Assembly: GCF_002210425.1 (NCBI RefSeq) | Contig: NZ_MWQK01000002.1 | Span: 1-64,000 of the forward strand | Source of the DNA: Fibrobacter sp. UWB2 | GTDB lineage: Bacteria; Fibrobacterota; Fibrobacteria; Fibrobacterales; Fibrobacteraceae | Direction: 5' to 3' | Length of the DNA: 64,000 nt | Shown here: in pieces, positions 1-64,000 of the stretch | How the letters are laid out: every line of letters begins with the position of its first letter | Numbering within the stretch: position 1 is the first letter of the stretch | Notes under the pieces: generated by a model | The model's input: the letters and a program-made list of their open reading frames with translations, nothing else | What the model was told of the DNA's origin: nothing | Databases searched by the model: none | Program-made: the position numbers and the translations under genes

Positions 1-54
1 GATCGCCGATGGTACCTGGCCCCCGGGCCCGGGAGAGTAGGTCGCCGCTGGATT
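1..54 (+). rRNA. rrf: 5S ribosomal RNA, 3' end (partial)
   Basis: The window opens inside a 5S rRNA gene. The segment CGCCGATGGTACC followed by a GC-rich hairpin and GGGAGAGTAGGTCGCCGC matches the conserved 3' part of bacterial 5S rRNA (helix IV/V and the GAGAGTAGG motif). The first half lies before the window. A strong terminator follows directly, so this is the end of an rRNA operon. The exact 3' end is estimated. Confidence 0.85.
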
Positions 55-57
55 CAC

Positions 58-98
58 GGGCCCCTTGAGGAAATCCTCGAGGGGCCCTTTCTTGTTTT
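58..98 (+). terminator. Rho-independent terminator of the rRNA operon
   Basis: GGGCCCC at 58-64 pairs with GGGGCCC at 81-87, extended inward by TGAGGA/TCCTCG, and is followed by TTTCTTGTTTT. It directly follows the 5S gene. Positions 100-220 hold nothing I recognise. Confidence 0.9.
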
Positions 99-234
99 GT
101 CCCGCCCACGAATCTTGCGGGGACGGTTGTCTTATTTATTTTGTTCTAAAAATAATCGAAAAACATCTTTGTTTAAGCAATCTCTAGTAACTAATAACTC
201 ATAACCTGTATCTAAAATTGCTATTCTTTGTCAC

Positions 235-2091
235 ATGAATCCTAGAATATCCTTTGTATTGCAGATGTCGCCATCGACCTCGTATGAAAACCTTGAGGCG
301 GTCGCGCGTAACTTGCTCGAAGGATTGAATGTTCTTCTGAATTCGGAACAGGTAAAGTGCTCCATCTTCTTGGATGGGCCTGTGATTGAGGCGCTTTATA
401 ATGTGGCAAAGCCGTTGATGTTCGGTAAAATTCAGAATGCGATTCGCAATGGGGTTCTCGAATTTTTAGGCGGTGGCTATTACGATCCGATGCTTCCGCT
501 TTTCCCAGAAGATTTGCAGACGATGCAGCTGGAGTTGCATCGCGACTACTTGAAGAAGGTGCTTGGCGCAGAACCGCAGGGATATTTCAATTCCTCGCTG
601 GTGTGGGAGCCGGGCATGGCCGATGTTCTGGAGCGTTCCCGTTTTGATTATGCGCTAGTGACGGAAGCGGCTGTGCAAGATGCGCTTGGACGCTCGACAC
701 CTGTATCTGGCTGGTTTACGCTTGAAGACCGTGGTGCGCTTATCCGCATTGTCCCCGTGTCCGAGGTTCTTTCGAAGGCAATTGCCGAAGACAATCTTTC
801 TTGGCGCTCGGTAGCGGAACAGTATTGCCGTGATGGAAAGTCTGCTATTGCGCTTTTGGATATTCCGTCGGAACCTACCGAGATTATTGAATTCTTCGGG
901 CGTTTTGTAGACTTTGTCGAGATGAATGAGGTTCAGACTAGAACCGTTGGTTTTGCGGTAGATCAGCTCGAAACTTGCGGTACGATTAGCTTCCTTGTTT
1001 CGGCGGGCCGCAGGCTAGGGCTGCCTTCGACAGCACGCACTTGTCGAGAACTTTTGATTCGCCGTCCAGAAATCAATATGCACCACAAGTCTTTCCTGAA
1101 TTTGTACAGGAGAGCTCGCAGTGTGCTTTCGGGCAAGAAGTGGCTCGAATTCTGCCATGCGCTTTTGCCGGCGATGGCTCCGCTTTATTTTAGGGATATG
1201 CACAACCGCTCGGGCATGCGTTCCATGATGGTGCGCAAACGCTCGAATCGCATGTTGCTTTCGGCATCGCAAGTTCTCGATGACCTTACTGGATTCTCTG
1301 GGCTTCGCGTGGATGTGTGCGACTTTTTGCTCCGTGGCAAAAAAGTTCTCTTTTGTGAAAACCCGGAATCATCTTACTTGCTCGACTACCGCATTGGCGG
1401 GGCGCTCCGTGCGTGGAATTACAAGGGTGCAAAGATGAATCTCGTGAACTCTTGGCGCGATGACGGCGAACCTTCGTTTGCCTTCTTGGATTGCCTTGTG
1501 CCGAATGTGGACTTTACTCCGGTCAAGCTGGAGCAGATGCTCTACGACCGCAAGCACTTGCTTGCAGACCCGTATGACTATCGGATTCTGCGTTCGGACG
1601 TTGGCACTGAGATTATGTTAGACGAGGAACAGGGCTTTGACAATGAAGAGCGCAAGGCTTTGTTCAAAATAAAGAAAGTCTTTACGTTCCAGGGTGACGC
1701 TGCCAAGTTTACCGTTTCGTATGCGATTGACAATCTTGCGTATGTGAACACGAAGGGCTATTTCGGGACGATTCTCGAGCTCGGGCTTTTGTCGCATGGC
1801 GATGTCAACAAAGTCTGGATTGACGGCAAGAATGTCAAGTGGAATATGGTGGAGCCACTTTTGTACCCGGATGGCCAGTCGCTTGAAATTCGCGATGAAA
1901 AGGCCGGTTGCGTGTTCCGCATGGCTTTTGACCGACCGACGTCTATCTTTATCGGCTCTATTTTTGGAGCGACTTCAACCGCAGCTCCGCAAGCGTTCCA
2001 GGGCATTCGCGTGTTCCCGTTCTGGAATGCTCCGTTCAACGTGCTTGACCGCAAGGCGTTCAAGATTTCCGTGTCGGTGACGAAGAGGTAA
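235..2091 (+). CDS. GH57-fold (4-alpha-glucanotransferase/alpha-amylase-like) protein, probably catalytically inactive
   Basis: A 618-residue protein with the overall plan of GH57 enzymes: an N-terminal (beta/alpha)7-like part and a C-terminal beta-rich part resembling the DUF1925/1926 region of 4-alpha-glucanotransferases. The second conserved GH57 region is clear (GGGYYDPMLPLFPEDLQ near residue 80). However the N-terminal HQP motif is replaced (FVLQMSPS), region 3, normally W-x-x-E-R-V-W-x-P with Glu as nucleophile, reads NSSLVWEP with Ser at the Glu position, and no GDDGEKFG-like acid/base motif is visible. The fold assignment rests on family knowledge and the loss of activity is inference. 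It is first in a tight cluster with a STAS-like protein (3-nt gap) and a lytic transglycosylase. The sequence TATTCT lies 7 nt before the ATG, so the mRNA may be leaderless. Confidence 0.7.
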   Translation: MNPRISFVLQMSPSTSYENLEAVARNLLEGLNVLLNSEQVKCSIFLDGPVIEALYNVAKPLMFGKIQNAIRNGVLEFLGGGYYDPMLPLFPEDLQTMQLELHRDYLKKVLGAEPQGYFNSSLVWEPGMADVLERSRFDYALVTEAAVQDALGRSTPVSGWFTLEDRGALIRIVPVSEVLSKAIAEDNLSWRSVAEQYCRDGKSAIALLDIPSEPTEIIEFFGRFVDFVEMNEVQTRTVGFAVDQLETCGTISFLVSAGRRLGLPSTARTCRELLIRRPEINMHHKSFLNLYRRARSVLSGKKWLEFCHALLPAMAPLYFRDMHNRSGMRSMMVRKRSNRMLLSASQVLDDLTGFSGLRVDVCDFLLRGKKVLFCENPESSYLLDYRIGGALRAWNYKGAKMNLVNSWRDDGEPSFAFLDCLVPNVDFTPVKLEQMLYDRKHLLADPYDYRILRSDVGTEIMLDEEQGFDNEERKALFKIKKVFTFQGDAAKFTVSYAIDNLAYVNTKGYFGTILELGLLSHGDVNKVWIDGKNVKWNMVEPLLYPDGQSLEIRDEKAGCVFRMAFDRPTSIFIGSIFGATSTAAPQAFQGIRVFPFWNAPFNVLDRKAFKISVSVTKR

Positions 2092-2094
2092 TCT

Positions 2095-2784
2095 GTGCGT
2101 GCGGACTTGATTGACATTCAGGTTGAAGATCGCGGCGAAGAAGTCGAGATTTCGCTGTACGGAATTCTTGGCGAATACCAGCTTTCGGCTGTCCGTGAAA
2201 AACTTGAAATGCTTGTGCGTGGCCCGGGCGTGTTTTTCTTTGTGAATCTCCAGAACGCTCGATTCACGACGGAAGCTTACCGCGGCTTGTTCCTTGAAAT
2301 TCTGAATTTGGTCAAGCAGCAGAAGGCTTCCCTTATTTTGTTGTTTGATAGCGAGGAACTGCACGCTTATTTTGACCGCTATCGCAATATCTTTGAAATT
2401 TATAAGAATCGCGAGGAATACCGCAAGTCTGGGCTTTCGAAGCAGGTGCACCTGGTCGGATTGCATTACGAGAAAAAGGCGATTAGCTTATCTCCTGGTT
2501 TTGCGATTTCTGTTGCCTTGTTCCTGATTGGTTGGGCCGTTACGTTATTTGTTATTGTCGTGGGGCAGGGACGTGAAATTTCTGATAAGCAGGCGCAGAT
2601 TACGGCGCTCGAAAGCCAGAAGGCGCGTTACATCCGCGAAATTGACCGCCTGGAATCGGCGATTGGCCCGATGCGTAAGCTGGGCGTTGTGCAGGACACG
2701 ACTTTGCTGAGTTCCTTTGGCGCCATCCAGGACTGGGTTACTTATTTGGAATACTTGGAGAAGACTCGTCGTGAAAAAAAGTAG
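2095..2784 (+). CDS. STAS-like domain protein with membrane segment and coiled coil
   Basis: 229 residues, GTG start 3 nt after the previous stop. Residues 1-125 look like a STAS (anti-sigma-factor antagonist-like) alpha/beta domain: strands VEISLYGIL and VFFFVNLQN alternate with helices. A single hydrophobic segment (AISVALFLIGWAVTLFVIVV, about residues 138-157) is followed by a predicted coiled coil (residues 160-190) rich in charged heptads. The STAS-like part would be cytoplasmic and the coiled coil on the other side of the membrane, or the reverse. Its end overlaps the start of the lytic transglycosylase, so the two are probably translationally coupled and may act together at the cell wall. 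Function is not established. Confidence 0.6.
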   Translation: MRADLIDIQVEDRGEEVEISLYGILGEYQLSAVREKLEMLVRGPGVFFFVNLQNARFTTEAYRGLFLEILNLVKQQKASLILLFDSEELHAYFDRYRNIFEIYKNREEYRKSGLSKQVHLVGLHYEKKAISLSPGFAISVALFLIGWAVTLFVIVVGQGREISDKQAQITALESQKARYIREIDRLESAIGPMRKLGVVQDTTLLSSFGAIQDWVTYLEYLEKTRREKK

Positions 2785-3460
2785 CGTTCGTCTCTCCGCG
2801 ATGAGCGTAAGCGTCCTGTTTATCATTGGCTTTGCGGTTTTGTTTTTCTTTGCGAGCGAATGGTATTCCAACAGCGTCAAACTTGAAAAGCTTGCCTATA
2901 AGGAACGCATTCTCCATAACGATATGGAACATTTGGAGGTGGTGGGCAAGTGGACGCTCGATTACGTAAAAATCGAAAAGGCGCTCACGTACATGCTTGG
3001 CGACCGCGTTTCCGAGGTGAGTTTCCGCATGTTGGCTGAAAATCTGTGGCAGATTTCGCAGTCGTATTCGCTGGATCCGCTGATTGTCCTTGCTGTTGTC
3101 GTGCAGGAAAGCCGTGGAAACCCGCTTGCCCGTGGACGTTTCCAGACGGGTAAATTTTCGGGTGCGCTTGGTTTGATGCAGATAAAATTGGAAACCGCTA
3201 AAAAAATTGGCCGCCGGTTTGGTCTTGTTATAGAAAGCGAAGACGACTTGATGCGCCCGGAAGTGAACGTGGTTGTGGGCTCGGCTTACCTGATTCGCCT
3301 GATTGGAAAGTATGGCAATTTGAGGGAGGCGCTAGTGGCGTACAATCTTGGCCATACCGCTGTCGATAAGCTCCTTGAAAAGAATGCTCCGCTCCCGACT
3401 TCTTACTATGAAGGTGTTGTGAGGCGATACAAGGATTTAGTGGCGCACTGTTCCTACTAA
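2771..3460 (+). CDS. Membrane-anchored lytic transglycosylase (SLT domain)
   Basis: 229 residues from the GTG at 2771, which overlaps the upstream gene by 14 nt; an in-frame upstream start (2717) would lie deep inside that gene. An N-terminal membrane anchor (residues 11-30) precedes a Lys/Glu-rich stalk and a goose-type lysozyme/SLT domain. The catalytic Glu is in VQESRGNPLARG, followed by the family motifs GALGLMQI and ALVAYNLG. Such enzymes cleave peptidoglycan glycan strands between MurNAc and GlcNAc, giving 1,6-anhydroMurNAc ends. The context with a membrane STAS-like partner suggests regulated wall remodelling. Confidence 0.85.
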   Translation: MKKSSVRLSAMSVSVLFIIGFAVLFFFASEWYSNSVKLEKLAYKERILHNDMEHLEVVGKWTLDYVKIEKALTYMLGDRVSEVSFRMLAENLWQISQSYSLDPLIVLAVVVQESRGNPLARGRFQTGKFSGALGLMQIKLETAKKIGRRFGLVIESEDDLMRPEVNVVVGSAYLIRLIGKYGNLREALVAYNLGHTAVDKLLEKNAPLPTSYYEGVVRRYKDLVAHCSY

Positions 3461-3531
3461 ATAGTATTGTATTTGAACGAAAAATAAACTTGGAACCATA
3501 GGCCATTTATTCTTTTTTCTAAATTCTAGCT

Positions 3532-4920
3532 GTGATTAAGAATTTGTTTTTTATTCTTGCAATGACGGGGATCGCCTTGGCGGGCGAAGTCCGTTATGAC
3601 TGTTTGCGCTTTGTGGAACAGGGGCTTGCGAGTGACCCGCAGATGGAAGAACTGCGTTACGGCACCGAGGCCAAGAAAAATAAGATCAAGTCGCTCAAGT
3701 CCGAAGTCATTTTGCCGACATTTTATGTGTCGATGATGGTGGGGCCTGCTCCGGGTCTCAAGGAATACAACGATTACTATTTCAATGATTCCGGGGATAC
3801 CCTGGGAATCGAAAAAGCCGAAAAGTACGATTTCTCTAGAATGGGACCTTTCTGGGGTGTCGAAGCCAAGTTTATCCAACCGTTAAATTTGGGCCAGTAC
3901 CGTACGGGCAAGCGGGCTTTGGAAGCCGATTTGCAGCAAAAAACTTTTGAAATCGAAAACTCGACGCTCAAGAAAGAAGTTGAACTCCAGAGCTACTATT
4001 ACAACTATCTCCTTGCTCTTGAAATGAAGCGCATTGCTGCCGATGCCCAGAAGCAGGTGGACAAGGCATACGACCAGCTCGAAGAGGCTTTGGACGAAGA
4101 TGAACCGACGGTTTCGCAGACGGACCTTTTGAACTTGAAGGCTAAAATGCATACAGTCAAGGAAGGCGTCATCGAGGCTGACCTTGGCATGAAGCGTGTG
4201 CAGCTGGCGATTCGTTTTGCGCTTGGCTTGCAGGAAGGCGAAACTTTTGCCGCCGAAGATACAATCCTTGCGATGAGACCGGAACCGATGCCGACGGAAG
4301 ATCAGGTTCGCGAGTTCACCATCAAGCACAATCCTGAACTGAAACAGCTCGAAGCGGGGTTGCGTGCACGTCGATTCCAGATGGATCTGGCAGAGGCGAA
4401 GCTTGCTCCAGAATTCTTTGTCATGGGGCAGTTTGAATACGTGAAGAGTTGGGCCGGTAACCGTAACGTGGTCCAGAAAAACGCTTTTGCCCAAGATGCC
4501 GTGAACAAGATTTCGGGGGTTTTCGGTATTGGCTTGAGGTACCGTTTGAACTTCTGGAAGAGCTGGGAAGATTTCCGCCAGGCGAGAACGGAATATCGCG
4601 GTCTTAAGCTGAAGGAAAACTACGCCTCGGAAGGACTTGTGGCCAAGGCTGTTGAACAGTATTATCAGGTGGTGGCCGCCAAGGGGAAACTTGACGCTTT
4701 GCGTGAAAGTTTGCGTGCAACAGAATCGCTTTTGAAAGATGCCGCCATGAAATACGACCTCGATAAGTCCCAAACTAGCGCTCTTGTATCGGCCTATACG
4801 CAGAATATAACCATGCAAAAAGATTATTATTTCGCAGTTTGCCGATATAACGTCGAATTTGCCGGATTAGTGGCAAAGATGGGGTTGTCTCTTAGCGACT
4901 ATAAAACGTATTTTAAGTAA
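3532..4920 (+). CDS. TolC-family outer membrane channel protein
   Basis: 462 residues with an N-terminal signal peptide (MIKNLFFILAMTGIALAG) and the long alternating helical and beta-hairpin pattern of outer-membrane efflux proteins (OEP family), duplicated across the length as in TolC. GTG start, with TAAATT at 3520-3525 placed 6 nt before it. The next gene, mlaC-like, follows after 18 nt with a good AGAGGAG site, so both are probably co-transcribed. No inner-membrane efflux pump or periplasmic adaptor is nearby. The substrate is unknown; the pairing with MlaC hints at lipid-related transport but could be incidental. Confidence 0.75.
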   Translation: MIKNLFFILAMTGIALAGEVRYDCLRFVEQGLASDPQMEELRYGTEAKKNKIKSLKSEVILPTFYVSMMVGPAPGLKEYNDYYFNDSGDTLGIEKAEKYDFSRMGPFWGVEAKFIQPLNLGQYRTGKRALEADLQQKTFEIENSTLKKEVELQSYYYNYLLALEMKRIAADAQKQVDKAYDQLEEALDEDEPTVSQTDLLNLKAKMHTVKEGVIEADLGMKRVQLAIRFALGLQEGETFAAEDTILAMRPEPMPTEDQVREFTIKHNPELKQLEAGLRARRFQMDLAEAKLAPEFFVMGQFEYVKSWAGNRNVVQKNAFAQDAVNKISGVFGIGLRYRLNFWKSWEDFRQARTEYRGLKLKENYASEGLVAKAVEQYYQVVAAKGKLDALRESLRATESLLKDAAMKYDLDKSQTSALVSAYTQNITMQKDYYFAVCRYNVEFAGLVAKMGLSLSDYKTYFK

Positions 4921-4938
4921 AAAAGAGGAGATTCTAAG

Positions 4939-5517
4939 ATGTTTAAGAAAATTTTGATCGCTATTGCCTGTGCTTCGCTCTTGTCTTTTGCTGCCGAAGA
5001 TCCGGTGTCTGTTGTGAAGAGCAAGGACGTTGAACTGCAGAATATCATCAAGAAGTCCAAGCGTACCGCCAAGGAAACGGAACGCGTCAAGAACCTTTTG
5101 AATGATTCCTTTGACTTTGCTCTCTTGGCCAAGAAGTCCTTGGCCGCTAGTGACTGGAAGGCTCAGGACGAAGCTTCTCAGCAGAAGTTTGTGACGGAAT
5201 TCCAGCGCATGGTTCGCAATTCCAGTGCAAACCGCTTGGAACTTTATCGCGCCGATTCTACGATTTATGAACCGGCCAAGATGAAGGGCTCGGACGACGC
5301 TCGCGTGATTGCTCATTTGTGGAACAAGGGTAAGGAATCGGTGCTCGAATACAAGATGACGCTTGTGAATGGCAAGTGGAAGGCTTGGGACTTGGTCATC
5401 GATGACCTTTCTACGGCTCGCAACTACAAGGAACAGTTCAGCAAAATCTTGAAAGACAAGAGCTTTGCCGAATTGATCGACATTATCAGCAAGAAGGCTG
5501 ACGAAGCCGAAAAGTAA
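4939..5517 (+). CDS. mlaC: MlaC/Ttg2D-family periplasmic phospholipid-binding protein
   Basis: 192 residues with a signal peptide (MFKKILIAIACASLLSFA). The mature part matches the Tol-Tol-Ttg2 (MlaC) family: a helical N-terminal region with FDFALLAKKSLA, then a region LAASDWKAQDEASQQKFVTE typical of MlaC, a beta-sheet segment (VLEYKMTLVNGKWKAWDLVI) and DLSTARNYKEQFSKIL. MlaC shuttles phospholipids between outer and inner membranes in the Mla pathway. Here the genes for MlaE, MlaF and MlaD are absent from the neighbourhood; an MCE (MlaD-like) gene lies 53 kb away. Its stop overlaps the next start by one base. Confidence 0.8.
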   Translation: MFKKILIAIACASLLSFAAEDPVSVVKSKDVELQNIIKKSKRTAKETERVKNLLNDSFDFALLAKKSLAASDWKAQDEASQQKFVTEFQRMVRNSSANRLELYRADSTIYEPAKMKGSDDARVIAHLWNKGKESVLEYKMTLVNGKWKAWDLVIDDLSTARNYKEQFSKILKDKSFAELIDIISKKADEAEK

Positions 5518-6509
5518 TGGGCTTTCTTTCCTGGCTCCTTTGTGTAATTCTCGTTGTAGCGCTTGTGCTACTGCTTTTCCCGTTTGCGTTTCGAATTGAT
5601 TTCGAGGCCGGGGAGCGCGGTGTGCGGGCGCTTTTCTTTTTTTTCAAGAAGAAGGTTTACGAGTACGAGAAGAAGTGGAAAGAAAATGCAGGCAGTAAGG
5701 AACTTGCGGTGGATAGTGAAAAGCTGGAGCCGCAAGATGCGCCTAAAAGTGTGACGCAAGATGCGCCGCCGATGGTTGAAGCTGTTGCGAAAAAGCCTGC
5801 AGAAACTCCCAAGACGGAACCGATGAAAGTCGGAATTGATGAAAGTGCAAAGTGCGAATCGCTGCCTCCATCATCCTCGAAACAAAGCGAAGGGGATTCA
5901 GTAAAGTCTAGCGCAAGCAACGAGAGTGCGCATCCTGTGGAAGTAAAGTCTTCGCCGGTTGTTGAAGTTTCGTCTGAAGCAAAAGCCGCGGAATCCGAGA
6001 ATCGCGATTCCGAAAAAAACGAGACGCCCGCCGAAGATAAAAAGCCGAAGAAGGAAAAGCGCAAGCTTTCGGACCGTGAATTTTGGACCATCATTTTGAC
6101 GCCGGATTTTGATGCTAGGGCTTTCAAGTACATTCTGAAAATTTTGAAGGCTGTGCTTTCGCTGTTCCGTGTGCGCTTTAGAGATTGCTTTGTCGAAGGA
6201 ATCCGCTCGGATTACCAGACCATGGGCTATATCGCGGCGGCGAACGGATTCTTGAAGGCGTACCCGTACGTTGGCGATTGGGACTTGAGAATGGACTGGT
6301 GTAACGAAAAGGAACTCCGCACAGTTGGTTCGGTCCACTTGAGCATTACGTTGCTCCGCATTTTTTGCTTTACTTTGGAAACGCTTGTGCTGGCTGGAAT
6401 TTTGGCGTTTAGCTTTTGGCGCCGTCGTGCACATGTGATTAAAACAAATGAACTTCCGCAACTCGGTTTTATCCGTAGGCGGATTCTTGAATTTATTTTG
6501 GAGGACTGA
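5517..6509 (+). CDS. Membrane protein with long charged linker (DUF2953-like)
   Basis: 330 residues. An N-terminal membrane segment (LSWLLCVILVVALVLLLFPF) is followed by a short conserved region, then a low-complexity Ser/Glu/Lys/Pro linker of about 130 residues (about 60-185) and a C-terminal domain ending in a second hydrophobic helix (about residues 280-300). Spacing of the conserved parts and the final motif resemble the DUF2953 family, known mainly from Firmicutes sporulation-associated proteins; this match is tentative. The start overlaps the mlaC stop (TAATG) and the stop overlaps the next ATG (TGATG), indicating translational coupling across the operon. Confidence 0.5.
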   Translation: MGFLSWLLCVILVVALVLLLFPFAFRIDFEAGERGVRALFFFFKKKVYEYEKKWKENAGSKELAVDSEKLEPQDAPKSVTQDAPPMVEAVAKKPAETPKTEPMKVGIDESAKCESLPPSSSKQSEGDSVKSSASNESAHPVEVKSSPVVEVSSEAKAAESENRDSEKNETPAEDKKPKKEKRKLSDREFWTIILTPDFDARAFKYILKILKAVLSLFRVRFRDCFVEGIRSDYQTMGYIAAANGFLKAYPYVGDWDLRMDWCNEKELRTVGSVHLSITLLRIFCFTLETLVLAGILAFSFWRRRAHVIKTNELPQLGFIRRRILEFILED

Positions 6510-7213
6510 TGGCTGTTTTGACTTTGGAACGCTTGCTTGCTTCGATGGGCTTTGGCAGCCGCAAGGATGCGCGTGGATTAGTGCGCATGGGCCTTGTGGA
6601 ACTGAATGGCAAGGTTCTCGATGACCCGTTCATGGAATTCAAGACACGTCCGGAGTTCATCACGGTGAATGGCGAAGAAGCGCCGACGGTCGAGAAGTTG
6701 TACGTGATGCTTTACAAGCCGACGGATGTGGAATGCAGCCACAATGCCCGTGACCACAAGCCTGTGTACGATTTACTGCCGGAACGCTTTACGGCGATGG
6801 GTATCCAGTCCGTCGGACGCTTGGATGCGGATTCTTCGGGACTCTTGTTACTCTCGAATCAGGGTGACTTTATCCACAAGGTCGAAAGCCCGAAGAAGGG
6901 ACTCTGGAAAAAGTATCGCGTGACGCTTGCACGTCCGTTTACAGATGCGCAGAAGGCGGAACTCTTGGCGGGCGTGATGCTCAAGGACGAAAGACGTCCG
7001 GTGCTGGCTCGCGAGATTGAAGTGAACGGAGATGCGGTGGACATCTCGATTGGCGAGGGACTGTACCATCAGGTTCGCCGCATGTTCGCTGCAGTCGGCA
7101 ATCACGTCGAAACGCTTGAACGCATCGCAATTGGACCGGTTGTTCTGGATCGCACTTTGGGCGAGGGCGGTTGGCGATTCCTCACCGAAGAAGAAGTCGC
7201 TGCACTGTCGTAA
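6509..7213 (+). CDS. Pseudouridine synthase, RsuA/RluB/E/F family
   Basis: 234 residues. An N-terminal S4 RNA-binding domain (LERLLASMGFGSRKDARGLV) is followed by the RsuA-type catalytic domain with the signature GRLDADSSGLLLLSNQGDF holding the catalytic Asp, and a C-terminal part with YHQVRRMFAAVGNHVETLER. These enzymes isomerise a specific uridine in 16S rRNA (RsuA) or 23S rRNA (RluB/E/F); which subfamily is not decided here, though the LSNQGDFIHKVESPKKGLWK segment looks RsuA-like. GGAGGA precedes the ATG, which overlaps the upstream stop. Last gene of its operon. Confidence 0.88.
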   Translation: MAVLTLERLLASMGFGSRKDARGLVRMGLVELNGKVLDDPFMEFKTRPEFITVNGEEAPTVEKLYVMLYKPTDVECSHNARDHKPVYDLLPERFTAMGIQSVGRLDADSSGLLLLSNQGDFIHKVESPKKGLWKKYRVTLARPFTDAQKAELLAGVMLKDERRPVLAREIEVNGDAVDISIGEGLYHQVRRMFAAVGNHVETLERIAIGPVVLDRTLGEGGWRFLTEEEVAALS

Positions 7214-7217
7214 TAAA

Positions 7218-7247
7218 GGAGATGCCCGCTCAGTGGCGGGCATGACA
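7218..7247 (+). repeat. Interspersed hairpin repeat (ATGCCCGC type)
   Basis: Arms ATGCCCGC and GCGGGCAT flank a 6-nt loop (TCAGTG) with edges GGAG on the left and GACA on the right. Near-identical copies lie at 40822-40851 and, with compensatory changes, at 9006-9035 and (inverted) 39353-39381. It sits immediately after a stop codon. Confidence 0.85.
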
Positions 7248-7258
7248 AAGAAAAAGAA

Positions 7259-7280
7259 AAGCCGGCATTCAAGCCGGCTC
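7259..7280 (-). terminator. Terminator between converging rsuA-like and HU genes
   Basis: AGCCGGC (7260-7266) and GCCGGCT (7273-7279) form a hairpin. On the minus strand it is followed by TTTTCTTTTTC, so it mainly serves the HU gene; on the plus strand only CTTT follows. Confidence 0.75.
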
Positions 7281-7329
7281 TTTCGTATCAGGCGTTTGCG
7301 TAGCCTGAGTTAATAGGTTCAACGTTCGT

Positions 7330-7704
7330 TTAGATGGAATCGTCGTCGCTACCGACGTGCACGATTTCGTTTTCAGTTTCGAGTTCCGGCTGTACAGATG
7401 CTTCGCCGAGGATGCCTTCGAGCGAATTAATCTTGTCCTTAATGTCGTTGCTGAACTTGAAAGTCGGGACCAAGCGTTCGTCGATGAGGACTGTTTCGCC
7501 AGTGCGGGGGTTGCGTGCCGGGCGAGCCTTGCGGGGCTTGCAGGCGAACGTGCCGAAACCGCGAATTTCAATTGTATTGCCTTCGATAAGCTTCTCGCCG
7601 AGGAGGTCGAGGAACTGTTCGACAACAATTTTAATATCATTGCGCACAAATCCGGTGGATTTGGCGATTTCCTGAATAAGAGATTGTTTAGTTATATTAG
7701 CCAC
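7330..7704 (-). CDS. HU/IHF-family DNA-binding protein with acidic tail
   Basis: 124 residues. Residues 1-92 are a full HU/IHF fold: helix-turn-helix-like dimer core (LIQEIAKSTGFVRNDIKIVV), the signature GFGTFACKPRKARPARNPRT containing the DNA-intercalating arm, and the C-terminal helix. Canonical HU is about 90 residues; here an extra acidic tail of about 30 residues (ending GSDDDSI) follows. GTG start; TATATT lies at 7716-7711, six bases upstream of it, so the mRNA is probably leaderless. HU proteins bend and compact DNA; whether this is the main HU or a specialised paralogue cannot be told. Confidence 0.9.
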   Translation of the reverse strand: MANITKQSLIQEIAKSTGFVRNDIKIVVEQFLDLLGEKLIEGNTIEIRGFGTFACKPRKARPARNPRTGETVLIDERLVPTFKFSNDIKDKINSLEGILGEASVQPELETENEIVHVGSDDDSI

Positions 7705-7809
7705 GCACTAAATATAAGTTTAACATAGACTTAGAGTGATGGTTAAAGCGAAATTAAATATCTTTTTCGGGTTCACATTGCGGAATATTTGTGAATAGTT
7801 GTGACTTAA

Positions 7810-8988
7810 ATGTTGAAGATTGATAATTTGCCTAAAAAGGTCCGTTTTAATCTCCGAAACAAGGAGATTTTCCCCAATACTATCTTGAGTCCGATGGATG
7901 GAGTGACTGATGCTCCGTTCAGGAGGCTTTGCCGGGTGCTTTCGGGCGACCGCATGGGACTTTTGGTGTCGGAGTTTGTTCCGACGGATGGCGATGCCGT
8001 GTTCAACCCGGATGGTCACAAACAATTGAAGTTTTTCCCGGAAGAGCGCCCGTTTGGTGTGCAGATTTTTGGGCGTTTCCCGGACCGTATGGCGGCGGCA
8101 GCCGGCAAGATTGCCGAGCGTTACCATCCGGAATTCATCGAAGTGAACGCTGGGTGTCCGGCGCCGAAGGTGGCGGGCAAGGGGAGCGGTTCTGGACTTT
8201 TGCGGGACTTGCCCCGTTTGCAAGAGATTCTGCATGACGTGAAGGCGGTTTTGGACGCAAAGACACCGGAGATTCCGCTTACGCTTAAGTGCCGTATTGG
8301 CTGGGACGATGATAGCATCAACGTGATGGAAACGCTCAAAATTGCCGAGGGCGAGGGCGTTGAAATGCTTACGGTTCATGGTCGCACGCGTTTGCAGGGC
8401 TATAACGGCCTCGCGAACTGGGACTGGATTGGCAAAGTCGCCGCAGCGGCGAAGATTCCCGTGATTGGCAATGGCGATGTGAATAGCGTCGAATGCGCAC
8501 GCGAACGCATCAATACTTATGGCGTTTCGGGCGTGAGCATTGGGCGCGGGGCGATGCATAACCCGTGGATTTTCGGGCAGATTGCAGATGCGTGGGAAGG
8601 TCGCGAAAAGCATGTGATTACCGCGCAAGAAGCGCTGGATGTGTTCCCGCTCTATTACAAGTTTAAGATTGAGGATGGGGCGACTGAAATGAATGCGATG
8701 GGTCGCATGAAGCAGCTTGCCGCGAGACTGTGCAAGGGGTTTGTGTTAGACGAGAAATATTGTCATCCTGGAGCCGAAGGCGATAGGATCCAAGAGAGCG
8801 ATAACGTCGCGATGTCGGTGCGGCAGGCGCTTTTGACGTGCCAATCGGCAGCAGAAATGCTCGAATGCGTTGAAAAACTCAAGGATGGGATTGCCCGTGA
8901 AATGGTCTTTGAGCCGGAACGCCTCGTGAACCTCAACGGCGCCAAAGAAACCGAACTAAAGTTTGGTGACCAGTTCAAAGGAAGATAA
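7810..8988 (+). CDS. dus: tRNA-dihydrouridine synthase (Dus family)
   Basis: 392 residues, longer than the usual 310-350. TIM-barrel FMN enzyme reducing uridine in tRNA D-loops. Visible family motifs: SPMDGVTDAPFRRL near the N-terminus (FMN binding), EVNAGCPAPKVAGKGSGSGL with the catalytic Cys, LKCRIGWDD, VHGRTRLQGYNG and GVSIGRGAMHNPWIF (FMN phosphate binding). At residues 318-329 the protein contains a translated copy of an interspersed hairpin repeat (8761-8796), in frame and codon-aligned. Divergent from the HU gene. No clear Shine-Dalgarno is visible. Confidence 0.9.
   Translation: MLKIDNLPKKVRFNLRNKEIFPNTILSPMDGVTDAPFRRLCRVLSGDRMGLLVSEFVPTDGDAVFNPDGHKQLKFFPEERPFGVQIFGRFPDRMAAAAGKIAERYHPEFIEVNAGCPAPKVAGKGSGSGLLRDLPRLQEILHDVKAVLDAKTPEIPLTLKCRIGWDDDSINVMETLKIAEGEGVEMLTVHGRTRLQGYNGLANWDWIGKVAAAAKIPVIGNGDVNSVECARERINTYGVSGVSIGRGAMHNPWIFGQIADAWEGREKHVITAQEALDVFPLYYKFKIEDGATEMNAMGRMKQLAARLCKGFVLDEKYCHPGAEGDRIQESDNVAMSVRQALLTCQSAAEMLECVEKLKDGIAREMVFEPERLVNLNGAKETELKFGDQFKGR
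8761..8796 (-). repeat. Interspersed hairpin repeat inserted in frame within dus
   Basis: Read on the minus strand it runs GGATCCTATCGCC then TTCGGCTCCAGGATGAC, with the AGGATGAC edge seen in the other dispersed repeats of this window. It is exactly 36 nt, starts on a codon boundary and encodes CHPGAEGDRIQE in dus. Confidence 0.8.
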
Positions 8989-9005
8989 TAGCTTAGGTAC
9001 GAGAG

Positions 9006-9058
9006 GGGGATGCCTGCTCGGTGGCAGGCATGACAGGATTCGTGGCGAGCATGACAAA
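9006..9058 (+). repeat. Interspersed hairpin repeat (ATGCCTGC variant) with a second GCATGACA edge
   Basis: Arms ATGCCTGC and GCAGGCAT around TCGGTG, edge GACA. Compared with the 7218 copy the stem carries a C-to-T change on the left matched by G-to-A on the right. A further GAGCATGACAAAG follows at about 9046-9058, as if a second copy had been partly deleted. Confidence 0.8.
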
Positions 9059-9072
9059 GTGCAATTTAGTAA

Positions 9073-9138
9073 GTACTCAAAAAAAATCTCAAAAATTTAC
9101 GTTAACCTATTGACTTTGAGTCAAAAATTGAGTACATT
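9073..9138 (+). promoter_or_regulatory. Promoter and operator-like repeats of the first TIGR02147 gene
   Basis: -35 TTGACT at 9110-9115, 17-nt spacer, -10 TACATT at 9133-9138, and the ATG only 6 nt further on. An inverted repeat TTGACT-n3-AGTCAA (9110-9124) covers the -35. A second, wider pair GTACTCAA (9073-9080) and TTGAGTAC (9128-9135) brackets the promoter. The arrangement fits an autoregulatory operator; that role is inferred. Confidence 0.65.
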
Positions 9139-9144
9139 TGGAGT

Positions 9145-9972
9145 ATGGACAAGTTTATTGACATATTCCAGTTTACTCATTTCCGCAAGTACTTGGATGA
9201 ATACCAGGCCGCTCGCGTGCAGACCGATCCTGAATTTACCAGGGCGGGAGCTTGCGCTTTACTTGGTCTCCCAAAGACTCGTAGTTACTACAACGATATT
9301 GTCAAAGGAAAAAAGCTTACTGGGCGCATGATTCCCAAGTTCGTGGAAGTTCTTGGACTCAACAAAAAAGAAGCCAAGTACTTTGAAACGATGGTGAATT
9401 TCGACCAAGCGAAAACGACAACGGAACGCAATGCGTTTTTTGATGAGCTCATCAAGCAGCATCCGGATCCGCACCACATCTTGAACGAAGATGCCTACGA
9501 GTATTACAACCACTGGTATAATAGCGTGTTGTTTACGGCGTTAGATGTGATGGATGTTTCGGATGATCTTGAGCCGATTCAAAAGCGCATTTTCCCGAAG
9601 GTCTCCGTGGGGACTTTGAAGCGTTCGCTCGAATTGCTGGAACGCATTGGCTTTGTACGCAAGAACGAAGACGGCTTCTGGAAAAGCTCGCGCGATTCGG
9701 TGAGCAGTGGGGCTTACAACAATAACGACTTGGTGCGTCAATACCAGTTGCAGTGTTTTGAGCTTTCGAAGCAGGCGTTGCTTGCCGATGATGACAATCC
9801 GTCGGACATGGGAACGTTTACGTTCAGCGTTTCGGACGATGCGTATAAAGAAATTGCCTTGGAAATTCAGAACCTGAAAGCCAAGGTGCGCAAGATTATT
9901 ACGCAAGACAAGAAAGAGGCGACTGGGGTACACCAGTTGAATATTCACTTGTTCACGAATTTAAAAAAATAA
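9145..9972 (+). CDS. TIGR02147 family protein (putative transcriptional regulator)
   Basis: 275 residues. Member of the Fibrobacter-expanded TIGR02147 family (DUF4423-type C-terminal part). N-terminal 80 residues contain FTHFRKYLDEYQAARVQTDP and an HTH-like stretch where helix pairs surround LGLPKTRSYYNDIVKGKKLT, followed by the conserved KFVEVLGLNKKEAKYFETMV. The C-terminal 190 residues are mainly helical. A closely similar paralogue lies at 23962-24801 and a more distant one at 63621. The gene is followed after 18 nt by a lipoprotein gene. The mRNA is probably leaderless (TACATT 6 nt before ATG; the GGAG next to ATG is too close to act as ribosome site). DNA binding is inferred from the HTH-like region. 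Confidence 0.85.
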   Translation: MDKFIDIFQFTHFRKYLDEYQAARVQTDPEFTRAGACALLGLPKTRSYYNDIVKGKKLTGRMIPKFVEVLGLNKKEAKYFETMVNFDQAKTTTERNAFFDELIKQHPDPHHILNEDAYEYYNHWYNSVLFTALDVMDVSDDLEPIQKRIFPKVSVGTLKRSLELLERIGFVRKNEDGFWKSSRDSVSSGAYNNNDLVRQYQLQCFELSKQALLADDDNPSDMGTFTFSVSDDAYKEIALEIQNLKAKVRKIITQDKKEATGVHQLNIHLFTNLKK

Positions 9973-9990
9973 AAACGAGGAGGAATAACT

Positions 9991-10944
9991 ATGATTACAA
10001 ATAAAATTACAAAGTTGGGCGCTGCGCTTGCAATGCTTGGCCTTGGATTGCTTGCCGCTTGTGGTGAGAACAATGTGGCATCGTCGTACAGCGAAACGCA
10101 GACGGGAAAGCCCGTGATTCGGTCGGGAATGCCTATTGCCGAACTGGATACGACTTATATCCGCAAGATTATTGACGAAGGCGGAGATGGTTGCCATGTG
10201 CTTGCCAAGAGTGCTGTTGATGTAGAATCGGATGACGTGACTGAGATTGATAGTGCTGTTACGGAAACGACTATTGTTATGGCCCGTATTACTTGCAAAA
10301 GCTATAATGATATTCATCTATTTATAAAAACAAGAGCGCAAGTGGTCGATGATGCTGGGGCTCCTGTTGTGGGGGCGATTGTTTATGAAAAAGATTGTTC
10401 CTTTGATGATAAAAGTTGCCAGCATGTTACGGATAAGGATGGATACTTTTATATAGATAGTGTAAACTTCCAGACCTATTATCAAAATGAAACGAAGAAC
10501 CCCAAATATGCTTATGTCCCCAGATATCACGAAATTCAGTTGCGTGCGCTTTCTGCGGATTCCAACTTCGGTGCGTTGGTCAGTTTGAATTTTGCTGCAG
10601 CCACTGTTGAATCTGTTGATGATATAGCTGTTGCGGATTTGGGAAAAATAGTTGTAGAACCTGTGTACTCGGCAAAAGTGTATTTGGACTCCCTTTTTGC
10701 GACTGTCGATGAAAATACTCCGGAAAGCGATAAGCCCTATATTGAAGAATGGAATGAGGCGATGACGAAAGGCCTTAGAGAAACGGGGATTTGTGCGAGT
10801 GGATATTTCCCCTGTTATAAGGCTTACGAAGAAGATTACAAAAACGGGTATGTGGTTTTGTTTGGCTTGCCAGAAGGAACTTATAAACTTGGTGTAAGTC
10901 ATGTTTGGGGTCCCCTCCCACAGTTGGTGGTGACAAAGCCGTAG
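9991..10944 (+). CDS. Lipoprotein paired with a TIGR02147 gene
   Basis: 317 residues. Signal peptide with lipobox LLAAC (Cys24) followed by ENNVASSYSETQTG; the other TIGR02147-linked lipoprotein in this window has ENHAGVLTETESG at the same place. Residues 105-150 (QVVDDAGAPVVGAIVYEKDC) look like a carboxypeptidase-regulatory/Ig-like beta sandwich. Several Cys residues may form disulfides. Strong GAGGAGGA ribosome site, 18 nt after the TIGR02147 stop, then a terminator: a two-gene operon. The middle part is noticeably AT-richer than neighbouring genes. Function unknown; probably cell-surface exposed. Confidence 0.75.
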   Translation: MITNKITKLGAALAMLGLGLLAACGENNVASSYSETQTGKPVIRSGMPIAELDTTYIRKIIDEGGDGCHVLAKSAVDVESDDVTEIDSAVTETTIVMARITCKSYNDIHLFIKTRAQVVDDAGAPVVGAIVYEKDCSFDDKSCQHVTDKDGYFYIDSVNFQTYYQNETKNPKYAYVPRYHEIQLRALSADSNFGALVSLNFAAATVESVDDIAVADLGKIVVEPVYSAKVYLDSLFATVDENTPESDKPYIEEWNEAMTKGLRETGICASGYFPCYKAYEEDYKNGYVVLFGLPEGTYKLGVSHVWGPLPQLVVTKP

Positions 10945-10979
10945 TCAGATTATAAATAATACGTTAGAGGAGGAAAAGG

Positions 10980-11014
10980 TTTCAGCGGCTCTTCGGGGTC
11001 GCTGAAATTTTTTT
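10980..11014 (+). terminator. Rho-independent terminator after the lipoprotein
   Basis: TTTCAGCG (10980-10987) pairs with CGCTGAAA (11000-11007), followed by TTTTTTT. A GAGGAGG sequence at 10967-10973 precedes it but no reading frame uses it. Confidence 0.9.
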
Positions 11015-11059
11015 ACACAAAAATCCAATTAGAATTGTTAAATAAATCACTCTTTTTTT

Positions 11060-11088
11060 TTGCAAATGTTCAAAAAATATTCTATATA
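11060..11088 (+). promoter_or_regulatory. Promoter of the HD-GYP gene, giving a leaderless mRNA
   Basis: TTGCAA (11060-11065), exactly 17 nt, TATATA (11083-11088), then 6 nt to the GTG at 11095. This supports GTG 11095 as the true start, because the expected transcription start coincides with it and the in-frame TTG at 11035 lies upstream of the promoter. Confidence 0.7.
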
Positions 11089-11094
11089 CAGGAT

Positions 11095-12981
11095 GTGAAA
11101 ACTTTTGTTTCTGCCCATAAGCTCGTTCAGATTATTATCCTGATTGTCATTGGTATAGTCATCAACCGACTGCTTGCCGATTTAGCCATTCATTTTGAAT
11201 TGCCGCTGTACCTGGATAGCGTGGGTACGATTGTCGTGGCGGTGATTGGCGGGTTTAGCCCTGGCGCGATTGTCGGGTTCTTGACGAACTTCATTGGCGG
11301 TTTTGTTGATTCTTCGACGTTCTACTACGGCACGATTAATGTGATGATTGCTGTGTGCGCGGGGATTGCGGCAAGGCGTGGTGCGTTCCATAAGATTACA
11401 CGTTTGCCGATGCTGCTTGGAATGTTGATGATTTTGAGCATCCCGTGCTCGGTGCTTTCGTACTTCCTGTTTGACTTTAAGATTGCCGAAAATGTGGTGA
11501 CGCCGATTGCAACGGCGCTTCATGAAAGCGGCCTGCCTGTTCTCTTGTCTCAGATTTTGGCGGACTTCTGCACGGAAATTCCGGATAAGTCCATTTCGAT
11601 TATTGTGGCTTATGTGCTGATTCGCTTGACGCCGCGCTGGTTTGTCAAGGCGTTTGATTCTGTTTCGGGCCGCTCGCACGAAGACCATTACCGTTCCAAG
11701 AACGAAATCCATACGCTTAAGGCCCAGGTGACGGCGCTCTTGTTCGTGTCGAGCTTTGCACTTGCGGTGGTTGCTACGGCGGTCGCTTACAAGACGTATT
11801 CCGAAGCGGAAATCCATGAGACAACGCTTTTGGCGGAATCGGTGAACAGGCTTGTGTCGGACGCTATCCAGAATGCGGATTCGGCGACGCTTCACGAGTA
11901 CATTCATGACCTCAAGGGTAAGCATCCGCGCATTTTGACGATTACGCCGGGCATGCATGAGACGGGCAAGTGGGATGTCTCGATTGTCTGTACTGAGGCC
12001 CCGAATCCGGTCTGTACCAAGTTCAGTCTCGCTGCGATTCGCATTAGCGTGGTGCTGTTCTGCACGAAGATTTTCTCGACGCTGTTTGGACTTTTGCTCG
12101 CAATCGTGTTTACGGCTATCTTGATTGCTAACCGCAGAGTGGTTTACCCGATTCACGAAATGACGCTTGAAATGGACCATTTTGCCTACGATAGTAGCGT
12201 TGGGCGGCGGACGTCGATTGAGCAAATCAAGGGCCTTGAAGTGGTGACGGGCAATGAAATTGAGAATCTGCATTCGGCGATTATCAAGGCGGTCGAAGAA
12301 ATTGATTTGTACATCAACAAGTCCGAGTATCAGGCGGCCTCGATTGCGGCTCTCCAGACGAACATCATTACGGTGCTTGGCGATATGGTGGAAAACCGCG
12401 ACGAGACGACGGGTGGACATGTGCGCCGTACGGCGGCTTATGCCGAACTCATTGCTCGAGAATTGAAGGATCGCGGCAAGGAACCCGAAATTGACGATGC
12501 GTTTGTTTCGACGATTGCGGTGGCGGCTCCGCTCCACGATATCGGCAAGATTAACATTTCTGACGTGATTTTGAATAAGCCGGGCAAGCTGACGGACGAA
12601 GAATTTGCTGAAATGAAAAAGCACACGGTCTATGGCCGCGATATGCTCGTGCGTGCATCTAAGAACCTGGGCGAGACGGCTTACCTCAAGATGGCAAAGG
12701 AAATTGCCTATAGCCACCACGAATGGTGGGATGGCTCGCGAGGCTATCCGGAACGCTTGAAAGGAAAGGATATTCCGCTTTCGGCACGCATTATGGCGGT
12801 TGCGGATGTGTATGACGCGCTTGTTTCGGAACGTCCGTACAAGAAGGCTTTCTCGGTGGACGAGGCTGTCCGCATTATTACCGAGGAAAGTGGTACGCAC
12901 TTTGACCCGGAAGTGGTCGATGCTTTCGTGAAAAACCGCGAAACCGTCGAACAAATCATGAAAACCAAGTTCGAAGATTGA
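11095..12981 (+). CDS. Membrane-bound HD-GYP domain protein (putative c-di-GMP phosphodiesterase)
   Basis: 628 residues from GTG 11095. Residues 1-175 form five to six membrane helices resembling an ECF-transporter S-component/MASE-like sensor (LDSVGTIVVAVIGGFSPGAI). A further helix near 215, an extracytoplasmic region, and a helix near 330 follow, then a HAMP-like/coiled segment and the HD-GYP domain (about 440-620): APLHDIGKI, NKPGKLTDEEFAEMKKH, YSHHEWWDGSRGYPERLKG with the GYP motif, and MAVADVYDAL. HD-GYP proteins hydrolyse c-di-GMP to GMP. The membrane part may sense a small ligand. Monocistronic; the sequence after it holds a hairpin repeat and a terminator. Confidence 0.85.
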   Translation: MKTFVSAHKLVQIIILIVIGIVINRLLADLAIHFELPLYLDSVGTIVVAVIGGFSPGAIVGFLTNFIGGFVDSSTFYYGTINVMIAVCAGIAARRGAFHKITRLPMLLGMLMILSIPCSVLSYFLFDFKIAENVVTPIATALHESGLPVLLSQILADFCTEIPDKSISIIVAYVLIRLTPRWFVKAFDSVSGRSHEDHYRSKNEIHTLKAQVTALLFVSSFALAVVATAVAYKTYSEAEIHETTLLAESVNRLVSDAIQNADSATLHEYIHDLKGKHPRILTITPGMHETGKWDVSIVCTEAPNPVCTKFSLAAIRISVVLFCTKIFSTLFGLLLAIVFTAILIANRRVVYPIHEMTLEMDHFAYDSSVGRRTSIEQIKGLEVVTGNEIENLHSAIIKAVEEIDLYINKSEYQAASIAALQTNIITVLGDMVENRDETTGGHVRRTAAYAELIARELKDRGKEPEIDDAFVSTIAVAAPLHDIGKINISDVILNKPGKLTDEEFAEMKKHTVYGRDMLVRASKNLGETAYLKMAKEIAYSHHEWWDGSRGYPERLKGKDIPLSARIMAVADVYDALVSERPYKKAFSVDEAVRIITEESGTHFDPEVVDAFVKNRETVEQIMKTKFED

Positions 12982-12987
12982 AATCTT

Positions 12988-13014
12988 GGATCCCTCGACT
13001 TCGCTCGGGATGAC
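12988..13014 (+). repeat. Interspersed hairpin repeat (GATCCC...GGGATGAC type)
   Basis: GATCCC (12989-12994) and GGGATGAC at the end (13007-13014) enclose CTTCG. It has the same right-hand GATGAC edge as the other repeats and lies immediately after a stop codon. Confidence 0.7.
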
Positions 13015-13052
13015 GTATTTTAGTATTTGTTACAATCCCTGTAAAACCTTGT

Positions 13053-13082
13053 AAAAGCGATTGGTTACAAATCGCTTTTTTG
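13053..13082 (+). terminator. Rho-independent terminator
   Basis: AAGCGATT (13055-13062) pairs with AATCGCTT (13070-13077), followed by a T run. It ends the HD-GYP transcript before the aminotransferase promoter. Confidence 0.85.
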
Positions 13083-13096
13083 ATGTCCTTTTAATC

Positions 13097-13125
13097 TTGC
13101 GGGGGGCTTGCAATTTTTCTAAATT
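13097..13125 (+). promoter_or_regulatory. Promoter of the aminotransferase-citrate synthase operon
   Basis: TTGCGG (13097-13102), 17-nt spacer, TAAATT (13120-13125). Predicted start near 13132, leaving a leader of about 27 nt with GGACATTGAG before the ATG. Confidence 0.6.
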
Positions 13126-13158
13126 GCCCCGCGGAAATTTCAAAACAGGACATTGAGA

Positions 13159-14454
13159 ATGAACTACAATCCTCTCGCTCAAGCTTTGAATGCAGAACTC
13201 TCCGCTAACGGTTGCTGCATTCTTGACATGCTCTCTGAACAGGGCAAGGCCATTTTCTTCCCGCGCAAGGGTATTCTTGGCCAGGGTGCCGAAGCCAAGG
13301 GCTCCGACATCAATGCGACAATCGGTACAGCTCTCGAAGATGACGGCTCTCCGCTCGTTTTGGATTGCGTTCTCAAGTCTCTGAACCTCCCGAAACAGTC
13401 CTTCCTCTATGCTCCGAGCTTCGGTAATCCGGACCTCCGCAAGGAATGGAAGGCCCAGGTTGTGAAGAAGAACCCGACGCTTGCATCCAAGAACTTCAGC
13501 AACCCGGTCGTGACGGCTGCTTTGACGCATGCCATCAGCTGCGCCGGTTACATGTTCCTCGACAAGGACGACGAAGTCATCATCCCGGACCTCTACTGGG
13601 ACAACTACGAACTCGTGTTCGAAAACGCCCGTGGCGCAAAGATCAAGACTTTTAACACCTTCAAGAACGGTGGCTTTGACACGGAAGCTTTGAAGGCTGC
13701 CCTTGCTGCAAGCAAGTCCGACAAGAAGGTCGTTCTCCTCAACTTCCCGAACAACCCGACGGGTTACACCGCAACCGAAAAGGAAGCTGTCGAAATCGCA
13801 AAGATCCTCACGGAATGCGCTGCTGCCGGTAACAAGGTTGTCGCACTCCTCGACGACGCTTACTTTGGTCTCGTCTACGAAGAAGGCGTGACAAAGGAAT
13901 CCCTCTTCGTGAAGCTCGTGGACGCTCACGAAAACCTCCTCGCTGTGAAGCTCGACGGCCCGACCAAGGAAGACTACGTTTGGGGCTTCCGCGTTGGCTT
14001 TATGTCCTTCGGTTTCAAGGGTGCTACCGAAGCTCAGCTCAAGGCTCTCGAAGACAAGGCTGCCGGTACGGTCCGTGGAAACATCTCTAATGCTCCGTCC
14101 ATCAGCCAGAAGATTTTGCTCGCTGCTTACCAGAGCGCCGAATACGCTCAGCAGAAGGCTGAAAAGTATGCAACGCTCAAGAAGCGTTACGACATCATCA
14201 AGGAAGTTCTCGCTTCTCATCCGGAATACAAGGACGCCTTTGAACCGATGCCGTGCAACAGCGGTTACTTTATGTGCATCAAGCCGAAGGGCGTTGACGC
14301 CGAAGAACTCCGCCAGAAGCTCATCAAGGATTACAGCACGGGTACGATTATGCTCTCGGGCCTTATCCGCGTTGCATTCAGCGCAGTTCCGACCGATAAG
14401 CTCGGCAAGCTCTTCGAAAATATCTATAATTGCGTTGTAGCGATGAAAGCCTAA
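13159..14454 (+). CDS. PLP-dependent aminotransferase, class I/II
   Basis: 431 residues from ATG 13159 (GGACATTGAGA before it). Fold-type I aminotransferase: NFPNNPTGYTATEKEA (the conserved N-P-T-G), LDDAYFGLVYEEG (Asp that contacts the pyridine N and Tyr) and KLDGPTKEDYVWGFRVGF containing the PLP-binding Lys region, followed by the Arg motif near the C-terminus (LSGLIRVAFSAVPTDK). This subgroup is annotated in many anaerobes only as aminotransferase class I/II; the substrate is probably an amino acid such as aspartate but not shown. Co-transcribed with citrate synthase 31 nt downstream. Codon use is strongly biased (CTC, AAG, GGT), indicating high expression. Confidence 0.85.
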   Translation: MNYNPLAQALNAELSANGCCILDMLSEQGKAIFFPRKGILGQGAEAKGSDINATIGTALEDDGSPLVLDCVLKSLNLPKQSFLYAPSFGNPDLRKEWKAQVVKKNPTLASKNFSNPVVTAALTHAISCAGYMFLDKDDEVIIPDLYWDNYELVFENARGAKIKTFNTFKNGGFDTEALKAALAASKSDKKVVLLNFPNNPTGYTATEKEAVEIAKILTECAAAGNKVVALLDDAYFGLVYEEGVTKESLFVKLVDAHENLLAVKLDGPTKEDYVWGFRVGFMSFGFKGATEAQLKALEDKAAGTVRGNISNAPSISQKILLAAYQSAEYAQQKAEKYATLKKRYDIIKEVLASHPEYKDAFEPMPCNSGYFMCIKPKGVDAEELRQKLIKDYSTGTIMLSGLIRVAFSAVPTDKLGKLFENIYNCVVAMKA

Positions 14455-14485
14455 CTGCGGCGATGCCGCGCAAAACGGAGGATTT

Positions 14486-15775
14486 ATGTCCGATACAGCA
14501 ATACTGAATTACGACGGAAAGAAGTACGAACTTCCCGTTGTAACTGGTACTGAAAACGAACATGGTCTTGATGTAAGCAAACTCCGCAAGGATACTGGAT
14601 TGGTCACGCTGGACTATGGTTACCTCAATACCGGTAGTACCAAGAGTGCCATCACATACGTCAATGGCGAAAAGGGAATTTTGCGCTATCGCGGTTATTC
14701 CATCGAGGATCTCGCTGAAAAGGCAACATTCCCGGAAACCGCATGGCTCTTGATTTACGGTGAACTCCCGAATCAGGAACAGTTGAGCCATTTCCGCACG
14801 CTCTTGACCGAAAATGCCTTGTTGCACGAGAACTTGCTGCACTTCTTCCGCGAAATGCCGCCGGGAGCCCACCCGATGGGTATTCTCTCGTCCGTGGTGA
14901 ACGCTGTTGGCCTTTTCACGCCGCGCTTTTACGACGACGAAAACATCGCAAGTGCATTTGAACTCACGACCGCTGGTCTCATTTCCAAGATTCGCACGAT
15001 TGCCGCGTTTGCCTACAAGGCAAGTATCGGTGAACCGTTCGTGTACCCGGAAGCGGAACGCAGCTACTGCAGTAACTTCCTCAACATGATGTTCAGCAGT
15101 AAGGCTCGCCCGTACCACCCGGATCCGATCATGGAAAAGGCGCTCAACACGCTCCTCATTGTCCATGCGGACCACGAACAGAATTGCTCCACTTCTACCG
15201 TTCGCATGGTGGGCAGCTCTCAGGCTAACCTTTACGCAAGTATCTGCGCCGGCATTTGCGCCTTGTGGGGTCCGCTCCATGGTGGTGCGAACCAGGCCGT
15301 GCTCGAAACGCTCCTCCGCATTCAGCAGAGCGGCATGACGATTGAACAGGTGATGGCGAAGGCCAAGGACAAGAACGATCCGTTCCGTCTTTCTGGCTTT
15401 GGTCACCGCGTCTATAAGAGCTATGACCCGCGCGCAAAAGTCTTGAAGAAGCTCATGTACCAGGTGTTCGAACGCGAACATGTGCACGATCCGCTTTTGG
15501 ATGTGGCTATCAAGCTCGAAGAAGCCGCCCTCAAGGACGATTACTTTGTCGAACGTAAGCTGTACCCGAATGTGGACTTCTACTCTGGCATTCTCTACCG
15601 CGCTATGGGCATTCCGACGAACATGCTTACGGTGATGTTCGCGATTGGCCGCTTGCCGGGCTGGATTGCCCACTGGAAGGAAATGCACGACGATCCGCAG
15701 AGCAAGATTAACCGTCCGCGTCAGATTTACACTGGCAAGACGGAACGCGCTTGGATTGATCGCGACAAACGATAA
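14486..15775 (+). CDS. gltA: Citrate synthase
   Basis: 429 residues, the length of hexameric type II (GltA) citrate synthases. Condenses oxaloacetate and acetyl-CoA to citrate. The catalytic triad is visible: His in WGPLHGGANQAVLETL, His in SGFGHRVYKSYDPRA, and Asp in LYPNVDFYSGILYRAMG. The N-terminal small beta domain (LDYGYLNTGSTKSAITYVNG) and GILRYRGYSIEDLAEKA are typical. ACGGAGGA precedes the ATG. In an organism making succinate by the reductive route this enzyme would supply 2-oxoglutarate for glutamate; its pairing with an aminotransferase fits amino-acid synthesis. Confidence 0.95.
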   Translation: MSDTAILNYDGKKYELPVVTGTENEHGLDVSKLRKDTGLVTLDYGYLNTGSTKSAITYVNGEKGILRYRGYSIEDLAEKATFPETAWLLIYGELPNQEQLSHFRTLLTENALLHENLLHFFREMPPGAHPMGILSSVVNAVGLFTPRFYDDENIASAFELTTAGLISKIRTIAAFAYKASIGEPFVYPEAERSYCSNFLNMMFSSKARPYHPDPIMEKALNTLLIVHADHEQNCSTSTVRMVGSSQANLYASICAGICALWGPLHGGANQAVLETLLRIQQSGMTIEQVMAKAKDKNDPFRLSGFGHRVYKSYDPRAKVLKKLMYQVFEREHVHDPLLDVAIKLEEAALKDDYFVERKLYPNVDFYSGILYRAMGIPTNMLTVMFAIGRLPGWIAHWKEMHDDPQSKINRPRQIYTGKTERAWIDRDKR

Positions 15776-15786
15776 GCGATAATTTG

Positions 15787-15820
15787 AAAAAAGGCTCTCG
15801 GGATTGACCGAGAGCCTTTT
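15787..15820. terminator. Bidirectional terminator between gltA and the FIST/GGDEF/HD-GYP gene
   Basis: AAAAGGCTCTCGG and CCGAGAGCCTTTT pair around GATTGA. It has T runs on both strands and lies between converging genes. Confidence 0.9.
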
Positions 15821-15825
15821 GCTAT

Positions 15826-18210
15826 TTAAATCACTTTCGGACGGCCGCTCCGCATGGACAACAGGGAATCGACCATTTCGTTCCAGTGTTCCAATACGAC
15901 TTTGCCGATGGCAGGGTCGTACATCTTGCCTAGATTTTTTTCGATTTCTTCACGGCAGTAGTCCAAAGACATGGCGTCGCGGTAAACTCGTTTGCTCGTC
16001 ATGGCGTCAATGGAGTCTGCGATGGCAATCACGCGAGCGCCTATGGGGATGTCTTCGCCTTTGAGGCCTTCGGGGTAGCCACGGCCGTCGTAGCGTTCAT
16101 GGTGGTGCAACACTATTTGCACCATTTCGTGCGTGTAGTTCGACTGCATTAGAATCTTTGCGCCAATGACCGGGTGCTGCTTGATGATTTCGAATTCTTC
16201 GTCGGTAAGTTTTCCCGGTTTTGTAAGAACGTTGTCTCGAATGCCGATTTTGCCGATATCATGCAGGTGTGCCGCGTGAGTAATCAGCGATATTGAACTT
16301 TCTGAAAGGCCTAGAGAGCGTGCTATCAATTCAGAGTAGGCTTTTACGCGTTCAGAATGGTGAGCCGTATAGGAATCTTTAGCTTCTTCGACTGAAATCA
16401 GGCAGGAAATCAAGTCCTTGAGGTTCTGGTTTTCGTCGTTTTCGACCGGCTTGTGGTAACGCACCTTGTCGCGATACATGTTCAAGTCGGCTTCCATTTT
16501 CCAGTCGCTGATGGACTTGCGAATTCCGGAATCGCTGCGCAGGCGGCTTGCGCCTACAGCTATCGATAGATGGTAAAGTGCCTTTTTATTGTATTCGTTG
16601 ATGTTCTTTTGCAGTATGGAATACATCGGATAGTGCGAATCTAGTGGCGCTCGTGTGATGACGGCAAATTCGTCGCCACCGATTCTAAAGCAGTTGCCGT
16701 TGGTGCCGTAGGTGTTTTTGATGGCTTGGGCGGCGGCCTTGATCAATTCGTCACCGGCCTGGTGGCCGAAGGTGTCGTTTGCGTATTTGAGGCCGTTCAC
16801 GTCCATCAAGAACATGGTCCAAGAATTTTCTTGGGAGTCTTCCTGGTTGATTGTTTCTAGAAGTGCATCGAATGCGAGCCTGTTTTCGAGTCCTGTCAGG
16901 CTGTCCGTCGTGGCGACATCTTGCAGGTGCTCGTTCATGACACGTAACCTGCTGTTGATCTGTTCCAGTTCAAACGACGTTTCGCGAATGAATGTGGCCA
17001 TGCGGGCGGCGAGTGGCAAACGGGTGGATTTTTCATCCGGAATTATGACGCCTTTGGCGTGTCCCCGTTTTGTAATGGCGCCTTCGCGCATTGATGCAAT
17101 GACGAGCGTGATGTTATGTTGGTTTAAAAATCCCTTTTCGCGCAAGAATTCACCGTGCGAGAAAAATCCCGTGCTGGAGGCGAGCCCCTTGAACGCTGTA
17201 ATTTCGTATGTCGGTTTGTGCTTGGACCAAAATGCCTTTCGAGCCGCACAGGAGAATATGTGCATGACTTCGGGGGCGAACAGTTCGGCGTTTTCGCTTT
17301 CGGTTTTGATTTTTTCGAGAATCAGTTGCGGCTCACCATACGAGAGGCGGACCATTGAGCCTTCGTCGATATCCGAAGACATGGTGAGAGAGCCGTCGGG
17401 GTTGCTTGCTCCTGCTGCACGCACGATGGAAATTCCGTTGTGCTCGTAGAGCATCGGGAATTCGAGCGCGTTGTAGAAAAAGTTGTTGTCGTTTTTGATG
17501 TTCAGGTACTTGTTGTAAACTTCGTAGGCGGGGAGGCTGCTCAATTCGTAAAGGACGTTGCCTTTGGAGCGGGTGACGTGGAAGTTGCGGCCGATGGGCT
17601 TCCATCCGCTGATTTTGCGGGATTCTACATAAAATTCCGGACCGCCGTAGAACACCACTAAAAGGCCTGATGTGGTGTGACCGCCCACGGATGAAAATAC
17701 GCAGGAATTCGGGCTCGTGATGTCGGGGGAGCAGACGATGCCGCCAAAAATCTGGATGTTCGGGGCCAAGGCGTCGAGCCCTTCGCAAAGATTCGTTGTC
17801 GAAAACGGCGAAATGCAGTGGTAGATTTCAACCGCTTTTACCCAGGGGTTCTGCTTGGCTTCTTCCACGATTTCGTGGGCGATGTCGCTGATGGATTTGT
17901 TGGAAAAGTCGTACTGCAAAATCTGGATCTTTGTCGTCGGCTTTTCGAAAATGATGGCGGAAACGGAAATTTCGCTTGCTTTTTCGCAGTCTACGATGTT
18001 TCCGCTAGTGGAGTTTCCGAACCACGGCGTGTTGGGGAAGACGTGCTCCAGGGTTGCCCAAACGGGTTTTAGCTTTTCTGGATCCAGTTCTTCGGAATGA
18101 ATCTGGAAGCATACCGTTGGCGAACCGTTTTCTTTGCACCAGTCGCTAAACTGGGCCAGTTCTTTTTCAAACGTAGCTGCATCGTTAAATGCAAAAATCC
18201 TGTTTTTCAT
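15826..18210 (-). CDS. FIST - GGDEF - HD-GYP multidomain signalling protein
   Basis: 794 residues. Residues about 25-220 match the FIST N-terminal sensor domain (FGNSTSGNIVDCEKA, GGIVCSPDITSPNS) and about 225-380 FIST C (VMHIFSCAARKAFW, ASSTGFFSHGEF). A coiled segment (405-435) leads to a GGDEF domain with intact GGDEF at 511-515 (CFRIGGDEFAVI), then an HD-GYP domain (about 620-785): HAAHLHDIGKIGI, HHHERYDGRGYPEGLKG, AIADSIDAMTSKRVY. It thus carries both c-di-GMP synthesis and hydrolysis modules under a FIST sensor, a domain thought to bind small ligands such as amino acids. No membrane segment, so cytoplasmic. GGAAGGGG precedes the ATG; TATATT lies further upstream at about 18263-18258. Monocistronic. 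Confidence 0.9.
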   Translation of the reverse strand: MKNRIFAFNDAATFEKELAQFSDWCKENGSPTVCFQIHSEELDPEKLKPVWATLEHVFPNTPWFGNSTSGNIVDCEKASEISVSAIIFEKPTTKIQILQYDFSNKSISDIAHEIVEEAKQNPWVKAVEIYHCISPFSTTNLCEGLDALAPNIQIFGGIVCSPDITSPNSCVFSSVGGHTTSGLLVVFYGGPEFYVESRKISGWKPIGRNFHVTRSKGNVLYELSSLPAYEVYNKYLNIKNDNNFFYNALEFPMLYEHNGISIVRAAGASNPDGSLTMSSDIDEGSMVRLSYGEPQLILEKIKTESENAELFAPEVMHIFSCAARKAFWSKHKPTYEITAFKGLASSTGFFSHGEFLREKGFLNQHNITLVIASMREGAITKRGHAKGVIIPDEKSTRLPLAARMATFIRETSFELEQINSRLRVMNEHLQDVATTDSLTGLENRLAFDALLETINQEDSQENSWTMFLMDVNGLKYANDTFGHQAGDELIKAAAQAIKNTYGTNGNCFRIGGDEFAVITRAPLDSHYPMYSILQKNINEYNKKALYHLSIAVGASRLRSDSGIRKSISDWKMEADLNMYRDKVRYHKPVENDENQNLKDLISCLISVEEAKDSYTAHHSERVKAYSELIARSLGLSESSISLITHAAHLHDIGKIGIRDNVLTKPGKLTDEEFEIIKQHPVIGAKILMQSNYTHEMVQIVLHHHERYDGRGYPEGLKGEDIPIGARVIAIADSIDAMTSKRVYRDAMSLDYCREEIEKNLGKMYDPAIGKVVLEHWNEMVDSLLSMRSGRPKVI

Positions 18211-18380
18211 TTCGGGTTCCCCTTCCTGTTACGCCAAAGCGTAATTCGACTTAGATAATATATCATTTCTAGCCCGGATGTGGCTAAGGAAATGTTGAAA
18301 TTTGGGGCTCAAAATGGCAAAAAAGAGGGCCGAAAAGTTTAATTTGTGTATATTTGTCACGTTTAGTAGGAGTGATTTTA

Positions 18381-19223
18381 ATGTTTTTGAAAAAAATTTT
18401 GACGATTGGTTTTGTGGCGGCGGTGTTGTTTGCTTGCGGCGACAACGGTAGTTCTGCGACTGATTCCGATGAGGATTCTTCTTCGTCTGTTTGCGAGGAC
18501 TGCGATGGTTCGAGCAGTTCGAAGGCGAAATCGTCATCGAGTAGCAGTATTCTTGTGGAGTATGTTGACCCCTCAACTGTAGTTAAGGGGACTATGACCG
18601 ATGAACGTGACGGCCAAACCTACAAAACGGTAAAAATAGGCACTCAGACTTGGATGGCAGAGAACCTGAACTACGCCTATTTACATCCTACTTCTGAATT
18701 AGATTCTAGTAGTTTCTGTTATAAAGATAGTGTGAGTTATTGTGAGAAATATGGGCGCCTTTACTTGTGGAGTGCAGCGATGGATAGCTTAGGAAAATTC
18801 TCCATGAATGGCAAAGGGTGTGGCTATGGTCCTTTGTGTTCGCCGACTTATCCGGTGCGTGGTGTTTGCCCTAAAGGCTGGCACCTGCCCGATACAACGG
18901 AATGGAATGCGTTAGTTACCGCAGTTGGTGGAAAATCAGCAGCGGCCAAAAAGCTCAAGTCCAATAGCGGTTGGAAATACTGGCTTCGCGTCTTTGGCGG
19001 GAATGGTTCGGACTCCTATTCCTTTGCTGCGTTGTCTGCTGGCGACAGGTTCTCCGGTGGAAATTACTGCAACGAGGGCGAATACACGCATTTCTGGAGT
19101 TCTTCTGAGGCCAATATTTACAACGCGTACCTCTTGAGCATGGCCGACTACGACGACGCTGTGTCTCTGTATTATGATTACAAGGTCTATGGACTCTCTA
19201 TTCGTTGCGTAAAAGACGAGTAG
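18381..19223 (+). CDS. Fibrobacter major paralogous domain (TIGR02145) lipoprotein
   Basis: 280 residues from ATG 18381, preceded by GTAGGAGTG. Lipobox VLFAC (Cys18), then a Ser-rich linker of about 45 residues (GSSSSKAKSSSSSS type), as expected for a surface-tethering spacer. The TIGR02145 domain follows: DERDGQTYKTVKIGTQTWMA, ENLNYAY, YGRLYLWSAAMDS, PVRGVCPKGWHLPDTTEWNA and the final LSIRCVKDE. A paralogue is at 60391. The family is greatly expanded in F. succinogenes; its function is unknown, possibly surface binding. TATATT upstream at about 18346-18351 can serve as -10. Confidence 0.88.
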   Translation: MFLKKILTIGFVAAVLFACGDNGSSATDSDEDSSSSVCEDCDGSSSSKAKSSSSSSILVEYVDPSTVVKGTMTDERDGQTYKTVKIGTQTWMAENLNYAYLHPTSELDSSSFCYKDSVSYCEKYGRLYLWSAAMDSLGKFSMNGKGCGYGPLCSPTYPVRGVCPKGWHLPDTTEWNALVTAVGGKSAAAKKLKSNSGWKYWLRVFGGNGSDSYSFAALSAGDRFSGGNYCNEGEYTHFWSSSEANIYNAYLLSMADYDDAVSLYYDYKVYGLSIRCVKDE

Positions 19224-19238
19224 TCTTTAGTATGAAGT

Positions 19239-19266
19239 GGGGTTTCCGGGGTAAACCCGGAATGAC
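19239..19266 (+). repeat. Interspersed hairpin repeat (TTCCGGG...CCCGGAATGAC)
   Basis: Perfect arms TTCCGGG and CCCGGAA around GTAAA, followed by the shared TGAC edge. Lies just after the lipoprotein stop. Confidence 0.75.
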
Positions 19267-19297
19267 TTGTAAGGCGAGCGCCTGCGGAGGGGAATGG

Positions 19298-19320
19298 TTG
19301 CAAAAATGGCGATTTTGCAA
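19298..19320. repeat. Short perfect inverted repeat
   Basis: TTGCAAAA (19298-19305) and TTTTGCAA (19313-19320) around ATGGCGA. No T run follows. It could be a protein-binding site or chance; the rest of 19267-19403 shows nothing else I can name. Confidence 0.4.
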
Positions 19321-19403
19321 GTTATGGTTATGCAATATATGGTCTCTTGTTTTTGATTTTGCAGGAGACTATTTTTGTAATTGATATTGTTTGATGAGGT
19401 TGT

Positions 19404-19562
19404 ATGCAAAATGCTTTATTGCTTTTAACGCTTTTGGCTCAGAGTGAAGCGGATATTGCAAAGGGAAAAGTGATTCGTCAGCAAGATTTGTTTGATGCTT
19501 TGGAGCGGGAGCTTGAAGCCGGGCGTTGCGGGCTGGCGCCTGAAGCCCGCTCGAAGGGGTGA
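19404..19562 (+). CDS. Small ORF, antitoxin-C-terminus-like (possible solitary remnant)
   Basis: 52 residues, ATG preceded by GATGAGGTTGT. The first half LTLLAQSEADIAKGKVIRQQ followed by DLFDALERELEAG resembles the C-terminal, toxin-wrapping part of Phd/YefM-type antitoxins (pattern S-E-x-D-I-A-x-G-x-V-x-x-Q-x-x-F-x-x-L-x). No N-terminal DNA-binding part and no toxin gene follows. The last residues (RCGLAPEARSKG) run into GC-rich sequence and look acquired. It could instead be a leader peptide for ilvE given its Leu-rich start, but those Leu codons are more than 140 nt from the attenuator-like hairpins. The family resemblance is from memory and needs a profile search. Confidence 0.4.
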   Translation: MQNALLLLTLLAQSEADIAKGKVIRQQDLFDALERELEAGRCGLAPEARSKG

Positions 19563-19594
19563 TGGAAGACCCGGCGGGGCCGGGGCTGCAATCA

Positions 19595-19633
19595 GGGGGA
19601 GGCTTCCCCCTTTATTATAGGGGGCATTTTTTT
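19595..19633 (+). terminator. Terminator with overlapping alternative hairpin, upstream of ilvE
   Basis: CCCCCT (19606-19611) pairs with AGGGGG (19619-19624) and is followed by CATTTTTTT. The same CCCCC can instead pair with GGGGGA at 19595-19600 (loop GGCT), which would disrupt the terminator. It may simply end the small ORF's transcript or act as an attenuator. Confidence 0.6.
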
Positions 19634-19740
19634 GCAAAATTTTTGAACAAGGGATGCCAAAAGGGCGTTTATAATTGTATTTTTCAAGCGGTACCGAATG
19701 ATACCTTTAAATATGCACATTTGCAAAAAAGGTTAATACT

Positions 19741-20775
19741 ATGCAAGTTGATTTGAATACTGTCGATTGGAAGACGCTCCCCTTCGGTTATTACGATACC
19801 GATTACAATGTCCGCTGCTACTACCGCAATGGTGAATGGGGCAAGATTGAAGTATCTTCTTCCAAGGACATCAGCATCCATATGGCCGCTACTTGCTTGC
19901 ATTACGGCCAGGAAGGTTTTGAAGGCCTCAAGGCTTACACGGGCAAGGATGGCAAGGTCCGTATTTTCCGCGTCGAAGAAAATGCTAAGCGTATGCAGAA
20001 TACGGCCAACCGTATTTTGATGGCTGTTCCGCCGGTTGAACTTTTCCGCGAAATGGTCCACACTGTGGTGAAATTGAACAAGCGCTTTGTTCCGCCTTAT
20101 GGTTATGGCGCAACGCTCTACATCCGTCCGCTCCTGATTGGTATGAGCCCGGAAGTGGGTGTGAAGCCGGCTGATGAATATTTGCTCATGATGTTTGTGA
20201 CTCCGGTGGGTCCGTACTTCAAGGATGGGTTCAAGCCGGTGGACATGATGATCAGCCGCAACTACGACCGCGCTGCTCCGCAGGGTACGGGTACGGTGAA
20301 GGTCGGCGGTAACTACGCTGCTAGCCTCCAGTCCCTCGCTGAAGCCAAGAAGCTCGGTTACTCCAGCACGATTTATCTCGATGCTAAGGAAAAGAAGTAT
20401 ATCGACGAATGCGGTCCGGCAAACTTCTTCGGCATCAAGGGCAACACTTACGTGACCCCGAAGTCTGAATCCATCTTGCCGTCTATTACGAACAAGAGCT
20501 TGCAGCAGTTGGCTGAACACCTTGGCTACAAGGTGGAACGTCGCCAGGTTCCGTTCGAAGAACTTGCTGAATTCAGCGAAACGGCTGAATGCGGTACGGC
20601 TGCCGTGATCACCCCGATCAAGAAGATTGTGGATCCGGTTGCAGGCAAGGCATTCACTTACGGTGACGGCGTGAATCCGGGTCCGGTTTGCAGAAAGTTG
20701 TTCGAAACTTACACGGCTATCCAGTTCGGTGAAATTGATGACCCGTTCGGATGGACTGAAGTTGTCGATCTGTAA
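19741..20775 (+). CDS. ilvE: Branched-chain amino acid aminotransferase
   Basis: 344 residues, class IV (fold IV) PLP enzyme of the longer, eukaryote-like type II BCAT group. Transfers the amino group between Leu/Ile/Val and 2-oxoglutarate. Motifs: HYGQEGFEGLKAY, GTGTVKVGGNYAASL, with the PLP Lys in the AASLQSLAEAKKLGYSSTIY segment region, IDECGPANFFGI and GTAAVITPI. AAAAAAGG precedes the ATG. A TATAAT about 65 nt upstream (near 19669) could be its own promoter downstream of the terminator at 19595-19633. Followed by its own terminator. Confidence 0.93.
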   Translation: MQVDLNTVDWKTLPFGYYDTDYNVRCYYRNGEWGKIEVSSSKDISIHMAATCLHYGQEGFEGLKAYTGKDGKVRIFRVEENAKRMQNTANRILMAVPPVELFREMVHTVVKLNKRFVPPYGYGATLYIRPLLIGMSPEVGVKPADEYLLMMFVTPVGPYFKDGFKPVDMMISRNYDRAAPQGTGTVKVGGNYAASLQSLAEAKKLGYSSTIYLDAKEKKYIDECGPANFFGIKGNTYVTPKSESILPSITNKSLQQLAEHLGYKVERRQVPFEELAEFSETAECGTAAVITPIKKIVDPVAGKAFTYGDGVNPGPVCRKLFETYTAIQFGEIDDPFGWTEVVDL

Positions 20776-20806
20776 TTAGACGAACTTCATCGAGTTAAAT
20801 TTCGAG

Positions 20807-20838
20807 AATCCCGTGGCGAGTGCTGCGGGATTTTTTTG
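20807..20838 (+). terminator. Rho-independent terminator of ilvE
   Basis: AATCCCG (20807-20813) pairs with CGGGATT (20826-20832), followed by TTTTTT. Confidence 0.85.
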
Positions 20839-20847
20839 TTTAAAAAA

Positions 20848-20930
20848 AGGAGATGCCCTCCCCATACGCGGATCATGACTACTAAGCAGCATAGCTGCAA
20901 GTAGTCAAAGACATCGGTGCGGGGCATGAC
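20848..20930 (+). repeat. Composite nested hairpin repeat
   Basis: Outer arms ATGCCC (20852-20857) and GGGCAT followed by GAC (about 20922-20930) match the dispersed repeat family. Inside lies a second, near-perfect hairpin: GACTACT...AGTAGTC (20877-20906) with inner arms GCAGC and GCTGC around ATA. Sequence 20931-20991 is a run of GCGC-rich words without a recognisable feature. Confidence 0.7.
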
Positions 20931-20991
20931 AAGCGCGTGGCAAGTGCGCGAATTGCGCGAAATGTGTGCGAGCGCGAGGAAAGTGCGCGGG

Positions 20992-22179
20992 CTACTTGAA
21001 CGTGAGGAACTTGTAAAGCATTTTCGCAGAGGAAACAGGCGTTTGCAAGAAGGCGCGCTTTTTGCAGCCGTGCTTTGCGAAGTTCTGGAGAACCTTGTAG
21101 AGTTCTGTTTGTTCGTCCTTGTTGACGTTCAAGAGGAAACGGCGGAACTTGTATTCAAAGTCGTGCATGCGACCAAAGTAATCGTAGCAGCGCTTTTCGT
21201 ATGTCTTGAGGAATTCCTTGCTCAAGTTACCGCATTCGAAGCCCTCGTGGACGGTCTGGGCACAGAACCGTCCGGCGCGCATGGCGGCCGCGATGCCGCC
21301 ACCTGTAAGCGGGTTCGTGTGATGGGCGGCGTCGCCAACGAGGGCAAAGCGGTCCAGCGTGTAATCTTTCAGAACGCTCGAGACGGGAATGACGCCTCCG
21401 ACAACGTGATTGATTTGCGCTCCCGGGAAGAGCTTGTACAGCCATTCCATCGTGATGTCCAAGACGTTTGAACCGTGATTGTTCGAAATCAGGAATCCTG
21501 CGCCGAAGTTTGTGACGTTGGATTTGACTTTCGGGAAACTCCAGATGTAGCCGTCGTTGATAAAGTCATGACCTTGCCAGAACGTGAGGTAGTCCGGCTT
21601 GGTGAGGATGCCTTGCACTTGTATATCGACGCCGGTGCAGGTAAATGCTGGTTTCTGAAGGCAGTCGAGACCGACTTGGCGTCCGATGCGGCTTTCCACG
21701 CCGTCTGCGGCAATGACCATTTTGGCGCGGACTTCTTCGGTCGTTTCTCCGGCGCTTTCGCCGAGTTTCACGCGCACGAGGCGTGTCCCGCTTTCAACAT
21801 CTCCGACAAATTCTGCACGGGCGCGGGTGACGACTTCTACACCGTCATTTGCGGCGAGGTGGGCGAGCCACGGGTCGAATTTTTCGCGGTTGAGCATGAT
21901 GCCCGTGCCTTTTTGCGCGAGGTCGATGTTTACGCCGTTCGGACCGTAAATATAAAGTCCGTTGATTATCGTTTCGATGCAGTCTTCGTCAATCGGACCG
22001 TAAGTCTGTAAGTCCGAAAGCTTGGTGCTCGCTTCGCCGCAGCGTACAGGGTAGCCGATCTTCTCGCGCTTTTCGAGAAGGAGAACCTTGTGGCCTGCAC
22101 GGGAAAGATTCCTCGCGGCAACGCTTCCGCCGGGGCCTGCGCCAATGACGACGACATCATATTCGTTATTACAGAACAT
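20992..22179 (-). CDS. Geranylgeranyl reductase family FAD-dependent oxidoreductase
   Basis: 395 residues. N-terminal dinucleotide-binding motif VVVIGAGPGGSVAARNLSRA followed by LLLEKREKIGYPVRCGEA, the PxxCGE-type motif of geranylgeranyl reductases, and a second FAD motif ALVGDAAHHTNPLTGGGIAA. The family reduces isoprenoid double bonds (chlorophyll side chain, archaeal lipids, menaquinone tails). It follows, with an 11-nt overlap, a two-cluster ferredoxin gene, its probable electron donor. In a bacterium that makes menaquinone, partial saturation of the menaquinone side chain is a reasonable but unproven role. Confidence 0.85.
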   Translation of the reverse strand: MFCNNEYDVVVIGAGPGGSVAARNLSRAGHKVLLLEKREKIGYPVRCGEASTKLSDLQTYGPIDEDCIETIINGLYIYGPNGVNIDLAQKGTGIMLNREKFDPWLAHLAANDGVEVVTRARAEFVGDVESGTRLVRVKLGESAGETTEEVRAKMVIAADGVESRIGRQVGLDCLQKPAFTCTGVDIQVQGILTKPDYLTFWQGHDFINDGYIWSFPKVKSNVTNFGAGFLISNNHGSNVLDITMEWLYKLFPGAQINHVVGGVIPVSSVLKDYTLDRFALVGDAAHHTNPLTGGGIAAAMRAGRFCAQTVHEGFECGNLSKEFLKTYEKRCYDYFGRMHDFEYKFRRFLLNVNKDEQTELYKVLQNFAKHGCKKRAFLQTPVSSAKMLYKFLTFK

Positions 22180-22363
22180 CGTTCAACTCCTGGATTTTGA
22201 GGGCGCCTGCGGGGCATGCTCTTGTGCAGAGACCGCATTTGATACATTTTTCCTGATCGATTTGCAAATCTAGACCATACATGTCTAGCGCCATCTTGGG
22301 GCACACGCCGACGCAGCCGGCGCATTCCAGGCAAACACCTCTGTTGTGAACGAGAACTTTCAT
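22169..22363 (-). CDS. Small 2[4Fe-4S] ferredoxin
   Basis: 64 residues from the ATG at 22363, preceded by TAGGAGGGAA-like sequence reading into ATATTCCCTCCT on the plus strand. Two cluster motifs: CLECAGCVGVCP (CxxxxCxxxC-like variant near residues 11-22, giving C-x2-C-x2-C-x3-CP type spacing with ECAGCVGVC) and CIKCGLCTRACP (C-x2-C-x2-C-x3-CP). Overlaps the start of the geranylgeranyl-reductase-like gene, so the two are translationally coupled; it probably supplies low-potential electrons to that enzyme. Confidence 0.85.
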   Translation of the reverse strand: MKVLVHNRGVCLECAGCVGVCPKMALDMYGLDLQIDQEKCIKCGLCTRACPAGALKIQELNDVL

Positions 22364-22419
22364 AGGAGGGAATATATAAAAATAGTTATTAGTCGACAGT
22401 GGGCTGCGCAGAAAAAAGG

Positions 22420-22490
22420 TGATCCCGGCACAAGGGCCGGGATGACGCAATGAAAAAGTTACTGGGTCCTTCCGCTACGCTCAGGATGAC
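22420..22490 (+). repeat. Two tandem interspersed hairpin repeats
   Basis: First copy: ATCCCGGC and GCCGGGAT around ACAAGG, then GAC (22421-22446). Second copy: GTCCT...AGGATGAC (22465-22490) with CCGCTACGCTCA in the loop. Both end in GATGAC. They lie between the 3' end of a lipoprotein gene and the ferredoxin gene. Confidence 0.75.
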
Positions 22491-22495
22491 GATGA

Positions 22496-23965
22496 TTACT
22501 TCTGCAGTGCGTAGTAGGCGGAGAGCCAGGCGTGCAGTTTGTTCCAGCTGTCGCTGCTTTGCGTGACGTCTTCTCCGAGCGAATAGATGACGAAGTCTTC
22601 GAGCTTATGATTCCCCAATGTAATTGGAGGAATGGACTGGAACTGATCGCTGAAGTCCTTTGTGTCGGTGACCCTGCCATCTATGGCGATAACGATATGA
22701 TGAGACTGGATGAATATCGAATAGTGGTGACGTTCTCCGTCCAGAACTTCTTGACAAGACGAATCCTTCAAGGTGTAATGGTTTTCGGTATCGTCTTCGC
22801 CTTCAGACGTTCTTTTATAAATTTCGGCGCAGAGCTGGTTCGGTTCACGTCCGACTTTTATGCTGAAGGCAACATCGCTTTCTTCTTGACGGGTATCCAC
22901 GTAGATGGAATCGGCTGCGCTAGACAAGCTGTCCTTCGTTATCCAGAAACTGATTCCAAGAATGCTGCCGAACGCCTTCCAGCTTTCGTTTTGGATGATG
23001 TTCATGCCGGGAGTCGTTTCGCTGAAAGCCTTGTAGATTTGCACCGGCTGGATGGCCGTTTCGCTTGGGACCACCGAGAACGTGTATGTTCCGACATCGA
23101 TGCTTGGGATGACGGTCAGGTACTTCGAGTTGCTCGGGTCGTTTTCGAACTTGTAGAGTGCAAGCGTGTCGCCGTCGTCGCTAAGAAGGACGGGATTCGT
23201 GATGCTCGTCTTGAAAGTGACGGGGACAATCATGGAATCGAGTTCTGTCTTGTCGATCCAGTATTTTGCGGTGCTCAAGGCGTCTTGCGAGACGATGACC
23301 GGAATGCGAATTTCCGAAACTTCGAGCTTTTTGCCCGGAGCGAAATCCCACAGGACGTCTTGCGTGATGGAGTCCGTGTCTTCGTCCGAAGTCTTGATGA
23401 GCGTAATCTTCGTGAATTCCATGGGCGGAATTTCGTCGAGGATGACGGTTCCGGCTTCGATATCCTTGTTCTGTACGGCGATGCAGTTGAGCGTGCCCGT
23501 GATGCAGAGCGTGTCGCCCAAGTCGAGCTCGTAGGCGCTGAGCTTGAGTTCGAGGCTTGCGTTTTCTTCGAGCTTTACTTCGGGGACGGATTGCGTCTGC
23601 AAGTCGGTGGTGCCTTCTTCGACGGTAATGGTCTGGTAGCCGGACTGCGTGTGGTCCGTGTTGCTAATCTGCAAGGCATAGTCGCCTGCGGTGACGCTAT
23701 CCATCGTGTACTTGCCGTCGTCGTCTGTCGTGGCGGTCTTGATGGGGGCCATGCGGGCTGCAATGTGCGTTGCCGAGATGAGGTTCACCTTGGCGCTTGC
23801 GACCGGGTATCCGCTTTCGTTCTTGACGGTACCTTCGATGCTTGCGATGGTCGTGCCGGATTCAGTTTCCGTGAGCACGCCGGCGTGGTTCTCGTCGGTG
23901 CAGGCGGAGAAAATCGATGCGAGGGCAAAAATCCCTGCTGTATTTAAAATCTTAAAATTCATCAT
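22496..23965 (-). CDS. Lipoprotein with carboxypeptidase-regulatory-like and LamG-like domains, coupled to TIGR02147
   Basis: 489 residues. Lipobox IFSAC (Cys22), then TDENHAGVLTETESG. Residues 42-125 (IEGTVKNESGYPVASAKVNL, DDDGKYTMDSVTAGDY) are a carboxypeptidase regulatory-like beta sandwich. The C-terminal 170 residues have the strand pattern of a LamG/concanavalin-like jelly roll (ISFWITKDSL, HHYSIFIQSHHIVIAIDGRV, HKLEDFVIYS). Start ATG overlaps the TIGR02147 stop as ATGA, so they are translationally coupled. Probably surface exposed with a binding role; substrate unknown. Confidence 0.8.
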   Translation of the reverse strand: MMNFKILNTAGIFALASIFSACTDENHAGVLTETESGTTIASIEGTVKNESGYPVASAKVNLISATHIAARMAPIKTATTDDDGKYTMDSVTAGDYALQISNTDHTQSGYQTITVEEGTTDLQTQSVPEVKLEENASLELKLSAYELDLGDTLCITGTLNCIAVQNKDIEAGTVILDEIPPMEFTKITLIKTSDEDTDSITQDVLWDFAPGKKLEVSEIRIPVIVSQDALSTAKYWIDKTELDSMIVPVTFKTSITNPVLLSDDGDTLALYKFENDPSNSKYLTVIPSIDVGTYTFSVVPSETAIQPVQIYKAFSETTPGMNIIQNESWKAFGSILGISFWITKDSLSSAADSIYVDTRQEESDVAFSIKVGREPNQLCAEIYKRTSEGEDDTENHYTLKDSSCQEVLDGERHHYSIFIQSHHIVIAIDGRVTDTKDFSDQFQSIPPITLGNHKLEDFVIYSLGEDVTQSSDSWNKLHAWLSAYYALQK

Positions 23966-24801
23966 GCCTTAACCTCCGGATCGAGGTTAGAGAACAAGTG
24001 CAAGTTCATCTGGTAAACACCGTTTGCCTTTTCGTTGTCCTCGCTGATGATGCGTCTTGCCTTAGCCTTGAATTCCTGGAGTTCGGATTCAAGTTTCTTG
24101 TAGGCGTTGTTCGAGATGCTGAAGGTGAGCGTGCTCATGACGGTCGGCATCTTGGGGCGCGTGATGAGCGCCTGCTTCGAAAGTTCAAAACATTGCAGCT
24201 GGTACTGCTTGATGAGTTCTGCGTTGTTGTACGGACCGCTGGAGATGGATTCCTTGGTCGGCTTCCAGAAACCGGCTTCGTTCTTGCGGGCGAGGCCCAG
24301 CTTTTCCAAAAGGGATAACGAGTCCTTAATCTTTCCGAGTGGAATTTTCGGGAAGATTCTCTTTTGCACCGGTGTCAAGTCATCTGTAACGTCCATAGCA
24401 TCAAGAATAGCAAACATTGCGCTATGGTACCAATGGTTATAGTATTCGTAGGTGTTCGAATCGAGGATATGCTGCGGATTCGGGTGCAGGTGCAGGAGCT
24501 CTTCCATGGCGGCGCTACGGGCCGTCTCGGTTTTTGCCTGGTCGAGCTTCACCATGGTCTCGAAGTACTTCGCGGCCTTCTTGTTGAGGCCGAGGACTTC
24601 GATAAACTTGGCTGTCATGCGGGGGCTGACCTTTTTCCCTCTGAGAACATCGGCAAAGTAGCTACGTGTCTTGGGGAGTCCGAGCATATTGCAGATTCCG
24701 GTACGGGTGAATTCCGGGTCGGACTGGACTCTGGCCGCCTGGTATTCTTCCAAGTACTTGCGGAAGTGCGTAAACTGGTAAATGTCGATATAATTTTCCA
24801 C
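23962..24801 (-). CDS. TIGR02147 family protein (putative transcriptional regulator)
   Basis: 279 residues from GTG 24801 (protein starts VENYIDIYQFTHFRKYLEE, aligning with MDKFIDIFQFTHFRKYLDE of the 9145 paralogue). A longer in-frame start at 24858 is less likely because it adds 19 non-homologous residues and lies upstream of the -10. The N-terminal region holds the HTH-like LGLPKTRSYFADVLRGKKVS and KFIEVLGLNKKAAKYFETMV; the rest is helical DUF4423-like. It overlaps the lipoprotein gene by 4 nt (ATGA). No Shine-Dalgarno precedes the GTG; TATATT is 6 nt upstream. Regulatory function is inferred. Confidence 0.85.
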   Translation of the reverse strand: MENYIDIYQFTHFRKYLEEYQAARVQSDPEFTRTGICNMLGLPKTRSYFADVLRGKKVSPRMTAKFIEVLGLNKKAAKYFETMVKLDQAKTETARSAAMEELLHLHPNPQHILDSNTYEYYNHWYHSAMFAILDAMDVTDDLTPVQKRIFPKIPLGKIKDSLSLLEKLGLARKNEAGFWKPTKESISSGPYNNAELIKQYQLQCFELSKQALITRPKMPTVMSTLTFSISNNAYKKLESELQEFKAKARRIISEDNEKANGVYQMNLHLFSNLDPEVKA

Positions 24802-24851
24802 GAGGATAATATAATATTTATGAGAACTAAGGTGAGAACATTTTTTGAGAA
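24802..24851 (-). promoter_or_regulatory. Promoter region of the second TIGR02147 gene with three direct repeats
   Basis: On the minus strand -10 TATATT occupies 24813-24808, six bases from the GTG. Upstream are three TTCTCA copies (24851-24846, 24838-24833, 24826-24821), spaced 13 and 12 bp. No good -35 is visible, which would fit activator dependence. The divergent nuo promoter lies within 24860-25029. Confidence 0.5.
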
Positions 24852-25029
24852 ATAACATTAAAATGTGATTTTCCTCCTTCTCGCTTAAGACCGCCTGCTT
24901 CTTACTTTTTTATTGCATTTGAAAAATGGGCGTGGATTGGCGATTTTCCCGCGTGTTGGCTTTACGTTTTTTGTGCGTTCGGTCACGAAAGTTTCTATCT
25001 TTAGGCGCGAATTTTATGAGGTAACTCCT

Positions 25030-25665
25030 ATGGGTAATGAGGCAGAAAAGCCGAATATCATTACGTCCTCGCTTGACTTTTTGGTCAACTGGGGGCGCTC
25101 CAATTCCTTGTGGCCGTTCCCTTACGGTACGGCTTGTTGTGCAATTGAATTCATGAGTACGGAAGTGGGTCGTTACGACCTTTCACGTATCGGTTCTGAA
25201 TACGTGCGTTTTACGCCGCGTCAGTCCGATGTGCTGCTTGTTGCAGGTACGATTACTTATAAGCAGGCTCCGATCTTAAAGCGCATCTACGAACAGATGG
25301 CTGAACCTCGTTGGGTCATTGCCATGGGTGCATGCGCAAGCTCTGGCGGTTTCTATGACTGCTACTGCACGGTGCCCGGTATCGACCACATTATCCCGGT
25401 GGATGTGTATATCGGTGGTTGCCCTCCGCGTCCGGAAGCCTTCTTCGATGCCATGTTTGACTTGCAGAAGAAGGTCAAAGACGAATCCTTCATGAAGCAG
25501 CGCGCCGAAAGCGTCAAGGAACAGCTTGAAATGATCAAGGTGAAGACTGCCGAAGCGAAGTGCGAAGCCAAGACTGCTATTCACGAAAAGGTCGTGGACA
25601 TCAAGGACTTCATGAAAGAAAAACAAGAAAATCTTGTAAAGAAAGCCCAGTTCTGGAAGGAGTAG
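25030..25665 (+). CDS. nuoB: NADH-quinone oxidoreductase subunit B
   Basis: 211 residues from ATG 25030 (GAGGTAA upstream). Carries cluster N2 of complex I: tandem Cys in YGTACCAIEFM, then MGACASSGG and VYIGGCPPRPEAF. Core NuoB is about 160 residues; here a Lys/Glu-rich C-terminal extension of about 45 residues (residues 165-211) is predicted helical. First gene of a 13-gene operon; nuoA, which usually precedes nuoB, is not here. A weak -10 (TATCTT, 24996-25001) lies upstream. Confidence 0.93.
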   Translation: MGNEAEKPNIITSSLDFLVNWGRSNSLWPFPYGTACCAIEFMSTEVGRYDLSRIGSEYVRFTPRQSDVLLVAGTITYKQAPILKRIYEQMAEPRWVIAMGACASSGGFYDCYCTVPGIDHIIPVDVYIGGCPPRPEAFFDAMFDLQKKVKDESFMKQRAESVKEQLEMIKVKTAEAKCEAKTAIHEKVVDIKDFMKEKQENLVKKAQFWKE

Positions 25666-25669
25666 AAGA

Positions 25670-26272
25670 ATGACTGTTGAAGAAATCTTCGCCGCCCTTG
25701 AAGGAAAGTTTGACGTCAAGCGCGAACCGCTCGACAAGTGGGGCATCACGGCTGTCGTTGCTGCTCCCTATCTGCATAACGCTGTCCAGTTCCTCAAGGA
25801 AGAATCCGGCATCAAGTTCGATATGCTCGTGGACATTGCCGGTATCGACTACTTGACTTACCCGAATCACGAAGGCCCTCGCTTTGCGGTCTCTTATGCT
25901 TTCAAGAGCATGAAGAATCCGGGTGCTCGCATCCGTCTTAAGGTGCTGGTGTCCGAAGAAAACCTCAAGGTCCCGACGATTAGCGACCTCTATGCCAATG
26001 CCAACTGGTACGAACGCGAAGTCTATGACCAGTTCGGTGTGATTTTTGAAGGTCATCCGGACCTCCGCCGCTTGTTGAACCACGTTGAATTTGTTGGCCA
26101 TCCGCTCCGCAAGGATTACCCTGCCCAGAAGCGCCAGTGGCTTTCGACAAACGACTACCTGCTTCCGGAACTCGAAAAGCGTCTCGAAGAACTTGGCTAC
26201 AAGGTCATCCAGCGCTCTAAGGAAGTGGAAACGAACGACAATGAATTTTTGGAAGGGAGTATCAAGGCATGA
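25670..26272 (+). CDS. nuoC: NADH-quinone oxidoreductase subunit C
   Basis: 200 residues, 30-kDa subunit family. The signature WYEREVYDQFGVIFEGHPD and LRRLLNHVEFVGHPLRKDYP is intact. It is separate from nuoD rather than fused as in E. coli. Follows nuoB after 4 nt and overlaps nuoD by 4 nt (ATGA). Part of the peripheral arm that joins the N-module to the membrane arm. Confidence 0.93.
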   Translation: MTVEEIFAALEGKFDVKREPLDKWGITAVVAAPYLHNAVQFLKEESGIKFDMLVDIAGIDYLTYPNHEGPRFAVSYAFKSMKNPGARIRLKVLVSEENLKVPTISDLYANANWYEREVYDQFGVIFEGHPDLRRLLNHVEFVGHPLRKDYPAQKRQWLSTNDYLLPELEKRLEELGYKVIQRSKEVETNDNEFLEGSIKA

Positions 26273-27462
26273 TCGTATTAGATCCGAATGGCGAAAAGCT
26301 GAATTTGATGCCCTTGAACGTTGGGCCTAGCCACCCGGCAACTCACGGTTGCTTGCGCTTCTTGACCGCTATGGATGGTGAAACCATCGTGGCATCTGTC
26401 GAAGAAATCGGCTACCTGCACCGCGGGTTCGAAAAGATGGTCGAACGCGGCACTTGGCAGCAAGTCGTCCCGTACACGGACCGCTTGAACTACTGCTCTG
26501 CTATCATGAACAACATTGCGTTCTGCCGTGCAGTCGAAAACATGTTCCAGGTCGAAATCCCGGAACGCTGCAAGGTGCTCCGCGTGATTGTGAACGAACT
26601 TTCCCGTATCAACGACCACTTTGTGTGCGTTGCTGCTGCGTTCCAGGACTTGGGCGGTACGACTCCGTTCATGTACGCCTTCAACCCGCGTGAAGAAATC
26701 ATGTGCATCTGGGAAAAGCTCACGGGTGCACGTCTTACGAACAGCTTTGCTCGCATTGGCGGTCTCTACCGCGATAGCTACGAAGGTTTTGAACAGGACG
26801 TTCTCGCAGCCCTCAATTCTACTGAAAAGGCTTTGAAGGACTTGCACGCCTGCTTGGACAGAAACCGCATCTTCCTCGACCGTACGGTGGGCATCGGCAA
26901 GATCTCTGCCGAAAAGGCTATCAGCTACGGCTGGACCGGTCCGTGCCTCCGCGCTTCCGGTGTTGCCTCTGACCTCCGCAAGGATGAACCGTATTACGAT
27001 TACGAAACCTATGACTGGGAAGTCGTGGTCGGCACTCAGGGCGACTGCAACGACCGTCTGCAGGTTCGTTTGGCTGAAATTGAAGAATCCGTGAAGATTG
27101 TGCGCCAGGCTTTGAAGCGCCTCGCTCCGGGCCCGGTCGATATCGTCGATCCGCGTATCCGCGTGCCGGCTCACAAGCTCGCTTATCAGGACATGGAAGG
27201 CCTTATCGGTCGCTTCAAGAGCGTTTACGAAGGCATCCGCGTTCCGGAAGGCGAATACTACTGCGGTTCCGAATGCGCTAACGGTGAACTTGGCTTCACG
27301 ATTATTTCTGACGGCTCTGGCCATCCGTACCGCATCAAGGTGCGTCCGCCTTGCCTTACGCAGTTTGCTGCATTCCATGAACTCGTCGAAGGCGGTCTCT
27401 TGGCTGACTCCATGGCCGTGCTTTCGGGTCTCAACATTATTGCTGGAGAACTTGACCGATGA
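26269..27462 (+). CDS. nuoD: NADH-quinone oxidoreductase subunit D
   Basis: 397 residues, 49-kDa subunit related to NiFe-hydrogenase large subunits. N-terminal NVGPSHPATHGCLRF holds the quinone-site His region; EEIGYLHRGFEKMVE and the C-terminal SGLNIIAGELDR are characteristic. Forms the quinone-binding cavity with NuoB. Overlaps nuoC and nuoE by 4 nt each. Confidence 0.94.
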   Translation: MIVLDPNGEKLNLMPLNVGPSHPATHGCLRFLTAMDGETIVASVEEIGYLHRGFEKMVERGTWQQVVPYTDRLNYCSAIMNNIAFCRAVENMFQVEIPERCKVLRVIVNELSRINDHFVCVAAAFQDLGGTTPFMYAFNPREEIMCIWEKLTGARLTNSFARIGGLYRDSYEGFEQDVLAALNSTEKALKDLHACLDRNRIFLDRTVGIGKISAEKAISYGWTGPCLRASGVASDLRKDEPYYDYETYDWEVVVGTQGDCNDRLQVRLAEIEESVKIVRQALKRLAPGPVDIVDPRIRVPAHKLAYQDMEGLIGRFKSVYEGIRVPEGEYYCGSECANGELGFTIISDGSGHPYRIKVRPPCLTQFAAFHELVEGGLLADSMAVLSGLNIIAGELDR

Positions 27463-28520
27463 GAGAACATATTACTGGCGCTGTCCAATTTGTCTCGAAC
27501 AATCATTTGAAGTTCGACCGTCCGGCGCAGCCGATTGATGCTTTGCCGGATCCGGGCCAGAAGTTTGGCTATGTGAACAAGCCTGTGCCGCAGCCGCCTA
27601 CGGCTGAAGTGCTCGCCAAGCTCAATACGCCTGAAATCAAGGAACGCTGCGCTGATTTGCTCAGCCGCTATCCGGTCGGTCAGGCAGCACTTCTCGAAGT
27701 GCTCTGGCTTGTGCAGGGCGTGTTTGGCTGGGTTCCGCGCGAAGGAATCCGCTGGGCTGCTAACGTTTGCGGTTGCGCTCCGGCTCATGCTCTTGGCGTT
27801 GCTACGTTCTACACAATGTACAACCACGCTCCGAAGGGCAAGTTCCTCTTGCAGTTCTGCCGTAACATCAGCTGCACCATCAAGGGCGCTCCGAGTTTAA
27901 TCGCTTATGTGGAACATGCTTTGAACATCAAGACGGGCGAAACGACTCCGGATGGTCTCTTTACGATCCTCCAGGTGGAATGCCTCGGTTCTTGCGGCAA
28001 CGGCCCGATGATGCTCGTGAACGACGACTTCGCTACAGACGCTGATGGCGACGTGCTCACGATGAAGCCGGGTACAAAGCTTACGACCGACAGCATCGAC
28101 CGCATCCTCAAGTGGTGCTATGCTCATGAAGACAACATCCCGAAGCACGATGTGCTCGGCGGTACGGTGAAGGGCCATTGCGGTCATCCGGGCGCTCCGG
28201 GTGCTATTGCAAAGCCGCAGGTAGCTGACTATGCTCCGCCTTCTCCGGTTTTGAATGTCAAGTCTGAAGCTGACGAAACGGGCGCTACCCTCACTTGGAA
28301 GGGCGCTCCGGAATTCACGAAGATTGTCGTCGAAAAGAAGAACGGCAATGACTGGGTTGCCGTGGGCGAGCCGGGTGTGAAGGACAAGGCTTTTGTGGAC
28401 CCGAACGGAAAGGTCGGCGACGAATACCGTATGATTGCGACCTCCGGTGAACGTGTTGCTAAACCCTCGGCTGTTGCTGTGACTAAGCAGAAGCCCGCAC
28501 CGGAACAAAAGGCGGTTTAA
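27459..28520 (+). CDS. nuoE: NADH-quinone oxidoreductase subunit E with C-terminal fibronectin-III-like domain
   Basis: 353 residues, about twice the usual NuoE length. Residues about 60-225 are the thioredoxin-like 24-kDa subunit with the [2Fe-2S] (N1a) ligands CRNISC and CLGSC. After a linker (GHPGAPGAIAKPQVADYAPP) residues about 257-345 read as a fibronectin type III-like beta sandwich (SPVLNVKSEADETGATLTWK, IVVEKKNGNDWVAVGEPG, GDEYRMIATSGE). Such domains are common outside cells but very unusual on a cytoplasmic complex I subunit. The reading frame is continuous and codon use matches neighbours, so it is not a sequencing join. Its role is unknown; perhaps a docking surface. Confidence 0.9.
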   Translation: MREHITGAVQFVSNNHLKFDRPAQPIDALPDPGQKFGYVNKPVPQPPTAEVLAKLNTPEIKERCADLLSRYPVGQAALLEVLWLVQGVFGWVPREGIRWAANVCGCAPAHALGVATFYTMYNHAPKGKFLLQFCRNISCTIKGAPSLIAYVEHALNIKTGETTPDGLFTILQVECLGSCGNGPMMLVNDDFATDADGDVLTMKPGTKLTTDSIDRILKWCYAHEDNIPKHDVLGGTVKGHCGHPGAPGAIAKPQVADYAPPSPVLNVKSEADETGATLTWKGAPEFTKIVVEKKNGNDWVAVGEPGVKDKAFVDPNGKVGDEYRMIATSGERVAKPSAVAVTKQKPAPEQKAV

Positions 28521-28522
28521 TT

Positions 28523-29830
28523 ATGGCTGAATGTGTAAAAGTTTGTACGCAGAACTTTGGCAAGGGCGCCCAGGACATCGAAGTCTATAAGAAGCTGGGT
28601 GGCTACTCCAACATTTCTGAACGCTTGTTCAACATGAGCCAGTTTGAGCTCATCGATTACGTGCAACGTTCTAACCTCCGCGGACGCGGTGGTGCAGGCT
28701 TCCCGACTGGCATGAAGTGGAGCTTTGTGCCGCGTGGTACGGGCAAGCCGGTTTACATTGTCGTAAACGCTGATGAAGGCGAAGGCGGTACCTTTAAGGA
28801 CCACTTCCTCATGCTCGAAGATCCGCACCGCTTGATCGAAGGCCTTATCATTGCAGCTTGGGCTCTTGGCTCTCGCGCAGCCTACATCTACTGCCGTGGC
28901 GAATTCCTCCCGTGCATCGAAGCCTTGAACAAGGCTTTGAACCAGGCTTACGCTGCTGGCTACCTCGGCGAAAACATTTGCGGCACGAAGTTCAGCTTTG
29001 ATATCTTTGTGCATCGCGGTGCTGGCGCCTACATTTGCGGTGAAGAAACTGCTCTTATTAACTCTCTTGAAGGCCAGAAGGGCCAGCCGCGCTTGAAGCC
29101 GCCGTTCCCGGCAGTTTGCGGTGCCTGGAAGTCCCCGACCTGCGTGAACAACGTCGAAACCATCATGTCCCTCCCGTGGATTTTGAGCCACGACCCGAGC
29201 GACTACGCCAAGATGGGTACGCCGCGCGCCGGTGGTACGAAGGTGTTCTGCATTTCCGGTGACGTCAAAAATCCGGGCGTGTACGAAGCTCCTCTTGGCA
29301 CTCCGATGATGACTATGATTAACGATTACGCCGGTGGCGTTGTGGGTGGCAAGCTCAAGGCTGTGCTCCCGGGCGGTTCCTCTTGCGCTCCGCTTACGGC
29401 AGAAGAAGCTGCTGTCGCCACGATGGACTACGAATGCCTTGCCTCGATGAAGACGATGTTCGGTTCTGGCGCTATGATCGTGATTAACGATACGCACAAC
29501 ATGGCAGACCTCTTGAATTGCCTCGGCAACTTCTACAGCCATGAATCTTGCGGCCAGTGCACGCCGTGCCGTGAAGGTACAGGCCTCTTGCACCGCATCT
29601 TGAACCAGATGGTGGCCGGCAACGGTCACGATGGCGATGTGGAACTCATGCAGAGCCTTTCTAGCGGATTTGGTGGCGTGACGATTTGCCCGCTCTCCAT
29701 TTCTTTGGGTGGCCCGGTTTCGAGCTACACTGCAAAGTTCCGTGCGGACTTTGACGAATATATCGCTAAGAACCCCGAACACGCAAAACCGCGTATTCAA
29801 GAAACAAGTCGTCCTGGAATTTTCTGGTAA
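28523..29830 (+). CDS. nuoF: NADH-quinone oxidoreductase subunit F
   Basis: 435 residues, 51-kDa NADH-binding subunit. Motifs: LRGRGGAGFPTGMKW (NADH/FMN), VNADEGEGGTFKDH, GAGAYICGEETALINSLEG and the N3 cluster ESCGQCTPCREGTG. It oxidises NADH and passes electrons to FMN and the Fe-S chain. Starts 2 nt after nuoE. Confidence 0.95.
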   Translation: MAECVKVCTQNFGKGAQDIEVYKKLGGYSNISERLFNMSQFELIDYVQRSNLRGRGGAGFPTGMKWSFVPRGTGKPVYIVVNADEGEGGTFKDHFLMLEDPHRLIEGLIIAAWALGSRAAYIYCRGEFLPCIEALNKALNQAYAAGYLGENICGTKFSFDIFVHRGAGAYICGEETALINSLEGQKGQPRLKPPFPAVCGAWKSPTCVNNVETIMSLPWILSHDPSDYAKMGTPRAGGTKVFCISGDVKNPGVYEAPLGTPMMTMINDYAGGVVGGKLKAVLPGGSSCAPLTAEEAAVATMDYECLASMKTMFGSGAMIVINDTHNMADLLNCLGNFYSHESCGQCTPCREGTGLLHRILNQMVAGNGHDGDVELMQSLSSGFGGVTICPLSISLGGPVSSYTAKFRADFDEYIAKNPEHAKPRIQETSRPGIFW

Positions 29831-29834
29831 TAAT

Positions 29835-31424
29835 ATGAGTAACTACTACAATATGCCGAAACTCCCGACCGAAGCAAGCCCGAAGGTGGAAATCTTCGTG
29901 GATGATCGTGCCGTGATGGTTCCTGGCGATACCAACCTCCTCGAAGCTTTGAAGGCTGTCGGGATTGAAACTCCTCACGTATGTTATCATCCGTATTTGC
30001 CGGTGTCGGGTAACTGCCGTCAGTGCCTGGTAGAGCAGGAAGGCCCGCGTGGTCGTATGCTCGTGATTTCGTGCTATACTCCTGTGACTCCGGGGATGAA
30101 GATTTATACCCCGGCATCCAGCGCCCGCGTGAAAAACGCCCGCAAGGCCACACAGGAATTCATGCTGGTGAACCACCCGCTCGATTGCCCGATTTGCGAC
30201 AAGGCCGGTGAATGCACCTTGCAGGAAAACTACATGGAAGCAGGCCAGAACGAAGGCCGCCTCCGTCCGGAATACGGCAAGAATTACCATGGCAATCCGG
30301 AACATCAGTTCATTGATGCGAAGGGACAGCTCCGTGGCGGTAAGCATGTGGACATCGGTCCGCGCATTTTGCTCGACGAAGAACGTTGCGTGCAGTGCGA
30401 CCGTTGCGTACGCTTTATGCGTAGCATCGCGAAGGACGAACAGCTCCAGCTTGCTGGCCGTGCCGACCATACTTACATTACTACCTTCCCGGGCGAAAAG
30501 CTCGACCATGAATACGACCTCTGCGTTACGGATGTATGCCCGACGGGCGCCATGACGGCAAAGTACTTCCGCTTCCAGAAGCGCGTTTGGCTCCTTGCCC
30601 ACACGCCGACGATTTCGATGGACGATTCCCTCGGTGCAAACATCTGGCTTGACTACGCCGATGGCCGCATCTACCGCGTGATGCCGCGTTGCAACCCGGA
30701 AGTGAACCGCAGCTGGCTCTCCAATACGAGCCGTCTTGCGTTCCAGCAGTTCGACAAGAACCGCTTGCCGGCAATCGACGCTTCTGCACTCCAGCTGGTT
30801 GGCGGTAAGGTCGCCCTCGTTGCTGGTGGCGCTTGCACGAACGAAGACCTCGCTGCTCTCAAGATGCTTAAGGAAGCTCTCGGTGACCGCGCTGAACTCT
30901 TCGGTGGTTCCCTCCTCAAGGTTAACGCTCCGGACGGTATCGCCAAGAGCGGTGACCCGGTGGCAAACCGCGCAGGCATGCAGCTCATGGGTTTTGCAGA
31001 TGTTGCAGAACTCCTCAAGCGCGCAGGCGAATTCAGCAACCTCATCACGGTGAACGCTGACCTCTACGGCGAAGACGCTGCTGCAGCTAAGGCTCTCGAT
31101 AAGATTTCGAACCGCATCGCTCTTTCTGCTTTCGATGACGCTACCGCCAAGAAGGCGAAGGTTGCTTTCGGTATCCGCCACTGGAGCGAAGTCCAGGGTA
31201 CGATGGTCAACAGCCTCAACATCTTGCAGAAGCTCTCTGCTGCTCCGACTTGCCCGGACGAAAAGCTTCTCCCGGCTTACGAAGTGATTTCCGCTTTGGC
31301 TGGCAACAAGTTCAATTCGGCTTGCGAAGCTTTCAAGAAGGCTCGTGAATACGTGCCGGCTTTCGCCGACATTACCTATGATGCCATCAAGAGCACAGGA
31401 AAGCTCCTGGGAGGTAACGCATAA
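29835..31424 (+). CDS. nuoG: NADH-quinone oxidoreductase subunit G (short form)
   Basis: 529 residues from ATG 29835, shorter than typical bacterial NuoG (about 700-900). N-terminal ferredoxin-like [2Fe-2S] N1b (CYHPYLPVSGNCRQC, later SCYTP), the His/Cys N5 site (NHPLDCPICDKAGEC) and N6 (RCVQCDRC with VCPTGA) are intact. The molybdopterin-oxidoreductase-like remainder is only about 300 residues and apparently lacks the N7 ligands. An in-frame earlier start inside nuoF is unlikely. The overlap with nuoH is one base. Confidence 0.92.
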   Translation: MSNYYNMPKLPTEASPKVEIFVDDRAVMVPGDTNLLEALKAVGIETPHVCYHPYLPVSGNCRQCLVEQEGPRGRMLVISCYTPVTPGMKIYTPASSARVKNARKATQEFMLVNHPLDCPICDKAGECTLQENYMEAGQNEGRLRPEYGKNYHGNPEHQFIDAKGQLRGGKHVDIGPRILLDEERCVQCDRCVRFMRSIAKDEQLQLAGRADHTYITTFPGEKLDHEYDLCVTDVCPTGAMTAKYFRFQKRVWLLAHTPTISMDDSLGANIWLDYADGRIYRVMPRCNPEVNRSWLSNTSRLAFQQFDKNRLPAIDASALQLVGGKVALVAGGACTNEDLAALKMLKEALGDRAELFGGSLLKVNAPDGIAKSGDPVANRAGMQLMGFADVAELLKRAGEFSNLITVNADLYGEDAAAAKALDKISNRIALSAFDDATAKKAKVAFGIRHWSEVQGTMVNSLNILQKLSAAPTCPDEKLLPAYEVISALAGNKFNSACEAFKKAREYVPAFADITYDAIKSTGKLLGGNA

Positions 31425-32779
31425 TGGATATTATTGAATCCAAAACCTGGATTGAATGGGCAATTACGATTGCGAAGTTCGCTTTCTGCTTCGTACCTGT
31501 CCTTTACATCCTCCTTTTAATCCCGATGGAACGTCGTGGCGCGGGCTTCATGCAAGACCGTCAGGGCCCGAACCGCTCCTACATCAAGATCCCGTACTTC
31601 GGCAAGATTCGTTTGCTCGGTTACGTGCAGAACATGTGCGACGGTACGAAGCTCTTCTTCAAGGAAATGTTTGCACCTGCTGGCGTGAACAAGCTCCTTT
31701 ACTATGTAGCTCCGGCAATCCCGTTCGCTATCGTGTTCCTCTCTCCGTGCGTGATCCCGTGGTTTGGACCGATGATCTTTGACTGGGGTGGCGAAACGGT
31801 GCGCATTGCAGGTTCCATCATTGATTCCGATGTGGGCGTGCTCTTGCTCTTCGGTTTCTCCTCGATCTCGGCTTACGGTGCCATGCTCGCTGGTTGGGCT
31901 TCCAAGTCCAAGTACAGCTTCTTGGGCGCTCTCCGTACGAGCTCGATGACCATCAGCTACGAAGTCTGCCTCGGACTTTCGCTTATGGGCATTTTGCTCC
32001 TCGCCGGTTCTTTCAACCTCACGGACATTGTGCAGTGGCAGGAAAATCACGTGTGGGGCATCGTCGCCCAGCCGGTCGCATTCTTCTGCTTCCTCATTGC
32101 TAGCATTGCTGAAACGGGCCGTGCTCCGTTCGACGTCGCTGAAGGTGAACCTGAACTCGTTGCCGGTTACCATACGGAATATGGCGCTATGCAGTTCGGT
32201 CTCTTCTACATGGGCGAATACTCGCACATCTGCATCAACAGCTTCCTCATTGCGACGCTGTTCCTTGGCGGTTATGCAGTTCCGTTCGTGACGACCGAAA
32301 CGATGCAGGAACACATGGGTGGCTCCCTTGCCATTCTCTGTGGCGTGCTCGCTTTCATCGCTCTCGCTTTCCTCCACATGATTTACCGCTATTCCCGCAA
32401 GCTCAAGGCAACGAATCTTACAAACCGCTTTGAAATACTCAAGGAATACAAGCTTTACAAGATTGTGGCTTGGGTCGCAACCGCAGCATTCATCGCTCTC
32501 GGTGTTGCCGCCTGGTTCTTCTACAATCCTGAAAACTTCGTGGTGAATGGCCTCGCTGTCGGTAGCTTTGCAACCGCAGTCGGTACGGCACTCATCCACT
32601 TGCTCGTTCTTGTGGCAAAGAGCCTCATCTTCTGCTGGGTCTGGATTTGGGTCCGCTGGACGCTCCCGCGCTTCCGCTATGACCACGTGATGCACCTCGG
32701 CTGGAAGATTATCTTGAATATCGCCCTCATCAACCTCGTGGTGACTGCGGTCATTGCAAAACTTTTAGGGGGTAACTAA
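31424..32779 (+). CDS. nuoH: NADH-quinone oxidoreductase subunit H (extended)
   Basis: 451 residues, against 320-350 usually. Motifs: GAGFMQDRQGPNRS (as R-R-x-G-A-x-x-Q-x-R-x-G-P type), AETGRAPFDVAEGEPELVAG lining the quinone channel, and EYGAMQFGLFYMGEYSH. The extra length is mainly two added hydrophobic segments and a charged loop between about residues 300 and 400 (LYKIVAWVATAAFIALGVAA region) before the last core helices. Anchors the peripheral arm to the membrane. Confidence 0.93.
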   Translation: MDIIESKTWIEWAITIAKFAFCFVPVLYILLLIPMERRGAGFMQDRQGPNRSYIKIPYFGKIRLLGYVQNMCDGTKLFFKEMFAPAGVNKLLYYVAPAIPFAIVFLSPCVIPWFGPMIFDWGGETVRIAGSIIDSDVGVLLLFGFSSISAYGAMLAGWASKSKYSFLGALRTSSMTISYEVCLGLSLMGILLLAGSFNLTDIVQWQENHVWGIVAQPVAFFCFLIASIAETGRAPFDVAEGEPELVAGYHTEYGAMQFGLFYMGEYSHICINSFLIATLFLGGYAVPFVTTETMQEHMGGSLAILCGVLAFIALAFLHMIYRYSRKLKATNLTNRFEILKEYKLYKIVAWVATAAFIALGVAAWFFYNPENFVVNGLAVGSFATAVGTALIHLLVLVAKSLIFCWVWIWVRWTLPRFRYDHVMHLGWKIILNIALINLVVTAVIAKLLGGN

Positions 32780-33345
32780 TGCGCGTTATTAAGCAAAAAC
32801 CGATGACCGTCATCGAACGCCTTTACATTTTCGAGGCGATTCGCGGTCTGTGGACAACCCTTAAGCATGCGGCTCGTGGCTTGTTCCGCTATGAAGAACT
32901 TCCGACGATTTCTTATCCGGAAGGTCAGCCCGAAATCCGCAATACCTACCGTGCCAAGCACCGCTTGATGCTTCGCCCGGATGGTACGCCTCGCTGTGTC
33001 GCCTGCGGCATGTGCGCTGCGGCTTGCCCTGCCCACTGCATCTTCATTGAAGCAACGCAGAGCGATGACCCGCGTATCGAAAAGCGCGTGATGCGCTTTG
33101 ACATCGACCACTTGACTTGCGTGTTCTGCGGTCTTTGCGCAGAAGCTTGCCCGGTCGATGCCCTCCGCATGGATACGAAGCAAATCATTTTCGAACACCG
33201 TTCCCGCGAAGACTTCGTGGCACACCTTTACGATCTCACCAACTGGGATCCGAAGGATTACCCGAATGACGAACAGAGCCAGATGGCTCCGGGCGGTACA
33301 AAGAATGCCGAGGCCCGCAAGGTCTGGGGCATGGAGGTCAAATAA
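32779..33345 (+). CDS. nuoI: NADH-quinone oxidoreductase subunit I
   Basis: 188 residues, 23-kDa TYKY-type ferredoxin subunit with two [4Fe-4S] sites (N6a/N6b): CVACGMCAAACPAHCI and CVFCGLCAEACPVDAL. Passes electrons between NuoG and NuoB. One-base overlaps (TAATG) on both sides. Confidence 0.94.
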   Translation: MRVIKQKPMTVIERLYIFEAIRGLWTTLKHAARGLFRYEELPTISYPEGQPEIRNTYRAKHRLMLRPDGTPRCVACGMCAAACPAHCIFIEATQSDDPRIEKRVMRFDIDHLTCVFCGLCAEACPVDALRMDTKQIIFEHRSREDFVAHLYDLTNWDPKDYPNDEQSQMAPGGTKNAEARKVWGMEVK

Positions 33346-33887
33346 TGCTTGCATTGATTTATTTCATTGTCCTCGCAGTAATCGCAGTCGGCAGTGCCGT
33401 TTGCGTGCTCCTCTCTAGACACCCGCTTTATGGCGCCCTCTCGCTGGTCGCCTCGATGGTGTCCCTTGCCGGTATCTACGGCCTTCTCGGAAGCCCGTTC
33501 CTCGGCGTCGTGCAGATTATGGTCTATGCAGGTGCAATCATGATGCTCCTCACGTTCGTAATCATGGTCTTGAATGGCGCCCGTGACTCCCACACGCCGA
33601 TGTTTGACAAGGTTTCGCTCTTTGTGATTCCCGCCGTCATCGTGCTTGCCGGTCTCGTGGGCTTTGCCCTCGTCCGCGCTCCGATCGCATTCGATGCTGC
33701 AACGGTTCGCGGTTCTGTGGCAATCACTTCCAAGACTCTCTTTGATGTAGCTCAGAGCGGCCCAGGTTACTTCGTACTTTTCGAAGTCCTCGGTGTGCTT
33801 CTGCTTTCTGCCATGGGTGCCGCAGTGCTTCTCGCCAAGAAGCGCCTTGGTTCTGTGGAATCCGAAAAAACGGAGGATAAACACTAA
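33345..33887 (+). CDS. nuoJ: NADH-quinone oxidoreductase subunit J
   Basis: 180 residues with five predicted membrane helices. The conserved third helix region GVVQIMVYAGAIMMLLTFVI, containing the pi-bulge helix motif, identifies NuoJ. Overlaps nuoK start by one base. Confidence 0.92.
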   Translation: MLALIYFIVLAVIAVGSAVCVLLSRHPLYGALSLVASMVSLAGIYGLLGSPFLGVVQIMVYAGAIMMLLTFVIMVLNGARDSHTPMFDKVSLFVIPAVIVLAGLVGFALVRAPIAFDAATVRGSVAITSKTLFDVAQSGPGYFVLFEVLGVLLLSAMGAAVLLAKKRLGSVESEKTEDKH

Positions 33888-34201
33888 TGGAACTCCAAGC
33901 TATATATGTTCAGATCTTGGCCCTGGTCATTTTCGCCATCGGCCTCATGGTCGCGGTCTCTCGCCGCAATGTGTTCTTTGTGCTGATGGGCGTTGAACTT
34001 GCCCTGAACGCCGTGAACCTTTCCTTCGTGGGCTTTGCAAAGACGCTCCCTGCGGAGGCAAGCATTGTGGGCCAGGTGGTTCCGCTGTTCTCCATTGCAG
34101 TCGCTGCAGCTGAAGCTTGCGTCGGTCTTGCTATGGTCATTCTCATTTTCCGCAACCGTGAAAGCGTTGACGCCGACACGTATTCTAACATGAAGGGGTA
34201 A
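33887..34201 (+). CDS. nuoK: NADH-quinone oxidoreductase subunit K
   Basis: 104 residues, three membrane helices. GVELALNAVNLSFVGFA with the essential Glu in helix II and AAEACVGLAMVILIFRNR with a second membrane Glu in helix III mark NuoK, part of the proton path. Six-nt gap to nuoL. Confidence 0.93.
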   Translation: MELQAIYVQILALVIFAIGLMVAVSRRNVFFVLMGVELALNAVNLSFVGFAKTLPAEASIVGQVVPLFSIAVAAAEACVGLAMVILIFRNRESVDADTYSNMKG

Positions 34202-34207
34202 TAAGCA

Positions 34208-36151
34208 ATGATTTCTCTTGGTTTGATACCTCTCTTCCCGTTGTTGGGATGCATTATCCTCGGTGCTATCGCCGTTATTTCTGCGGGCAGCAAGAAGGGA
34301 CCTGCTGAAGGTTTCGTTGGAACGCTCGCAGTCCTCTTCCCGGCGCTTTCCTTTGCAGGTGTTGCTCTCCTTTCGCTCAATATGCCGGATGGCGGCATCC
34401 GTGAAACGCTCTGCAACTGGATTGACATCCCGATGTTCCGTGTGGATATCGGATTCCTGTTCGATGGTCTTTCCCGCATCATGCTCCTGTTCGTGACAGG
34501 CATCGGCTCTCTCATCGCTCTCTACTCGATCGGTTACATGCACGGCGACCGCGGCTTTGCCCGTTACTTCGCCTACATCAACCTCTTCTTGTTCAGCATG
34601 ATCGTGCTTGTGCTCTCGGACAACTTGCTCCTCACGTTCCTCGGTTGGGAAGGCGTGGGGCTCTGCTCCTACCTCCTTATCGGTTTCTGGAACAAGGATA
34701 TCAAGAATTGCCATGCCGCAAACAAGGCTTTCATCGTGAACCGCGTGGGCGATATCGGCTTCTTGCTCGGTATGCTCTGCCTCGTGACGATCGGTGGCTC
34801 TGCTATCCTCAACTACGATGTGCTTTCGAACTTCATCAGCATGGTCATCAGCGGTAACCACGTTGAATTGGTCATCCCGGTTCTCTCCGTGGCTGGCATC
34901 CTCTTCTTCATCGGTTGCACGGGTAAGTCCGCTCAGATTCCGCTTCTCACCTGGCTTCCGGATGCTATGGCGGGTCCGACTCCGGTTTCTGCATTGATCC
35001 ATGCCGCAACGATGGTGACTTCTGGTGTCTATTTGCTCGCCCGTCTTGGCAGCATGTTTGCCCTCCTCCCGGTCGTACTCGACATTATCGTGGTGGTCGG
35101 TATGCTCACTGCTTTCTGGGCTGCAGTTGCAGGTCTTTTCCAGAACGACATCAAGAAGGTTCTTGCTTACTCTACCATTAGCCAGCTCGGTTACATGTTC
35201 ATGGCTTCTGGTGTTTGCGCCTTTGACGCTTCTATCTTCCACGTGTTTACGCACGCCTTCTTCAAGGCGGCGCTCTTCCTTGGCGCTGGTGCCGTGATTC
35301 ACGCTCTCTCGGGCGAACAGGACATGCGCAAGATGGGTGGCCTTTTGAAGAAGACTCCGGTGACTGCCTGCGTGATGATCTTTGCATTCCTCGCGATTGT
35401 CGGCTTCCCGGGCTTCTCCGGTTTCTGGTCCAAGGACCTGATTCTCGAAAAGATTTTCATGAGTGGCACGATGGGCCAGGCTGTTTACGTCGTGGGCCTC
35501 ATTACCGCTGTGATTACCGCTGTCTACATGGGTCGCCTCATTATCCTTACGTTCTTCGGTAGCTACCGCGGTTCTAAGGAAAGTGAAGAACACATCCACG
35601 AAGCTCCGGCTGTCATGCTCATCCCGATGGTGATTCTCGCTTTCGGTGCCGTGTTTGCCGGTTACCTCTGGGCTGATTCCATCGGCATCAAGTTCTTTGC
35701 TGAAACGCTCGCTCCGGTCGTTGGCGCCGCACAGGCTTACAACACTCCGGCTGTGGTAGCCCATGTGAACCCGGTGGTCTTTGCCGCTCTCGGTACGGTG
35801 GCTGCCCTTCTCGGTATGTTCATCGCTTACAAGATTTACGCCAATGCCCGTATCCCGGCTGCTAAGGGTAGCTCCGCTCCTGAAGGTGGCAAGGCTACGT
35901 GGACGTTCCTGTTCGATTCCATCCACAAGTACGTGGGCATCATCCCGGTTAACGTGCTTGCATGGATTTGCGATGTCGTTGTCGACAAGATTCTCGCGGC
36001 TGCCCAGTGGACGATTGGTGCAATCGCAACGATTCTCGGTGACGGCGCCGCCTCGTTCCAGGTGCGCAAGGTTCGCCTCCAGATTGCCCTTAGCATTCTT
36101 GGGCTGGTGGCGTTGTTGGCTATTGTTATTTTGACTGGAGGTACTCTCTAA
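34208..36151 (+). CDS. nuoL: NADH-quinone oxidoreductase subunit L
   Basis: 647 residues, antiporter-like subunit with about 16 helices and the long lateral helix at the C-terminus. Motifs: LTFLGWEGVGLCSYLLIGFW, AFIVNRVGDIGFLLG, LPDAMAGPTPVSALIHAATM and DIKKVLAYSTISQLGYM. Pumps ions as part of the membrane arm. One-base overlap with nuoM. Confidence 0.95.
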   Translation: MISLGLIPLFPLLGCIILGAIAVISAGSKKGPAEGFVGTLAVLFPALSFAGVALLSLNMPDGGIRETLCNWIDIPMFRVDIGFLFDGLSRIMLLFVTGIGSLIALYSIGYMHGDRGFARYFAYINLFLFSMIVLVLSDNLLLTFLGWEGVGLCSYLLIGFWNKDIKNCHAANKAFIVNRVGDIGFLLGMLCLVTIGGSAILNYDVLSNFISMVISGNHVELVIPVLSVAGILFFIGCTGKSAQIPLLTWLPDAMAGPTPVSALIHAATMVTSGVYLLARLGSMFALLPVVLDIIVVVGMLTAFWAAVAGLFQNDIKKVLAYSTISQLGYMFMASGVCAFDASIFHVFTHAFFKAALFLGAGAVIHALSGEQDMRKMGGLLKKTPVTACVMIFAFLAIVGFPGFSGFWSKDLILEKIFMSGTMGQAVYVVGLITAVITAVYMGRLIILTFFGSYRGSKESEEHIHEAPAVMLIPMVILAFGAVFAGYLWADSIGIKFFAETLAPVVGAAQAYNTPAVVAHVNPVVFAALGTVAALLGMFIAYKIYANARIPAAKGSSAPEGGKATWTFLFDSIHKYVGIIPVNVLAWICDVVVDKILAAAQWTIGAIATILGDGAASFQVRKVRLQIALSILGLVALLAIVILTGGTL

Positions 36152-37791
36152 TGCTGTTACATCTCCTTGTCCTCGCCCCGTTCGTTGCCGCCATTCTCAT
36201 GGTGATGACGTCCAAGGAAGACTCCAAGTCTTCTTCCCGCCTTGCCATTCTGATGGGCATCGGCTTTACCGCCATGTCTGTCGCCTTGATTGCAGGCGGT
36301 AGCGTTTCGACGGAAGCTATTGAATGGTTCCAGATTCCTGGTTGCAAGGGACCTGTCTACTACTACCTCACAAGTCACGGACTTGCCTCCTGGATGGTGT
36401 TCCTCTCCAGCGGCCTTTCTCTCGTGGCTTTGATTTCTGCACGTGCAATTACTTGCAGAAGCTATCGCAACTTCGCTATCGGCATCTTCTCCTTGATGGG
36501 CGCCATGAACGGCACCTTCCTTGCAGCTGATGCAGTGCTCTTCTTCTTCTTCTTCGAAGCCATGGTGATTCCGGCTGCGGTTCTCATCGCTGGTTTCGGT
36601 GGCAAGGACAGAATGAAGGCTGCGATGACGTTTGCGATTTACACGTTGGTCGGTTCTGCTCCGATGATGGTCGCTCTCTGGTACATCTTGACGATCGCCG
36701 ATAACTCGACGCTCATCTCGCTCGCCGTTGCTGTCCAGGGCCTCCCGGAAGGAACCCAGAACGTGCTTCTCGTGTGCTTCCTCTTGGCATTCCTCGTGAA
36801 AACTCCGATTTTCCCGTTCCACGGCTGGCAGGCGATCACTTACGCTGAAGCTCCGGCTCCGCTCTCTGCAATCCTCACGGGTGCAATGAGTAAGGCTGGC
36901 GTGTTTGGCTTTATCGTCTGGATCCTCCCGATTTTCCCGCTTTCGATGAACGCAGTCTCCTGCATGATGTGGCTTGGCCTCTTCACGGCAGTTTACGGCG
37001 CTCTCATGGCTCTCCGCGCAACGGATGGCAAGAAACTCCTTGCTTTCAGCTCCATGGGCCACTTGGGTCTCGCTGTGGCTGGCGTGTTCAGCCTCTCCGA
37101 AGCTATGCTTCCGGCTGTGCTCGTGTTGCTCGTCGCTCACGGCATTTCGGCTGGCGCTCAGTTCTACCTCATGGGTATTGCAGAACGCATGGCGGGTACG
37201 CGCGAACTTGATCAGCTTGGCGGTCTTTCTTCCAAGAATCCGGTGTTCTCGACACTCTTTGGCTTTGCCGGCGTGATGGCTCTCGCTGTTCCTGGTACGG
37301 CAGGCTTTGTCGGTGAATTCTCCGTGCTCCTCGCTTTGTGGGACATGGGTCCGCTTCCGGCTCTCGTGGCAGGTTTCACCTTGATTCTCTCCGCTGCATA
37401 TATGCTCCGCTTCATCCAGAAGGTCATCTTCGGTAAGCAGGCTCGTGAATACGAAGAAGGCCGTCGCACGATGCCGCTCGAAGGCGTTAGCATCGCCGTG
37501 ATGCTCTTGCTCCTCCTCGTGTTCGGTTTCCACCCGGCATACGTGACGGATACCCTCAACGAAGTTGAAACGACCGAAGATCCGGCTGCAGTCCAGGTGC
37601 TGAACAGCGCTGCTCTCAATAACGGCGAAGCTCCGATGACTGCCGAAGAAATCCACCAGTTGGATTCGACGCTTGCCGCAGCCGGCTTCAAGGATGACGA
37701 ACGCGCTTCGATCATCGCTCAGATGAAGGGCGACGCTTCCGCTGATGCAAAATCTGAAAAATCTGTGAAGGAGGCTTCCGATGCTAAGTAA
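36151..37791 (+). CDS. nuoM: NADH-quinone oxidoreductase subunit M
   Basis: 546 residues, antiporter-like. Motifs: FFFEAMVIPAAVLIAGFGGK with the key Glu, FPFHGWQAITYAEAPAPLSA and KKLLAFSSMGHLGLAVAG. After the last helix there is a soluble tail of about 75 residues (from about 470; rich in Ala/Asp/Glu/Lys) not typical of NuoM. Overlaps nuoN by 11 nt. Confidence 0.94.
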   Translation: MLLHLLVLAPFVAAILMVMTSKEDSKSSSRLAILMGIGFTAMSVALIAGGSVSTEAIEWFQIPGCKGPVYYYLTSHGLASWMVFLSSGLSLVALISARAITCRSYRNFAIGIFSLMGAMNGTFLAADAVLFFFFFEAMVIPAAVLIAGFGGKDRMKAAMTFAIYTLVGSAPMMVALWYILTIADNSTLISLAVAVQGLPEGTQNVLLVCFLLAFLVKTPIFPFHGWQAITYAEAPAPLSAILTGAMSKAGVFGFIVWILPIFPLSMNAVSCMMWLGLFTAVYGALMALRATDGKKLLAFSSMGHLGLAVAGVFSLSEAMLPAVLVLLVAHGISAGAQFYLMGIAERMAGTRELDQLGGLSSKNPVFSTLFGFAGVMALAVPGTAGFVGEFSVLLALWDMGPLPALVAGFTLILSAAYMLRFIQKVIFGKQAREYEEGRRTMPLEGVSIAVMLLLLLVFGFHPAYVTDTLNEVETTEDPAAVQVLNSAALNNGEAPMTAEEIHQLDSTLAAAGFKDDERASIIAQMKGDASADAKSEKSVKEASDAK

Positions 37792-39265
37792 TCTTGTTTT
37801 TCTCTTGCCGGTAATCTTCGTGGTCTTGGGCGGCATGGTGGCTCTCGCTGCTGAACCGTTCTTGCGCGACGAAAACAAGCACAAGGTTCTTCCTTGGGTG
37901 GCTGCTTTCTTCATTGCTCTTGGCGTTGCCGCTTTGTACTACGCAAAGACCGAAGCTCTCTTGAACCTTTACGCGATGGACCCAGTTCGCCGCGTGCTTT
38001 GCGCTGCAATCCTCCTCTGCGGTTTCCTCGGCATTTCGGGCCTCCAGTGGACTCTTGGCCGAGAACAGTTCAAGGGCGGTGAAGCTTATGGCCTCATGAT
38101 GCTTGCTACTAGCGGTGCCATGCTCATGACTCAGGCTATCGACTTTGTTGCCTTGTTCATTGCAATGGAACTCACGAGCTTCCCGATTTACGCTCTCGTG
38201 GGCATCCGTCGTAAGGACGTGAATGCAAACGAAGGCGTGTTCAAGTACTTTGTTTCGGGTGCTGTTTTCAGCGCTATCTTCCTCTACGGTGTTTCGCTCA
38301 TTTACGGTGCAACGGGTTCGACGCATTTCTGCGGTCACGTGCTCGAAGGCCGTATGGCAATCTACAGCGTCGGTATGCTCTTTGTGATTGCTGGCCTCCT
38401 CTTCAAGGCTGGCGCTGCTCCGCTCCACTTCTGGGTGGCTGATGTCTATACGGGCGCCTCTGTTGCCGTGACGGGCTTTATGGCCGCTGTCGTGAAGGTC
38501 GGTGCTCTTGCCGCTCTCGGTACGGTCTGGGTAAGCGTTCTCGTGACGCGCTCCGGTGCCGAAGCGGTGTGGAACCTCGCCGAAAAGGTGACTGTCGCAA
38601 ATCCGTCCAAGCCGCTCTTCTACGTGGTCTTGGTGGTTGCTCTCCTCTCCATGGTGATAGGTGCATTTAGTGGCCTTGCTCAAAAGTCTGTGCGTCGCAT
38701 CTTGGCATTCTCTGCTGTGATGAACGCTGGCTTTATCGTGATTGGTCTCTTGGTCCCGAATTACCTCGGCAAGGGCGAAATCCAGATGGGCCCGATGTTC
38801 TACTTCCTCATCACTTATGCGATTGCCTCTGCGGGCGCCTTGACGGGTATTGCCTACATGTCGGGCAAGGATGATTGCAAGGAAAATCTCGAAGACCTCC
38901 AGGGTGCAGGTCGCCGCCGTCCGTTTGTGGCTCTTGGCGTTGCCGTGTGCCTTGCTTCTCTTGCTGGCCTTCCGCCGGTTGCTGGTTTCCTCGCCAAGTT
39001 CACGCTGTTCACCGAAGCCTTCAATGCTGACCTCGGCTGGCTTGCCGCTATCGGCTTTGGCCTCTCCTTGGTGGCTGCAGTTTACTACCTCCGCATTGCC
39101 TATGTGCTCTTTGCCCCGGCAAAGGACGACAAGTGCTGCGGTGGTGACCATATCTGCTGCAAGTCGAACTACGCATACGTTTACTTGCTCCGCTTTGCTG
39201 TTGCCGTGTCCGCTATCGCACTCCTCGTGATTAGCGCTCGCCCGGCTCTTGCTTTGATCGGCTAG
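37781..39265 (+). CDS. nuoN: NADH-quinone oxidoreductase subunit N
   Basis: 494 residues, antiporter-like. Motifs: FIAMELTSFPIYALVGIRRK, APLHFWVADVYTGASVAVTG, KSVRRILAFSAVMNAGF and LASLAGLPPVAGFLAKFTLF. A short loop near residues 450-461 carries four Cys as KCCGGDHICCKS between two helices, which is unusual for NuoN and could bind a metal. Last gene of the operon. Confidence 0.94.
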   Translation: MLSNLVFLLPVIFVVLGGMVALAAEPFLRDENKHKVLPWVAAFFIALGVAALYYAKTEALLNLYAMDPVRRVLCAAILLCGFLGISGLQWTLGREQFKGGEAYGLMMLATSGAMLMTQAIDFVALFIAMELTSFPIYALVGIRRKDVNANEGVFKYFVSGAVFSAIFLYGVSLIYGATGSTHFCGHVLEGRMAIYSVGMLFVIAGLLFKAGAAPLHFWVADVYTGASVAVTGFMAAVVKVGALAALGTVWVSVLVTRSGAEAVWNLAEKVTVANPSKPLFYVVLVVALLSMVIGAFSGLAQKSVRRILAFSAVMNAGFIVIGLLVPNYLGKGEIQMGPMFYFLITYAIASAGALTGIAYMSGKDDCKENLEDLQGAGRRRPFVALGVAVCLASLAGLPPVAGFLAKFTLFTEAFNADLGWLAAIGFGLSLVAAVYYLRIAYVLFAPAKDDKCCGGDHICCKSNYAYVYLLRFAVAVSAIALLVISARPALALIG

Positions 39266-39272
39266 TAAAACT

Positions 39273-39381
39273 TGTCATTCCTCTTCGAGGTTTGATCGCT
39301 GCGAGTATCAAATGCGAGTTCACAAGTGGCCTCTCGCTTGATACCCTTGCATGTCATTCCCGCCTCCGAGCGGGAATCTCC
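39273..39381 (-). repeat. Interspersed hairpin repeats after the nuo operon
   Basis: At 39353-39381, read on the minus strand, arms ATTCCCGC and GCGGGAAT surround TCGGAG with edges GGAG and GAC, a covarying version of the 7218/40822 element. A related GTCATTCCTCTTCGAGG starts near 39273. Between them are two inverted words GTATCAAATGCGAG and CTCGCTTGATAC (about 39304-39343). Confidence 0.7.
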
Positions 39382-39394
39382 ATTACAGAAATGA

Positions 39395-39430
39395 AAAACA
39401 TCTCGGCGTGAATGCCGGGATGTTTTTTTT
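39395..39430 (+). terminator. Rho-independent terminator of the nuo operon
   Basis: AACATC (39397-39402) pairs with GATGTT, with an inner CGGC/GCCG stem, followed by TTTTTTTT. Confidence 0.85.
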
Positions 39431-39462
39431 GTATTTTGTTCTTGAAAAAGGAAATTTCTAAT

Positions 39463-40221
39463 ATGACAACTCCGAAAAGTGTTGAAAAGAACAAAGAGAC
39501 GTTTAAAGGGACTCTGATTTTTTGGCTTTGTGAAATTATGGGTGAATTGGGAATTCACTGTTTTGTTAGTGGCAGAACCCTAAGAGGTTTGCTCTATTTG
39601 TCTATGACCATTATTTCTTGCTTTATCATTCCTCTTGCAGTTCCCTTTGTAATGTTCTTAGGGAAACCTATGTATGGCTTGGACTTGATTGCAGGAATAA
39701 TGATTTTTATTGTGACTGTGCTTGTTTTTATAGATGCGTGGACAATTGGGAACGGCCATTATGAAAATAAAATAAATGGCAAGAAGTATAGGGGTGGCTT
39801 ATGGATGAAAGTAGTAGCTATTCTAGGGCTTGTTTTAAATTTGACTTACGTGGTTTTTGGGGGATATTTTTTTAATATGTCTGAAACCATAAGTAATGAT
39901 TTAAAAACACGGGTCGTAACGGTTTTGAATGCTGGTGTTGACGATTATTTGGAAAAACAAGGGTTGTTTTTTGATAAGGAACATCAAATAGGAAGTTTTG
40001 AACAGATTGGTTATGCATCACATTTTAAATATTTTGATTTTATAGATTTGAATGCAGGATTGAAGATATCTTATAAACTCAATTTTGGATGTCCTCATCA
40101 ATCAATATGGACGATAACACCTTCTATAGTTGATGGAAAATTGAAATGGAATGTAACAGAACCGGAAGATACAAGGTGCTCTGAATTTTTTCCATTGAAG
40201 TTGAATTTGAAAGAAAAATGA
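39463..40221 (+). CDS. Membrane protein with TM2-like N-terminus, unknown function
   Basis: 252 residues from ATG 39463 (AAAAAGGAAA upstream). The stretch FWLCEIMGELGIHCFVSGRT followed by LRGLLYLSMTI resembles the TM2 domain pattern (G-x-H-x-F-x-x-G-x-x-x-x-G-x-x-x-L). Four hydrophobic helices in residues 15-150, then a soluble C-terminal domain of about 115 residues with Cys pairs. Codon use is much more AT-rich than the nuo genes before it, suggesting a different origin or low expression. The next gene starts 7 nt later. Confidence 0.6.
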   Translation: MTTPKSVEKNKETFKGTLIFWLCEIMGELGIHCFVSGRTLRGLLYLSMTIISCFIIPLAVPFVMFLGKPMYGLDLIAGIMIFIVTVLVFIDAWTIGNGHYENKINGKKYRGGLWMKVVAILGLVLNLTYVVFGGYFFNMSETISNDLKTRVVTVLNAGVDDYLEKQGLFFDKEHQIGSFEQIGYASHFKYFDFIDLNAGLKISYKLNFGCPHQSIWTITPSIVDGKLKWNVTEPEDTRCSEFFPLKLNLKEK

Positions 40222-40228
40222 ACTAAAT

Positions 40229-40798
40229 ATGGTTTGTTCAAAGTGTGGTGAAAAGTTCGATTATTACGAGCCTTGCTGCCCGTGGTGCGGGGCTCCGAAA
40301 CCGGTTGAAGAACCGAAATCGGCTGGCAATGTTTCGCCCATGGAGGAGTCTTCGGAAAAAGAGGACGAATGCGTCACGTTTGAGTCTAAGAGAGACCATG
40401 ATGGCGCTTTTGAAATTGCGCGCCAGCACGTTGGTTCGATTCTGAGTCTTTGTCTTGGTCTTTTCCTATTTCGCACAGATGATATGTTCTGTTTGGTGTT
40501 ATCACTATTCTTTGTGATAGGTGCCCCTTTTATATTCTTAAATGCGCGTTTTTTAGCAAAAGTTGTCCATAAAGTCAAATGCTACAAGGATAGGTTTGTG
40601 TTATGTACATGTTATGATGAGATGGCTTTTTCTTTCGATAAGGCGAATCGGCCTGAAATGAAAATTAGTGTATTTGATGGTTACAACACAATTGTTTTTC
40701 AAAACAGTCAATATCGAAAAACATTCATTGTCTGCGAGCGTGATTTTCCTGAAGTTGTGAAGGCGATGAAGAGGGTCTACGGCATATCGGCTGAATAA
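40229..40798 (+). CDS. Zinc-ribbon membrane protein, unknown function
   Basis: 189 residues. N-terminal zinc ribbon VCSKCGEKFDYYEPCCPWCG (two CxxC knuckles), a charged linker, two hydrophobic helices (about residues 72-110) and a C-terminal beta-rich domain that may be PH-like. Like its upstream neighbour it is AT-rich in its second half; the two form a probable two-gene unit. No function can be assigned. Confidence 0.6.
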   Translation: MVCSKCGEKFDYYEPCCPWCGAPKPVEEPKSAGNVSPMEESSEKEDECVTFESKRDHDGAFEIARQHVGSILSLCLGLFLFRTDDMFCLVLSLFFVIGAPFIFLNARFLAKVVHKVKCYKDRFVLCTCYDEMAFSFDKANRPEMKISVFDGYNTIVFQNSQYRKTFIVCERDFPEVVKAMKRVYGISAE

Positions 40799-40821
40799 AA
40801 TTTTTATTATTTAGATGAAAT

Positions 40822-40851
40822 GGAGATGCCCGCTCAGAGGCGGGCATGACA
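40822..40851 (+). repeat. Interspersed hairpin repeat (ATGCCCGC type)
   Basis: Arms ATGCCCGC and GCGGGCAT around TCAGAG, edges GGAG and GACA. Differs from the 7218 copy by one loop base. A partial echo GCCTGCGGGCATGA follows at 40877-40890. Confidence 0.85.
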
Positions 40852-40903
40852 AAATAAAAAAGTTGATCTTATTAATGCCTGCGGGCATGAAAAAGGAATT
40901 ATT

Positions 40904-41389
40904 ATGGACAAAATTTATCGTTCTGGTATTGGTTTTGATGTTCACAAGCTGGTGGAAGGCCGCAAGTGCATTATCGGCGGCGTGGACATCCCGTACGAAA
41001 AGGGCTTGCTCGGCCACAGCGATGCTGACGTGCTTTTGCATGCCATTAGCGATGCTTTGCTCGGCGCTGCAGGCCTCGGCGACATCGGCACGTACTTCCC
41101 GGATACGGACCCGGCATTCAAGGGCGCTGACAGCTTGGAACTTTTGCGCAAGGTCGGAGAAGAAGTCAAGAAGGCTGGCTACGAAATCATCAACATCGAT
41201 AGCATTGTGATGTGCGAACGCCCGAAGGTGAATCCGCACAAGGAACAAATGAAGGCAAATATTGCCCGCGTGCTTGGCCTTGATGTGAAACAGATTGGTA
41301 TCAAAGGCACGACGACCGAAAAGCTTGGCTTCACGGGTCGCGGCGAAGGTATCGCAAGCCAGGCCGTTGTGATGGTGCGCTCTATTTAA
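40904..41389 (+). CDS. ispF: 2-C-methyl-D-erythritol 2,4-cyclodiphosphate synthase
   Basis: 161 residues, the normal family length. Fifth step of the MEP isoprenoid pathway, forming the cyclodiphosphate with release of CMP. Zn ligands and active site are visible: [40 protein letters not shown], and the C-terminal [31 protein letters not shown] precedes the ATG. Followed by a terminator. Confidence 0.95.
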
Positions 41390-41413
41390 TTGAACTCGCG
41401 GCACGGTTATATT

Positions 41414-41448
41414 CCCGGCTGGGTTTTAATCCCGGTCGGGCTTTTTTT
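41414..41448 (+). terminator. Rho-independent terminator of ispF
   Basis: CCCG..TGGG pairs with CCCG..CGGG (41414-41440), interrupted by one internal mismatch pair, followed by CTTTTTTT. Confidence 0.7.
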
Positions 41449-41502
41449 GTCCGTAATATATTTTGTATATTATAGCTTGTAGGTAATTTGGAAGGAGTGT
41501 TT

Positions 41503-44500
41503 ATGTCCAAAAAGTTTTATGCTGCGGTAGCTATTATGGTGGCTACTTGCGCTCAGGTTTCTTTGGCGGCGTGGGATGGCTCGGCGAAAGTGCCGAAAGT
41601 CGTTGAAAAGGATGGACAAAACTTTTATGAAATCACGTCTCCGGAGGAACTGATTGGCTTCTTGGATTCTGTGCTAGTGGGTAAGGCCGGAGATGAGTCC
41701 CTCAAGGCTTACTTGAAAAATGATGTCGTATTCGGGGCAGATACATCAAAGCTTTGTGAAAAACGCTGGGTCCGTAATAAAGAGCAGTCAATGTTTACGG
41801 GTGATTTTGATGGACGCGGACATTCCATTTACGGCTTGAATGCCGAAAATGCTTTGTTTCGCGAAGTGGGCATGAGCGCAGGTTCTGTTCACGATGTCAG
41901 CGTGGTGCATGGTTCTTTTGGTAGCGATTCCGTGACTCGTGCGGCATCAATTGCGGATATTTTGGATGGATCCATTTGGAGTGTGAACGTTATTGCTACG
42001 GATGTCCGTAGCGCTTATGATGCTGCAGGCATTGCTGCTAACGTATCAAGCCCGTATGGGTCCGATGGTAAACATGCACTTATCCTTAATAGCCATGTTA
42101 TAGGCGGCTCCGTTGGCGGTAGCTATTATGTTGGTGGTATTGCCGGTTTTTCTGCGGGTAAAATTCATGGTTGCTCAAATTCTGCTCGAGTTTATACGGT
42201 TGAAAATCCAAATGTAAAAGAGCAAATGATTGAACATCTTGGTGGCATTGTGGCGTATTCTACAGTGGACTTTGGCACTGCCATTGGAAATTGCGTCAAT
42301 CGCGGAAAAATCGAAATGGAGTCTTTGGCTCAATGGGCGTATGTAGGTGGCATTGCTGGCGAAGTTGATGGAAATATCGAAAATCTTCAAAATTATGGAG
42401 AAGTTTCATCAAAGGTTACATTTGCTTCGGATACGGCGAAATCTACTTGGGCCGCGGCTTCTTATGTGGGCGGAATTGCAGGGCAACATTCTTTGCCTAG
42501 AAAGTACTCCGGTGAAAATCGTGACTTGTTGAATGAAGGGAATGTGCTTGCTGTTTTTGATAACAGGATTGAAAATGGCGACTTCATGGTTGGCGGTGTT
42601 GTTGGAAATGCGGACCGGTCGAGCATTACTAATGCCCTTAATCGAGGTTCCGTTGTTGCTCATGGCTTTGGCAAATTGACGAAAACGTCTGTGGGCGGTG
42701 TCACCGGTTTGGCCAATATGAATGTATATAGCGGTTTTGCAAAGCTTAAGAACCGTGGCAATGTCTATGGCGGAGGTACGTTCCGCACTCATGTCGGTGG
42801 ACTTGCAGGGCGGATGGAAGGTTATGTTGTAGATGATCCGAAATTTGTGCAGTCGTTTAATTATGGTAGTGTGACTGGCGTTGTTGCGGATACCTCGAGT
42901 GTATCCGAGGCTTTGAATGTGGGCGGTCTCCTGGGCTATGGTGATGCCATTGTTTTCAGCGATGTTTACAATCGCGGAAAACTTTTGGCAAAGGGCAAGC
43001 TTGTTTATGGTGGTAGCTATGTGGGCGGTATCGTGGGCTTGAACCGTTATCCGACTGCCTCTATTTCTAATGCTTATAGTGCTACACCGGAAATCGCGGG
43101 TGACACTGTGGGTGGTGTTGTTGGCTATTCGCTTGAGGCCGCAGTTCCAAGCAATACTTATTTTGACAAGACTCTTGCCGATGTAAAATCGTTTGGAAAA
43201 AACTATTTCGAAACGGCGGATGATCCGGATTGTGGAAGAGCTACTTCCGTATTGCAAAACGATGAAATACTTGCGATGTTGAACACCCAAAATGGCAAAG
43301 TGGCCGACCGCAAATTGTGGGTGCGCCGTGGTGGATACCCGGTATTGACTTTTGATAGTTTGTATAAAAATGATTCACTTTTCTTTGATCTGCAAACGTA
43401 TGCGCTTCCGTCTGCAGAAATCGTGAATGATACTGCTGTTTACACTATAAAGACTGCTGATGAACTTGCGACTTTGTTGGAAATGGGCTCGTCCTTTGGA
43501 TACAAAATGTTCAAGGTCAAACTTGCAAACGATATTGTGATGGGTGAGGATTCTACGCACCTATCTATGCGCAAGATGTCTATTGATACGAGCGGACTTT
43601 GCATTAACATGATGTTTGACGGACAAGGCCATACCGTTTACGGGTTGAACATGTCTAGAGCAATGTTCTATTGCTTGGCCGAGGGTGCCGTTATTGATAA
43701 TATGACGATTGCAAACAGCCGTTTTGCAAATGATTATGGAATGTCTGCTGCTGGAGTCGCAATTTCGTTAAAAAAGAATAGCGCTATTCGCAATGTGAAA
43801 ATCAGGAATAGCCTTGTTCGCGGCGGTGACGTTGCGGGTGGTATTGTCGCTAACAGTTACGGCACGATGTTGGAGGTGGCAAACGATAATACTCCGGTTT
43901 ACGCCTCGGATAAGGCGGGTGGCATTGCGGGTGAAAGCAATGGATTTATTGTGGGGGCGTCCAATTCGGGCAAGGTCTCGGGGCGCTTGGCCGGTGGCAT
44001 TGTGGGTTATTCTTACTTTAATAATGGGATTGTCAAGAATGCATCGAACACTGGGGCGATTCTCGGTTCTGGCGAATATTCCGTAGCGGCGGGTGGCATT
44101 GTCGGCTATTCTTTCCGCTTGCAGGTTATGGATGCCTTGAATACGGGGCTTGTTGAAGCATCGTCTGCCTCTGCTAAGGTCTATGCGGGCGGTATCGCGG
44201 GTAGAATCGATTCTTCTACGACATTGGATAGGCTCGGGAACTGGGGCCGCGTGCATATCTTGGGTGGCACTGTCGCCTATGCGGGTGGCCTTGTTGGATG
44301 GTACGAAGGGTTGCCTGTTAGGGGCTTGGAAAAGCCGACTCCGGGTGCAAACTTTTTGGAGAGCTTTAACTATGGCCCCGTGTATGTCAAGACGGCAAAA
44401 GACAGCTCATATGCGGGCGGTATTGCGGGCTATGGAAAGTTTGGCATATTCCATGGAATCTACAATAGGGGTGTTGTGAAGAATGAAGGTCCGTCGTCCA

Positions 44501-45198
44501 AGAAATGGACTGGTGGCGTGCTCGCATCGGTCGAACACGGCCAACTGTACAGTAGCTATAGCTATACCGATACGTTGACGGGTAATGGTGTTGGTGCGCT
44601 TGTTCATGACTGGCAGGGATTTACTTATATAGAACGCAATTATTATGGCAAGGGCTTGGTGGATGCTCCTGCGATTGTGAAAATCGCCCTGGATGATACT
44701 TCTAAGGTTTATAGGAATGTCGAAGCCAAGACCTTTGATGAACTGAAATCGGCTTCTATGGATTTGGAGACCGGTGGCTTGACGTGGATTTTGGGTGATT
44801 GCTTGCCGAAGCTTGCGCACGATACGACCACGGCTTGTAAGGTGAACGTGGTGGAGGACTACTTTGATACGAGTTTTGTTGATCAAATCGTTTTCCAGGA
44901 AAACGTGATTTTTGCCGATTCTACGGATAATCAGGGGTCGGGAAGTGGTGAAGGTCCCGTGGCGACTCCGAAATCTCCGGTGATGGCGAAGGCTGCTCCG
45001 TTAAGTGTTCAGGTGGTTGCTCGTAACATTGCGCTTTCGGGGCTTTCTGGAAATCGACCGGTGCTCGTGATGGATATGCAGGGGCGCTTGGTGAAGTCCG
45101 TCCGTGCGCATGGTCCGTCGGTGAATATCGCGGTCCCGAGGGCAGGGCGCTACATCGTCCGCAGCGGCTCGCTTGTGCATGTTGTGAGCGTGCATTAG
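41503..45198 (+). CDS. Giant secreted/surface protein with GLUG-type repeats and C-terminal sorting-like domain
   Basis: 1231 residues from ATG 41503 (GGAAGGAG upstream; TATATT further up). Signal peptide MSKKFYAAVAIMVATCAQVS. About 18 repeats with the core VGG(I/V)(A/V)G or AGGI(A/V)G, spaced 25-60 residues, as in GLUG beta-helical proteins. The protein is an internal duplication: DFDGRGHSIYGLNAENALF (about 110) and MFDGQGHTVYGLNMSRAMF (about 705) start equivalent halves; the first half mostly uses VGG, the second AGG. The last 75 residues (GLSGNRPVLVMDMQGRLVKS, PRAGRYIVRSGS) resemble type IX secretion C-terminal sorting domains. Likely an adhesin or matrix protein; role inferred. Confidence 0.75.
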   Translation: MSKKFYAAVAIMVATCAQVSLAAWDGSAKVPKVVEKDGQNFYEITSPEELIGFLDSVLVGKAGDESLKAYLKNDVVFGADTSKLCEKRWVRNKEQSMFTGDFDGRGHSIYGLNAENALFREVGMSAGSVHDVSVVHGSFGSDSVTRAASIADILDGSIWSVNVIATDVRSAYDAAGIAANVSSPYGSDGKHALILNSHVIGGSVGGSYYVGGIAGFSAGKIHGCSNSARVYTVENPNVKEQMIEHLGGIVAYSTVDFGTAIGNCVNRGKIEMESLAQWAYVGGIAGEVDGNIENLQNYGEVSSKVTFASDTAKSTWAAASYVGGIAGQHSLPRKYSGENRDLLNEGNVLAVFDNRIENGDFMVGGVVGNADRSSITNALNRGSVVAHGFGKLTKTSVGGVTGLANMNVYSGFAKLKNRGNVYGGGTFRTHVGGLAGRMEGYVVDDPKFVQSFNYGSVTGVVADTSSVSEALNVGGLLGYGDAIVFSDVYNRGKLLAKGKLVYGGSYVGGIVGLNRYPTASISNAYSATPEIAGDTVGGVVGYSLEAAVPSNTYFDKTLADVKSFGKNYFETADDPDCGRATSVLQNDEILAMLNTQNGKVADRKLWVRRGGYPVLTFDSLYKNDSLFFDLQTYALPSAEIVNDTAVYTIKTADELATLLEMGSSFGYKMFKVKLANDIVMGEDSTHLSMRKMSIDTSGLCINMMFDGQGHTVYGLNMSRAMFYCLAEGAVIDNMTIANSRFANDYGMSAAGVAISLKKNSAIRNVKIRNSLVRGGDVAGGIVANSYGTMLEVANDNTPVYASDKAGGIAGESNGFIVGASNSGKVSGRLAGGIVGYSYFNNGIVKNASNTGAILGSGEYSVAAGGIVGYSFRLQVMDALNTGLVEASSASAKVYAGGIAGRIDSSTTLDRLGNWGRVHILGGTVAYAGGLVGWYEGLPVRGLEKPTPGANFLESFNYGPVYVKTAKDSSYAGGIAGYGKFGIFHGIYNRGVVKNEGPSSKKWTGGVLASVEHGQLYSSYSYTDTLTGNGVGALVHDWQGFTYIERNYYGKGLVDAPAIVKIALDDTSKVYRNVEAKTFDELKSASMDLETGGLTWILGDCLPKLAHDTTTACKVNVVEDYFDTSFVDQIVFQENVIFADSTDNQGSGSGEGPVATPKSPVMAKAAPLSVQVVARNIALSGLSGNRPVLVMDMQGRLVKSVRAHGPSVNIAVPRAGRYIVRSGSLVHVVSVH

Positions 45199-45306
45199 TA
45201 GAGGAAAAAGACTTTGTCGCTCTGGAGGGTGTTTTACACCTTCTAAGCTCTAAGTTCTACCAACTAACAACTAATAACTGCGGTTCCGCCGCTCATTGCT
45301 TGTTGT

Positions 45307-45342
45307 CCCCGGTTCAACACGACCGGGGCTCTCTTGTTTTTT
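45307..45342 (+). terminator. Rho-independent terminator
   Basis: CCCCGG (45307-45312) pairs with CCGGGG (45323-45328), followed by CTCTCTTGTTTTTT. It ends the GLUG gene transcript. Confidence 0.8.
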
Positions 45343-45352
45343 GACCGCGAAT

Positions 45353-45410
45353 TTTACATTGCTTTTTCTATATTTTACATCGTCTTTATATACTTTACAT
45401 TTGTTTTACA
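45353..45410 (+). promoter_or_regulatory. Pho-box-like array of four TTTACA repeats
   Basis: TTTACA occurs at 45353, 45374, 45394 and 45405, so steps are 21, 20 and 11 bp, all near multiples of the helical repeat. Located about 90 bp upstream of a Na/Pi symporter gene. Tandem hexamers with 11-bp step are how PhoB/PhoP-type regulators bind. The segment 45411-45495 between it and the gene contains no other recognised signal except AGGAATAAA before the ATG. Confidence 0.6.
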
Positions 45411-45495
45411 AATAACAATTCACCGCCATGAGTCCGAACTAGCTGAACGGCAGCGACGATGATCCGGTAGTGGCGCAACATAGGAATAAAACTAT

Positions 45496-47202
45496 ATGGC
45501 CTGGATGGCTCTTAAAATGTTGGGTTGCTTGGCTCTCCTCATGTTCGGCATGAAGTCGATGAGCGAAGCCTTGCAGAAAATGGCTGGTCCGCAGCTGAGA
45601 CATGTTCTCGGCACGATGACCACGAACCGTTTTACGGGTATGCTCACCGGTATGTTTGTGACTGCCTCTGTGCAGAGTTCGACCGCCACCACGTTGATGA
45701 CGGTCTCTTTTGTAAATGCGGGGCTTTTAACGCTCATGCAGGCGATTTCGATTATTCTCGGTGCCCACATCGGTACGACCGTGACTGCATGGATCATGAG
45801 CCTTGGATTCTCGTTCAACATCGCAAACTTTGTCTACCCGGCGTTTTTCATCGGCATTATCCTTGTGTACATGAACAAGAAACGCGTTGTGGGCGATTTC
45901 CTGTTCGGTGTTGGATTCCTCTTTTTGGGCCTTACGACACTTAAGGAAACTGGCTTTGCTGTGGTGCAGGACCCGGCGGCAAGCGCTTCAATCAGTGCTT
46001 TCTTTGCCCGCTTTAGCGATCCGAACTTCTTCAATTCGCTGTTCTTCCTTGTGATGGGTACGGTGCTTACGCTTTGCGTGCAGTCTTCCGCTGCTATCAT
46101 GGCCATTACGATGATTCTTTGCTCAACCGGCGTTTTGCATATTGACCAGGGCATTATGCTTGTGCTTGGCGAAAACATCGGTACGACGATTACGGCAAAC
46201 ATTGTGGCACTCTCGGCCAATACGCAGGCCCGCCGTGCCGCTCTCGCTCACTTCACGATTAACGTTATCGGTGTGATTTGGGTGGTGATTGTGCTCAAGT
46301 GGTTCCTCGGCGCCGTTTGCCATGTGGTCGGCTTTGATCTTGGCATCCGTCCGGGCGACGAAGGCTATGCCGCTAACCTCGCGAAGATTTCCGTGGTGCT
46401 CGCCACGTTCCACTCCGCATTCAACGTCTCTAACACGTTCCTCCAGATTTGGTTCATCAAGTACATCGAAAAGTTCGTGTGCCGCGTGATCAAGCCGAAG
46501 AATTCCGATGAAGAAGAAGACTCCCGCTTGCACTTCATTAGCTCTGGCTTGATGGGTACGCCTGAACTTTCGCTCCTCGAAGCCCGCAAGGAAATCAGCT
46601 TGTTTGCCGTGCGTACGCAGAAGATGTTCCACTTTGTGCCGGACCTTTTGGCCATGAAGAACGAGAACGATTTTGTGAAGCTCTTCGCCCGCATCGAAAA
46701 GTACGAAGGCATCAGCGACAACATGGAAATCGAAATTGGCGATTACCTGAACAAGGTGGGCGAGGGCCGCTTGAGCCCGGAAAGTAAGACCGCTTTGCAG
46801 TGCATGCTTAAGGAAATTTCTGAAATCGAGAGCATGGGCGACGCTTGCTACAACATGGCTCGTGCTATCAATCGCAAGTTCAGGTGCAAGGGCGAATTTA
46901 CGCAAGACCAGCTCGAACACATCAAGCATTTGATGCAACTCTGCGACAACGCTATGACGCACATGATCGGCGTTTTGAACGATGTCCCGCAAATCGATGT
47001 GAACCGCACGCTGAATTTCGAGAACGAAATCAACGATTACCGCAAGCTCCTCAAGGAAAAGAACGTGGCGGATATTGAATCGCAGAAGTACAGCTACCAG
47101 ATTGGAGTTCATTACATGGATATCGTGAACGACTGCGAAAAGCTGGGCGACTACATTGTGAACGTGGTCGAAGCCCACGCCAACAGAAGACTCTCTGTGT
47201 AA
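45496..47202 (+). CDS. Na+/phosphate symporter with PhoU-like C-terminal domain
   Basis: 568 residues. Na/Pi cotransporter (NptA/YjbB) family: two inverted repeats carry the characteristic QSS motifs (TASVQSSTATTLMTVSFVNA and LCVQSSAAIMAITMILCSTG) and GAHIGTT/GENIGTT. About ten membrane helices to residue 330, then a cytoplasmic PhoU-like helical bundle (about 350-560) with KYEGISDNMEIEIGDYL and VHYMDIVNDCEKLGDYIVNV. Imports phosphate with sodium; the PhoU-like part may sense or gate. Preceded by Pho-box-like repeats, and paralogous to 49479-51188. Confidence 0.9.
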   Translation: MAWMALKMLGCLALLMFGMKSMSEALQKMAGPQLRHVLGTMTTNRFTGMLTGMFVTASVQSSTATTLMTVSFVNAGLLTLMQAISIILGAHIGTTVTAWIMSLGFSFNIANFVYPAFFIGIILVYMNKKRVVGDFLFGVGFLFLGLTTLKETGFAVVQDPAASASISAFFARFSDPNFFNSLFFLVMGTVLTLCVQSSAAIMAITMILCSTGVLHIDQGIMLVLGENIGTTITANIVALSANTQARRAALAHFTINVIGVIWVVIVLKWFLGAVCHVVGFDLGIRPGDEGYAANLAKISVVLATFHSAFNVSNTFLQIWFIKYIEKFVCRVIKPKNSDEEEDSRLHFISSGLMGTPELSLLEARKEISLFAVRTQKMFHFVPDLLAMKNENDFVKLFARIEKYEGISDNMEIEIGDYLNKVGEGRLSPESKTALQCMLKEISEIESMGDACYNMARAINRKFRCKGEFTQDQLEHIKHLMQLCDNAMTHMIGVLNDVPQIDVNRTLNFENEINDYRKLLKEKNVADIESQKYSYQIGVHYMDIVNDCEKLGDYIVNVVEAHANRRLSV

Positions 47203-47210
47203 TTGCGCTA

Positions 47211-47234
47211 GGTCCTCACCTTCGTGAGGATGAC
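47211..47234 (+). repeat. Interspersed hairpin repeat (TCCTCAC...GTGAGGATGAC)
   Basis: Perfect 7-bp arms TCCTCAC and GTGAGGA around CTTC, followed by the TGAC edge common to the family. Lies just after a stop codon. Confidence 0.75.
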
Positions 47235-47249
47235 GAAGATGATTATCAT

Positions 47250-47272
47250 GCCGGCCTTAGTGCCGGCTTTTT
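47250..47272 (+). terminator. Rho-independent terminator of the first Na/Pi symporter
   Basis: GCCGGC (47250-47255) and GCCGGC (47262-47267) form a hairpin followed by TTTTT. Confidence 0.8.
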
Positions 47273-47309
47273 CGTTGTCATGTCCGGCCTCGACTGGGCG
47301 TCTTCCGTT

Positions 47310-47326
47310 TGTAAAATCTGTGTAAA
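47310..47326 (-). promoter_or_regulatory. Pho-box-like pair upstream of the phoB-like gene
   Basis: TGTAAA at 47310-47315 and 47321-47326, an 11-bp step; on the minus strand these are two TTTACA hexamers, the same word as the array at 45353-45410. They lie about 100 bp upstream of the regulator start, consistent with autoregulation. Confidence 0.5.
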
Positions 47327-47422
47327 GTGCAAATAAAACCTTTGCGAAGTCTTTGCTTTTGCCATTGCATTCCTTCGATGGACTTTTTATCTTGATATTT
47401 GCTAAAATCGTATATTTTAGGT

Positions 47423-48097
47423 ATGATATACATTGTAGAAGACGATCTTGAAATCCGCGAAATGGAAGCCTATGCACTTAGGAGCAGTGGCTTTGAAGTT
47501 AGTGCATTCGATTGTGCTAAAAAGCTGGATGAAGAGGTCAAAGTCTGCGTTCCGGATTTGTTCATTTTGGACATTATGCTCCCCGGCGAAGACGGTCTTA
47601 GCATTTTAAAGCGTCTCCGTGCTCAGGAAAGCACTAGGAACGTCCCGGTCATCATGCTGACGGCCAAGGGCTCCGAGCTGGACAAGGTCAAGGGCCTTGA
47701 TTTGGGGGCCGATGACTATATTGCAAAACCCTTTGGCATTTTGGAGTTTGTTTCGCGTGTCAAGGCGTTGCTCCGTCGATCGAGTATAAATCTTGAAGCC
47801 GAAGAATCGAAAGTTATTTCGCTGGATGGCGTTACGCTCGATGAGGCAAAACACACCGTGGTGGCTGGCGGCGACAATGTGGAATTGACGTACAAGGAAT
47901 ACGAACTTCTGAAATTGCTCTTGTCGCACCCGGGGGTTGTCTATTCAAGGCAACAGATTTTGGAAAAAATCTGGGGTATCGATTTCAAGATGGACACGCG
48001 GACCGTCGATATGCACATTAAGACGCTCCGACAAAAACTGGGCGAGCAAGGGTCAATCATTCAAACTATACGTAACGTCGGGTATAAAGCGCAATGA
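47423..48097 (+). CDS. phoB: OmpR/PhoB-family response regulator
   Basis: 224 residues from ATG 47423 (TATATT six bases upstream, so probably leaderless). Receiver domain with acidic pocket IVEDDLEIRE, phospho-Asp in LFILDIMLPGEDG, Thr in MLTAKG and Lys in DDYIAKPFG; winged-helix DNA-binding domain from about 130 with VELTYKEYELLKLLLSHPGV and RTVDMHIKTLRQKLGE. Stop overlaps the kinase start (ATGA). Operon with a histidine kinase and Na/Pi symporter plus upstream TTTACA repeats argue for a phosphate-starvation regulator; the symbol is given on that context. Confidence 0.8.
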   Translation: MIYIVEDDLEIREMEAYALRSSGFEVSAFDCAKKLDEEVKVCVPDLFILDIMLPGEDGLSILKRLRAQESTRNVPVIMLTAKGSELDKVKGLDLGADDYIAKPFGILEFVSRVKALLRRSSINLEAEESKVISLDGVTLDEAKHTVVAGGDNVELTYKEYELLKLLLSHPGVVYSRQQILEKIWGIDFKMDTRTVDMHIKTLRQKLGEQGSIIQTIRNVGYKAQ

Positions 48098-49482
48098 AAG
48101 ACCGTATACGATACAGCTTGATTTATATGGGTGTCATTGCCGCCCTCTTGGCTGTATTTTTTACGGTGCGAGTCTTCGAAGACGAAATGGCGGACCAGCT
48201 CAAGGTCCACTTGCGTGAAAACCTGCGGTTGATCGAAACTGCCTACATTGACGAATCGCTCGAAAGCAAACCACAAAATTTGGCACGGTTTGCTAGTGCC
48301 GACTTGCGAATCACGTTGATCGATTCGACCGGTAAAATCATTTACGATAGCGATGCGAAAGCCGCCGAAATGGAAAACCATTACAATCGCGAAGAAGTAT
48401 TCGATGCGATGGAAAAGGGCTTTGGCGAAGACCTCCGCTATTCTTCTACCTTGCAGGCCAAGGCGTTTTATTTTGCAAAGCGACTGAAAGACGGCAATGT
48501 CTTGCGCTTGGGGATGCGTCAGGCGAATTTGCAGCAAGCCTATTCAAAGACGATGCCTTACCTGATTGCCTTGTTTGCGGCGGTTGTCGCGGCGGCGATT
48601 CTGATTGCGATTGGGCTTAGCCGTGCGTTTATCAGCCCGCTTCGGAAGCTCGTGGACCAGTTAGGCACTCCCGAATGGATGAATATCGAGAACGTGTACA
48701 AGGAAATTGAGCCGCTCGTCAATACTATCCGCAAGCAGGATCTCGAATTGCAATTGACGATTGAGCAGCTTTCGAACGAAAAGCAGAAAATCTCGCACTT
48801 GAAGGATGAGTTTACTGCGAACGCTTCGCACGAACTGAAGACTCCGCTGACCTCCATTTCGGGCTATGCGGAACTGATTGAAAGCGGCATGGCGAAACCC
48901 GAAGACGTCAAGATTTTTGCAGGCAAGATTCACAAGGAAGCGAAACGCCTCCAGTCGATTGCCAACGATATCATTACACTTTCCAAGCTCAATGACCGTG
49001 AAAGCGAACCTTTGGACCTCAACGAAGAAATCAACCTTTGGAATCTGGCTCAGAGCTGTATCGAAGGCTTGATGCTGAATGCGAACAAGAAAAATATCCA
49101 GCTTTCGCTTGACGGCAACCGCAATTCCGAAATTACAGGAAATTCGAAATTGCTTTTCGAAATGATTTTCAACTTGGTGGACAACTCCATCCGCTACACG
49201 GAACAAGGCGGAAAGGTCGTTGTCGTCGTTGAAGAAAACGCCATTGTCGTGAAAGATACGGGCATTGGAATTCCTGAAGAATGCCAGTCCCGCATATTCG
49301 AACGGTTCTACCGCGTGGACAAGAGCCGTTCCAAGGAAACTGGCGGCACGGGCCTTGGACTCTCCATTGTCAAGCACATTGCCGAAGTCCATCATGCTGC
49401 AATACATCTGAAATCGACTGTCGGATTCGGCACCGAAGTCAGAATTGATTTTAAATCTTCTAAAACAACTAAGGTCGTATGA
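48094..49482 (+). CDS. phoR: PhoR-like sensor histidine kinase
   Basis: 462 residues. Two membrane helices (about 8-25 and 150-172) flank an extracytoplasmic domain of about 120 residues. A short linker leads to the HisKA domain with NASHELKTPLTSISGYAELI (phospho-His) and HATPase with NLVDNSIRYTEQGGKVVVVV, VKDTGIGIPEECQSRIFERF and TGGTGLGLSIVKHIAE. Typical PhoR kinases often have a cytoplasmic PAS domain; none is obvious here. Overlaps both neighbours by 4 nt (ATGA), so regulator, kinase and transporter are one translationally coupled unit. Confidence 0.85.
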   Translation: MKDRIRYSLIYMGVIAALLAVFFTVRVFEDEMADQLKVHLRENLRLIETAYIDESLESKPQNLARFASADLRITLIDSTGKIIYDSDAKAAEMENHYNREEVFDAMEKGFGEDLRYSSTLQAKAFYFAKRLKDGNVLRLGMRQANLQQAYSKTMPYLIALFAAVVAAAILIAIGLSRAFISPLRKLVDQLGTPEWMNIENVYKEIEPLVNTIRKQDLELQLTIEQLSNEKQKISHLKDEFTANASHELKTPLTSISGYAELIESGMAKPEDVKIFAGKIHKEAKRLQSIANDIITLSKLNDRESEPLDLNEEINLWNLAQSCIEGLMLNANKKNIQLSLDGNRNSEITGNSKLLFEMIFNLVDNSIRYTEQGGKVVVVVEENAIVVKDTGIGIPEECQSRIFERFYRVDKSRSKETGGTGLGLSIVKHIAEVHHAAIHLKSTVGFGTEVRIDFKSSKTTKVV

Positions 49483-51188
49483 TACTCGCTATTTTAAAAA
49501 TGATAGGTTGCCTTGCTCTCCTCATGTTCGGCATGAAGACGATGAGTGAAGGCTTGCAGAAACTTACCGGTGGACACCTCCGTACTGTTCTTGGGACTAT
49601 GACAAAGCATCGCGTGGGCGGACTTTTGACCGGTACGTTCGTGACCGCCGCCGTGCAGTCTTCGACGGCAACGACTGTGATGACCGTGAGCTTTGTGAAC
49701 GCGGGACTCTTGACGCTGAAACAGGCTATCCCCGTGATTATGGGCGCAAACATCGGTACGACAGCGACCGCGTGGATCATGTCGATTTTCGGATTCCAGT
49801 TCAACATGAGCAGCGTTGTTTGGCCGTTCTTTGGGCTTGGAATCGTGCTCACGTATGTCCGCAAAAATAGCGTGAAGAGCTTTGGTGAATTTGTTTTCGG
49901 TTTTGCTTTTATGTTCCTCGGCCTTACGACGCTCCGCGAAAACGCCGTGGCGATGGATTTGTCGCACAACCAGACGATTATCGACTTCTTTGCCTCGACG
50001 GGTGGCTGGGGCATTTTCAGTACGCTTTTGTTCCTCTTGCTCGGCGGCATCCTCACGATGTGCGTGCAGTCTTCGGCAGCCATCATGGCCATTACGCTTA
50101 TCCTTTGCAGTAGCGGCGTGCTCCCGATTTACCAGGGCATTGCACTTGTGATGGGTGAAAACATCGGTACGACGGTGACTTCGAACTTGGCGGCTCTTTC
50201 GGCAAGTACGCAGGCTAGGCGCGCGGCTTTGGCTCACATGCTCTTTAACGTGTTCGGCGTGGTGTGGATTCTCATTGTATTTAACCCGTTCGTGAATATG
50301 GTTTGCCATGTGGTTGGCTTCGATCCGACATTTGTGCCGCAAACTCAAGAAGAAATCGCCCAGGCGAGCGTTCGTGTGACGTATGCGCTTTCCGGATTCC
50401 ATACGGCATTCAACCTTTGCAACGTGCTCCTTTTGATTTGGTTCATCAAGCCGATGGAAAAGCTCATCTGCAAGATTATCAAGGACAAGGACGATGGCGA
50501 AGATTTCCGCATCAAGTTTATCAGTGGCGGCCTTATGAGTACGGCCGAACTTTCGCTCTTTGAAGCCCGCAAGGAAATTAACGTTTTTGCAGAACGCACC
50601 CTTGAAATGTTCCGCTTCTTGCCGGACCTCCTCAAGATGAAAAATGAAGAGGACTTTGTAAAGCTGTTCGCCCGCATCGAAAAGTACGAAGGTATCAGCG
50701 ACAGATTTGAAATTGAAATTGGTGAATACTTGAACAAGGTCAGCGGCGGTCGCTTGAGTATCGAAAGTAAGACGATGTTGCAGTGCATGCAGAAGGAAAT
50801 TTCTGAAATCGAAAGTATCGGCGATGCTTGCTACAACATGGCTCGCGCCATCAACCGCAAGTTCCATCTTGAGGAAGATTTTACCGAGGAACAGTACAGC
50901 CGCATAGAAAACATGATGAAACTTTGCGATCAGGCGCTGGTGCAGATGGTGGATGTTATCGAGGACAAGCCGCATACGAAGGCTTCGAATACGATGACGC
51001 TTGAATTTGAAATCAACGATTACCGCAAGATGCTCAAGGACTTGAATATCGAAGATATCAATGCGCAGCGCTACAGCTACCAGATTGGCGTGCATTACAT
51101 GGATGTGGTGAACGACTGCGAAAAGCTGGGGGACTACGTGGTGAACGTCGTCGAAGCGCACGTGAACCACAGATTGCTCGGAAAGTAA
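49479..51188 (+). CDS. Na+/phosphate symporter with PhoU-like C-terminal domain (paralogue)
   Basis: 569 residues, closely similar to the 45496-47202 protein over its whole length: TAAVQSSTATTVMTVSFVNA, MCVQSSAAIMAITLILCSSG, GANIGTT/GENIGTT, then a PhoU-like bundle with KYEGISDRFEIEIGEYL and VHYMDVVNDCEKLGDYVVNV. Start ATG overlaps the phoR-like stop as ATGA. Co-expression with the sensor pair suggests that the transporter (through its PhoU-like domain) may feed back on the kinase, as PhoU does in other bacteria; this is inference. Confidence 0.9.
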   Translation: MILAILKMIGCLALLMFGMKTMSEGLQKLTGGHLRTVLGTMTKHRVGGLLTGTFVTAAVQSSTATTVMTVSFVNAGLLTLKQAIPVIMGANIGTTATAWIMSIFGFQFNMSSVVWPFFGLGIVLTYVRKNSVKSFGEFVFGFAFMFLGLTTLRENAVAMDLSHNQTIIDFFASTGGWGIFSTLLFLLLGGILTMCVQSSAAIMAITLILCSSGVLPIYQGIALVMGENIGTTVTSNLAALSASTQARRAALAHMLFNVFGVVWILIVFNPFVNMVCHVVGFDPTFVPQTQEEIAQASVRVTYALSGFHTAFNLCNVLLLIWFIKPMEKLICKIIKDKDDGEDFRIKFISGGLMSTAELSLFEARKEINVFAERTLEMFRFLPDLLKMKNEEDFVKLFARIEKYEGISDRFEIEIGEYLNKVSGGRLSIESKTMLQCMQKEISEIESIGDACYNMARAINRKFHLEEDFTEEQYSRIENMMKLCDQALVQMVDVIEDKPHTKASNTMTLEFEINDYRKMLKDLNIEDINAQRYSYQIGVHYMDVVNDCEKLGDYVVNVVEAHVNHRLLGK

Positions 51189-51233
51189 TCGGAATGGAGC
51201 CGCAGGGAATGCGCGCGACCAAGAATAAAAAAT

Positions 51234-51258
51234 GGGACTCGAAAGAGTCCCTTTTTGT
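51234..51258 (+). terminator. Rho-independent terminator of the phosphate operon
   Basis: GGGACTC (51234-51240) and GAGTCCC (51245-51251) with a GAAA tetraloop, followed by TTTTT. Confidence 0.92.
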
Positions 51259-51305
51259 TTGGAATAAATCTATTTTATAAAAAGAAAACTTTTTGGAACT
51301 ACATT

Positions 51306-51854
51306 ATGATTCGCGTTTTATGGATTCTTTTACTTGTTGCCTCGTCCGTGCTGTGGGCACGTGATATTGACGAGAGTGTTATCGATGCCAAGTCTTTGCG
51401 GTTGGACGATGTGATTTGCAAGGGCTGCGAAAAAATGCGATACAATTCTACAGATTCGACGAGTTGTGAGTCGTGCGATGATTTTGTTCGTTGCAAACAG
51501 GATAATGAAATTGTGGAATATCAATCCGGACCGATGGGTGGCTGGAATTACGTGGACGGCGTGCGTGTTTTTAAGGGCAAAACGCGTGGACTTAAAACAT
51601 GTTCTGTTCGCATCTCTTTTAGCAATGGCATCCGGTTGGGGATGACGAAAGATGAGGTCTTAAAGAAAAATCTTGACTTTAAGTGGGAAAGTGATTCCGT
51701 CTGGAAGTGGGAAAAATGGAAACGGTTGGGTCCGATGGAACCTAATGACCCCAATGATTGGCATGATTGGCAGGGTTATGAGATTCATTTTTGCAAAAAT
51801 AAGGTTTGTAATATCTATTTTTGGCATATTCAACCTGATGGCGGTCCAAATTAA
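51306..51854 (+). CDS. Small secreted protein of unknown function
   Basis: 182 residues from ATG 51306. Signal peptide (MIRVLWILLLVASSVLWA). Mature part has paired Cys motifs (CKGCEKM, CESCDDFVRC) and later isolated Cys, suggesting disulfides, plus the phrase RLGMTKDEVLKKNLDFKWES, reminiscent of the short helix-strand repeat of BLIP/SmpA-type outer-membrane assembly folds, a weak similarity. An ABC-2-like permease gene starts 3 nt after the stop. No function assigned. Confidence 0.55.
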   Translation: MIRVLWILLLVASSVLWARDIDESVIDAKSLRLDDVICKGCEKMRYNSTDSTSCESCDDFVRCKQDNEIVEYQSGPMGGWNYVDGVRVFKGKTRGLKTCSVRISFSNGIRLGMTKDEVLKKNLDFKWESDSVWKWEKWKRLGPMEPNDPNDWHDWQGYEIHFCKNKVCNIYFWHIQPDGGPN

Positions 51855-51857
51855 CCC

Positions 51858-52502
51858 ATGCTCCATGTTTTTAAACACGAACTTCGTTTGATCTTTAGGG
51901 ATCCGCGTTTCTGGATTCCGTTCATCATCCCGCCGGTGATTCTCGCGGCGAGCCAGGCGATTGCGGTATCGCGTTACGGTGGCGAGATTATGCAGGGCAT
52001 GGAAAGCTACATGATGCTTTTGCTCGGTTGCCTGATGGCTCCGATGGGCGCTCCCTTGGCGGGTGATTCTTTTGCAGGCGAGCGCGAGCGCAATTCTCTG
52101 GAGCTTTTGCAGCTTTCTCCGATTGCTCCTGCGAAGCTCTTTTGGGGTAAGCTTTTGGCTATTCTCCCGTTTCCGCTGGTGTTTGCGCTTTTGGCTCAGC
52201 TTGGCTACTGGTTCTCACATTCCGAAATTACGGCGACTGCTGCGGTGGCTTCTATGCTTGGGGCGCTTTCGGCGGTGCTTTTGACGACCGCATTTTCTCT
52301 GATGGTTTCGCTTCGCGTAAAAACTGTCCGTGCGGCGACCCACATGACGCTCTTTTTCATTATTCCGCTTCTTTTGCTTGTACAACTTGGCCACGAAACT
52401 TTTCTGAGTAATTTGTTTGTTCCGCTAGTATTTTGGGCTTTATCTGTAGTCATAAGCGTAGCAGTCACTTTCGCCGGCATGAAAAAATTTGTAAGTTTGT
52501 AA
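51858..52502 (+). CDS. ABC-2-type transporter permease (no ATPase nearby)
   Basis: 214 residues with six hydrophobic segments. The N-terminal HVFKHELRLIFRDPRFWIPF and the central SFAGERERNSLELLQLSPI (the E-R-E-x-G/N-S-L-E-x-L motif) are typical of ABC-2 membrane subunits, which form lipid, polysaccharide or drug exporters with a separate ATPase. It is shorter than the usual 240-260 residues and no ATP-binding gene is adjacent, so the partner must be elsewhere. Confidence 0.75.
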   Translation: MLHVFKHELRLIFRDPRFWIPFIIPPVILAASQAIAVSRYGGEIMQGMESYMMLLLGCLMAPMGAPLAGDSFAGERERNSLELLQLSPIAPAKLFWGKLLAILPFPLVFALLAQLGYWFSHSEITATAAVASMLGALSAVLLTTAFSLMVSLRVKTVRAATHMTLFFIIPLLLLVQLGHETFLSNLFVPLVFWALSVVISVAVTFAGMKKFVSL

Positions 52503-52530
52503 GAGAATTTTTTAAGAAAGGAGAAATGGA

Positions 52531-53064
52531 ATGAAAAGGTTTTGGCTCGCTATGGGCGCAGCTGCGCTTGCATTTGCTTTGACCGCATGTGAAGATTCTG
52601 CATCGAATGCTTCTGCAGATTCGAACCAGCAAGCTTCTGAAAGAAGTGGCAGTTTCCCAAAGAATGGTGACTCGAATTTCTATTGCGAGGTGACATCGGG
52701 TGAGGGTTGGGCTCAGATTAAAGTGAACATTCCCAATTACATGGGACATGTCGAAAAGCGCAGTTATGACGCTACGACGGATGTTGGCACGCAGTATTAC
52801 GAAGAATCTTATTACAACTTAAATCCGTTCCAGAAATCGGAAATGTGCCTGGAATACGAACGTGATGTCAAGAACGACAAAAAGAGAAACATCACCGATT
52901 TCTATTGTGGACATGGGGTATTTTTCATGGTCGTCACGGCGGAAAATGCAAGCCGCTATATCGAAGAATTTACGACGATGGAAGATCATTTCATAGAACG
53001 CTGCAGAGAATACCGGGAAGATTGGGATAACGGCGTTTACGACCATCGAGACGAAGAAGATTAA
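52531..53064 (+). CDS. Lipoprotein of unknown function
   Basis: 177 residues. Lipobox ALTAC (Cys20) followed by a Ser/Asn-rich linker. The mature domain (about 45-165) has three further Cys and an acidic end (HRDEED). AAAGGAGA precedes the ATG, 28 nt after the permease stop. I recognise no family. Confidence 0.6.
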   Translation: MKRFWLAMGAAALAFALTACEDSASNASADSNQQASERSGSFPKNGDSNFYCEVTSGEGWAQIKVNIPNYMGHVEKRSYDATTDVGTQYYEESYYNLNPFQKSEMCLEYERDVKNDKKRNITDFYCGHGVFFMVVTAENASRYIEEFTTMEDHFIERCREYREDWDNGVYDHRDEED

Positions 53065-53100
53065 AAATGGTGAAGGCTCCCGCAGTTAGCGAGAGCCTTC
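53063..53100 (-). terminator. Terminator of RNase P RNA
   Basis: GAAGGCTC and GAGCCTTC (53072-53100) form a hairpin. The T run (CCATTTTTAATC) is on the minus strand, directly downstream of rnpB. It also lies just after the plus-strand lipoprotein stop but lacks a T run in that direction. Confidence 0.85.
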
Positions 53101-53479
53101 ATAGTAGAGTAGTTGTAAGCCGGGTTCTGTACTCCAATGTTGCCATCGGAGCGATGACCATCTCTCTGGACGAATCGTTACCGACCGCCTCAAGCGACCT
53201 ACCCGGATATCCAGCTGGCACGGGCCGCACCAGGTTCTTTCGAACGGAATCCTGCTTGGTCTTGCACCGGATGAGGTTTACCATGCCACTCCTGTCACCA
53301 GGAGCGCGGTGAGCTCTTACCTCGCCGTTTCACCCTTACCCGCATTGCTGCGGGCGGTCTATTCTCTGCTGCACTTTCTGTCGCGTTACCGCGCCTGGAC
53401 GTTATCCAGCATCTTGCCCTGCGGTGCCCGGACTTTCCTCCAGCCTTGATTGCTCGCAGCCGGCGGCCATCCGCCACTC
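53101..53479 (-). ncRNA. rnpB: RNase P RNA (bacterial type A)
   Basis: On the minus strand the gene contains the universal 5' element GGAGGAAAGTCCGGGC and the matching 3' element ACAGAACCCGGCTTAC that form helix P4, as well as internal conserved words (CGGGTAAGGGTGAAACGGCG split over the P8-P10 region and GGTAGGTCGCTTGAG). The length of about 379 nt is normal. It is the catalytic RNA that removes tRNA 5' leaders. The 5' end at 53479 is set by the promoter; the 3' end is approximate. Confidence 0.95.
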
Positions 53480-53486
53480 GTGGCAA

Positions 53487-53515
53487 AATGTAGAAAATGC
53501 ATCTGAAACGTGCAA
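53487..53515 (-). promoter_or_regulatory. Promoter of rnpB
   Basis: On the minus strand TTGCAC (53515-53510), 17-nt spacer, TACATT (53492-53487), then 7 nt to the predicted +1 at 53479, exactly where the RNase P RNA begins. It calibrates the local promoter consensus (TTGnnn, 17 nt, TAnATT, 6-7 nt to +1). The divergent Omp85-type gene's -10 lies only 44 bp away. Confidence 0.8.
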
Positions 53516-53547
53516 GATTCTAAACTTTAAATTAGTATATTATCTCC

Positions 53548-55365
53548 GTGAAAAAATTGATATTTTGTTTGTTGAGTTTTGCGGCCACATCCTTTGCCGA
53601 TGTGGTTGATTCTAATGCCGTTTTCCGCGTTGACGAAATCCGCTACAATATTGGCGATGCCTTTGACGATTCCAAGGCGCATACGAAGTACGACCGGTGG
53701 GCGTATGACATTCTGAACTGGGTGCATATCGAAACCCGCGAATCGACGGTGAGTAAGCTTCTGCTTTTTGACAAAGGCGACCTAGTCAACTTGAACTTGC
53801 TTTTGGAATCGGAACGTTTTTTGCGTGATCAGAAATTCCTTTCTGATGCCAGCATTTCTGTTGCTGGGGAAGATGGCAAAAAAGTTGTGACGGTCCAGAC
53901 GAGCGATAACTGGACGCTTACGATTCCTTTTGCTTTAGGTTTTTCGGGGAATGAATGGAGCTATGATAACCTTGTTTGGGGTGTCGGCGTTCAAGAAAGT
54001 AATTTCCTTGGCCTTGGTCAAAAGCTTGGTTTTTACTTTGGACATGATCAATTCCGCGATATGTGGCAGGTGGAATACGGTGACCCACATTTCCTTTTCC
54101 GCTACAACCATTTAGACCTTTTGTACAGCTACAATACGGATGGTTACCTTGCGAGCTGGAAAATGTATGTGCCGTTCCTCAGCCGTAGCTTGAACCAGTG
54201 GGCATACACACTTGAGGGCTTGAAGAACAAGCGTAATATCTTTTATTATGGTCGCGGCGAACTTCCGACGGGCGCAAAAATTTATGACTATACGCAAAAT
54301 AAGGCATTCCTCAAGCAATTAGAAATTGCCCGTAAGGATTCGGTCAATAAGAAAAAGAGCGACCGCCAAATCGATTCGATTGCAACGGATAAATACCTCA
54401 ATTCCTTATCTCGTTACAATGGGAAAAAATCTGTGAAGGTGATGGCCATTGAGGATTTTATTACCGATTCCTTGAGTTTCCGGTTCAGCCGCTCGTTTGG
54501 TGGAACGCAACGCAAAATCTACTTGGGCGCGACCTATGATTACTTGCGTGAAACTGCAAATGAAGGTCGAGTATTGCCTTATGCGTTCATGTATGGTGAC
54601 GACGTGTATGCCGTTGATTCCGCAAGCGCCGTCAATGAATGGGCTCAGGAACGCAAGGATTCCCGCCTTGGTTTTTATATCATGTACTCTAACTTGCGTT
54701 ACGAAAAAATCAAGAATTTCCACAACGTCAGGTGGACTGAAGATATTGATAAGGGATTCTCCGTCAAGGCTCAGATTTCAAAAAATTACGAACAGCTTGG
54801 CTCCGACAATAACGACATCCGTTTGGATTTCTGGACGGACCTTTATCTTGGCCATTTAAATCACCATTTGACCTTGAAGTCGTATATGTATTTTTATTTG
54901 GATCATGGGAAGCGTCGTGATTTTTATGGACGTTTGAATGGCGAGTACATTTTCCATCCGAGTATGCGTTTTTCTACGGCTTTGTCGGGACTTGTGGATT
55001 TGTATGATGACGCTAAACTAGGCTACCAGTTGACGCTTGGCGATTCTGATGGCTTCGGATTCCCGACCGGTTTTTACGCCGGGCAAGCTCGCGTTTATGG
55101 CAATTTAGAACAGCGTTGGTTCCCTGATTTTGAAATCTTGACATTAGCGCCTGTTGTGGTTGCTTTTGGTAGTGTTGGCGAAACGGCACCGACGATCAAG
55201 GATATTAGGCGTAAGGATTTGATTTATGTGGCGGGCTTTGGCATCCGCTTGGCTCAGACAAAGTCTATCACTCGCTTGATCAATAAGATTGATGTGAGTT
55301 TCCCGCTGAACGGTGTGCTTAAAGGCAAACCTCATTACTCTGTGACGACATCGTACACATTGTAA
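53548..55365 (+). CDS. Omp85/BamA-like outer membrane barrel protein
   Basis: 605 residues. Signal peptide MKKLIFCLLSFAATSFA. Residues about 60-130 form one POTRA-like domain (LLFDKGDLVNLNLLLESERF, FLSDASISVAGEDGKKVVTV). The barrel starts with GVGVQESNFLGLGQKLGFYF, the E-x-N-x-x-G-x-G-x-x-L motif of BamA/TamA/D15 proteins, and ends SVTTSYTL. With a single POTRA it resembles two-partner or patatin-linked barrels rather than BamA itself, which has five. GTG start with TATATT exactly six bases upstream. Substrate unknown. Confidence 0.75.
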   Translation: MKKLIFCLLSFAATSFADVVDSNAVFRVDEIRYNIGDAFDDSKAHTKYDRWAYDILNWVHIETRESTVSKLLLFDKGDLVNLNLLLESERFLRDQKFLSDASISVAGEDGKKVVTVQTSDNWTLTIPFALGFSGNEWSYDNLVWGVGVQESNFLGLGQKLGFYFGHDQFRDMWQVEYGDPHFLFRYNHLDLLYSYNTDGYLASWKMYVPFLSRSLNQWAYTLEGLKNKRNIFYYGRGELPTGAKIYDYTQNKAFLKQLEIARKDSVNKKKSDRQIDSIATDKYLNSLSRYNGKKSVKVMAIEDFITDSLSFRFSRSFGGTQRKIYLGATYDYLRETANEGRVLPYAFMYGDDVYAVDSASAVNEWAQERKDSRLGFYIMYSNLRYEKIKNFHNVRWTEDIDKGFSVKAQISKNYEQLGSDNNDIRLDFWTDLYLGHLNHHLTLKSYMYFYLDHGKRRDFYGRLNGEYIFHPSMRFSTALSGLVDLYDDAKLGYQLTLGDSDGFGFPTGFYAGQARVYGNLEQRWFPDFEILTLAPVVVAFGSVGETAPTIKDIRRKDLIYVAGFGIRLAQTKSITRLINKIDVSFPLNGVLKGKPHYSVTTSYTL

Positions 55366-55398
55366 TTTTGTAGATAAACTTTTTGAAGGTGATTGAAC

Positions 55399-55755
55399 AT
55401 GGCGACGGATGAAGAAAAGAATCAAGACGAAGTAGCCCGCGAAAATCGTCGGAAGCGTGCTCGCGAAGTCAAACGCATTTTTATGCGTGTCGAAATTATC
55501 ATCGGCATCATCGCCATGATTGCTGGTGCGTGGCTTACGGTTCTCGTTTGGAACGAGGGCTATTTCCCGGGAGCATTGATGCTTGTGATGACGGGCGGTA
55601 TCAACGTGTTCTTGGCGGCGAAAGAACTCATCAATCCAACCGACCACATTTTTCATTGGCAGTCTATATTCTTTTTGATTGTGCGCCGCGCCATGTTCTT
55701 CTTGAACGTTGTCTTGATTGCCCTTGTTTTGGGCACGATGACGCGTTTGCTCTAA
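55399..55755 (+). CDS. Small membrane protein of unknown function
   Basis: 118 residues from ATG 55399 (GAAGGTG upstream). Highly charged N-terminus (EEKNQDEVARENRRKRAREV) followed by three to four hydrophobic helices covering residues 28-116. It follows the barrel gene by 33 nt and converges on recG with only a 3-nt gap. No family recognised. Confidence 0.55.
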   Translation: MATDEEKNQDEVARENRRKRAREVKRIFMRVEIIIGIIAMIAGAWLTVLVWNEGYFPGALMLVMTGGINVFLAAKELINPTDHIFHWQSIFFLIVRRAMFFLNVVLIALVLGTMTRLL

Positions 55756-55758
55756 TTT

Positions 55759-57852
55759 TTAATGGACGCCGTCCTCGTTTGCCGAGGGCTTCTCGTTGTA
55801 CCAGGTCTGAATCTTTTCTTTGGCGGTTTCGTTGAATGCGGAACTGTCTTTTAATATGTGTTCTGCGCGTTCGAGCGTTTGCGAAATGAGCTCCTGGTCG
55901 TGAATCCAGTCGAACCAGCGGAACACCCAGGCACCGCTTTGTTCGTTGCCTTCGAGGTTTCCGGCGCCGCGTGTTTTCAAGTCTAGCTCTGCAATTTCAA
56001 AGCCGTCTTCGGTGGCGGCGAATTGCGAGAGGCGTTCCATGCTTGTTTCGGCGGCTTCGCCTTCGGGAATCATCAAGAAACACCAAGCTTCTTGATTGCC
56101 GCGGCCTACGCGGCCGCGCAGCTGGTGGAGCTGCGCCAGGCCGAATCGGTCTGGCTGGTCGATGACCATGAGATTTGCGGCAGGGACGTTCACGCCGACT
56201 TCGATAACGGTTGTTGCGACTAGAATCTGGATTTCGCCTGCGGCAAACTGCTTGATGATTTCGTCTCTTTGCGTGTCGTCCATTTGACCGTGGACGCCTG
56301 CGACTTTGAGCTTTGCTAGGTTCACATCAGTGTGGCCGAAGGCGGCGATAAAGGAACGCATTTCGTTCACGATGTCATCGACACTGCGGGCGCTACTCTC
56401 GTCGGCATTGTCTGAACCATCGGCGTTTACGCGGCTTGCTATCCAGTAGCAGAGATTTCCGCCGGCGGCTTCCTTGCAAATAAACTGCTTCATCGATTCG
56501 CGCTTTGCGGCGTTCACGAGGCGCGTCTTGATGGGCTTGCGTCCTGCCGGCTTTTCCTTGATGCTGATGACTTTCAAATCGCCATATAGCGTCATCGCGA
56601 GGCTTCGCGGAATCGGCGTAGCGCTCATGACGAGCATGTCGGGGTAGTCGCCTTTGGCGAGCAGCGCTTCGCGCTGGCTCACGCCGAAACGGTGCTGTTC
56701 GTCGATAATCACGAGCCCGAGCTTTGCAAAGAAAACGTCCTTGCTAAAGAGTGCGTGCGTTCCGATGACGACGTTACAAAGCCCCATCTGGAGTTCCCCG
56801 AGAATCACTTTCTTTTCGGCGGCGGGAGTTGCCCCAACAAGCAGATGTACGCGGATGCCTGCCGCATCAAAGAACGGCTTGAGCGACTTGAAATGCTGGC
56901 GGGCGAGAATATCTGTCGGGACCATCAAAGCGCACTGTTCGCCTGCTCCGCAGACCGCCATAATGGCGAGCATGGCGACGACGGTCTTTCCGCAGCCCAC
57001 GTCGCCCTGCAACAGTGCGTGGAACTGCTTTTTGCCATTGAGACCGTCAATGATTGTATTCAGCGCCGCGTCCTGACCTGCGGTCAGCTGGAACGGGAGG
57101 CGCGCTTTCGCCGCCATCACGTTCCCCAAATCAATCTGGCGTTCATGCCCGCGAATCTTTTGATTTTCGCGGCGCTTCACCATTCGCAGGCAAAACGGCA
57201 AAAGCTCCAAAATCTTGAGCTCGCGCTTCGCCTTGTAAATGGAATCAAAATCTTTCGGCATGTGGAGCGCACGGAGGTTGTCCATCACGGGCGCAAAATG
57301 CAAATAGTCCGTGAGCTCGCGCGGGCACGCGTTCGGGAGTGTGAGTCCCGGAAAGTTGAAAATCGTTTTGTACAAATTGCGGAAGAACCGCTGTTCCATT
57401 TTGGCTTCGCGGCAAACTTCGCTAATCGGGTAGACAGGGAGAATTTGTCCGTTAAACGCTTCGCCCTCGTCGAACGGCTGCATGTCCGGGTGCACCAGTT
57501 GCAGCCCGCGGTACGACCCGACCGTCCCCGAAACAAGCCAGCGCGTTCCAGGCTTCACGCGGTTTGCGATGAATCTTGTGCCGCGGAAAAATAAAAGCGA
57601 AATCTCGGCGGTGCCATCCGTGAGGACTGCCATAAAGCGCGACATGCGCCCTTTGACAATCCCTGCCCTTGTGATAATTCCGATGACGACCGCGCGGTCA
57701 CCGTCGTGCAGTTCCGCAATCTTTGAAACCTTTGTCTGGTCGAGATAGGTGCGCGGAATGTTGTATAAAAGATCGGCTATGGTACTTAAACCGGACTTGT
57801 TCAGCTTTTCAAGTCTCTTGGGGCCAAGTCCGGGCAGGCTCGACAAATCCAT
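55759..57852 (-). CDS. recG: ATP-dependent DNA helicase RecG
   Basis: 697 residues, the usual RecG length. N-terminal wedge/OB domain (SLPGLGPKRLEKLNKSGLST at the start), then helicase lobes: Walker A LLQGDVGCGKTVVAMLAI, DEQH box LVIIDEQHRFGVSQREALLA, MSATPIPRSLAMTLYGDLKV, VHGQMDDTQRDEI and QLRGRVGRGNQEAWC. Remodels stalled forks and Holliday junctions. It starts right after the MCE gene stop, so they are co-transcribed. Confidence 0.95.
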   Translation of the reverse strand: MDLSSLPGLGPKRLEKLNKSGLSTIADLLYNIPRTYLDQTKVSKIAELHDGDRAVVIGIITRAGIVKGRMSRFMAVLTDGTAEISLLFFRGTRFIANRVKPGTRWLVSGTVGSYRGLQLVHPDMQPFDEGEAFNGQILPVYPISEVCREAKMEQRFFRNLYKTIFNFPGLTLPNACPRELTDYLHFAPVMDNLRALHMPKDFDSIYKAKRELKILELLPFCLRMVKRRENQKIRGHERQIDLGNVMAAKARLPFQLTAGQDAALNTIIDGLNGKKQFHALLQGDVGCGKTVVAMLAIMAVCGAGEQCALMVPTDILARQHFKSLKPFFDAAGIRVHLLVGATPAAEKKVILGELQMGLCNVVIGTHALFSKDVFFAKLGLVIIDEQHRFGVSQREALLAKGDYPDMLVMSATPIPRSLAMTLYGDLKVISIKEKPAGRKPIKTRLVNAAKRESMKQFICKEAAGGNLCYWIASRVNADGSDNADESSARSVDDIVNEMRSFIAAFGHTDVNLAKLKVAGVHGQMDDTQRDEIIKQFAAGEIQILVATTVIEVGVNVPAANLMVIDQPDRFGLAQLHQLRGRVGRGNQEAWCFLMIPEGEAAETSMERLSQFAATEDGFEIAELDLKTRGAGNLEGNEQSGAWVFRWFDWIHDQELISQTLERAEHILKDSSAFNETAKEKIQTWYNEKPSANEDGVH

Positions 57853-58869
57853 TTACTTGCCTGCTTTCTTTTGTTCTTGTTGTGCCTTGGCTTCTTCCAA
57901 TCGCTTGCGAGCTTTGTCGCGGGCGTTGTCGCCAACGATGTTCATGTTCTTCCAGGTAATCAGCTTGATCGGATTGCCGTCTTTATCCTTGAATCCAAAA
58001 TTCTTCGTGTCGATGGTTTGCACGGCCTTGTTGAGGCTTGCAATAATTTCGTTGATGTTTTCGACAAGTTCCTTGGATTGCAAAAGCGTCTCGGAGTCGA
58101 TTCCCTTTTCGATGCTCGTGATAACGTCGTTAGTCTTCTTTGCGTTTTCCGTAAGCGAAAGGACGACTGAGTCGACGAGCGAAATTTTTTCGTTGGCGGC
58201 GGCCGTTACAGTCTTGATGGCGGTATCAGCCTGGAGAGCGGTCTTGGAAATCGCCTTGGTCGAAGAATTCATTTGCTTGAAGAGCTTGTTCATCTTGGGA
58301 CCGAGTGTGCTGACCGTCTTTTCGGTGTGAGCGAAAATATCCTCGATGGAATGCATCGCTTCTTCGTAGATTTCCGGTGCGGACTTGTGCGAAGAATCTC
58401 CCTGAGCGAGTAGCATAATCGTCTTCTGTACGGCTTCGAGCTGTTCGTTTACATTCTCAACGAGTCGGAGCGTTTCTGCAATGCCTGGTTCAAAATGCCC
58501 TTGGAACACGTGGTTTTCGGGCATGAGGGTTCCCGTCTTTGACGGGATGATTTCGAGACGGCGTTGCCCCATGAGCGCATAGTTCACGTTGTTGAATTGC
58601 GTCCCTTCGCGGAGCTTGAGCGGTTCGGTAAAGTGGATGACGACGCGGGAACGGTCCTTGAGCCAGGTGACGCTACCGATGGTGCCGACGCGGTAGCCTC
58701 GCAAAACGACGGGGTCTTCGGGTTGCAGGGAGCCGAGTTCAGTAAAATCGACAATTGCCGTTTGGTGCACGTTCTGGTGGGCTGCCCACATACCAAAAGC
58801 GATGCCGCCAAAAATGCAGGCGAATACAATGAAAGAAATATAACCAAGCGCTCTATCCGAAAGTTTCAT
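57853..58869 (-). CDS. MCE-domain (MlaD-like) lipid-transport protein
   Basis: 338 residues. N-terminal membrane anchor (YISFIVFACIFGGIAFGMWA), then an MCE domain (about 35-115: VVLRGYRVGTIGSVTWLKD, QFNNVNYALMGQRRLEIIPS) and a long helical, coiled-coil-like C-terminus. MCE proteins form hexameric rings or tubes that carry lipids across the periplasm. The matching MlaE/MlaF genes are not adjacent; the only other Mla-type gene in the window is mlaC at 4939. First gene of an operon with recG. Confidence 0.8.
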   Translation of the reverse strand: MKLSDRALGYISFIVFACIFGGIAFGMWAAHQNVHQTAIVDFTELGSLQPEDPVVLRGYRVGTIGSVTWLKDRSRVVIHFTEPLKLREGTQFNNVNYALMGQRRLEIIPSKTGTLMPENHVFQGHFEPGIAETLRLVENVNEQLEAVQKTIMLLAQGDSSHKSAPEIYEEAMHSIEDIFAHTEKTVSTLGPKMNKLFKQMNSSTKAISKTALQADTAIKTVTAAANEKISLVDSVVLSLTENAKKTNDVITSIEKGIDSETLLQSKELVENINEIIASLNKAVQTIDTKNFGFKDKDGNPIKLITWKNMNIVGDNARDKARKRLEEAKAQQEQKKAGK

Positions 58870-59035
58870 GTTTTTGAAAATAGAAAAAATAGAGTTGAAT
58901 GCTTTGCTGAAGCCGTTGTTGTTGCAAGTAAAATGGGGATGCTTTTTTTAATAAAAATTTTTCGTTCCTCTGTTCTCTCGCCACTTGTCTATTCTATATT
59001 TACAACGTCTAAAATTTTCCATAAGGACATTCAAA

Positions 59036-60304
59036 ATGGCTAAAACAGAATCCAAGAAGAAAGTCGTCCTCGCTTACAGCGGTGGACTTGACACCTCCAT
59101 CATCATTCCTTGGCTCAAGGAAACCTACGACGTCGAAGTGATTGCATTCGCAGCCGACCTCGGCCAGAATGACTTCCCGAACGCAAAGGCTCTCGAAGAA
59201 AAGGCTCTCAAGACCGGTGCTTCCAAGTGCTATGTTCTCGACCTCAAGAAGGAATTCCTTGAAGAATACGTTTGGCCGACCGTTCGCGCCGGTGCAAAGT
59301 ACGAAGGCACTTACCTCCTCGGTACGTCCTTTGCTCGTCCGCTCATCGCTAAGTACCAGGTCAAGATCGCCGAAAAGGAAGGCGCTTACGCTGTTGCTCA
59401 CGGTGCTACCGGTAAGGGTAACGACCAGGTTCGTTTCGAACTCACCTACGCTGCCTTGAACCCGAAGCTCGAAGTCATCGCTCCGTGGAAGGACCCGCGT
59501 TGGACATTCCACAGCCGCGAAGACGCTATCGACTACGCCGCTGCACACAAGATTCCGCTCAACGGCATCAGCAAGAAGAAGATCTACTCCGAAGACGGCA
59601 ACCTCTGGCACCTCTCTCACGAAGGTGGTGTCTTGGAATTCCCGGAACAGGAACACAAGTACGAATTCCTCAAGCACACCAACACGTATGAAAAGGCTCC
59701 GAACAAGGCCGATCACGTGACGATCTCCTTCGAAAAGGGCAATCCGGTTGCTATCAATGGCAAGAAGATGGGCGCTGTTGAACTTCTCGAATTCTTGAAC
59801 GAAATCGGTGGCAAGAACGCTTGCGGTCTCCTCGACATCGTTGAAAACCGCCTCGTCGGCCTCAAGAGCCGCGGTGTTTATGAAACTCCGGGTGGCACGC
59901 TCCTTTACAAGGCTCACGAATGCTTGCAGCAGCTCGTGCTCGACAAGGAAACTTTGTTCGAAGCCCAGAAGATGTCTATGACCTATGCAAACCTTGTCTA
60001 CAATGGCCAGTGGTTCACTCCGCTCCGCCAGGCTATGGACGCCTTCTTCAATGAAGTGAACAAGGTTGTGACTGGTGATGTGACCCTCAAGCTTTACAAG
60101 GGCAACATCATCCCGGCAGGCATCAAGAGCCCGTACAGCTTGTACGACATGGGCCTCGGTGGTTTCACGGACGTTGACATGTACGACCAGAAGGACGCTA
60201 CTGGCTTCATCCGTTGCTACGGCCTCCCGCTCAAGACTCGCGCTCTCTTGCTCGGCAAGAAGACGAACGTCGACTTCGGTGGCGTTCCGAGCCTCAAGAA
60301 GTAA
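59036..60304 (+). CDS. argG: Argininosuccinate synthase
   Basis: 422 residues from ATG 59036 (ATAAGGACAT upstream). ATP-pyrophosphatase motif VLAYSGGLDTSIIIPWLKE at residues 10-28, then GTSFARPLIAKYQ, HGATGKGNDQVRFEL and EDGNLWHLSHEGG. Joins citrulline and aspartate in arginine synthesis. Codon use is strongly biased, indicating high expression. It is not clustered with other arg genes and is followed by two terminators. Confidence 0.96.
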   Translation: MAKTESKKKVVLAYSGGLDTSIIIPWLKETYDVEVIAFAADLGQNDFPNAKALEEKALKTGASKCYVLDLKKEFLEEYVWPTVRAGAKYEGTYLLGTSFARPLIAKYQVKIAEKEGAYAVAHGATGKGNDQVRFELTYAALNPKLEVIAPWKDPRWTFHSREDAIDYAAAHKIPLNGISKKKIYSEDGNLWHLSHEGGVLEFPEQEHKYEFLKHTNTYEKAPNKADHVTISFEKGNPVAINGKKMGAVELLEFLNEIGGKNACGLLDIVENRLVGLKSRGVYETPGGTLLYKAHECLQQLVLDKETLFEAQKMSMTYANLVYNGQWFTPLRQAMDAFFNEVNKVVTGDVTLKLYKGNIIPAGIKSPYSLYDMGLGGFTDVDMYDQKDATGFIRCYGLPLKTRALLLGKKTNVDFGGVPSLKK

Positions 60305-60321
60305 TTTTCTTGACTATGTCA

Positions 60322-60377
60322 CCCCGCACTTGTTGCGGGGTCGCCTTTTTCCCGACTCATCCGAGCCGGGATTTTTT
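60322..60377 (+). terminator. Two tandem hairpin terminators after argG
   Basis: First: CCCCGCA (60322-60328) with TGCGGGG (60334-60340), then TTTTT; its GTCACCCC edge also links it to the dispersed repeats. Second: CCCGACTC with GAGCCGGG (60351-60370, one mismatch), then TTTTTT. Confidence 0.8.
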
Positions 60378-60390
60378 GTATATTCGTAGT

Positions 60391-61095
60391 ATGAATAAAT
60401 TTGTTTTTTGTGCTTCTGTTTGTATTTCGCTTTTCCTTGCCGCCTGCGGCGATGATAGTTCTGTAACTAGCCCTTCGGGGAAGGAGTCTTTATCGACTTT
60501 GACGGACCCCCGCGACGGTCAAACCTATAAGACTGTCGTTATCGGAAAACAGACGTGGATGGCTCAGAACTTGAACATTGAAACGGAAAAATCATTCTGT
60601 TTCAATGACGATTCCTCCAACTGCACCAAGTACGGTCGCCTGTACACATGGGCTGCGGCGATGGACAGCGCGGGCGAGTGGAGTTCGAACGGCAAGGGGT
60701 GCGGCTATAAATCGGAATGTTCGGCGATGTCCCCGGTGCGTGGTGTTTGTCCGAATGGCTGGCACTTGCCGACAAAAGCGGAGTTTGAAACATTGTTCGC
60801 TGCTGTTGGCGGCGACTCTGTTGCGGGCAAGATGCTTAAATCAACAAGTGGCTGGAACTTTGCCAAAGCTAGCGGCAACGGCTCGGATGATTACGCGTTC
60901 TCGGCTTTGCCTGTCGGCTACAGGGATGGTGGGGGTGATTATACCTATGTGGGCAACGAAGCAACTTTTTGGATCTCTACAGAGAAGAGTGACGAGTATG
61001 CGTATGCCATGCGCTTGATCTATAGGAATGACAATGCGGATGTGGACTATCGTCCCAAGTTCATGGCTTTTTCAGTTCGTTGCGTCAAAGACTAA
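60391..61095 (+). CDS. Fibrobacter major paralogous domain (TIGR02145) lipoprotein
   Basis: 234 residues from ATG 60391; TATATT is six bases upstream and overlaps the argG terminator's T run. Lipobox FLAAC (Cys19), a short linker, then the TIGR02145 domain: DPRDGQTYKTVVIGKQTWMA, YGRLYTWAAAMDSAGEW, PVRGVCPNGWHLPTKAEFET and FSVRCVKD. Paralogue of 18381-19223 but with a much shorter Ser linker. Surface location and function unproven. Confidence 0.88.
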   Translation: MNKFVFCASVCISLFLAACGDDSSVTSPSGKESLSTLTDPRDGQTYKTVVIGKQTWMAQNLNIETEKSFCFNDDSSNCTKYGRLYTWAAAMDSAGEWSSNGKGCGYKSECSAMSPVRGVCPNGWHLPTKAEFETLFAAVGGDSVAGKMLKSTSGWNFAKASGNGSDDYAFSALPVGYRDGGGDYTYVGNEATFWISTEKSDEYAYAMRLIYRNDNADVDYRPKFMAFSVRCVKD

Positions 61096-61168
61096 ACGAT
61101 TGATAAATAATTGCTTGTGATAAATTAATGTAGAGACATTTCGGACATCTCAGAATTCTCTCGTCTAA

Positions 61169-61687
61169 TCAGAACCCGTACGCGTACCCGATTTGCCAAA
61201 GCACTGTCGGTTCGTCGTGCTTCATAAAGCAGTGCACCGGAATGGAAATGTTCGTAAACACCCCGTAGATGCTTGCTCGTATTTCGGGCGAAATGTCAAG
61301 TGATTCCTTGTAATTGTAGGGGCGCACGATGAGCCTTTTGTTTGCCCTGTTGAGTGCCTTGTGGATTTTGTTCGGCGCCTTGGCGAATGCGTATCCGACC
61401 CCTAATCCGAGATCGAGCGTGAACGGCAACTCGCGGAAAAATCTCCATGCAAAACCGCCGTGGTACCCGACCCAGTAATCGTCGGTTCCAAAGTACATGG
61501 CGCCACTCATTAACTTAAAAAAGATGTTCTTGTAACCGACTCCCGCGTTCAGCATAATCGGGGTAGGGCGCCCCGCAGAAAGTCCCGCCTCAAATGTCCA
61601 TGGCGATTTCACGGAATCATCCTTGGCGAGGGCGTTCTCTGTGCAGAAAAATAGGAATACGGCTATAACGAGGCGCTTGAGTAACAT
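61169..61687 (-). CDS. Small outer-membrane or secreted beta-rich protein
   Basis: 172 residues. Signal peptide (MLLKRLVIAVFLFFCTENALA). Mature sequence alternates Gly/aromatic strands (FEAGLSAGRPTPIMLNAGVG, WVGYHGGFAWRFFRELPF, LDLGLGVGYAF) and ends in IGYAYGF with a terminal Phe, as in small outer-membrane barrels. TATTAT lies 7 nt before the ATG. It converges on the 60391 gene. No family recognised. Confidence 0.6.
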   Translation of the reverse strand: MLLKRLVIAVFLFFCTENALAKDDSVKSPWTFEAGLSAGRPTPIMLNAGVGYKNIFFKLMSGAMYFGTDDYWVGYHGGFAWRFFRELPFTLDLGLGVGYAFAKAPNKIHKALNRANKRLIVRPYNYKESLDISPEIRASIYGVFTNISIPVHCFMKHDEPTVLWQIGYAYGF

Positions 61688-61804
61688 GCCTGTAATAATA
61701 GTAATCGAAAATCAGGGCGGTCCCGTTTTTCGCTTAAAAAAATGTTATCTTTAAGCCAAACAAAAAGGTCTATGGGAAAGAAGGACCATAAACAAGGAAG
61801 GAAT

Positions 61805-62677
61805 ATGAAAAAGTCATTATTCGCAATCGCTTGCGCCACACTCATTTCTGCATCGACAGCATTTGCCGAAGGGGGCATGTTCGAAGCTTGGCTTCCTGAA
61901 AATATGACTGCTGATGTAGTCGCAGCCGTAAAGTTCACCCGTATGCAGTTCAGCAACTGGAAGTTCGAAGACGGTACGTCCTCTTACACATGGCTCTTCA
62001 GCTACGATGCCGACCTTAAGAACCACTGGAAGGTCGTGGATTGGCGCAACAAGTTGAACCTTGCTCTTGGTTACACCTGGATTGACGGTGTCGGCAAGCG
62101 CAAGTCTTCCGATAAGATTTTCTTCGAAACCATGGCTGACTTTAACGCTTCCGAAAAGGTCAAGCCTTACGTCGGTGCCCGTTTCGAATCCCAGTTTACC
62201 AGAGGCTATGACTATAGCGAAGACGAAGATGGCAACGAAATCAAGACGACCGTTTCCCACTTCATGGCTCCGGGTTATGTGACTCAGATGGCCGGTGTCG
62301 GTTACTTCCCGAACGACAACTTCTCTACCCGTCTTGCTTTTGCAAACCGCATGACCATCTCTCCGGACTACAACTATGCAGACGATCCGGACACCAAGAG
62401 ACACGAAAAGTTCAAGGATGAACCGGGTCTCGAAAGCATCACTGAATTCAAGTATTCCTTCTCTGAAATCGTAACCTTCAAGAGCCGTCTTTGGGCATTC
62501 GTGAACTTCAAGGGCGTCGATGAAATCGATGGCAAGTGGGAAAACCTCCTTGCTCTGTCGCTCTCTCCGCTGTTCGAATTCCAGGTCAGCTACGATATCG
62601 CTTACGACAAGGACTTGGACAAGGATTCTCAGCACAAGAACGTGATCCTCGTCGGTGTGACCTGGCGCTGGTTCTAA
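61805..62677 (+). CDS. Outer membrane protein, DUF3078-like
   Basis: 290 residues from ATG 61805 (AAGGAAGGAAT upstream). Signal peptide MKKSLFAIACATLISASTAF. Mature protein has the strand pattern of a 12- to 14-strand barrel with WRNKLNLALGYTWIDGVGKR, GARFESQFTRGYDY, TRLAFANRMTI and the C-terminal VILVGVTWRWF ending in Phe, the usual insertion signal. Pattern and length resemble the DUF3078 family. Codon bias suggests strong expression. Function unknown. Confidence 0.7.
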   Translation: MKKSLFAIACATLISASTAFAEGGMFEAWLPENMTADVVAAVKFTRMQFSNWKFEDGTSSYTWLFSYDADLKNHWKVVDWRNKLNLALGYTWIDGVGKRKSSDKIFFETMADFNASEKVKPYVGARFESQFTRGYDYSEDEDGNEIKTTVSHFMAPGYVTQMAGVGYFPNDNFSTRLAFANRMTISPDYNYADDPDTKRHEKFKDEPGLESITEFKYSFSEIVTFKSRLWAFVNFKGVDEIDGKWENLLALSLSPLFEFQVSYDIAYDKDLDKDSQHKNVILVGVTWRWF

Positions 62678-62705
62678 TCTAGAATCAAATCCAAACTTTT
62701 TAAGG

Positions 62706-62728
62706 GAACCGCTTCGGCGGTTCTTTTT
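62706..62728 (+). terminator. Rho-independent terminator
   Basis: GAACCGC and GCGGTTC around a TTCG tetraloop (62706-62723), followed by TTTTT. Confidence 0.92.
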
Positions 62729-62763
62729 CTATCTTTGCACATATAAAAGTTAATGAGGTTTTT

Positions 62764-63378
62764 ATGGCTATTACTGTTGTGGATTACAATGCGGGCAACC
62801 TGACATCTGTGATGAATGCGCTCAAGTTCATTGGCGCAGACGCCAAGGTGAGTCGCGATCCCGATGAAATCGCAAAGGCGACACGCTTGATTTTCCCGGG
62901 CGTGGGCGCTGCCGCATCTGCCATGGAAACCTTGACTAAAACCGGCATTGGCGAGGCCATCAAGGCCGTGGTTAAAGCGGGGAACCCGGTGCTTGGCATC
63001 TGCATCGGCTGCCAGATTATTCTCGAAGAAAGCGAAGAAGATGGTGGCGTCAAGACGCTTGGACTCATTCCTGGGCGCGCGGTGCGCTTCAAGGACGAAC
63101 CGGGCCTCAAGATCCCGCACATGGGCTGGAACCAGGTGAACTTCACTCGCGAACACCCGATTATGAAGGGTATCCGCAGCGGTTGCGACTTTTACTACGT
63201 GCATTCCTACTACCCGCAGGTCCCGGCGGAATATTCCTTTGCCGAGACGACTTACGGCACGCAGACTTTCACGGGACTCCTGGGCAAGGACAACTTAATT
63301 GCAAGCCAGTTCCATCAGGAAAAGAGCGGCGAGGTCGGCCTTGCCATGCTCAAAAACTTCTGCGACTGGAATATTTAG
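62764..63378 (+). CDS. hisH: Imidazole glycerol phosphate synthase, glutaminase subunit HisH
   Basis: 204 residues, the family length. Class I glutamine amidotransferase: oxyanion strand LIFPGVGAAASAM, nucleophile Cys in VLGICIGCQIILEESEED, and the His-x-Glu in SQFHQEKSGEVGLAML. Supplies ammonia to HisF in histidine synthesis. AATGAGG precedes the ATG. It stands alone here with its own terminator; no other his gene is in the window. Confidence 0.93.
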   Translation: MAITVVDYNAGNLTSVMNALKFIGADAKVSRDPDEIAKATRLIFPGVGAAASAMETLTKTGIGEAIKAVVKAGNPVLGICIGCQIILEESEEDGGVKTLGLIPGRAVRFKDEPGLKIPHMGWNQVNFTREHPIMKGIRSGCDFYYVHSYYPQVPAEYSFAETTYGTQTFTGLLGKDNLIASQFHQEKSGEVGLAMLKNFCDWNI

Positions 63379-63406
63379 TAGGCTTTAGAAAACAGACTGT
63401 TAAGAA

Positions 63407-63430
63407 GCGGGCTTTTCGCCCGCCTTTTTT
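63407..63430 (+). terminator. Rho-independent terminator of hisH
   Basis: GCGGGC (63407-63412) pairs with GCCCGC (63418-63423), followed by CTTTTTT. Sequence 63431-63560 is AT-rich with repeated words (AGTATCAT at about 63501 and 63572). Confidence 0.85.
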
Positions 63431-63561
63431 GTTTTGCCTGTAAGTCTCGATAAATCAATAACTAACGATTAATGACCGAAAACTAACGGCTTACCTTCTA
63501 GTATCATGAAATTTGCATTTTTTGTAAATTTTGCGAAATTTGCTTAAAATTAGCTTGTATT

Positions 63562-63621
63562 TAGCACTAGAGTATCATAGAGTATTGCTTTGTACGATGA
63601 AATAATTTATATTTAGTGCTA
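63562..63621 (+). promoter_or_regulatory. Promoter and operator-like repeats of the third TIGR02147 gene
   Basis: TTGCTT (63585-63590), 17-nt spacer, TATATT (63608-63613), 7 nt to the ATG. An inverted pair TAGCACTA (63562-63569) and TAGTGCTA (63614-63621) brackets the promoter, the second copy covering the start site. The geometry parallels GTACTCAA/TTGAGTAC around the 9145 promoter although the words differ. Confidence 0.65.
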
Positions 63622-64000
63622 TGAAGCCGGTAACGGAATACGAAGATTACCGCATGTATATGCAGGATTATTACAACGAGCGCAAACGCGTCTCGTCGTT
63701 CTCGTGGCGTGAATATACCCGCGCTTCGGGCTTTACGTCTCCGACTTATCTTAAACTGGTGTGTGAGGGTAAAACTCGCCTTTCTCCCCAAGGGGCCGAA
63801 AAGGTGGGTGCCGCAATGAATTTGGCGGGCTTCGAGCTTGAGTATTTCAAGACGATGGTGACATATTGCCATGCCAAGACCGATCAGGAACGCAAAATCG
63901 CTTACGAAGCCATGCTGGAGCTTGCCTCCAACAACAAAGTAAAGGTCGTTGATGGCGATGCGTTCCGGTATTTCGAATCGTGGGTCCATCCGGTGGTGAG
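63621..64000 (+). CDS. TIGR02147 family protein, 5' part (runs off the window)
   Basis: Open frame from ATG 63621 to the window end, 126 complete codons, no stop. The start MKPVTEYEDYRMYMQDYYNE and the stretch YTRASGFTSPTYLKLVCEGK align with the N-terminal HTH-like region of the two other family members (F-T-x-G-x-x-x-L-G-x-P-x-x-x-Y), followed by GAAMNLAGFELEYFKTMVTY matching their LGLNKK...YFETMV. It is clearly more divergent than the 9145/24801 pair. Probably followed by its own partner gene beyond the window. Confidence 0.8.
   Translation, partial: MKPVTEYEDYRMYMQDYYNERKRVSSFSWREYTRASGFTSPTYLKLVCEGKTRLSPQGAEKVGAAMNLAGFELEYFKTMVTYCHAKTDQERKIAYEAMLELASNNKVKVVDGDAFRYFESWVHPVV

Follow-up and report, generated by a model that had tools for sequence, protein, structure and literature searches.

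In the FtsEX system with EnvC or PcsB, the cytoplasm controls a periplasmic wall hydrolase by way of a membrane protein and a coiled coil, and the nutrient-to-division couplers OpgH and UgtP are glycosyltransferases acting on FtsZ. A further reference point is offered by the SpoIIAA-type anti-sigma-factor antagonists, in whose STAS domain a serine presumably serves as the phosphorylation site. Among GH57 proteins, 63 bacterial "4AGT-like" members with a listed length of 623 lack at least one of the two catalytic residues (Martinovicova and Janecek 2018, PMC6037648); in the parts of that paper covered here, such catalytically dead GH57 "like" proteins are recognised by sequence, and their role and genomic partners are not given. 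The word "Fibrobacter" is absent from its main text. FSU_1169 and Fisuc_0668 are named as GH57 in the covered parts of two of the articles PMC6037648, PMC11046441, PMC6851124, PMC6204037, and PMC11109978.

Here, we analyzed the window, i.e., the whole stretch of 64,000 nucleotides from Fibrobacter sp. UWB2, whose position 1 is a contig end (G000:C2:1). It encodes a protein that is likewise bacterial and related to 4-alpha-glucanotransferases and that, with 618 amino acids and both catalytic residues missing, falls under the definition of the 4AGT-like proteins as given in the covered part of PMC6037648. Since these proteins had already been described there, finding a dead enzyme is no novelty; the kind of protein is known, and what is new here is its conserved gene partnership. 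The partners encode a STAS-domain membrane protein and a lytic transglycosylase, and no published report of this trio was found in the PMC literature, a scope that leaves most subscription journals outside. One candidate report, PMC11109978, was rejected, as the covered part of its text uses both terms, "STAS domain" and "lytic transglycosylase", in connection with unrelated RNA motifs.

Compared with the 4-alpha-glucanotransferase of Thermococcus litoralis (1k1w), the window protein shares the order of parts over most of its length but is without the nucleophile, the acid/base motif, HQP, and YWHG. The middle protein of the trio shares the STAS domain of the SpoIIAA-type antagonists (1th8), to which it adds one membrane helix and a helical segment, whereas the serine that we take to be phosphorylated in SpoIIAA is not conserved. 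The control logic that we propose for the trio is akin to that of FtsEX with EnvC or PcsB; however, the trio has no ABC ATPase, a dead amylase and a STAS domain would occupy the cytoplasmic place, and the hydrolase is itself membrane anchored. OpgH and UgtP likewise use sugar-enzyme folds to sense metabolism in the cytoplasm, with growth and division as the output, but they differ in being glycosyltransferases that act on FtsZ, and no homology is claimed.

Catalytic columns and selection in the GH57-like protein

The gene at positions 235 to 2091 (plus strand) was annotated as a GH57-like, 4-alpha-glucanotransferase-like pseudoenzyme based on Pfam, PDB sequence matching, a family profile, alignments, and hydropathy. 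Its open reading frame starts with ATG and runs unbroken for 618 amino acids, and the product belongs to the GH57 sequence family by its Pfam Glyco_hydro_57 match (residues 38 to 184; E = 1.8e-17; 64 bits against a curated cutoff of 21.2), with 1k1w as its top PDB sequence match (E = 1.9e-13), which agrees with the intact, GH57-related frame of the original prediction. The C-terminal domain AmyA-gluTrfs_C (PF09095) scored below cutoff in the window protein (E = 0.0033) and above it in one distant family member (E = 3.9e-10). Moreover, the profile of the pseudoenzyme family matched 1k1w in two stretches (chain residues 23 to 274 and 313 to 590; E = 5.4e-49 with HMMER), and hhalign paired the dead family with its active relatives over 620 columns at a probability of 100, indicating full-length homology. 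Hydropathy revealed no membrane helix in 26 of the 27 pseudoenzymes, including the window protein, the single positive being a marginal stretch in the C-terminal part. An AlphaFold model of the pseudoenzyme built from 12 sequences (the window and L031 to L041) had a mean pLDDT of 40 and was unusable; one of these sequences, from a metagenome-assembled Fibrobacter succinogenes genome (L031), is a copy 99% identical to the window gene. Among 25 Fibrobacter genomes, GH57 genes number three in 23 and two in the other 2, the window gene being one of the three in its own genome.

Catalytic columns were compared in an alignment of 35 pseudoenzymes from eight Fibrobacterota families with six active relatives from the same phylum. 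Many alignment rows (A5 to A7 and the script alignments) are open frames taken from stop to stop, and their first residues may therefore be untranslated. Glu occupies the nucleophile column in 6/6 active proteins and in 0/35 of the dead ones, which carry Ser (17), Phe (15), Gly (2), or Leu (1) instead. Sorted by family at the place where the active proteins read AERVWEP, the Ser rows come from Fibrobacteraceae and family f2, the Gly rows from f4, the Phe rows from f8 and f10 to f13, and the Leu row from genus g10. Pairing of TERVWQP in 1k1w with SSLVWEP in the window protein puts the nucleophile Glu on Ser121 (codon at 595 to 597, plus strand, by the 1k1w and the 35-member alignments), so that the Glu nucleophile of CSR-3 is missing. 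The acid/base loop, DDGEKFGDWP in the active relatives, is likewise missing from all 35 members, in which this stretch is shortened; in the window protein it comprises about residues 202 to 216 (838 to 882, plus strand), with an exact pairing that varies among alignments, and no Asp proton donor of CSR-4 was found. One of three alignments, made with HMMER, pairs the acid/base Asp with E213 of the window protein, and since D or E stands at this place in 8 of the 35 members (counted by eye from the alignment), no conserved acid exists there. Neither HQP (CSR-1) nor YWHG (CSR-5) occurs among the 35 members; several from f8, f10, f11, and f13 keep one CSR-1 His in an HPYKN-like string. Family f4 harbors both dead and active GH57 copies. 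The motif readings LQMSPS and NSSLVWEP of the original prediction were correct, its claims that Ser replaces the nucleophile Glu and that an acid/base motif is absent were borne out, and the check on conservation that it called for found the nucleophile Glu in none of the 35 members aligned from the eight families.

Against 11 close orthologues, dN/dS was 0.031 to 0.099, and pooling in six subwindows of the gene gave 0.032 to 0.071, all rough values with dS above 1 in several pairs. Such values point to purifying selection on a gene that is not decaying, as had been argued from the intact frame. In the phylogenetic tree, the 35 dead proteins fell on one side of a branch with a support of 100/100, with a long-branch warning nearby and an arbitrary root. 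Judged from these sequence data, the window protein is best supported as a catalytically dead GH57 protein of the 4-alpha-glucanotransferase type, in agreement with the pseudoenzyme proposed originally, and the catalytic machinery was probably lost long ago.

Partner genes and the distribution of the trio

The middle gene (2095 to 2784, plus strand, GTG start) was annotated from Pfam matches of relatives, a family profile, and hydropathy as encoding a STAS-domain protein with one membrane helix (residues 138 to 156) and a heptad-rich C-terminal segment. Its STAS identity, also part of the original prediction, is weak from the window protein alone, which had no Pfam match and reached E = 0.0019 (below cutoff) with NCBIfam ant_ant_sig, but becomes clear from its relatives: Pfam STAS matched two f4 members above and one f2 member below cutoff, and the family profile matched SpoIIAA 1th8 at E = 3.4e-9. 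By hydropathy, all 22 STAS proteins have a single membrane helix, the N side of which is more positively charged in every case, and this charge bias fits an N-inside orientation as predicted from sequence. The segment after the helix is heptad rich in the four members looked at, a periodicity that is suggestive only, and ends in a PL--LG motif in which the Gly is invariant and the Pro and second Leu are conserved in at least 90%.

The third gene (2765 to 3460, plus strand) encodes a membrane-anchored SLT lytic transglycosylase by Pfam SLT; its start is approximate, the longest open reading frame being 2717 to 3460 (TTG), and the STAS gene ends inside its frame. The product belongs to the SLT family, with a domain score of 80.7 bits (cutoff, 21.3) and the conserved Glu: Glu115, which we take to be the catalytic Glu of this family, is invariant along with Met138, Gln139, and Asn194 in 21/21 transglycosylases. 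Hydropathy placed one membrane helix in the N-terminal region of 19 of the 21 and two candidate segments in the other 2, with a charge bias that is inconsistent among members.

Scanning genome contigs with the window protein alone returned 11 loci, all from Fibrobacter. A phylum search of 167 genomes (80 Fibrobacter, 31 other Fibrobacteraceae, and 56 from other families) revealed strong pseudoenzyme matches in 143, namely, 78, 27, and 38, respectively; the two Fibrobacter genomes without one are 74% and 65% complete. All three genes were present in 24 of the 25 Fibrobacter genomes searched for the whole trio. Among the 56 genomes outside Fibrobacteraceae, strong matches to the STAS membrane protein (STAS-TM) and to the transglycosylase were found in 37 each, where genes counted as present had E values of 2.9e-52 or better and 5.8e-66 or better, respectively. 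The trio stood in order on a single contig in 35 of the 38 pseudoenzyme-bearing genomes of this set, a count that uses strong profile rows only, leaves out weaker rows and the second pieces of split matches (G047, G052, and G053), and includes a few first genes that the profile covers in part or that a contig end truncates. The exceptions are G047 and G080, with the genes spread over several contigs, and G050 (70% complete), with the first gene only in part. Gaps between profile matches in ordered trios ranged from 0 to 126 bases for the first two genes and from 11 to 235 bases for the next two. The tight linkage noted originally between the pseudoenzyme gene and its two partners thus held across much of the phylum, with one contrary genome (G164). 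In the f8 genome G061, the whole trio occurs twice (C197 and C244).

The 18 genomes outside Fibrobacteraceae without the pseudoenzyme belong to families f3, f5, f6, f7, and f9. Among the matches listed, none of the 18 had a strong match to STAS-TM or to the dedicated transglycosylase, the best being 2.8e-11 for STAS-TM and 1.0e-20 for SLT. The pseudoenzyme profile itself gave weak matches only in f5 and f6 and none in f7 and f9, and the GH57 matches of f3 kept AERVWEP in all nine that were aligned (from ten f3 genomes, G037 being left out).

Within Fibrobacteraceae, genus g10 (G083 to G094) departs from the usual order: the pseudoenzyme gene adjoins the STAS gene in 12/12 genomes, and the transglycosylase gene lies on another contig in 12/12. 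Because other genes come after the STAS gene in G093, the split there is more than a contig break; in this genus the transglycosylase gene has left the operon and the pseudoenzyme/STAS pair has stayed, a pattern suggesting that, of the two partners, the STAS protein is the closer one for the pseudoenzyme. In the remaining 15 pseudoenzyme-bearing genomes of non-Fibrobacter Fibrobacteraceae, the trio is adjacent by coordinates. Four such genomes are without the pseudoenzyme: the contig of G160 starts inside the STAS gene, G081 (73% complete) retains the transglycosylase but not the STAS gene, both partners are missing from G163 (78% complete), and G164 (94% complete) keeps the STAS and transglycosylase genes together with genes of the OEP and MlaC families (L168 = G164:C15). 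A genome-wide search of G164 found no pseudoenzyme, and the 363 bases remaining upstream of its STAS gene hold no remnant of one, so the STAS and transglycosylase genes can occur without it.

A proposed envelope module and its alternatives

With modest confidence, we favor the reading that the pseudoenzyme is the cytoplasmic part of a three-protein envelope module and, via the STAS protein, positions or gates the transglycosylase. The features read from the sequences for this model are the catalytic loss, purifying selection, gene order and co-occurrence, the STAS-protein helix with its charge bias, and the conserved transglycosylase Glu. From them outward, we infer which proteins touch, that a coiled coil pairs them, what ligand is bound, and in which direction control runs. 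The likely cytoplasmic parts are the dead GH57 protein and the STAS domain, and the likely periplasmic parts are the transglycosylase and the helical segments. The pseudoenzyme would bind the cytoplasmic STAS domain of the neighbor protein, which would span the inner membrane once; the periplasmic coiled coil of the latter may pair with the membrane-anchored transglycosylase; and conditions in the cytoplasm, with a ligand (sugar or alpha-glucan) or a partner as the most likely input, would position or gate peptidoglycan cutting. A glycan-binding or regulatory role of the pseudoenzyme, as suggested originally, appears plausible. Against this model speak G164, where both membrane proteins occur without the pseudoenzyme, the nonconserved SpoIIAA-type Ser, the inconsistent charge bias of the transglycosylase helix, and the loss of the transglycosylase gene from the operon in genus g10.

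A possible but less probable alternative is that the module is a scaffold or gap maker rather than a sensor. In this case the transglycosylase would make room in the wall for an envelope machine; the pseudoenzyme and the STAS protein would do no more than assemble or place it, and no ligand would be signaled. Candidates for parts of such a machine lie downstream of the trio in the window, where genes for an OEP-family outer-membrane protein (3532 to 4920, plus strand) and an MlaC-family protein (4939 to 5517, plus strand) were identified by Pfam. Among the loci read, the same two genes come after the trio in Fibrobacteraceae other than genus g10 and in family f2, and in G164 they stay with the STAS and transglycosylase genes in the absence of the pseudoenzyme; moreover, below the NCBIfam cutoff, the transglycosylase resembles those associated with flagella and type III secretion. 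However, neither OEP nor MlaC was found in the stretches fetched round the trio in families f4, f8, and f10 to f13, so no single machine accompanies it.

In families without OEP and MlaC, the four neighbor proteins scanned were a pyruvate phosphate dikinase (PPDK), an RNA methyltransferase, a GTPase, and a PHP-domain protein. Of the 16 loci fetched from other families and from Fibrobacteraceae genus g9, 9 have a divergent PPDK gene immediately before the trio (L110, L123, L124, L125, L127, L131, L133, L134, and L136; one copy identified by Pfam and the others by similarity to it); of the remaining loci, four have none, and L122, L126, and L132 end too near the gene. Its occurrence in several families and in genus g9 suggests that this may be the older arrangement, and its position is at most a hint that the trio is connected with central carbon metabolism. 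Since flanking genes change between loci, with OEP and MlaC in some and PPDK in others, a conserved cluster wider than the trio was rejected. The "cell-wall gene cluster" of the original prediction was accordingly drawn too wide, while its pseudoenzyme and its trio link stood.

Upstream of the trio in the window, a terminator-like hairpin of 13 pairs (58 to 87, plus strand) is the longest of 7 such sites in 5000 bases, with 6.7 expected by chance. Bases 1 to 55 read, by eye only, as a 5S rRNA tail, and the first 4000 bases of the window gave no Rfam match at E 0.01. In some Fibrobacter genomes, the pseudoenzyme gene is immediately preceded by an RNase P RNA gene that lies on the other strand (L035, 5569 to 5946; L040, 5403 to 5745; L041, 5520 to 5905), and in another (L076) a 5S rRNA lies upstream of it. 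Farther along the window, positions 9145 to 9972 encode a member of the paralogous TIGR02147 family ("Fsuc_second"; E = 2.2e-106), and the product of 11035 to 12981 resembles an ECF transporter S component in its N-terminal part and a c-di-GMP phosphodiesterase in its C-terminal part, both below cutoff.

That the pseudoenzyme and the transglycosylase are operon neighbors only, sharing no function, is improbable in our judgment: the position of the transglycosylase outside the operon in genus g10 and the presence of the other two genes without the pseudoenzyme in G164 speak for it, but the trio persists while both of its flanks change, and the dedicated partners are jointly missing from the 18 pseudoenzyme-less genomes outside Fibrobacteraceae.

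Still a little less probable is an enzyme after all, one that would catalyze a different reaction with other acidic residues, such as Glu76 and Glu164, which are invariant in 27/27 aligned members. Glu164, however, is kept in the active relatives too and is thus likely inherited structure, and E213, although set at the acid/base place by one alignment, stands where only 8 of the 35 members have an acid. One f2 member passes the Pfam Polysacc_deac_1 cutoff (26.3 against 23.1 bits), yet no His or Asp is invariant, and the only one conserved in at least 90% is Asp363 in the later part, which speaks against a metal-dependent deacetylase, and this candidate was rejected. Very improbable as well are an ordinary GH57 amylase or glucanotransferase that is still active and a gene in decay: despite the Pfam GH57 match above cutoff, the former was rejected on the loss of catalytic residues in all 35 aligned members and the latter on the low dN/dS and the intact frame in the window.

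The preferred reading of a three-protein module can be extended, more doubtfully and as a speculation, to a Fibrobacterota-wide system in which the dead amylase would sense the cytoplasmic alpha-glucan or sugar state and a membrane STAS relay would switch the lytic transglycosylase, coupling carbon reserves to wall remodelling. Apart from this extension, the conserved linkage to genes for a STAS membrane protein and a transglycosylase offers the dead GH57 protein a concrete and testable place, in which peptidoglycan cutting would be controlled from the cytoplasm. If such control is real, it would be a new way of regulating wall hydrolases from the inside to the outside of the cell, in the phylum that includes major plant-fibre degraders.

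Follow-up and report, generated by a model that had tools for sequence, protein, structure and literature searches.

The window analysed here, a stretch of 64,000 nucleotides (Fibrobacter sp. UWB2, GCF_002210425.1, NZ_MWQK01000002.1, positions 1–64,000, forward strand), carries three modules in which the gene of a TIGR02147-family regulator is directly followed by the gene of a lipoprotein. We propose that these are self-controlled modules, each probably switching one tagged, fast-evolving surface lipoprotein (estimated probability, roughly 0.7). The modules are designated A (9145–10944), B (22496–24801) and C (from 63621), which are numbers 6, 24 and 23, respectively, among the 34 regulators of the genome. 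Their features are as follows.

9073–9138, + strand: putative operator/promoter A, footprinted in 10 other Fibrobacter genomes, the left edge being sharp
9073–9080, + strand: operator A part GTACTCAA, with ATCTCAAAA as a further part
9110–9124, + strand: operator A palindrome TTGACTTTGAGTCAA with −35 TTGACT
9128–9135, + strand: inverted copy TTGAGTAC at the 3′ side of operator A
9133–9138, + strand: −10 TACATT of module A (promoter spacing, 17 bp)
9145–9972, + strand: regulator A, TIGR02147/DUF4423 (NCBIfam 355 bits, residues 2–271 of 272; Pfam DUF4423 82.5 bits)
9977–9984, + strand: Shine–Dalgarno sequence GAGGAGGA of the lipoprotein A gene, from the sequence
9991–10944, + strand: lipoprotein A, Cys24, signal peptide ..GLLAA|C24, weak carboxypeptidase-regulatory-like stretch and hypervariable body
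10075–10116, + strand: post-Cys tag A VASSYSETQTGKPV, VASS(Y/F)SET(Q/N)TGKPV among alleles
22496–23965, − strand: lipoprotein B, Cys22, ..IFSA|C22, PF13620 46.5 bits, ATGA overlap with regulator B
23849–23890, − strand: post-Cys tag B NHAGVLTETESGTT, invariant in 12 of 12 alleles
23962–24801, − strand: regulator B, TIGR02147/DUF4423, GTG start (284 bits, residues 2–270 of 272; DUF4423 92.6 bits)
24821–24851, − strand: putative operator B, TTCTCA-N6-GTTCTCA-N5-GTTCTCA, a phylogenetic footprint
63500–63613, + strand: putative operator/promoter C, with AGTATCATGAAA at 63500 and AGTATCAT at 63571, 71 nt apart
63585, + strand: −35 TTGCTT of promoter C, with −10 TATATT at 63608–63613
63621–64000, + strand: regulator C, TIGR02147 (C2:63621–64460 in the genome; 142 bits inside the window, 286 bits whole)

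The order of regulator then lipoprotein, as originally predicted for two pairs in the window, was confirmed for both by profile matches and signal peptides, and their junctions are those described: an 18-nt gap with GAGGAGGA in module A and an ATGA overlap in module B. The third TIGR02147 start proposed at 63621 was also verified (142 bits), and its partner, a tagged lipoprotein that overlaps regulator C by 20 nt, was found beyond the window edge (C2:64441–65850). We place the start of regulator B at GTG 24801 and not at ATG 24858 because the conserved putative operator (24821–24851) falls between the two. Behind lipoprotein A (10960–11016), a Shine–Dalgarno-like AGAGGAGGAAAA without an open reading frame is followed by a hairpin and a T-run (identified by eye), which may be the remnant of a second lipoprotein that was lost, together with the terminator of the operon.

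In the genome (15 contigs, 3.53 Mb), 34 TIGR02147 genes are intact and one is a fragment. Its regulators score 142–375 bits (cut-off, 50), and DUF4423 (PF14394; gathering score, 30) matched 35 places that are the same 35 genes. When each locus was read in the regulator's own direction, a lipoprotein gene lay directly 3′ of 33 of the 34 intact genes (lipoproteins called by pattern and hydropathy, with several start codons picked by position and lipobox). Given that about 8% of genes are lipoproteins in the 20-kb stretches sampled as background (approximately 0.8 Mb), pairing at this frequency has a chance probability of about 1e-35. Coupling by an 18-nt gap or an ATGA overlap, which holds for the window pairs, did not extend to the genome as a general rule: gaps range from −44 to +57 nt, with ATGA overlaps at seven junctions. 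The single orphan (C7:63247–64062, + strand) lacks a lipoprotein partner and has a counterpart in another genus (L124), likely an ortholog, that is also solitary and near-identical at the C-terminus; solitary members of the family therefore exist as well, and the role of the one in this genome may be a different or a central one. L183 and L185 are further loci at which no lipoprotein partner accompanies the TIGR02147 gene. The fragment (C1:786625–786870, + strand) has an internal TAA and lies near a contig end, adjoining an intact module at C1:781674. Tandem arrays of four modules (C5:152486–163567) and three modules (C5:368436–375604) have related partner bodies (body types GRVGDVYP and VSQKGPF), which suggests that new modules arise by local duplication. 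A second tagged lipoprotein sits directly behind partners 13 and 18 (L045:10779 and L050:7260), so that some modules comprise two lipoproteins per regulator.

The pairing extends across the phylum. TIGR02147 is present in 157 of 168 Fibrobacterota genomes, with up to 85 copies. Tagged lipoprotein partners were found at 28 of 30 loci from six genomes of other genera and families, and lipoprotein partners at 36 of 38 loci from a GTDB scan (32 by script and four more by eye, with odd residues before the Cys); the two sets have several loci in common, and the scan, which used a narrower alignment, returned records almost only from Fibrobacterota. Inspection of the gene following each TIGR02147 gene thus revealed an adjoining lipoprotein nearly throughout, in the genome of origin (33/34) as in both phylum sets. 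In one genome with 25 regulators (G031), 21 of the 24 tagged lipoprotein N-termini adjoin a regulator, and six genomes without TIGR02147 yielded no clear tagged lipoproteins, just weak generic sandwich-domain matches, one of which (L210) has a loosely similar NETG segment. On the basis of these genomes, it appears that regulator and tag are retained or lost jointly. Partners outside the genus (L114, L126, L127, L129, L132, L160 and L166) often have NC, QC, DC or KC at the lipidated Cys, a hint that the lipobox may be relaxed in Fibrobacterota. Tentatively, and at rather less than even odds, the modules could form a phylum-wide modular surface system with dozens of separately autoregulated operons in each genome, in which regulator, operator and tag would be fixed and the lipoprotein body exchangeable and recombining.

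Most partners share the motif C[ST][DE]..[VTI]AG..(S/T)E..N.(I/F)A, of which the similar post-Cys segments first noticed in the two window lipoproteins are instances. A profile of this tag (35 residues from the Cys, leave-one-out scoring, threshold of 11 bits) was exceeded by 24 of 33 partners and by 0 of 50 unlinked lipoproteins (Fisher p=8e-14). Among 54 unlinked candidates, four scored high, two being partners whose Cys had been misplaced by the script and two being tandem paralogs of the same operon; the remaining 50 reached at most ≤8 bits, and the unlinked rate is 2/52 with the two tandem paralogs counted. The motif is hence not equally common in unlinked lipoproteins, and its restriction, together with the adjacency, supports the core of the original prediction, a paralogous system of dedicated regulators and cognate lipoproteins. 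Leave-one-out scores in the window were 4.6 (module A), 13.1 (module B) and 18.0 bits (module C). The module A tag is among the weaker matches to the class profile yet its own orthologs retain it, 11 of 14 positions showing no change in 12 of 12 alleles while the body is approximately 55% identical; the module B tag (NHAGVLTETESGTT) is fully invariant in its 12 alleles.

The tag could be a sorting signal only, for outer-membrane surface export, with the link to the regulator reflecting just shared cassette ancestry, a view that can hold together with self-controlled modules and differs from it on the purpose of the tag. The position of the tag directly after the Cys, its conservation in hypervariable alleles and its low-confidence, linker-like appearance in the structural model agree with such a role, and Bacteroidetes have comparable export signals (PMC5080379). 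There, the lipoprotein export signal (LES) is K-(D/E)2 or Q-A-(D/E)2 at +2 to +6 and is general for surface lipoproteins (PMC5080379). Both LES and the Fibrobacter tag are short conserved segments near the mature N-terminus, but the latter (AG..(S/T)E.xN.I/F) lies at about +4 to +20 and occurs in regulator partners only, and the LES consensus is matched by neither of the mature starts, CGENNVASS and CTDENHAG. A general sorting signal should be neither limited to partners nor absent from regulator-free genomes, and many unlinked lipoproteins are without the tag, among them acidic-start ones and FISUMP-type ones that are probably exposed at the surface too. The restriction to regulator partners is therefore evidence against a general export signal, and we consider a role in sorting alone doubtful. 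If the modules form the phylum-wide system outlined above, the tag might instead, as a tentative suggestion, address a dedicated Fibrobacterota export or signalling machine.

Despite the common tag, partner bodies are often unrelated, and several have no BLAST match to any other partner. Their domains comprise ten CarboxypepD_reg, nine Fib_succ_major (FISUMP), two laminin-G, one pectate lyase and one CBM_4_9, types that would place them at the cell surface and at polysaccharides. Lipoprotein B has a carboxypeptidase-regulatory-like sandwich (residues 42–121) and a fast-evolving C-terminal part; its structural model (pLDDT, 59) is poor beyond the first sandwich, and in the PDB it matches generic folds (sandwich and pilin). 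Divergence within one module is uneven. Orthologs of regulator A in Fibrobacter genomes are 96–100% identical (dN ~0, dS 0.3–1.0; flanking genes of the module, dS 0.2–0.9), and those of lipoprotein A are 45–81% identical, mostly 45–60% (dN ~0.3, dS ~1.0). For module B, identities are 94–100% for the regulator and 53–67% for the lipoprotein, and among the closest genomes dS is 0.14–0.27 for the former versus 0.74–1.03 for the latter. Overall, dN is ~0–0.05 for regulators versus 0.12–0.31 for lipoprotein bodies, and body dS exceeds regulator dS in 37 of 38 comparisons (modules 1–4 and A), dS being a rough measure for diverged sequences. PHI-like permutation gave a recombination signal in lipoproteins A and B (p=0.0025, the floor of the test), a weaker one in regulator A (p=0.007) and none in regulator B. 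Because unlinked lipoproteins of the same genomes can vary fast too, the special feature here is the contrast within one operon combined with the fixed tag.

These patterns bear on two further explanations. The modules might result from pure duplication, an ancestral pair having multiplied with adjacency and tag passed on by inheritance and without functional coupling; although the tandem arrays of three to four modules on C5 would fit, adjacency and tag persist where unrelated domains have taken the place of the body, tag residues are invariant in a gene with its body at dN 0.3, and private putative operators are footprinted, which makes this very unlikely. Hypervariable, recombining lipoproteins are typical of antigenic variation, so that the loci might alternatively be phase-variable or invertible surface-antigen switches, but we found no short tandem repeats at the loci and the same operator orientation in all orthologs, and regard such switching as most improbable. 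The phase-specific expression raised in the original prediction accordingly has no support in its classic form, with no simple repeats at the loci and the promoter region in one orientation in all orthologs.

The regulator is predicted to be a DNA-binding protein. An AlphaFold model of regulator A (pLDDT, 85; pTM, 0.59) contains a putative XRE/HigA-like helix–turn–helix (HTH; residues 11–96) and a putative winged helix (residues 112–195). Profile matches of the N-terminal HTH are weak (3kxa, 0.005; 9sf2, 0.05; C.BclI, 0.11); structural Z scores of the N-terminal half are 8.0 to 3pxp and ~7–7.6 to HigA/GraA, near the stated noise level of the tool, and those of the C-terminal half reach 7.8 (1sax), also near noise, with many winged-helix families tied (MecI/BlaI/MarR/ArsR). 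A toxin–antitoxin or defence system was rejected, given no PADLOC match and partners that are secreted lipoproteins of 224–823 aa, as was a phage origin of the module, with no PHROG match.

The resemblance to MecI/BlaI-type winged helices, which envelope sensors control, would suit an arrangement in which the lipoprotein is the input, sensing the outside and informing the adjoining regulator through the tag and a shared envelope relay, with the regulator acting on its own operon. Such signalling could also account for a tag found in regulator partners alone and retained as the body changes, and for a one-to-one pair preserved across the phylum. However, the pair encodes no membrane relay; near-invariant regulators stand against diverging bodies; body and regulator relationships are uncorrelated; and the tags, being similar between modules, cannot carry module identity. 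In a comparison of regulator and partner trees, the co-evolution anticipated earlier was detectable weakly for the tag region (rho 0.17, p 0.005) and not for the lipoprotein body with arrays collapsed. We therefore judge that the lipoprotein is unlikely to be the sensor.

Candidate operators were footprinted in all three window modules. Upstream of module A, the sequence GTACTCAAAAAAAATCTCAAAA...TTGACTTTGAGTCAAAA.TTGAGTACATTT is kept in 10 other genomes, and the 26-nt core of putative operator A occurs once in the genome even with three mismatches. Putative operator B is unique with up to three mismatches, its GTTCTCA-N5-GTTCTCA portion being kept in 12 of 12 genomes, most of which also have the complete triple. 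The GTATCAT pair of module C (−121 and −50) retains a spacing of 70–73 nt in 11 aligned sequences, four of them duplicated copies, while the spacer diverges, and the spaced pair has only two occurrences in the genome. Module C is tandem-duplicated elsewhere (G130:C28, G101:C1, G104:C3 and G105:C1; loci L239–L249), with copies ~2.3–3.9 kb apart whose regulators are ~72% identical and which both have the same GTATCAT pair. Module 4 has a similar conserved upstream pair (GTATAATA). These module-specific putative operators, the two longer of which are unique in the genome, agree with the prediction that each regulator is dedicated, and footprints and uniqueness are consistent with a regulator that binds its own promoter in an autoregulated operon.

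More generally, short repeated words occur 5′ of the regulators and differ between modules. Direct repeats 68–75 nt apart were found in 10/33 module upstreams versus 10/177 controls (p=1.5e-4), and repeats 20–27 nt apart in 12/33 versus 21/177 (p=1.2e-3), spacings (~21 and ~71 nt) that are close to whole helical turns; the footprints weigh more than these p-values because the spacing windows were set after seeing the words. Permuting own distal against own proximal words gave a moderate signal (154/20000, p ~0.008), several modules having no clear repeat. A TANNTT −10 lies ≤20 nt from the regulator start in 20 of 33 modules versus 110 of 641 controls (p=8e-8). In about ten modules the −10 ends 6–8 nt before the start codon, with the −35 at 17–18 bp (module A: 6 nt before the ATG), and the regulator mRNA is thus predicted to be leaderless or nearly so. 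Shine–Dalgarno sequences precede 19/33 partner lipoprotein genes versus 7/33 regulators; with a near-leaderless regulator and a Shine–Dalgarno-led lipoprotein, one mRNA is predicted to yield little regulator and more lipoprotein. Judged by position in the sequence, the sites over the −35 in modules A and B would be compatible with repression, and the site just upstream of the −35 in module C with activation or cooperative autoregulation.

Operator words showed no correlation with overall regulator identity (rho 0.13, p 0.22). Operator cores correlated with the recognition-helix octapeptide (rho 0.42, p 0.003, 13 modules; rho 0.39, p 0.044 with sister pairs dropped), a result we treat as a lead only because the words were aligned by hand. 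Regulators 4 and 26 agree in the word GTATAATA and also in the residues SPNF of the recognition helix, and in one regulator clade many words look like variants of TTGT(A/G/T)NNAT. In a phylum-wide modular system, operator specificity might conceivably be read from the recognition helix (SPNF with GTATAATA, SA[VI] with GTATTCC).

In the mechanism that we propose for the self-controlled modules, the TIGR02147 gene would be the first of a two-gene operon, sometimes with a tandem extra lipoprotein. Its cytoplasmic product, an XRE-type HTH followed by a winged-helix DUF4423 half, would bind its own operator, located at the promoter of the same gene, and so switch itself and the next gene, which encodes a lipoprotein whose class-specific tag of ~15 residues comes after the lipidated Cys. 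This protein would probably be transported to the cell surface, where its body may contact plant polysaccharide, phage or protists and would evolve fast, with recombination contributing, against a constant regulator, operator and tag. Some 30 exchangeable surface lipoproteins would thereby be switched separately in the genome, each by a small autoregulator of its own.

CI-like and XRE autoregulators form switches with tandem operators. The modules resemble them in the predicted HTH, repeats at multiples of the helical turn and sites beside or over the −35, and differ in the second winged-helix half, the lipoprotein partner and some 34 paralogs per genome with different operators. Surface lipoproteins of the SusCD type in Bacteroidetes are under sigma/anti-sigma or hybrid-sensor control, with many units per genome; the Fibrobacter modules likewise have a dedicated local regulator for each of many surface-protein units but, unlike the SusCD units, include neither a TonB receptor nor a sigma factor or membrane sensor. 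It has long been asked how Fibrobacter, which has no cellulosomes, attaches to cellulose and degrades it, and its numerous lipoproteins remain for the most part unexplained. The modules provide a rule that groups some 30 lipoproteins per genome into one regulated class, name the likely regulator and, for several lipoproteins, also the operator, and offer a tag that can be used in a surface-export test. Paralogs with one-to-one regulator–operator pairs could serve as a data set for a protein–DNA recognition code, and they could supply orthogonal switches.

The window regulators are members of TIGR02147 (Fsuc_second) and DUF4423 (PF14394). Neither a function nor a partner or operator is stated in the TIGR02147 family record. 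In the literature searched, we found no mention of TIGR02147 and no description of the two-gene unit, and DUF4423 was mentioned once, for a Bdellovibrio protein in a table (PMC12546842). New here are the footprinted putative operators of all three window modules, which differ between modules, the enrichment of the ~71-nt repeat spacing, the −10 beside the regulator start codon with the near-leaderless mRNA that it predicts, and the near-fixed regulator versus diverging lipoprotein, the latter with elevated dS and signs of recombination, in one unit with a conserved tag. No discussion of these regulators appears in a phylogenomic survey of the phylum, which reports the FISUMP (TIGR02145) domain in high copy in Fibrobacteres (PMC4704652). 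This domain occurs in 9 of the 33 partners and is absent from 24, and most FISUMP proteins have no link to TIGR02147. One FISUMP-type lipoprotein in the window (18354–19220) has 69–211 matches per genome in 11 related Fibrobacter genomes, with a 99% ortholog in one genome and 50–60% identity elsewhere.
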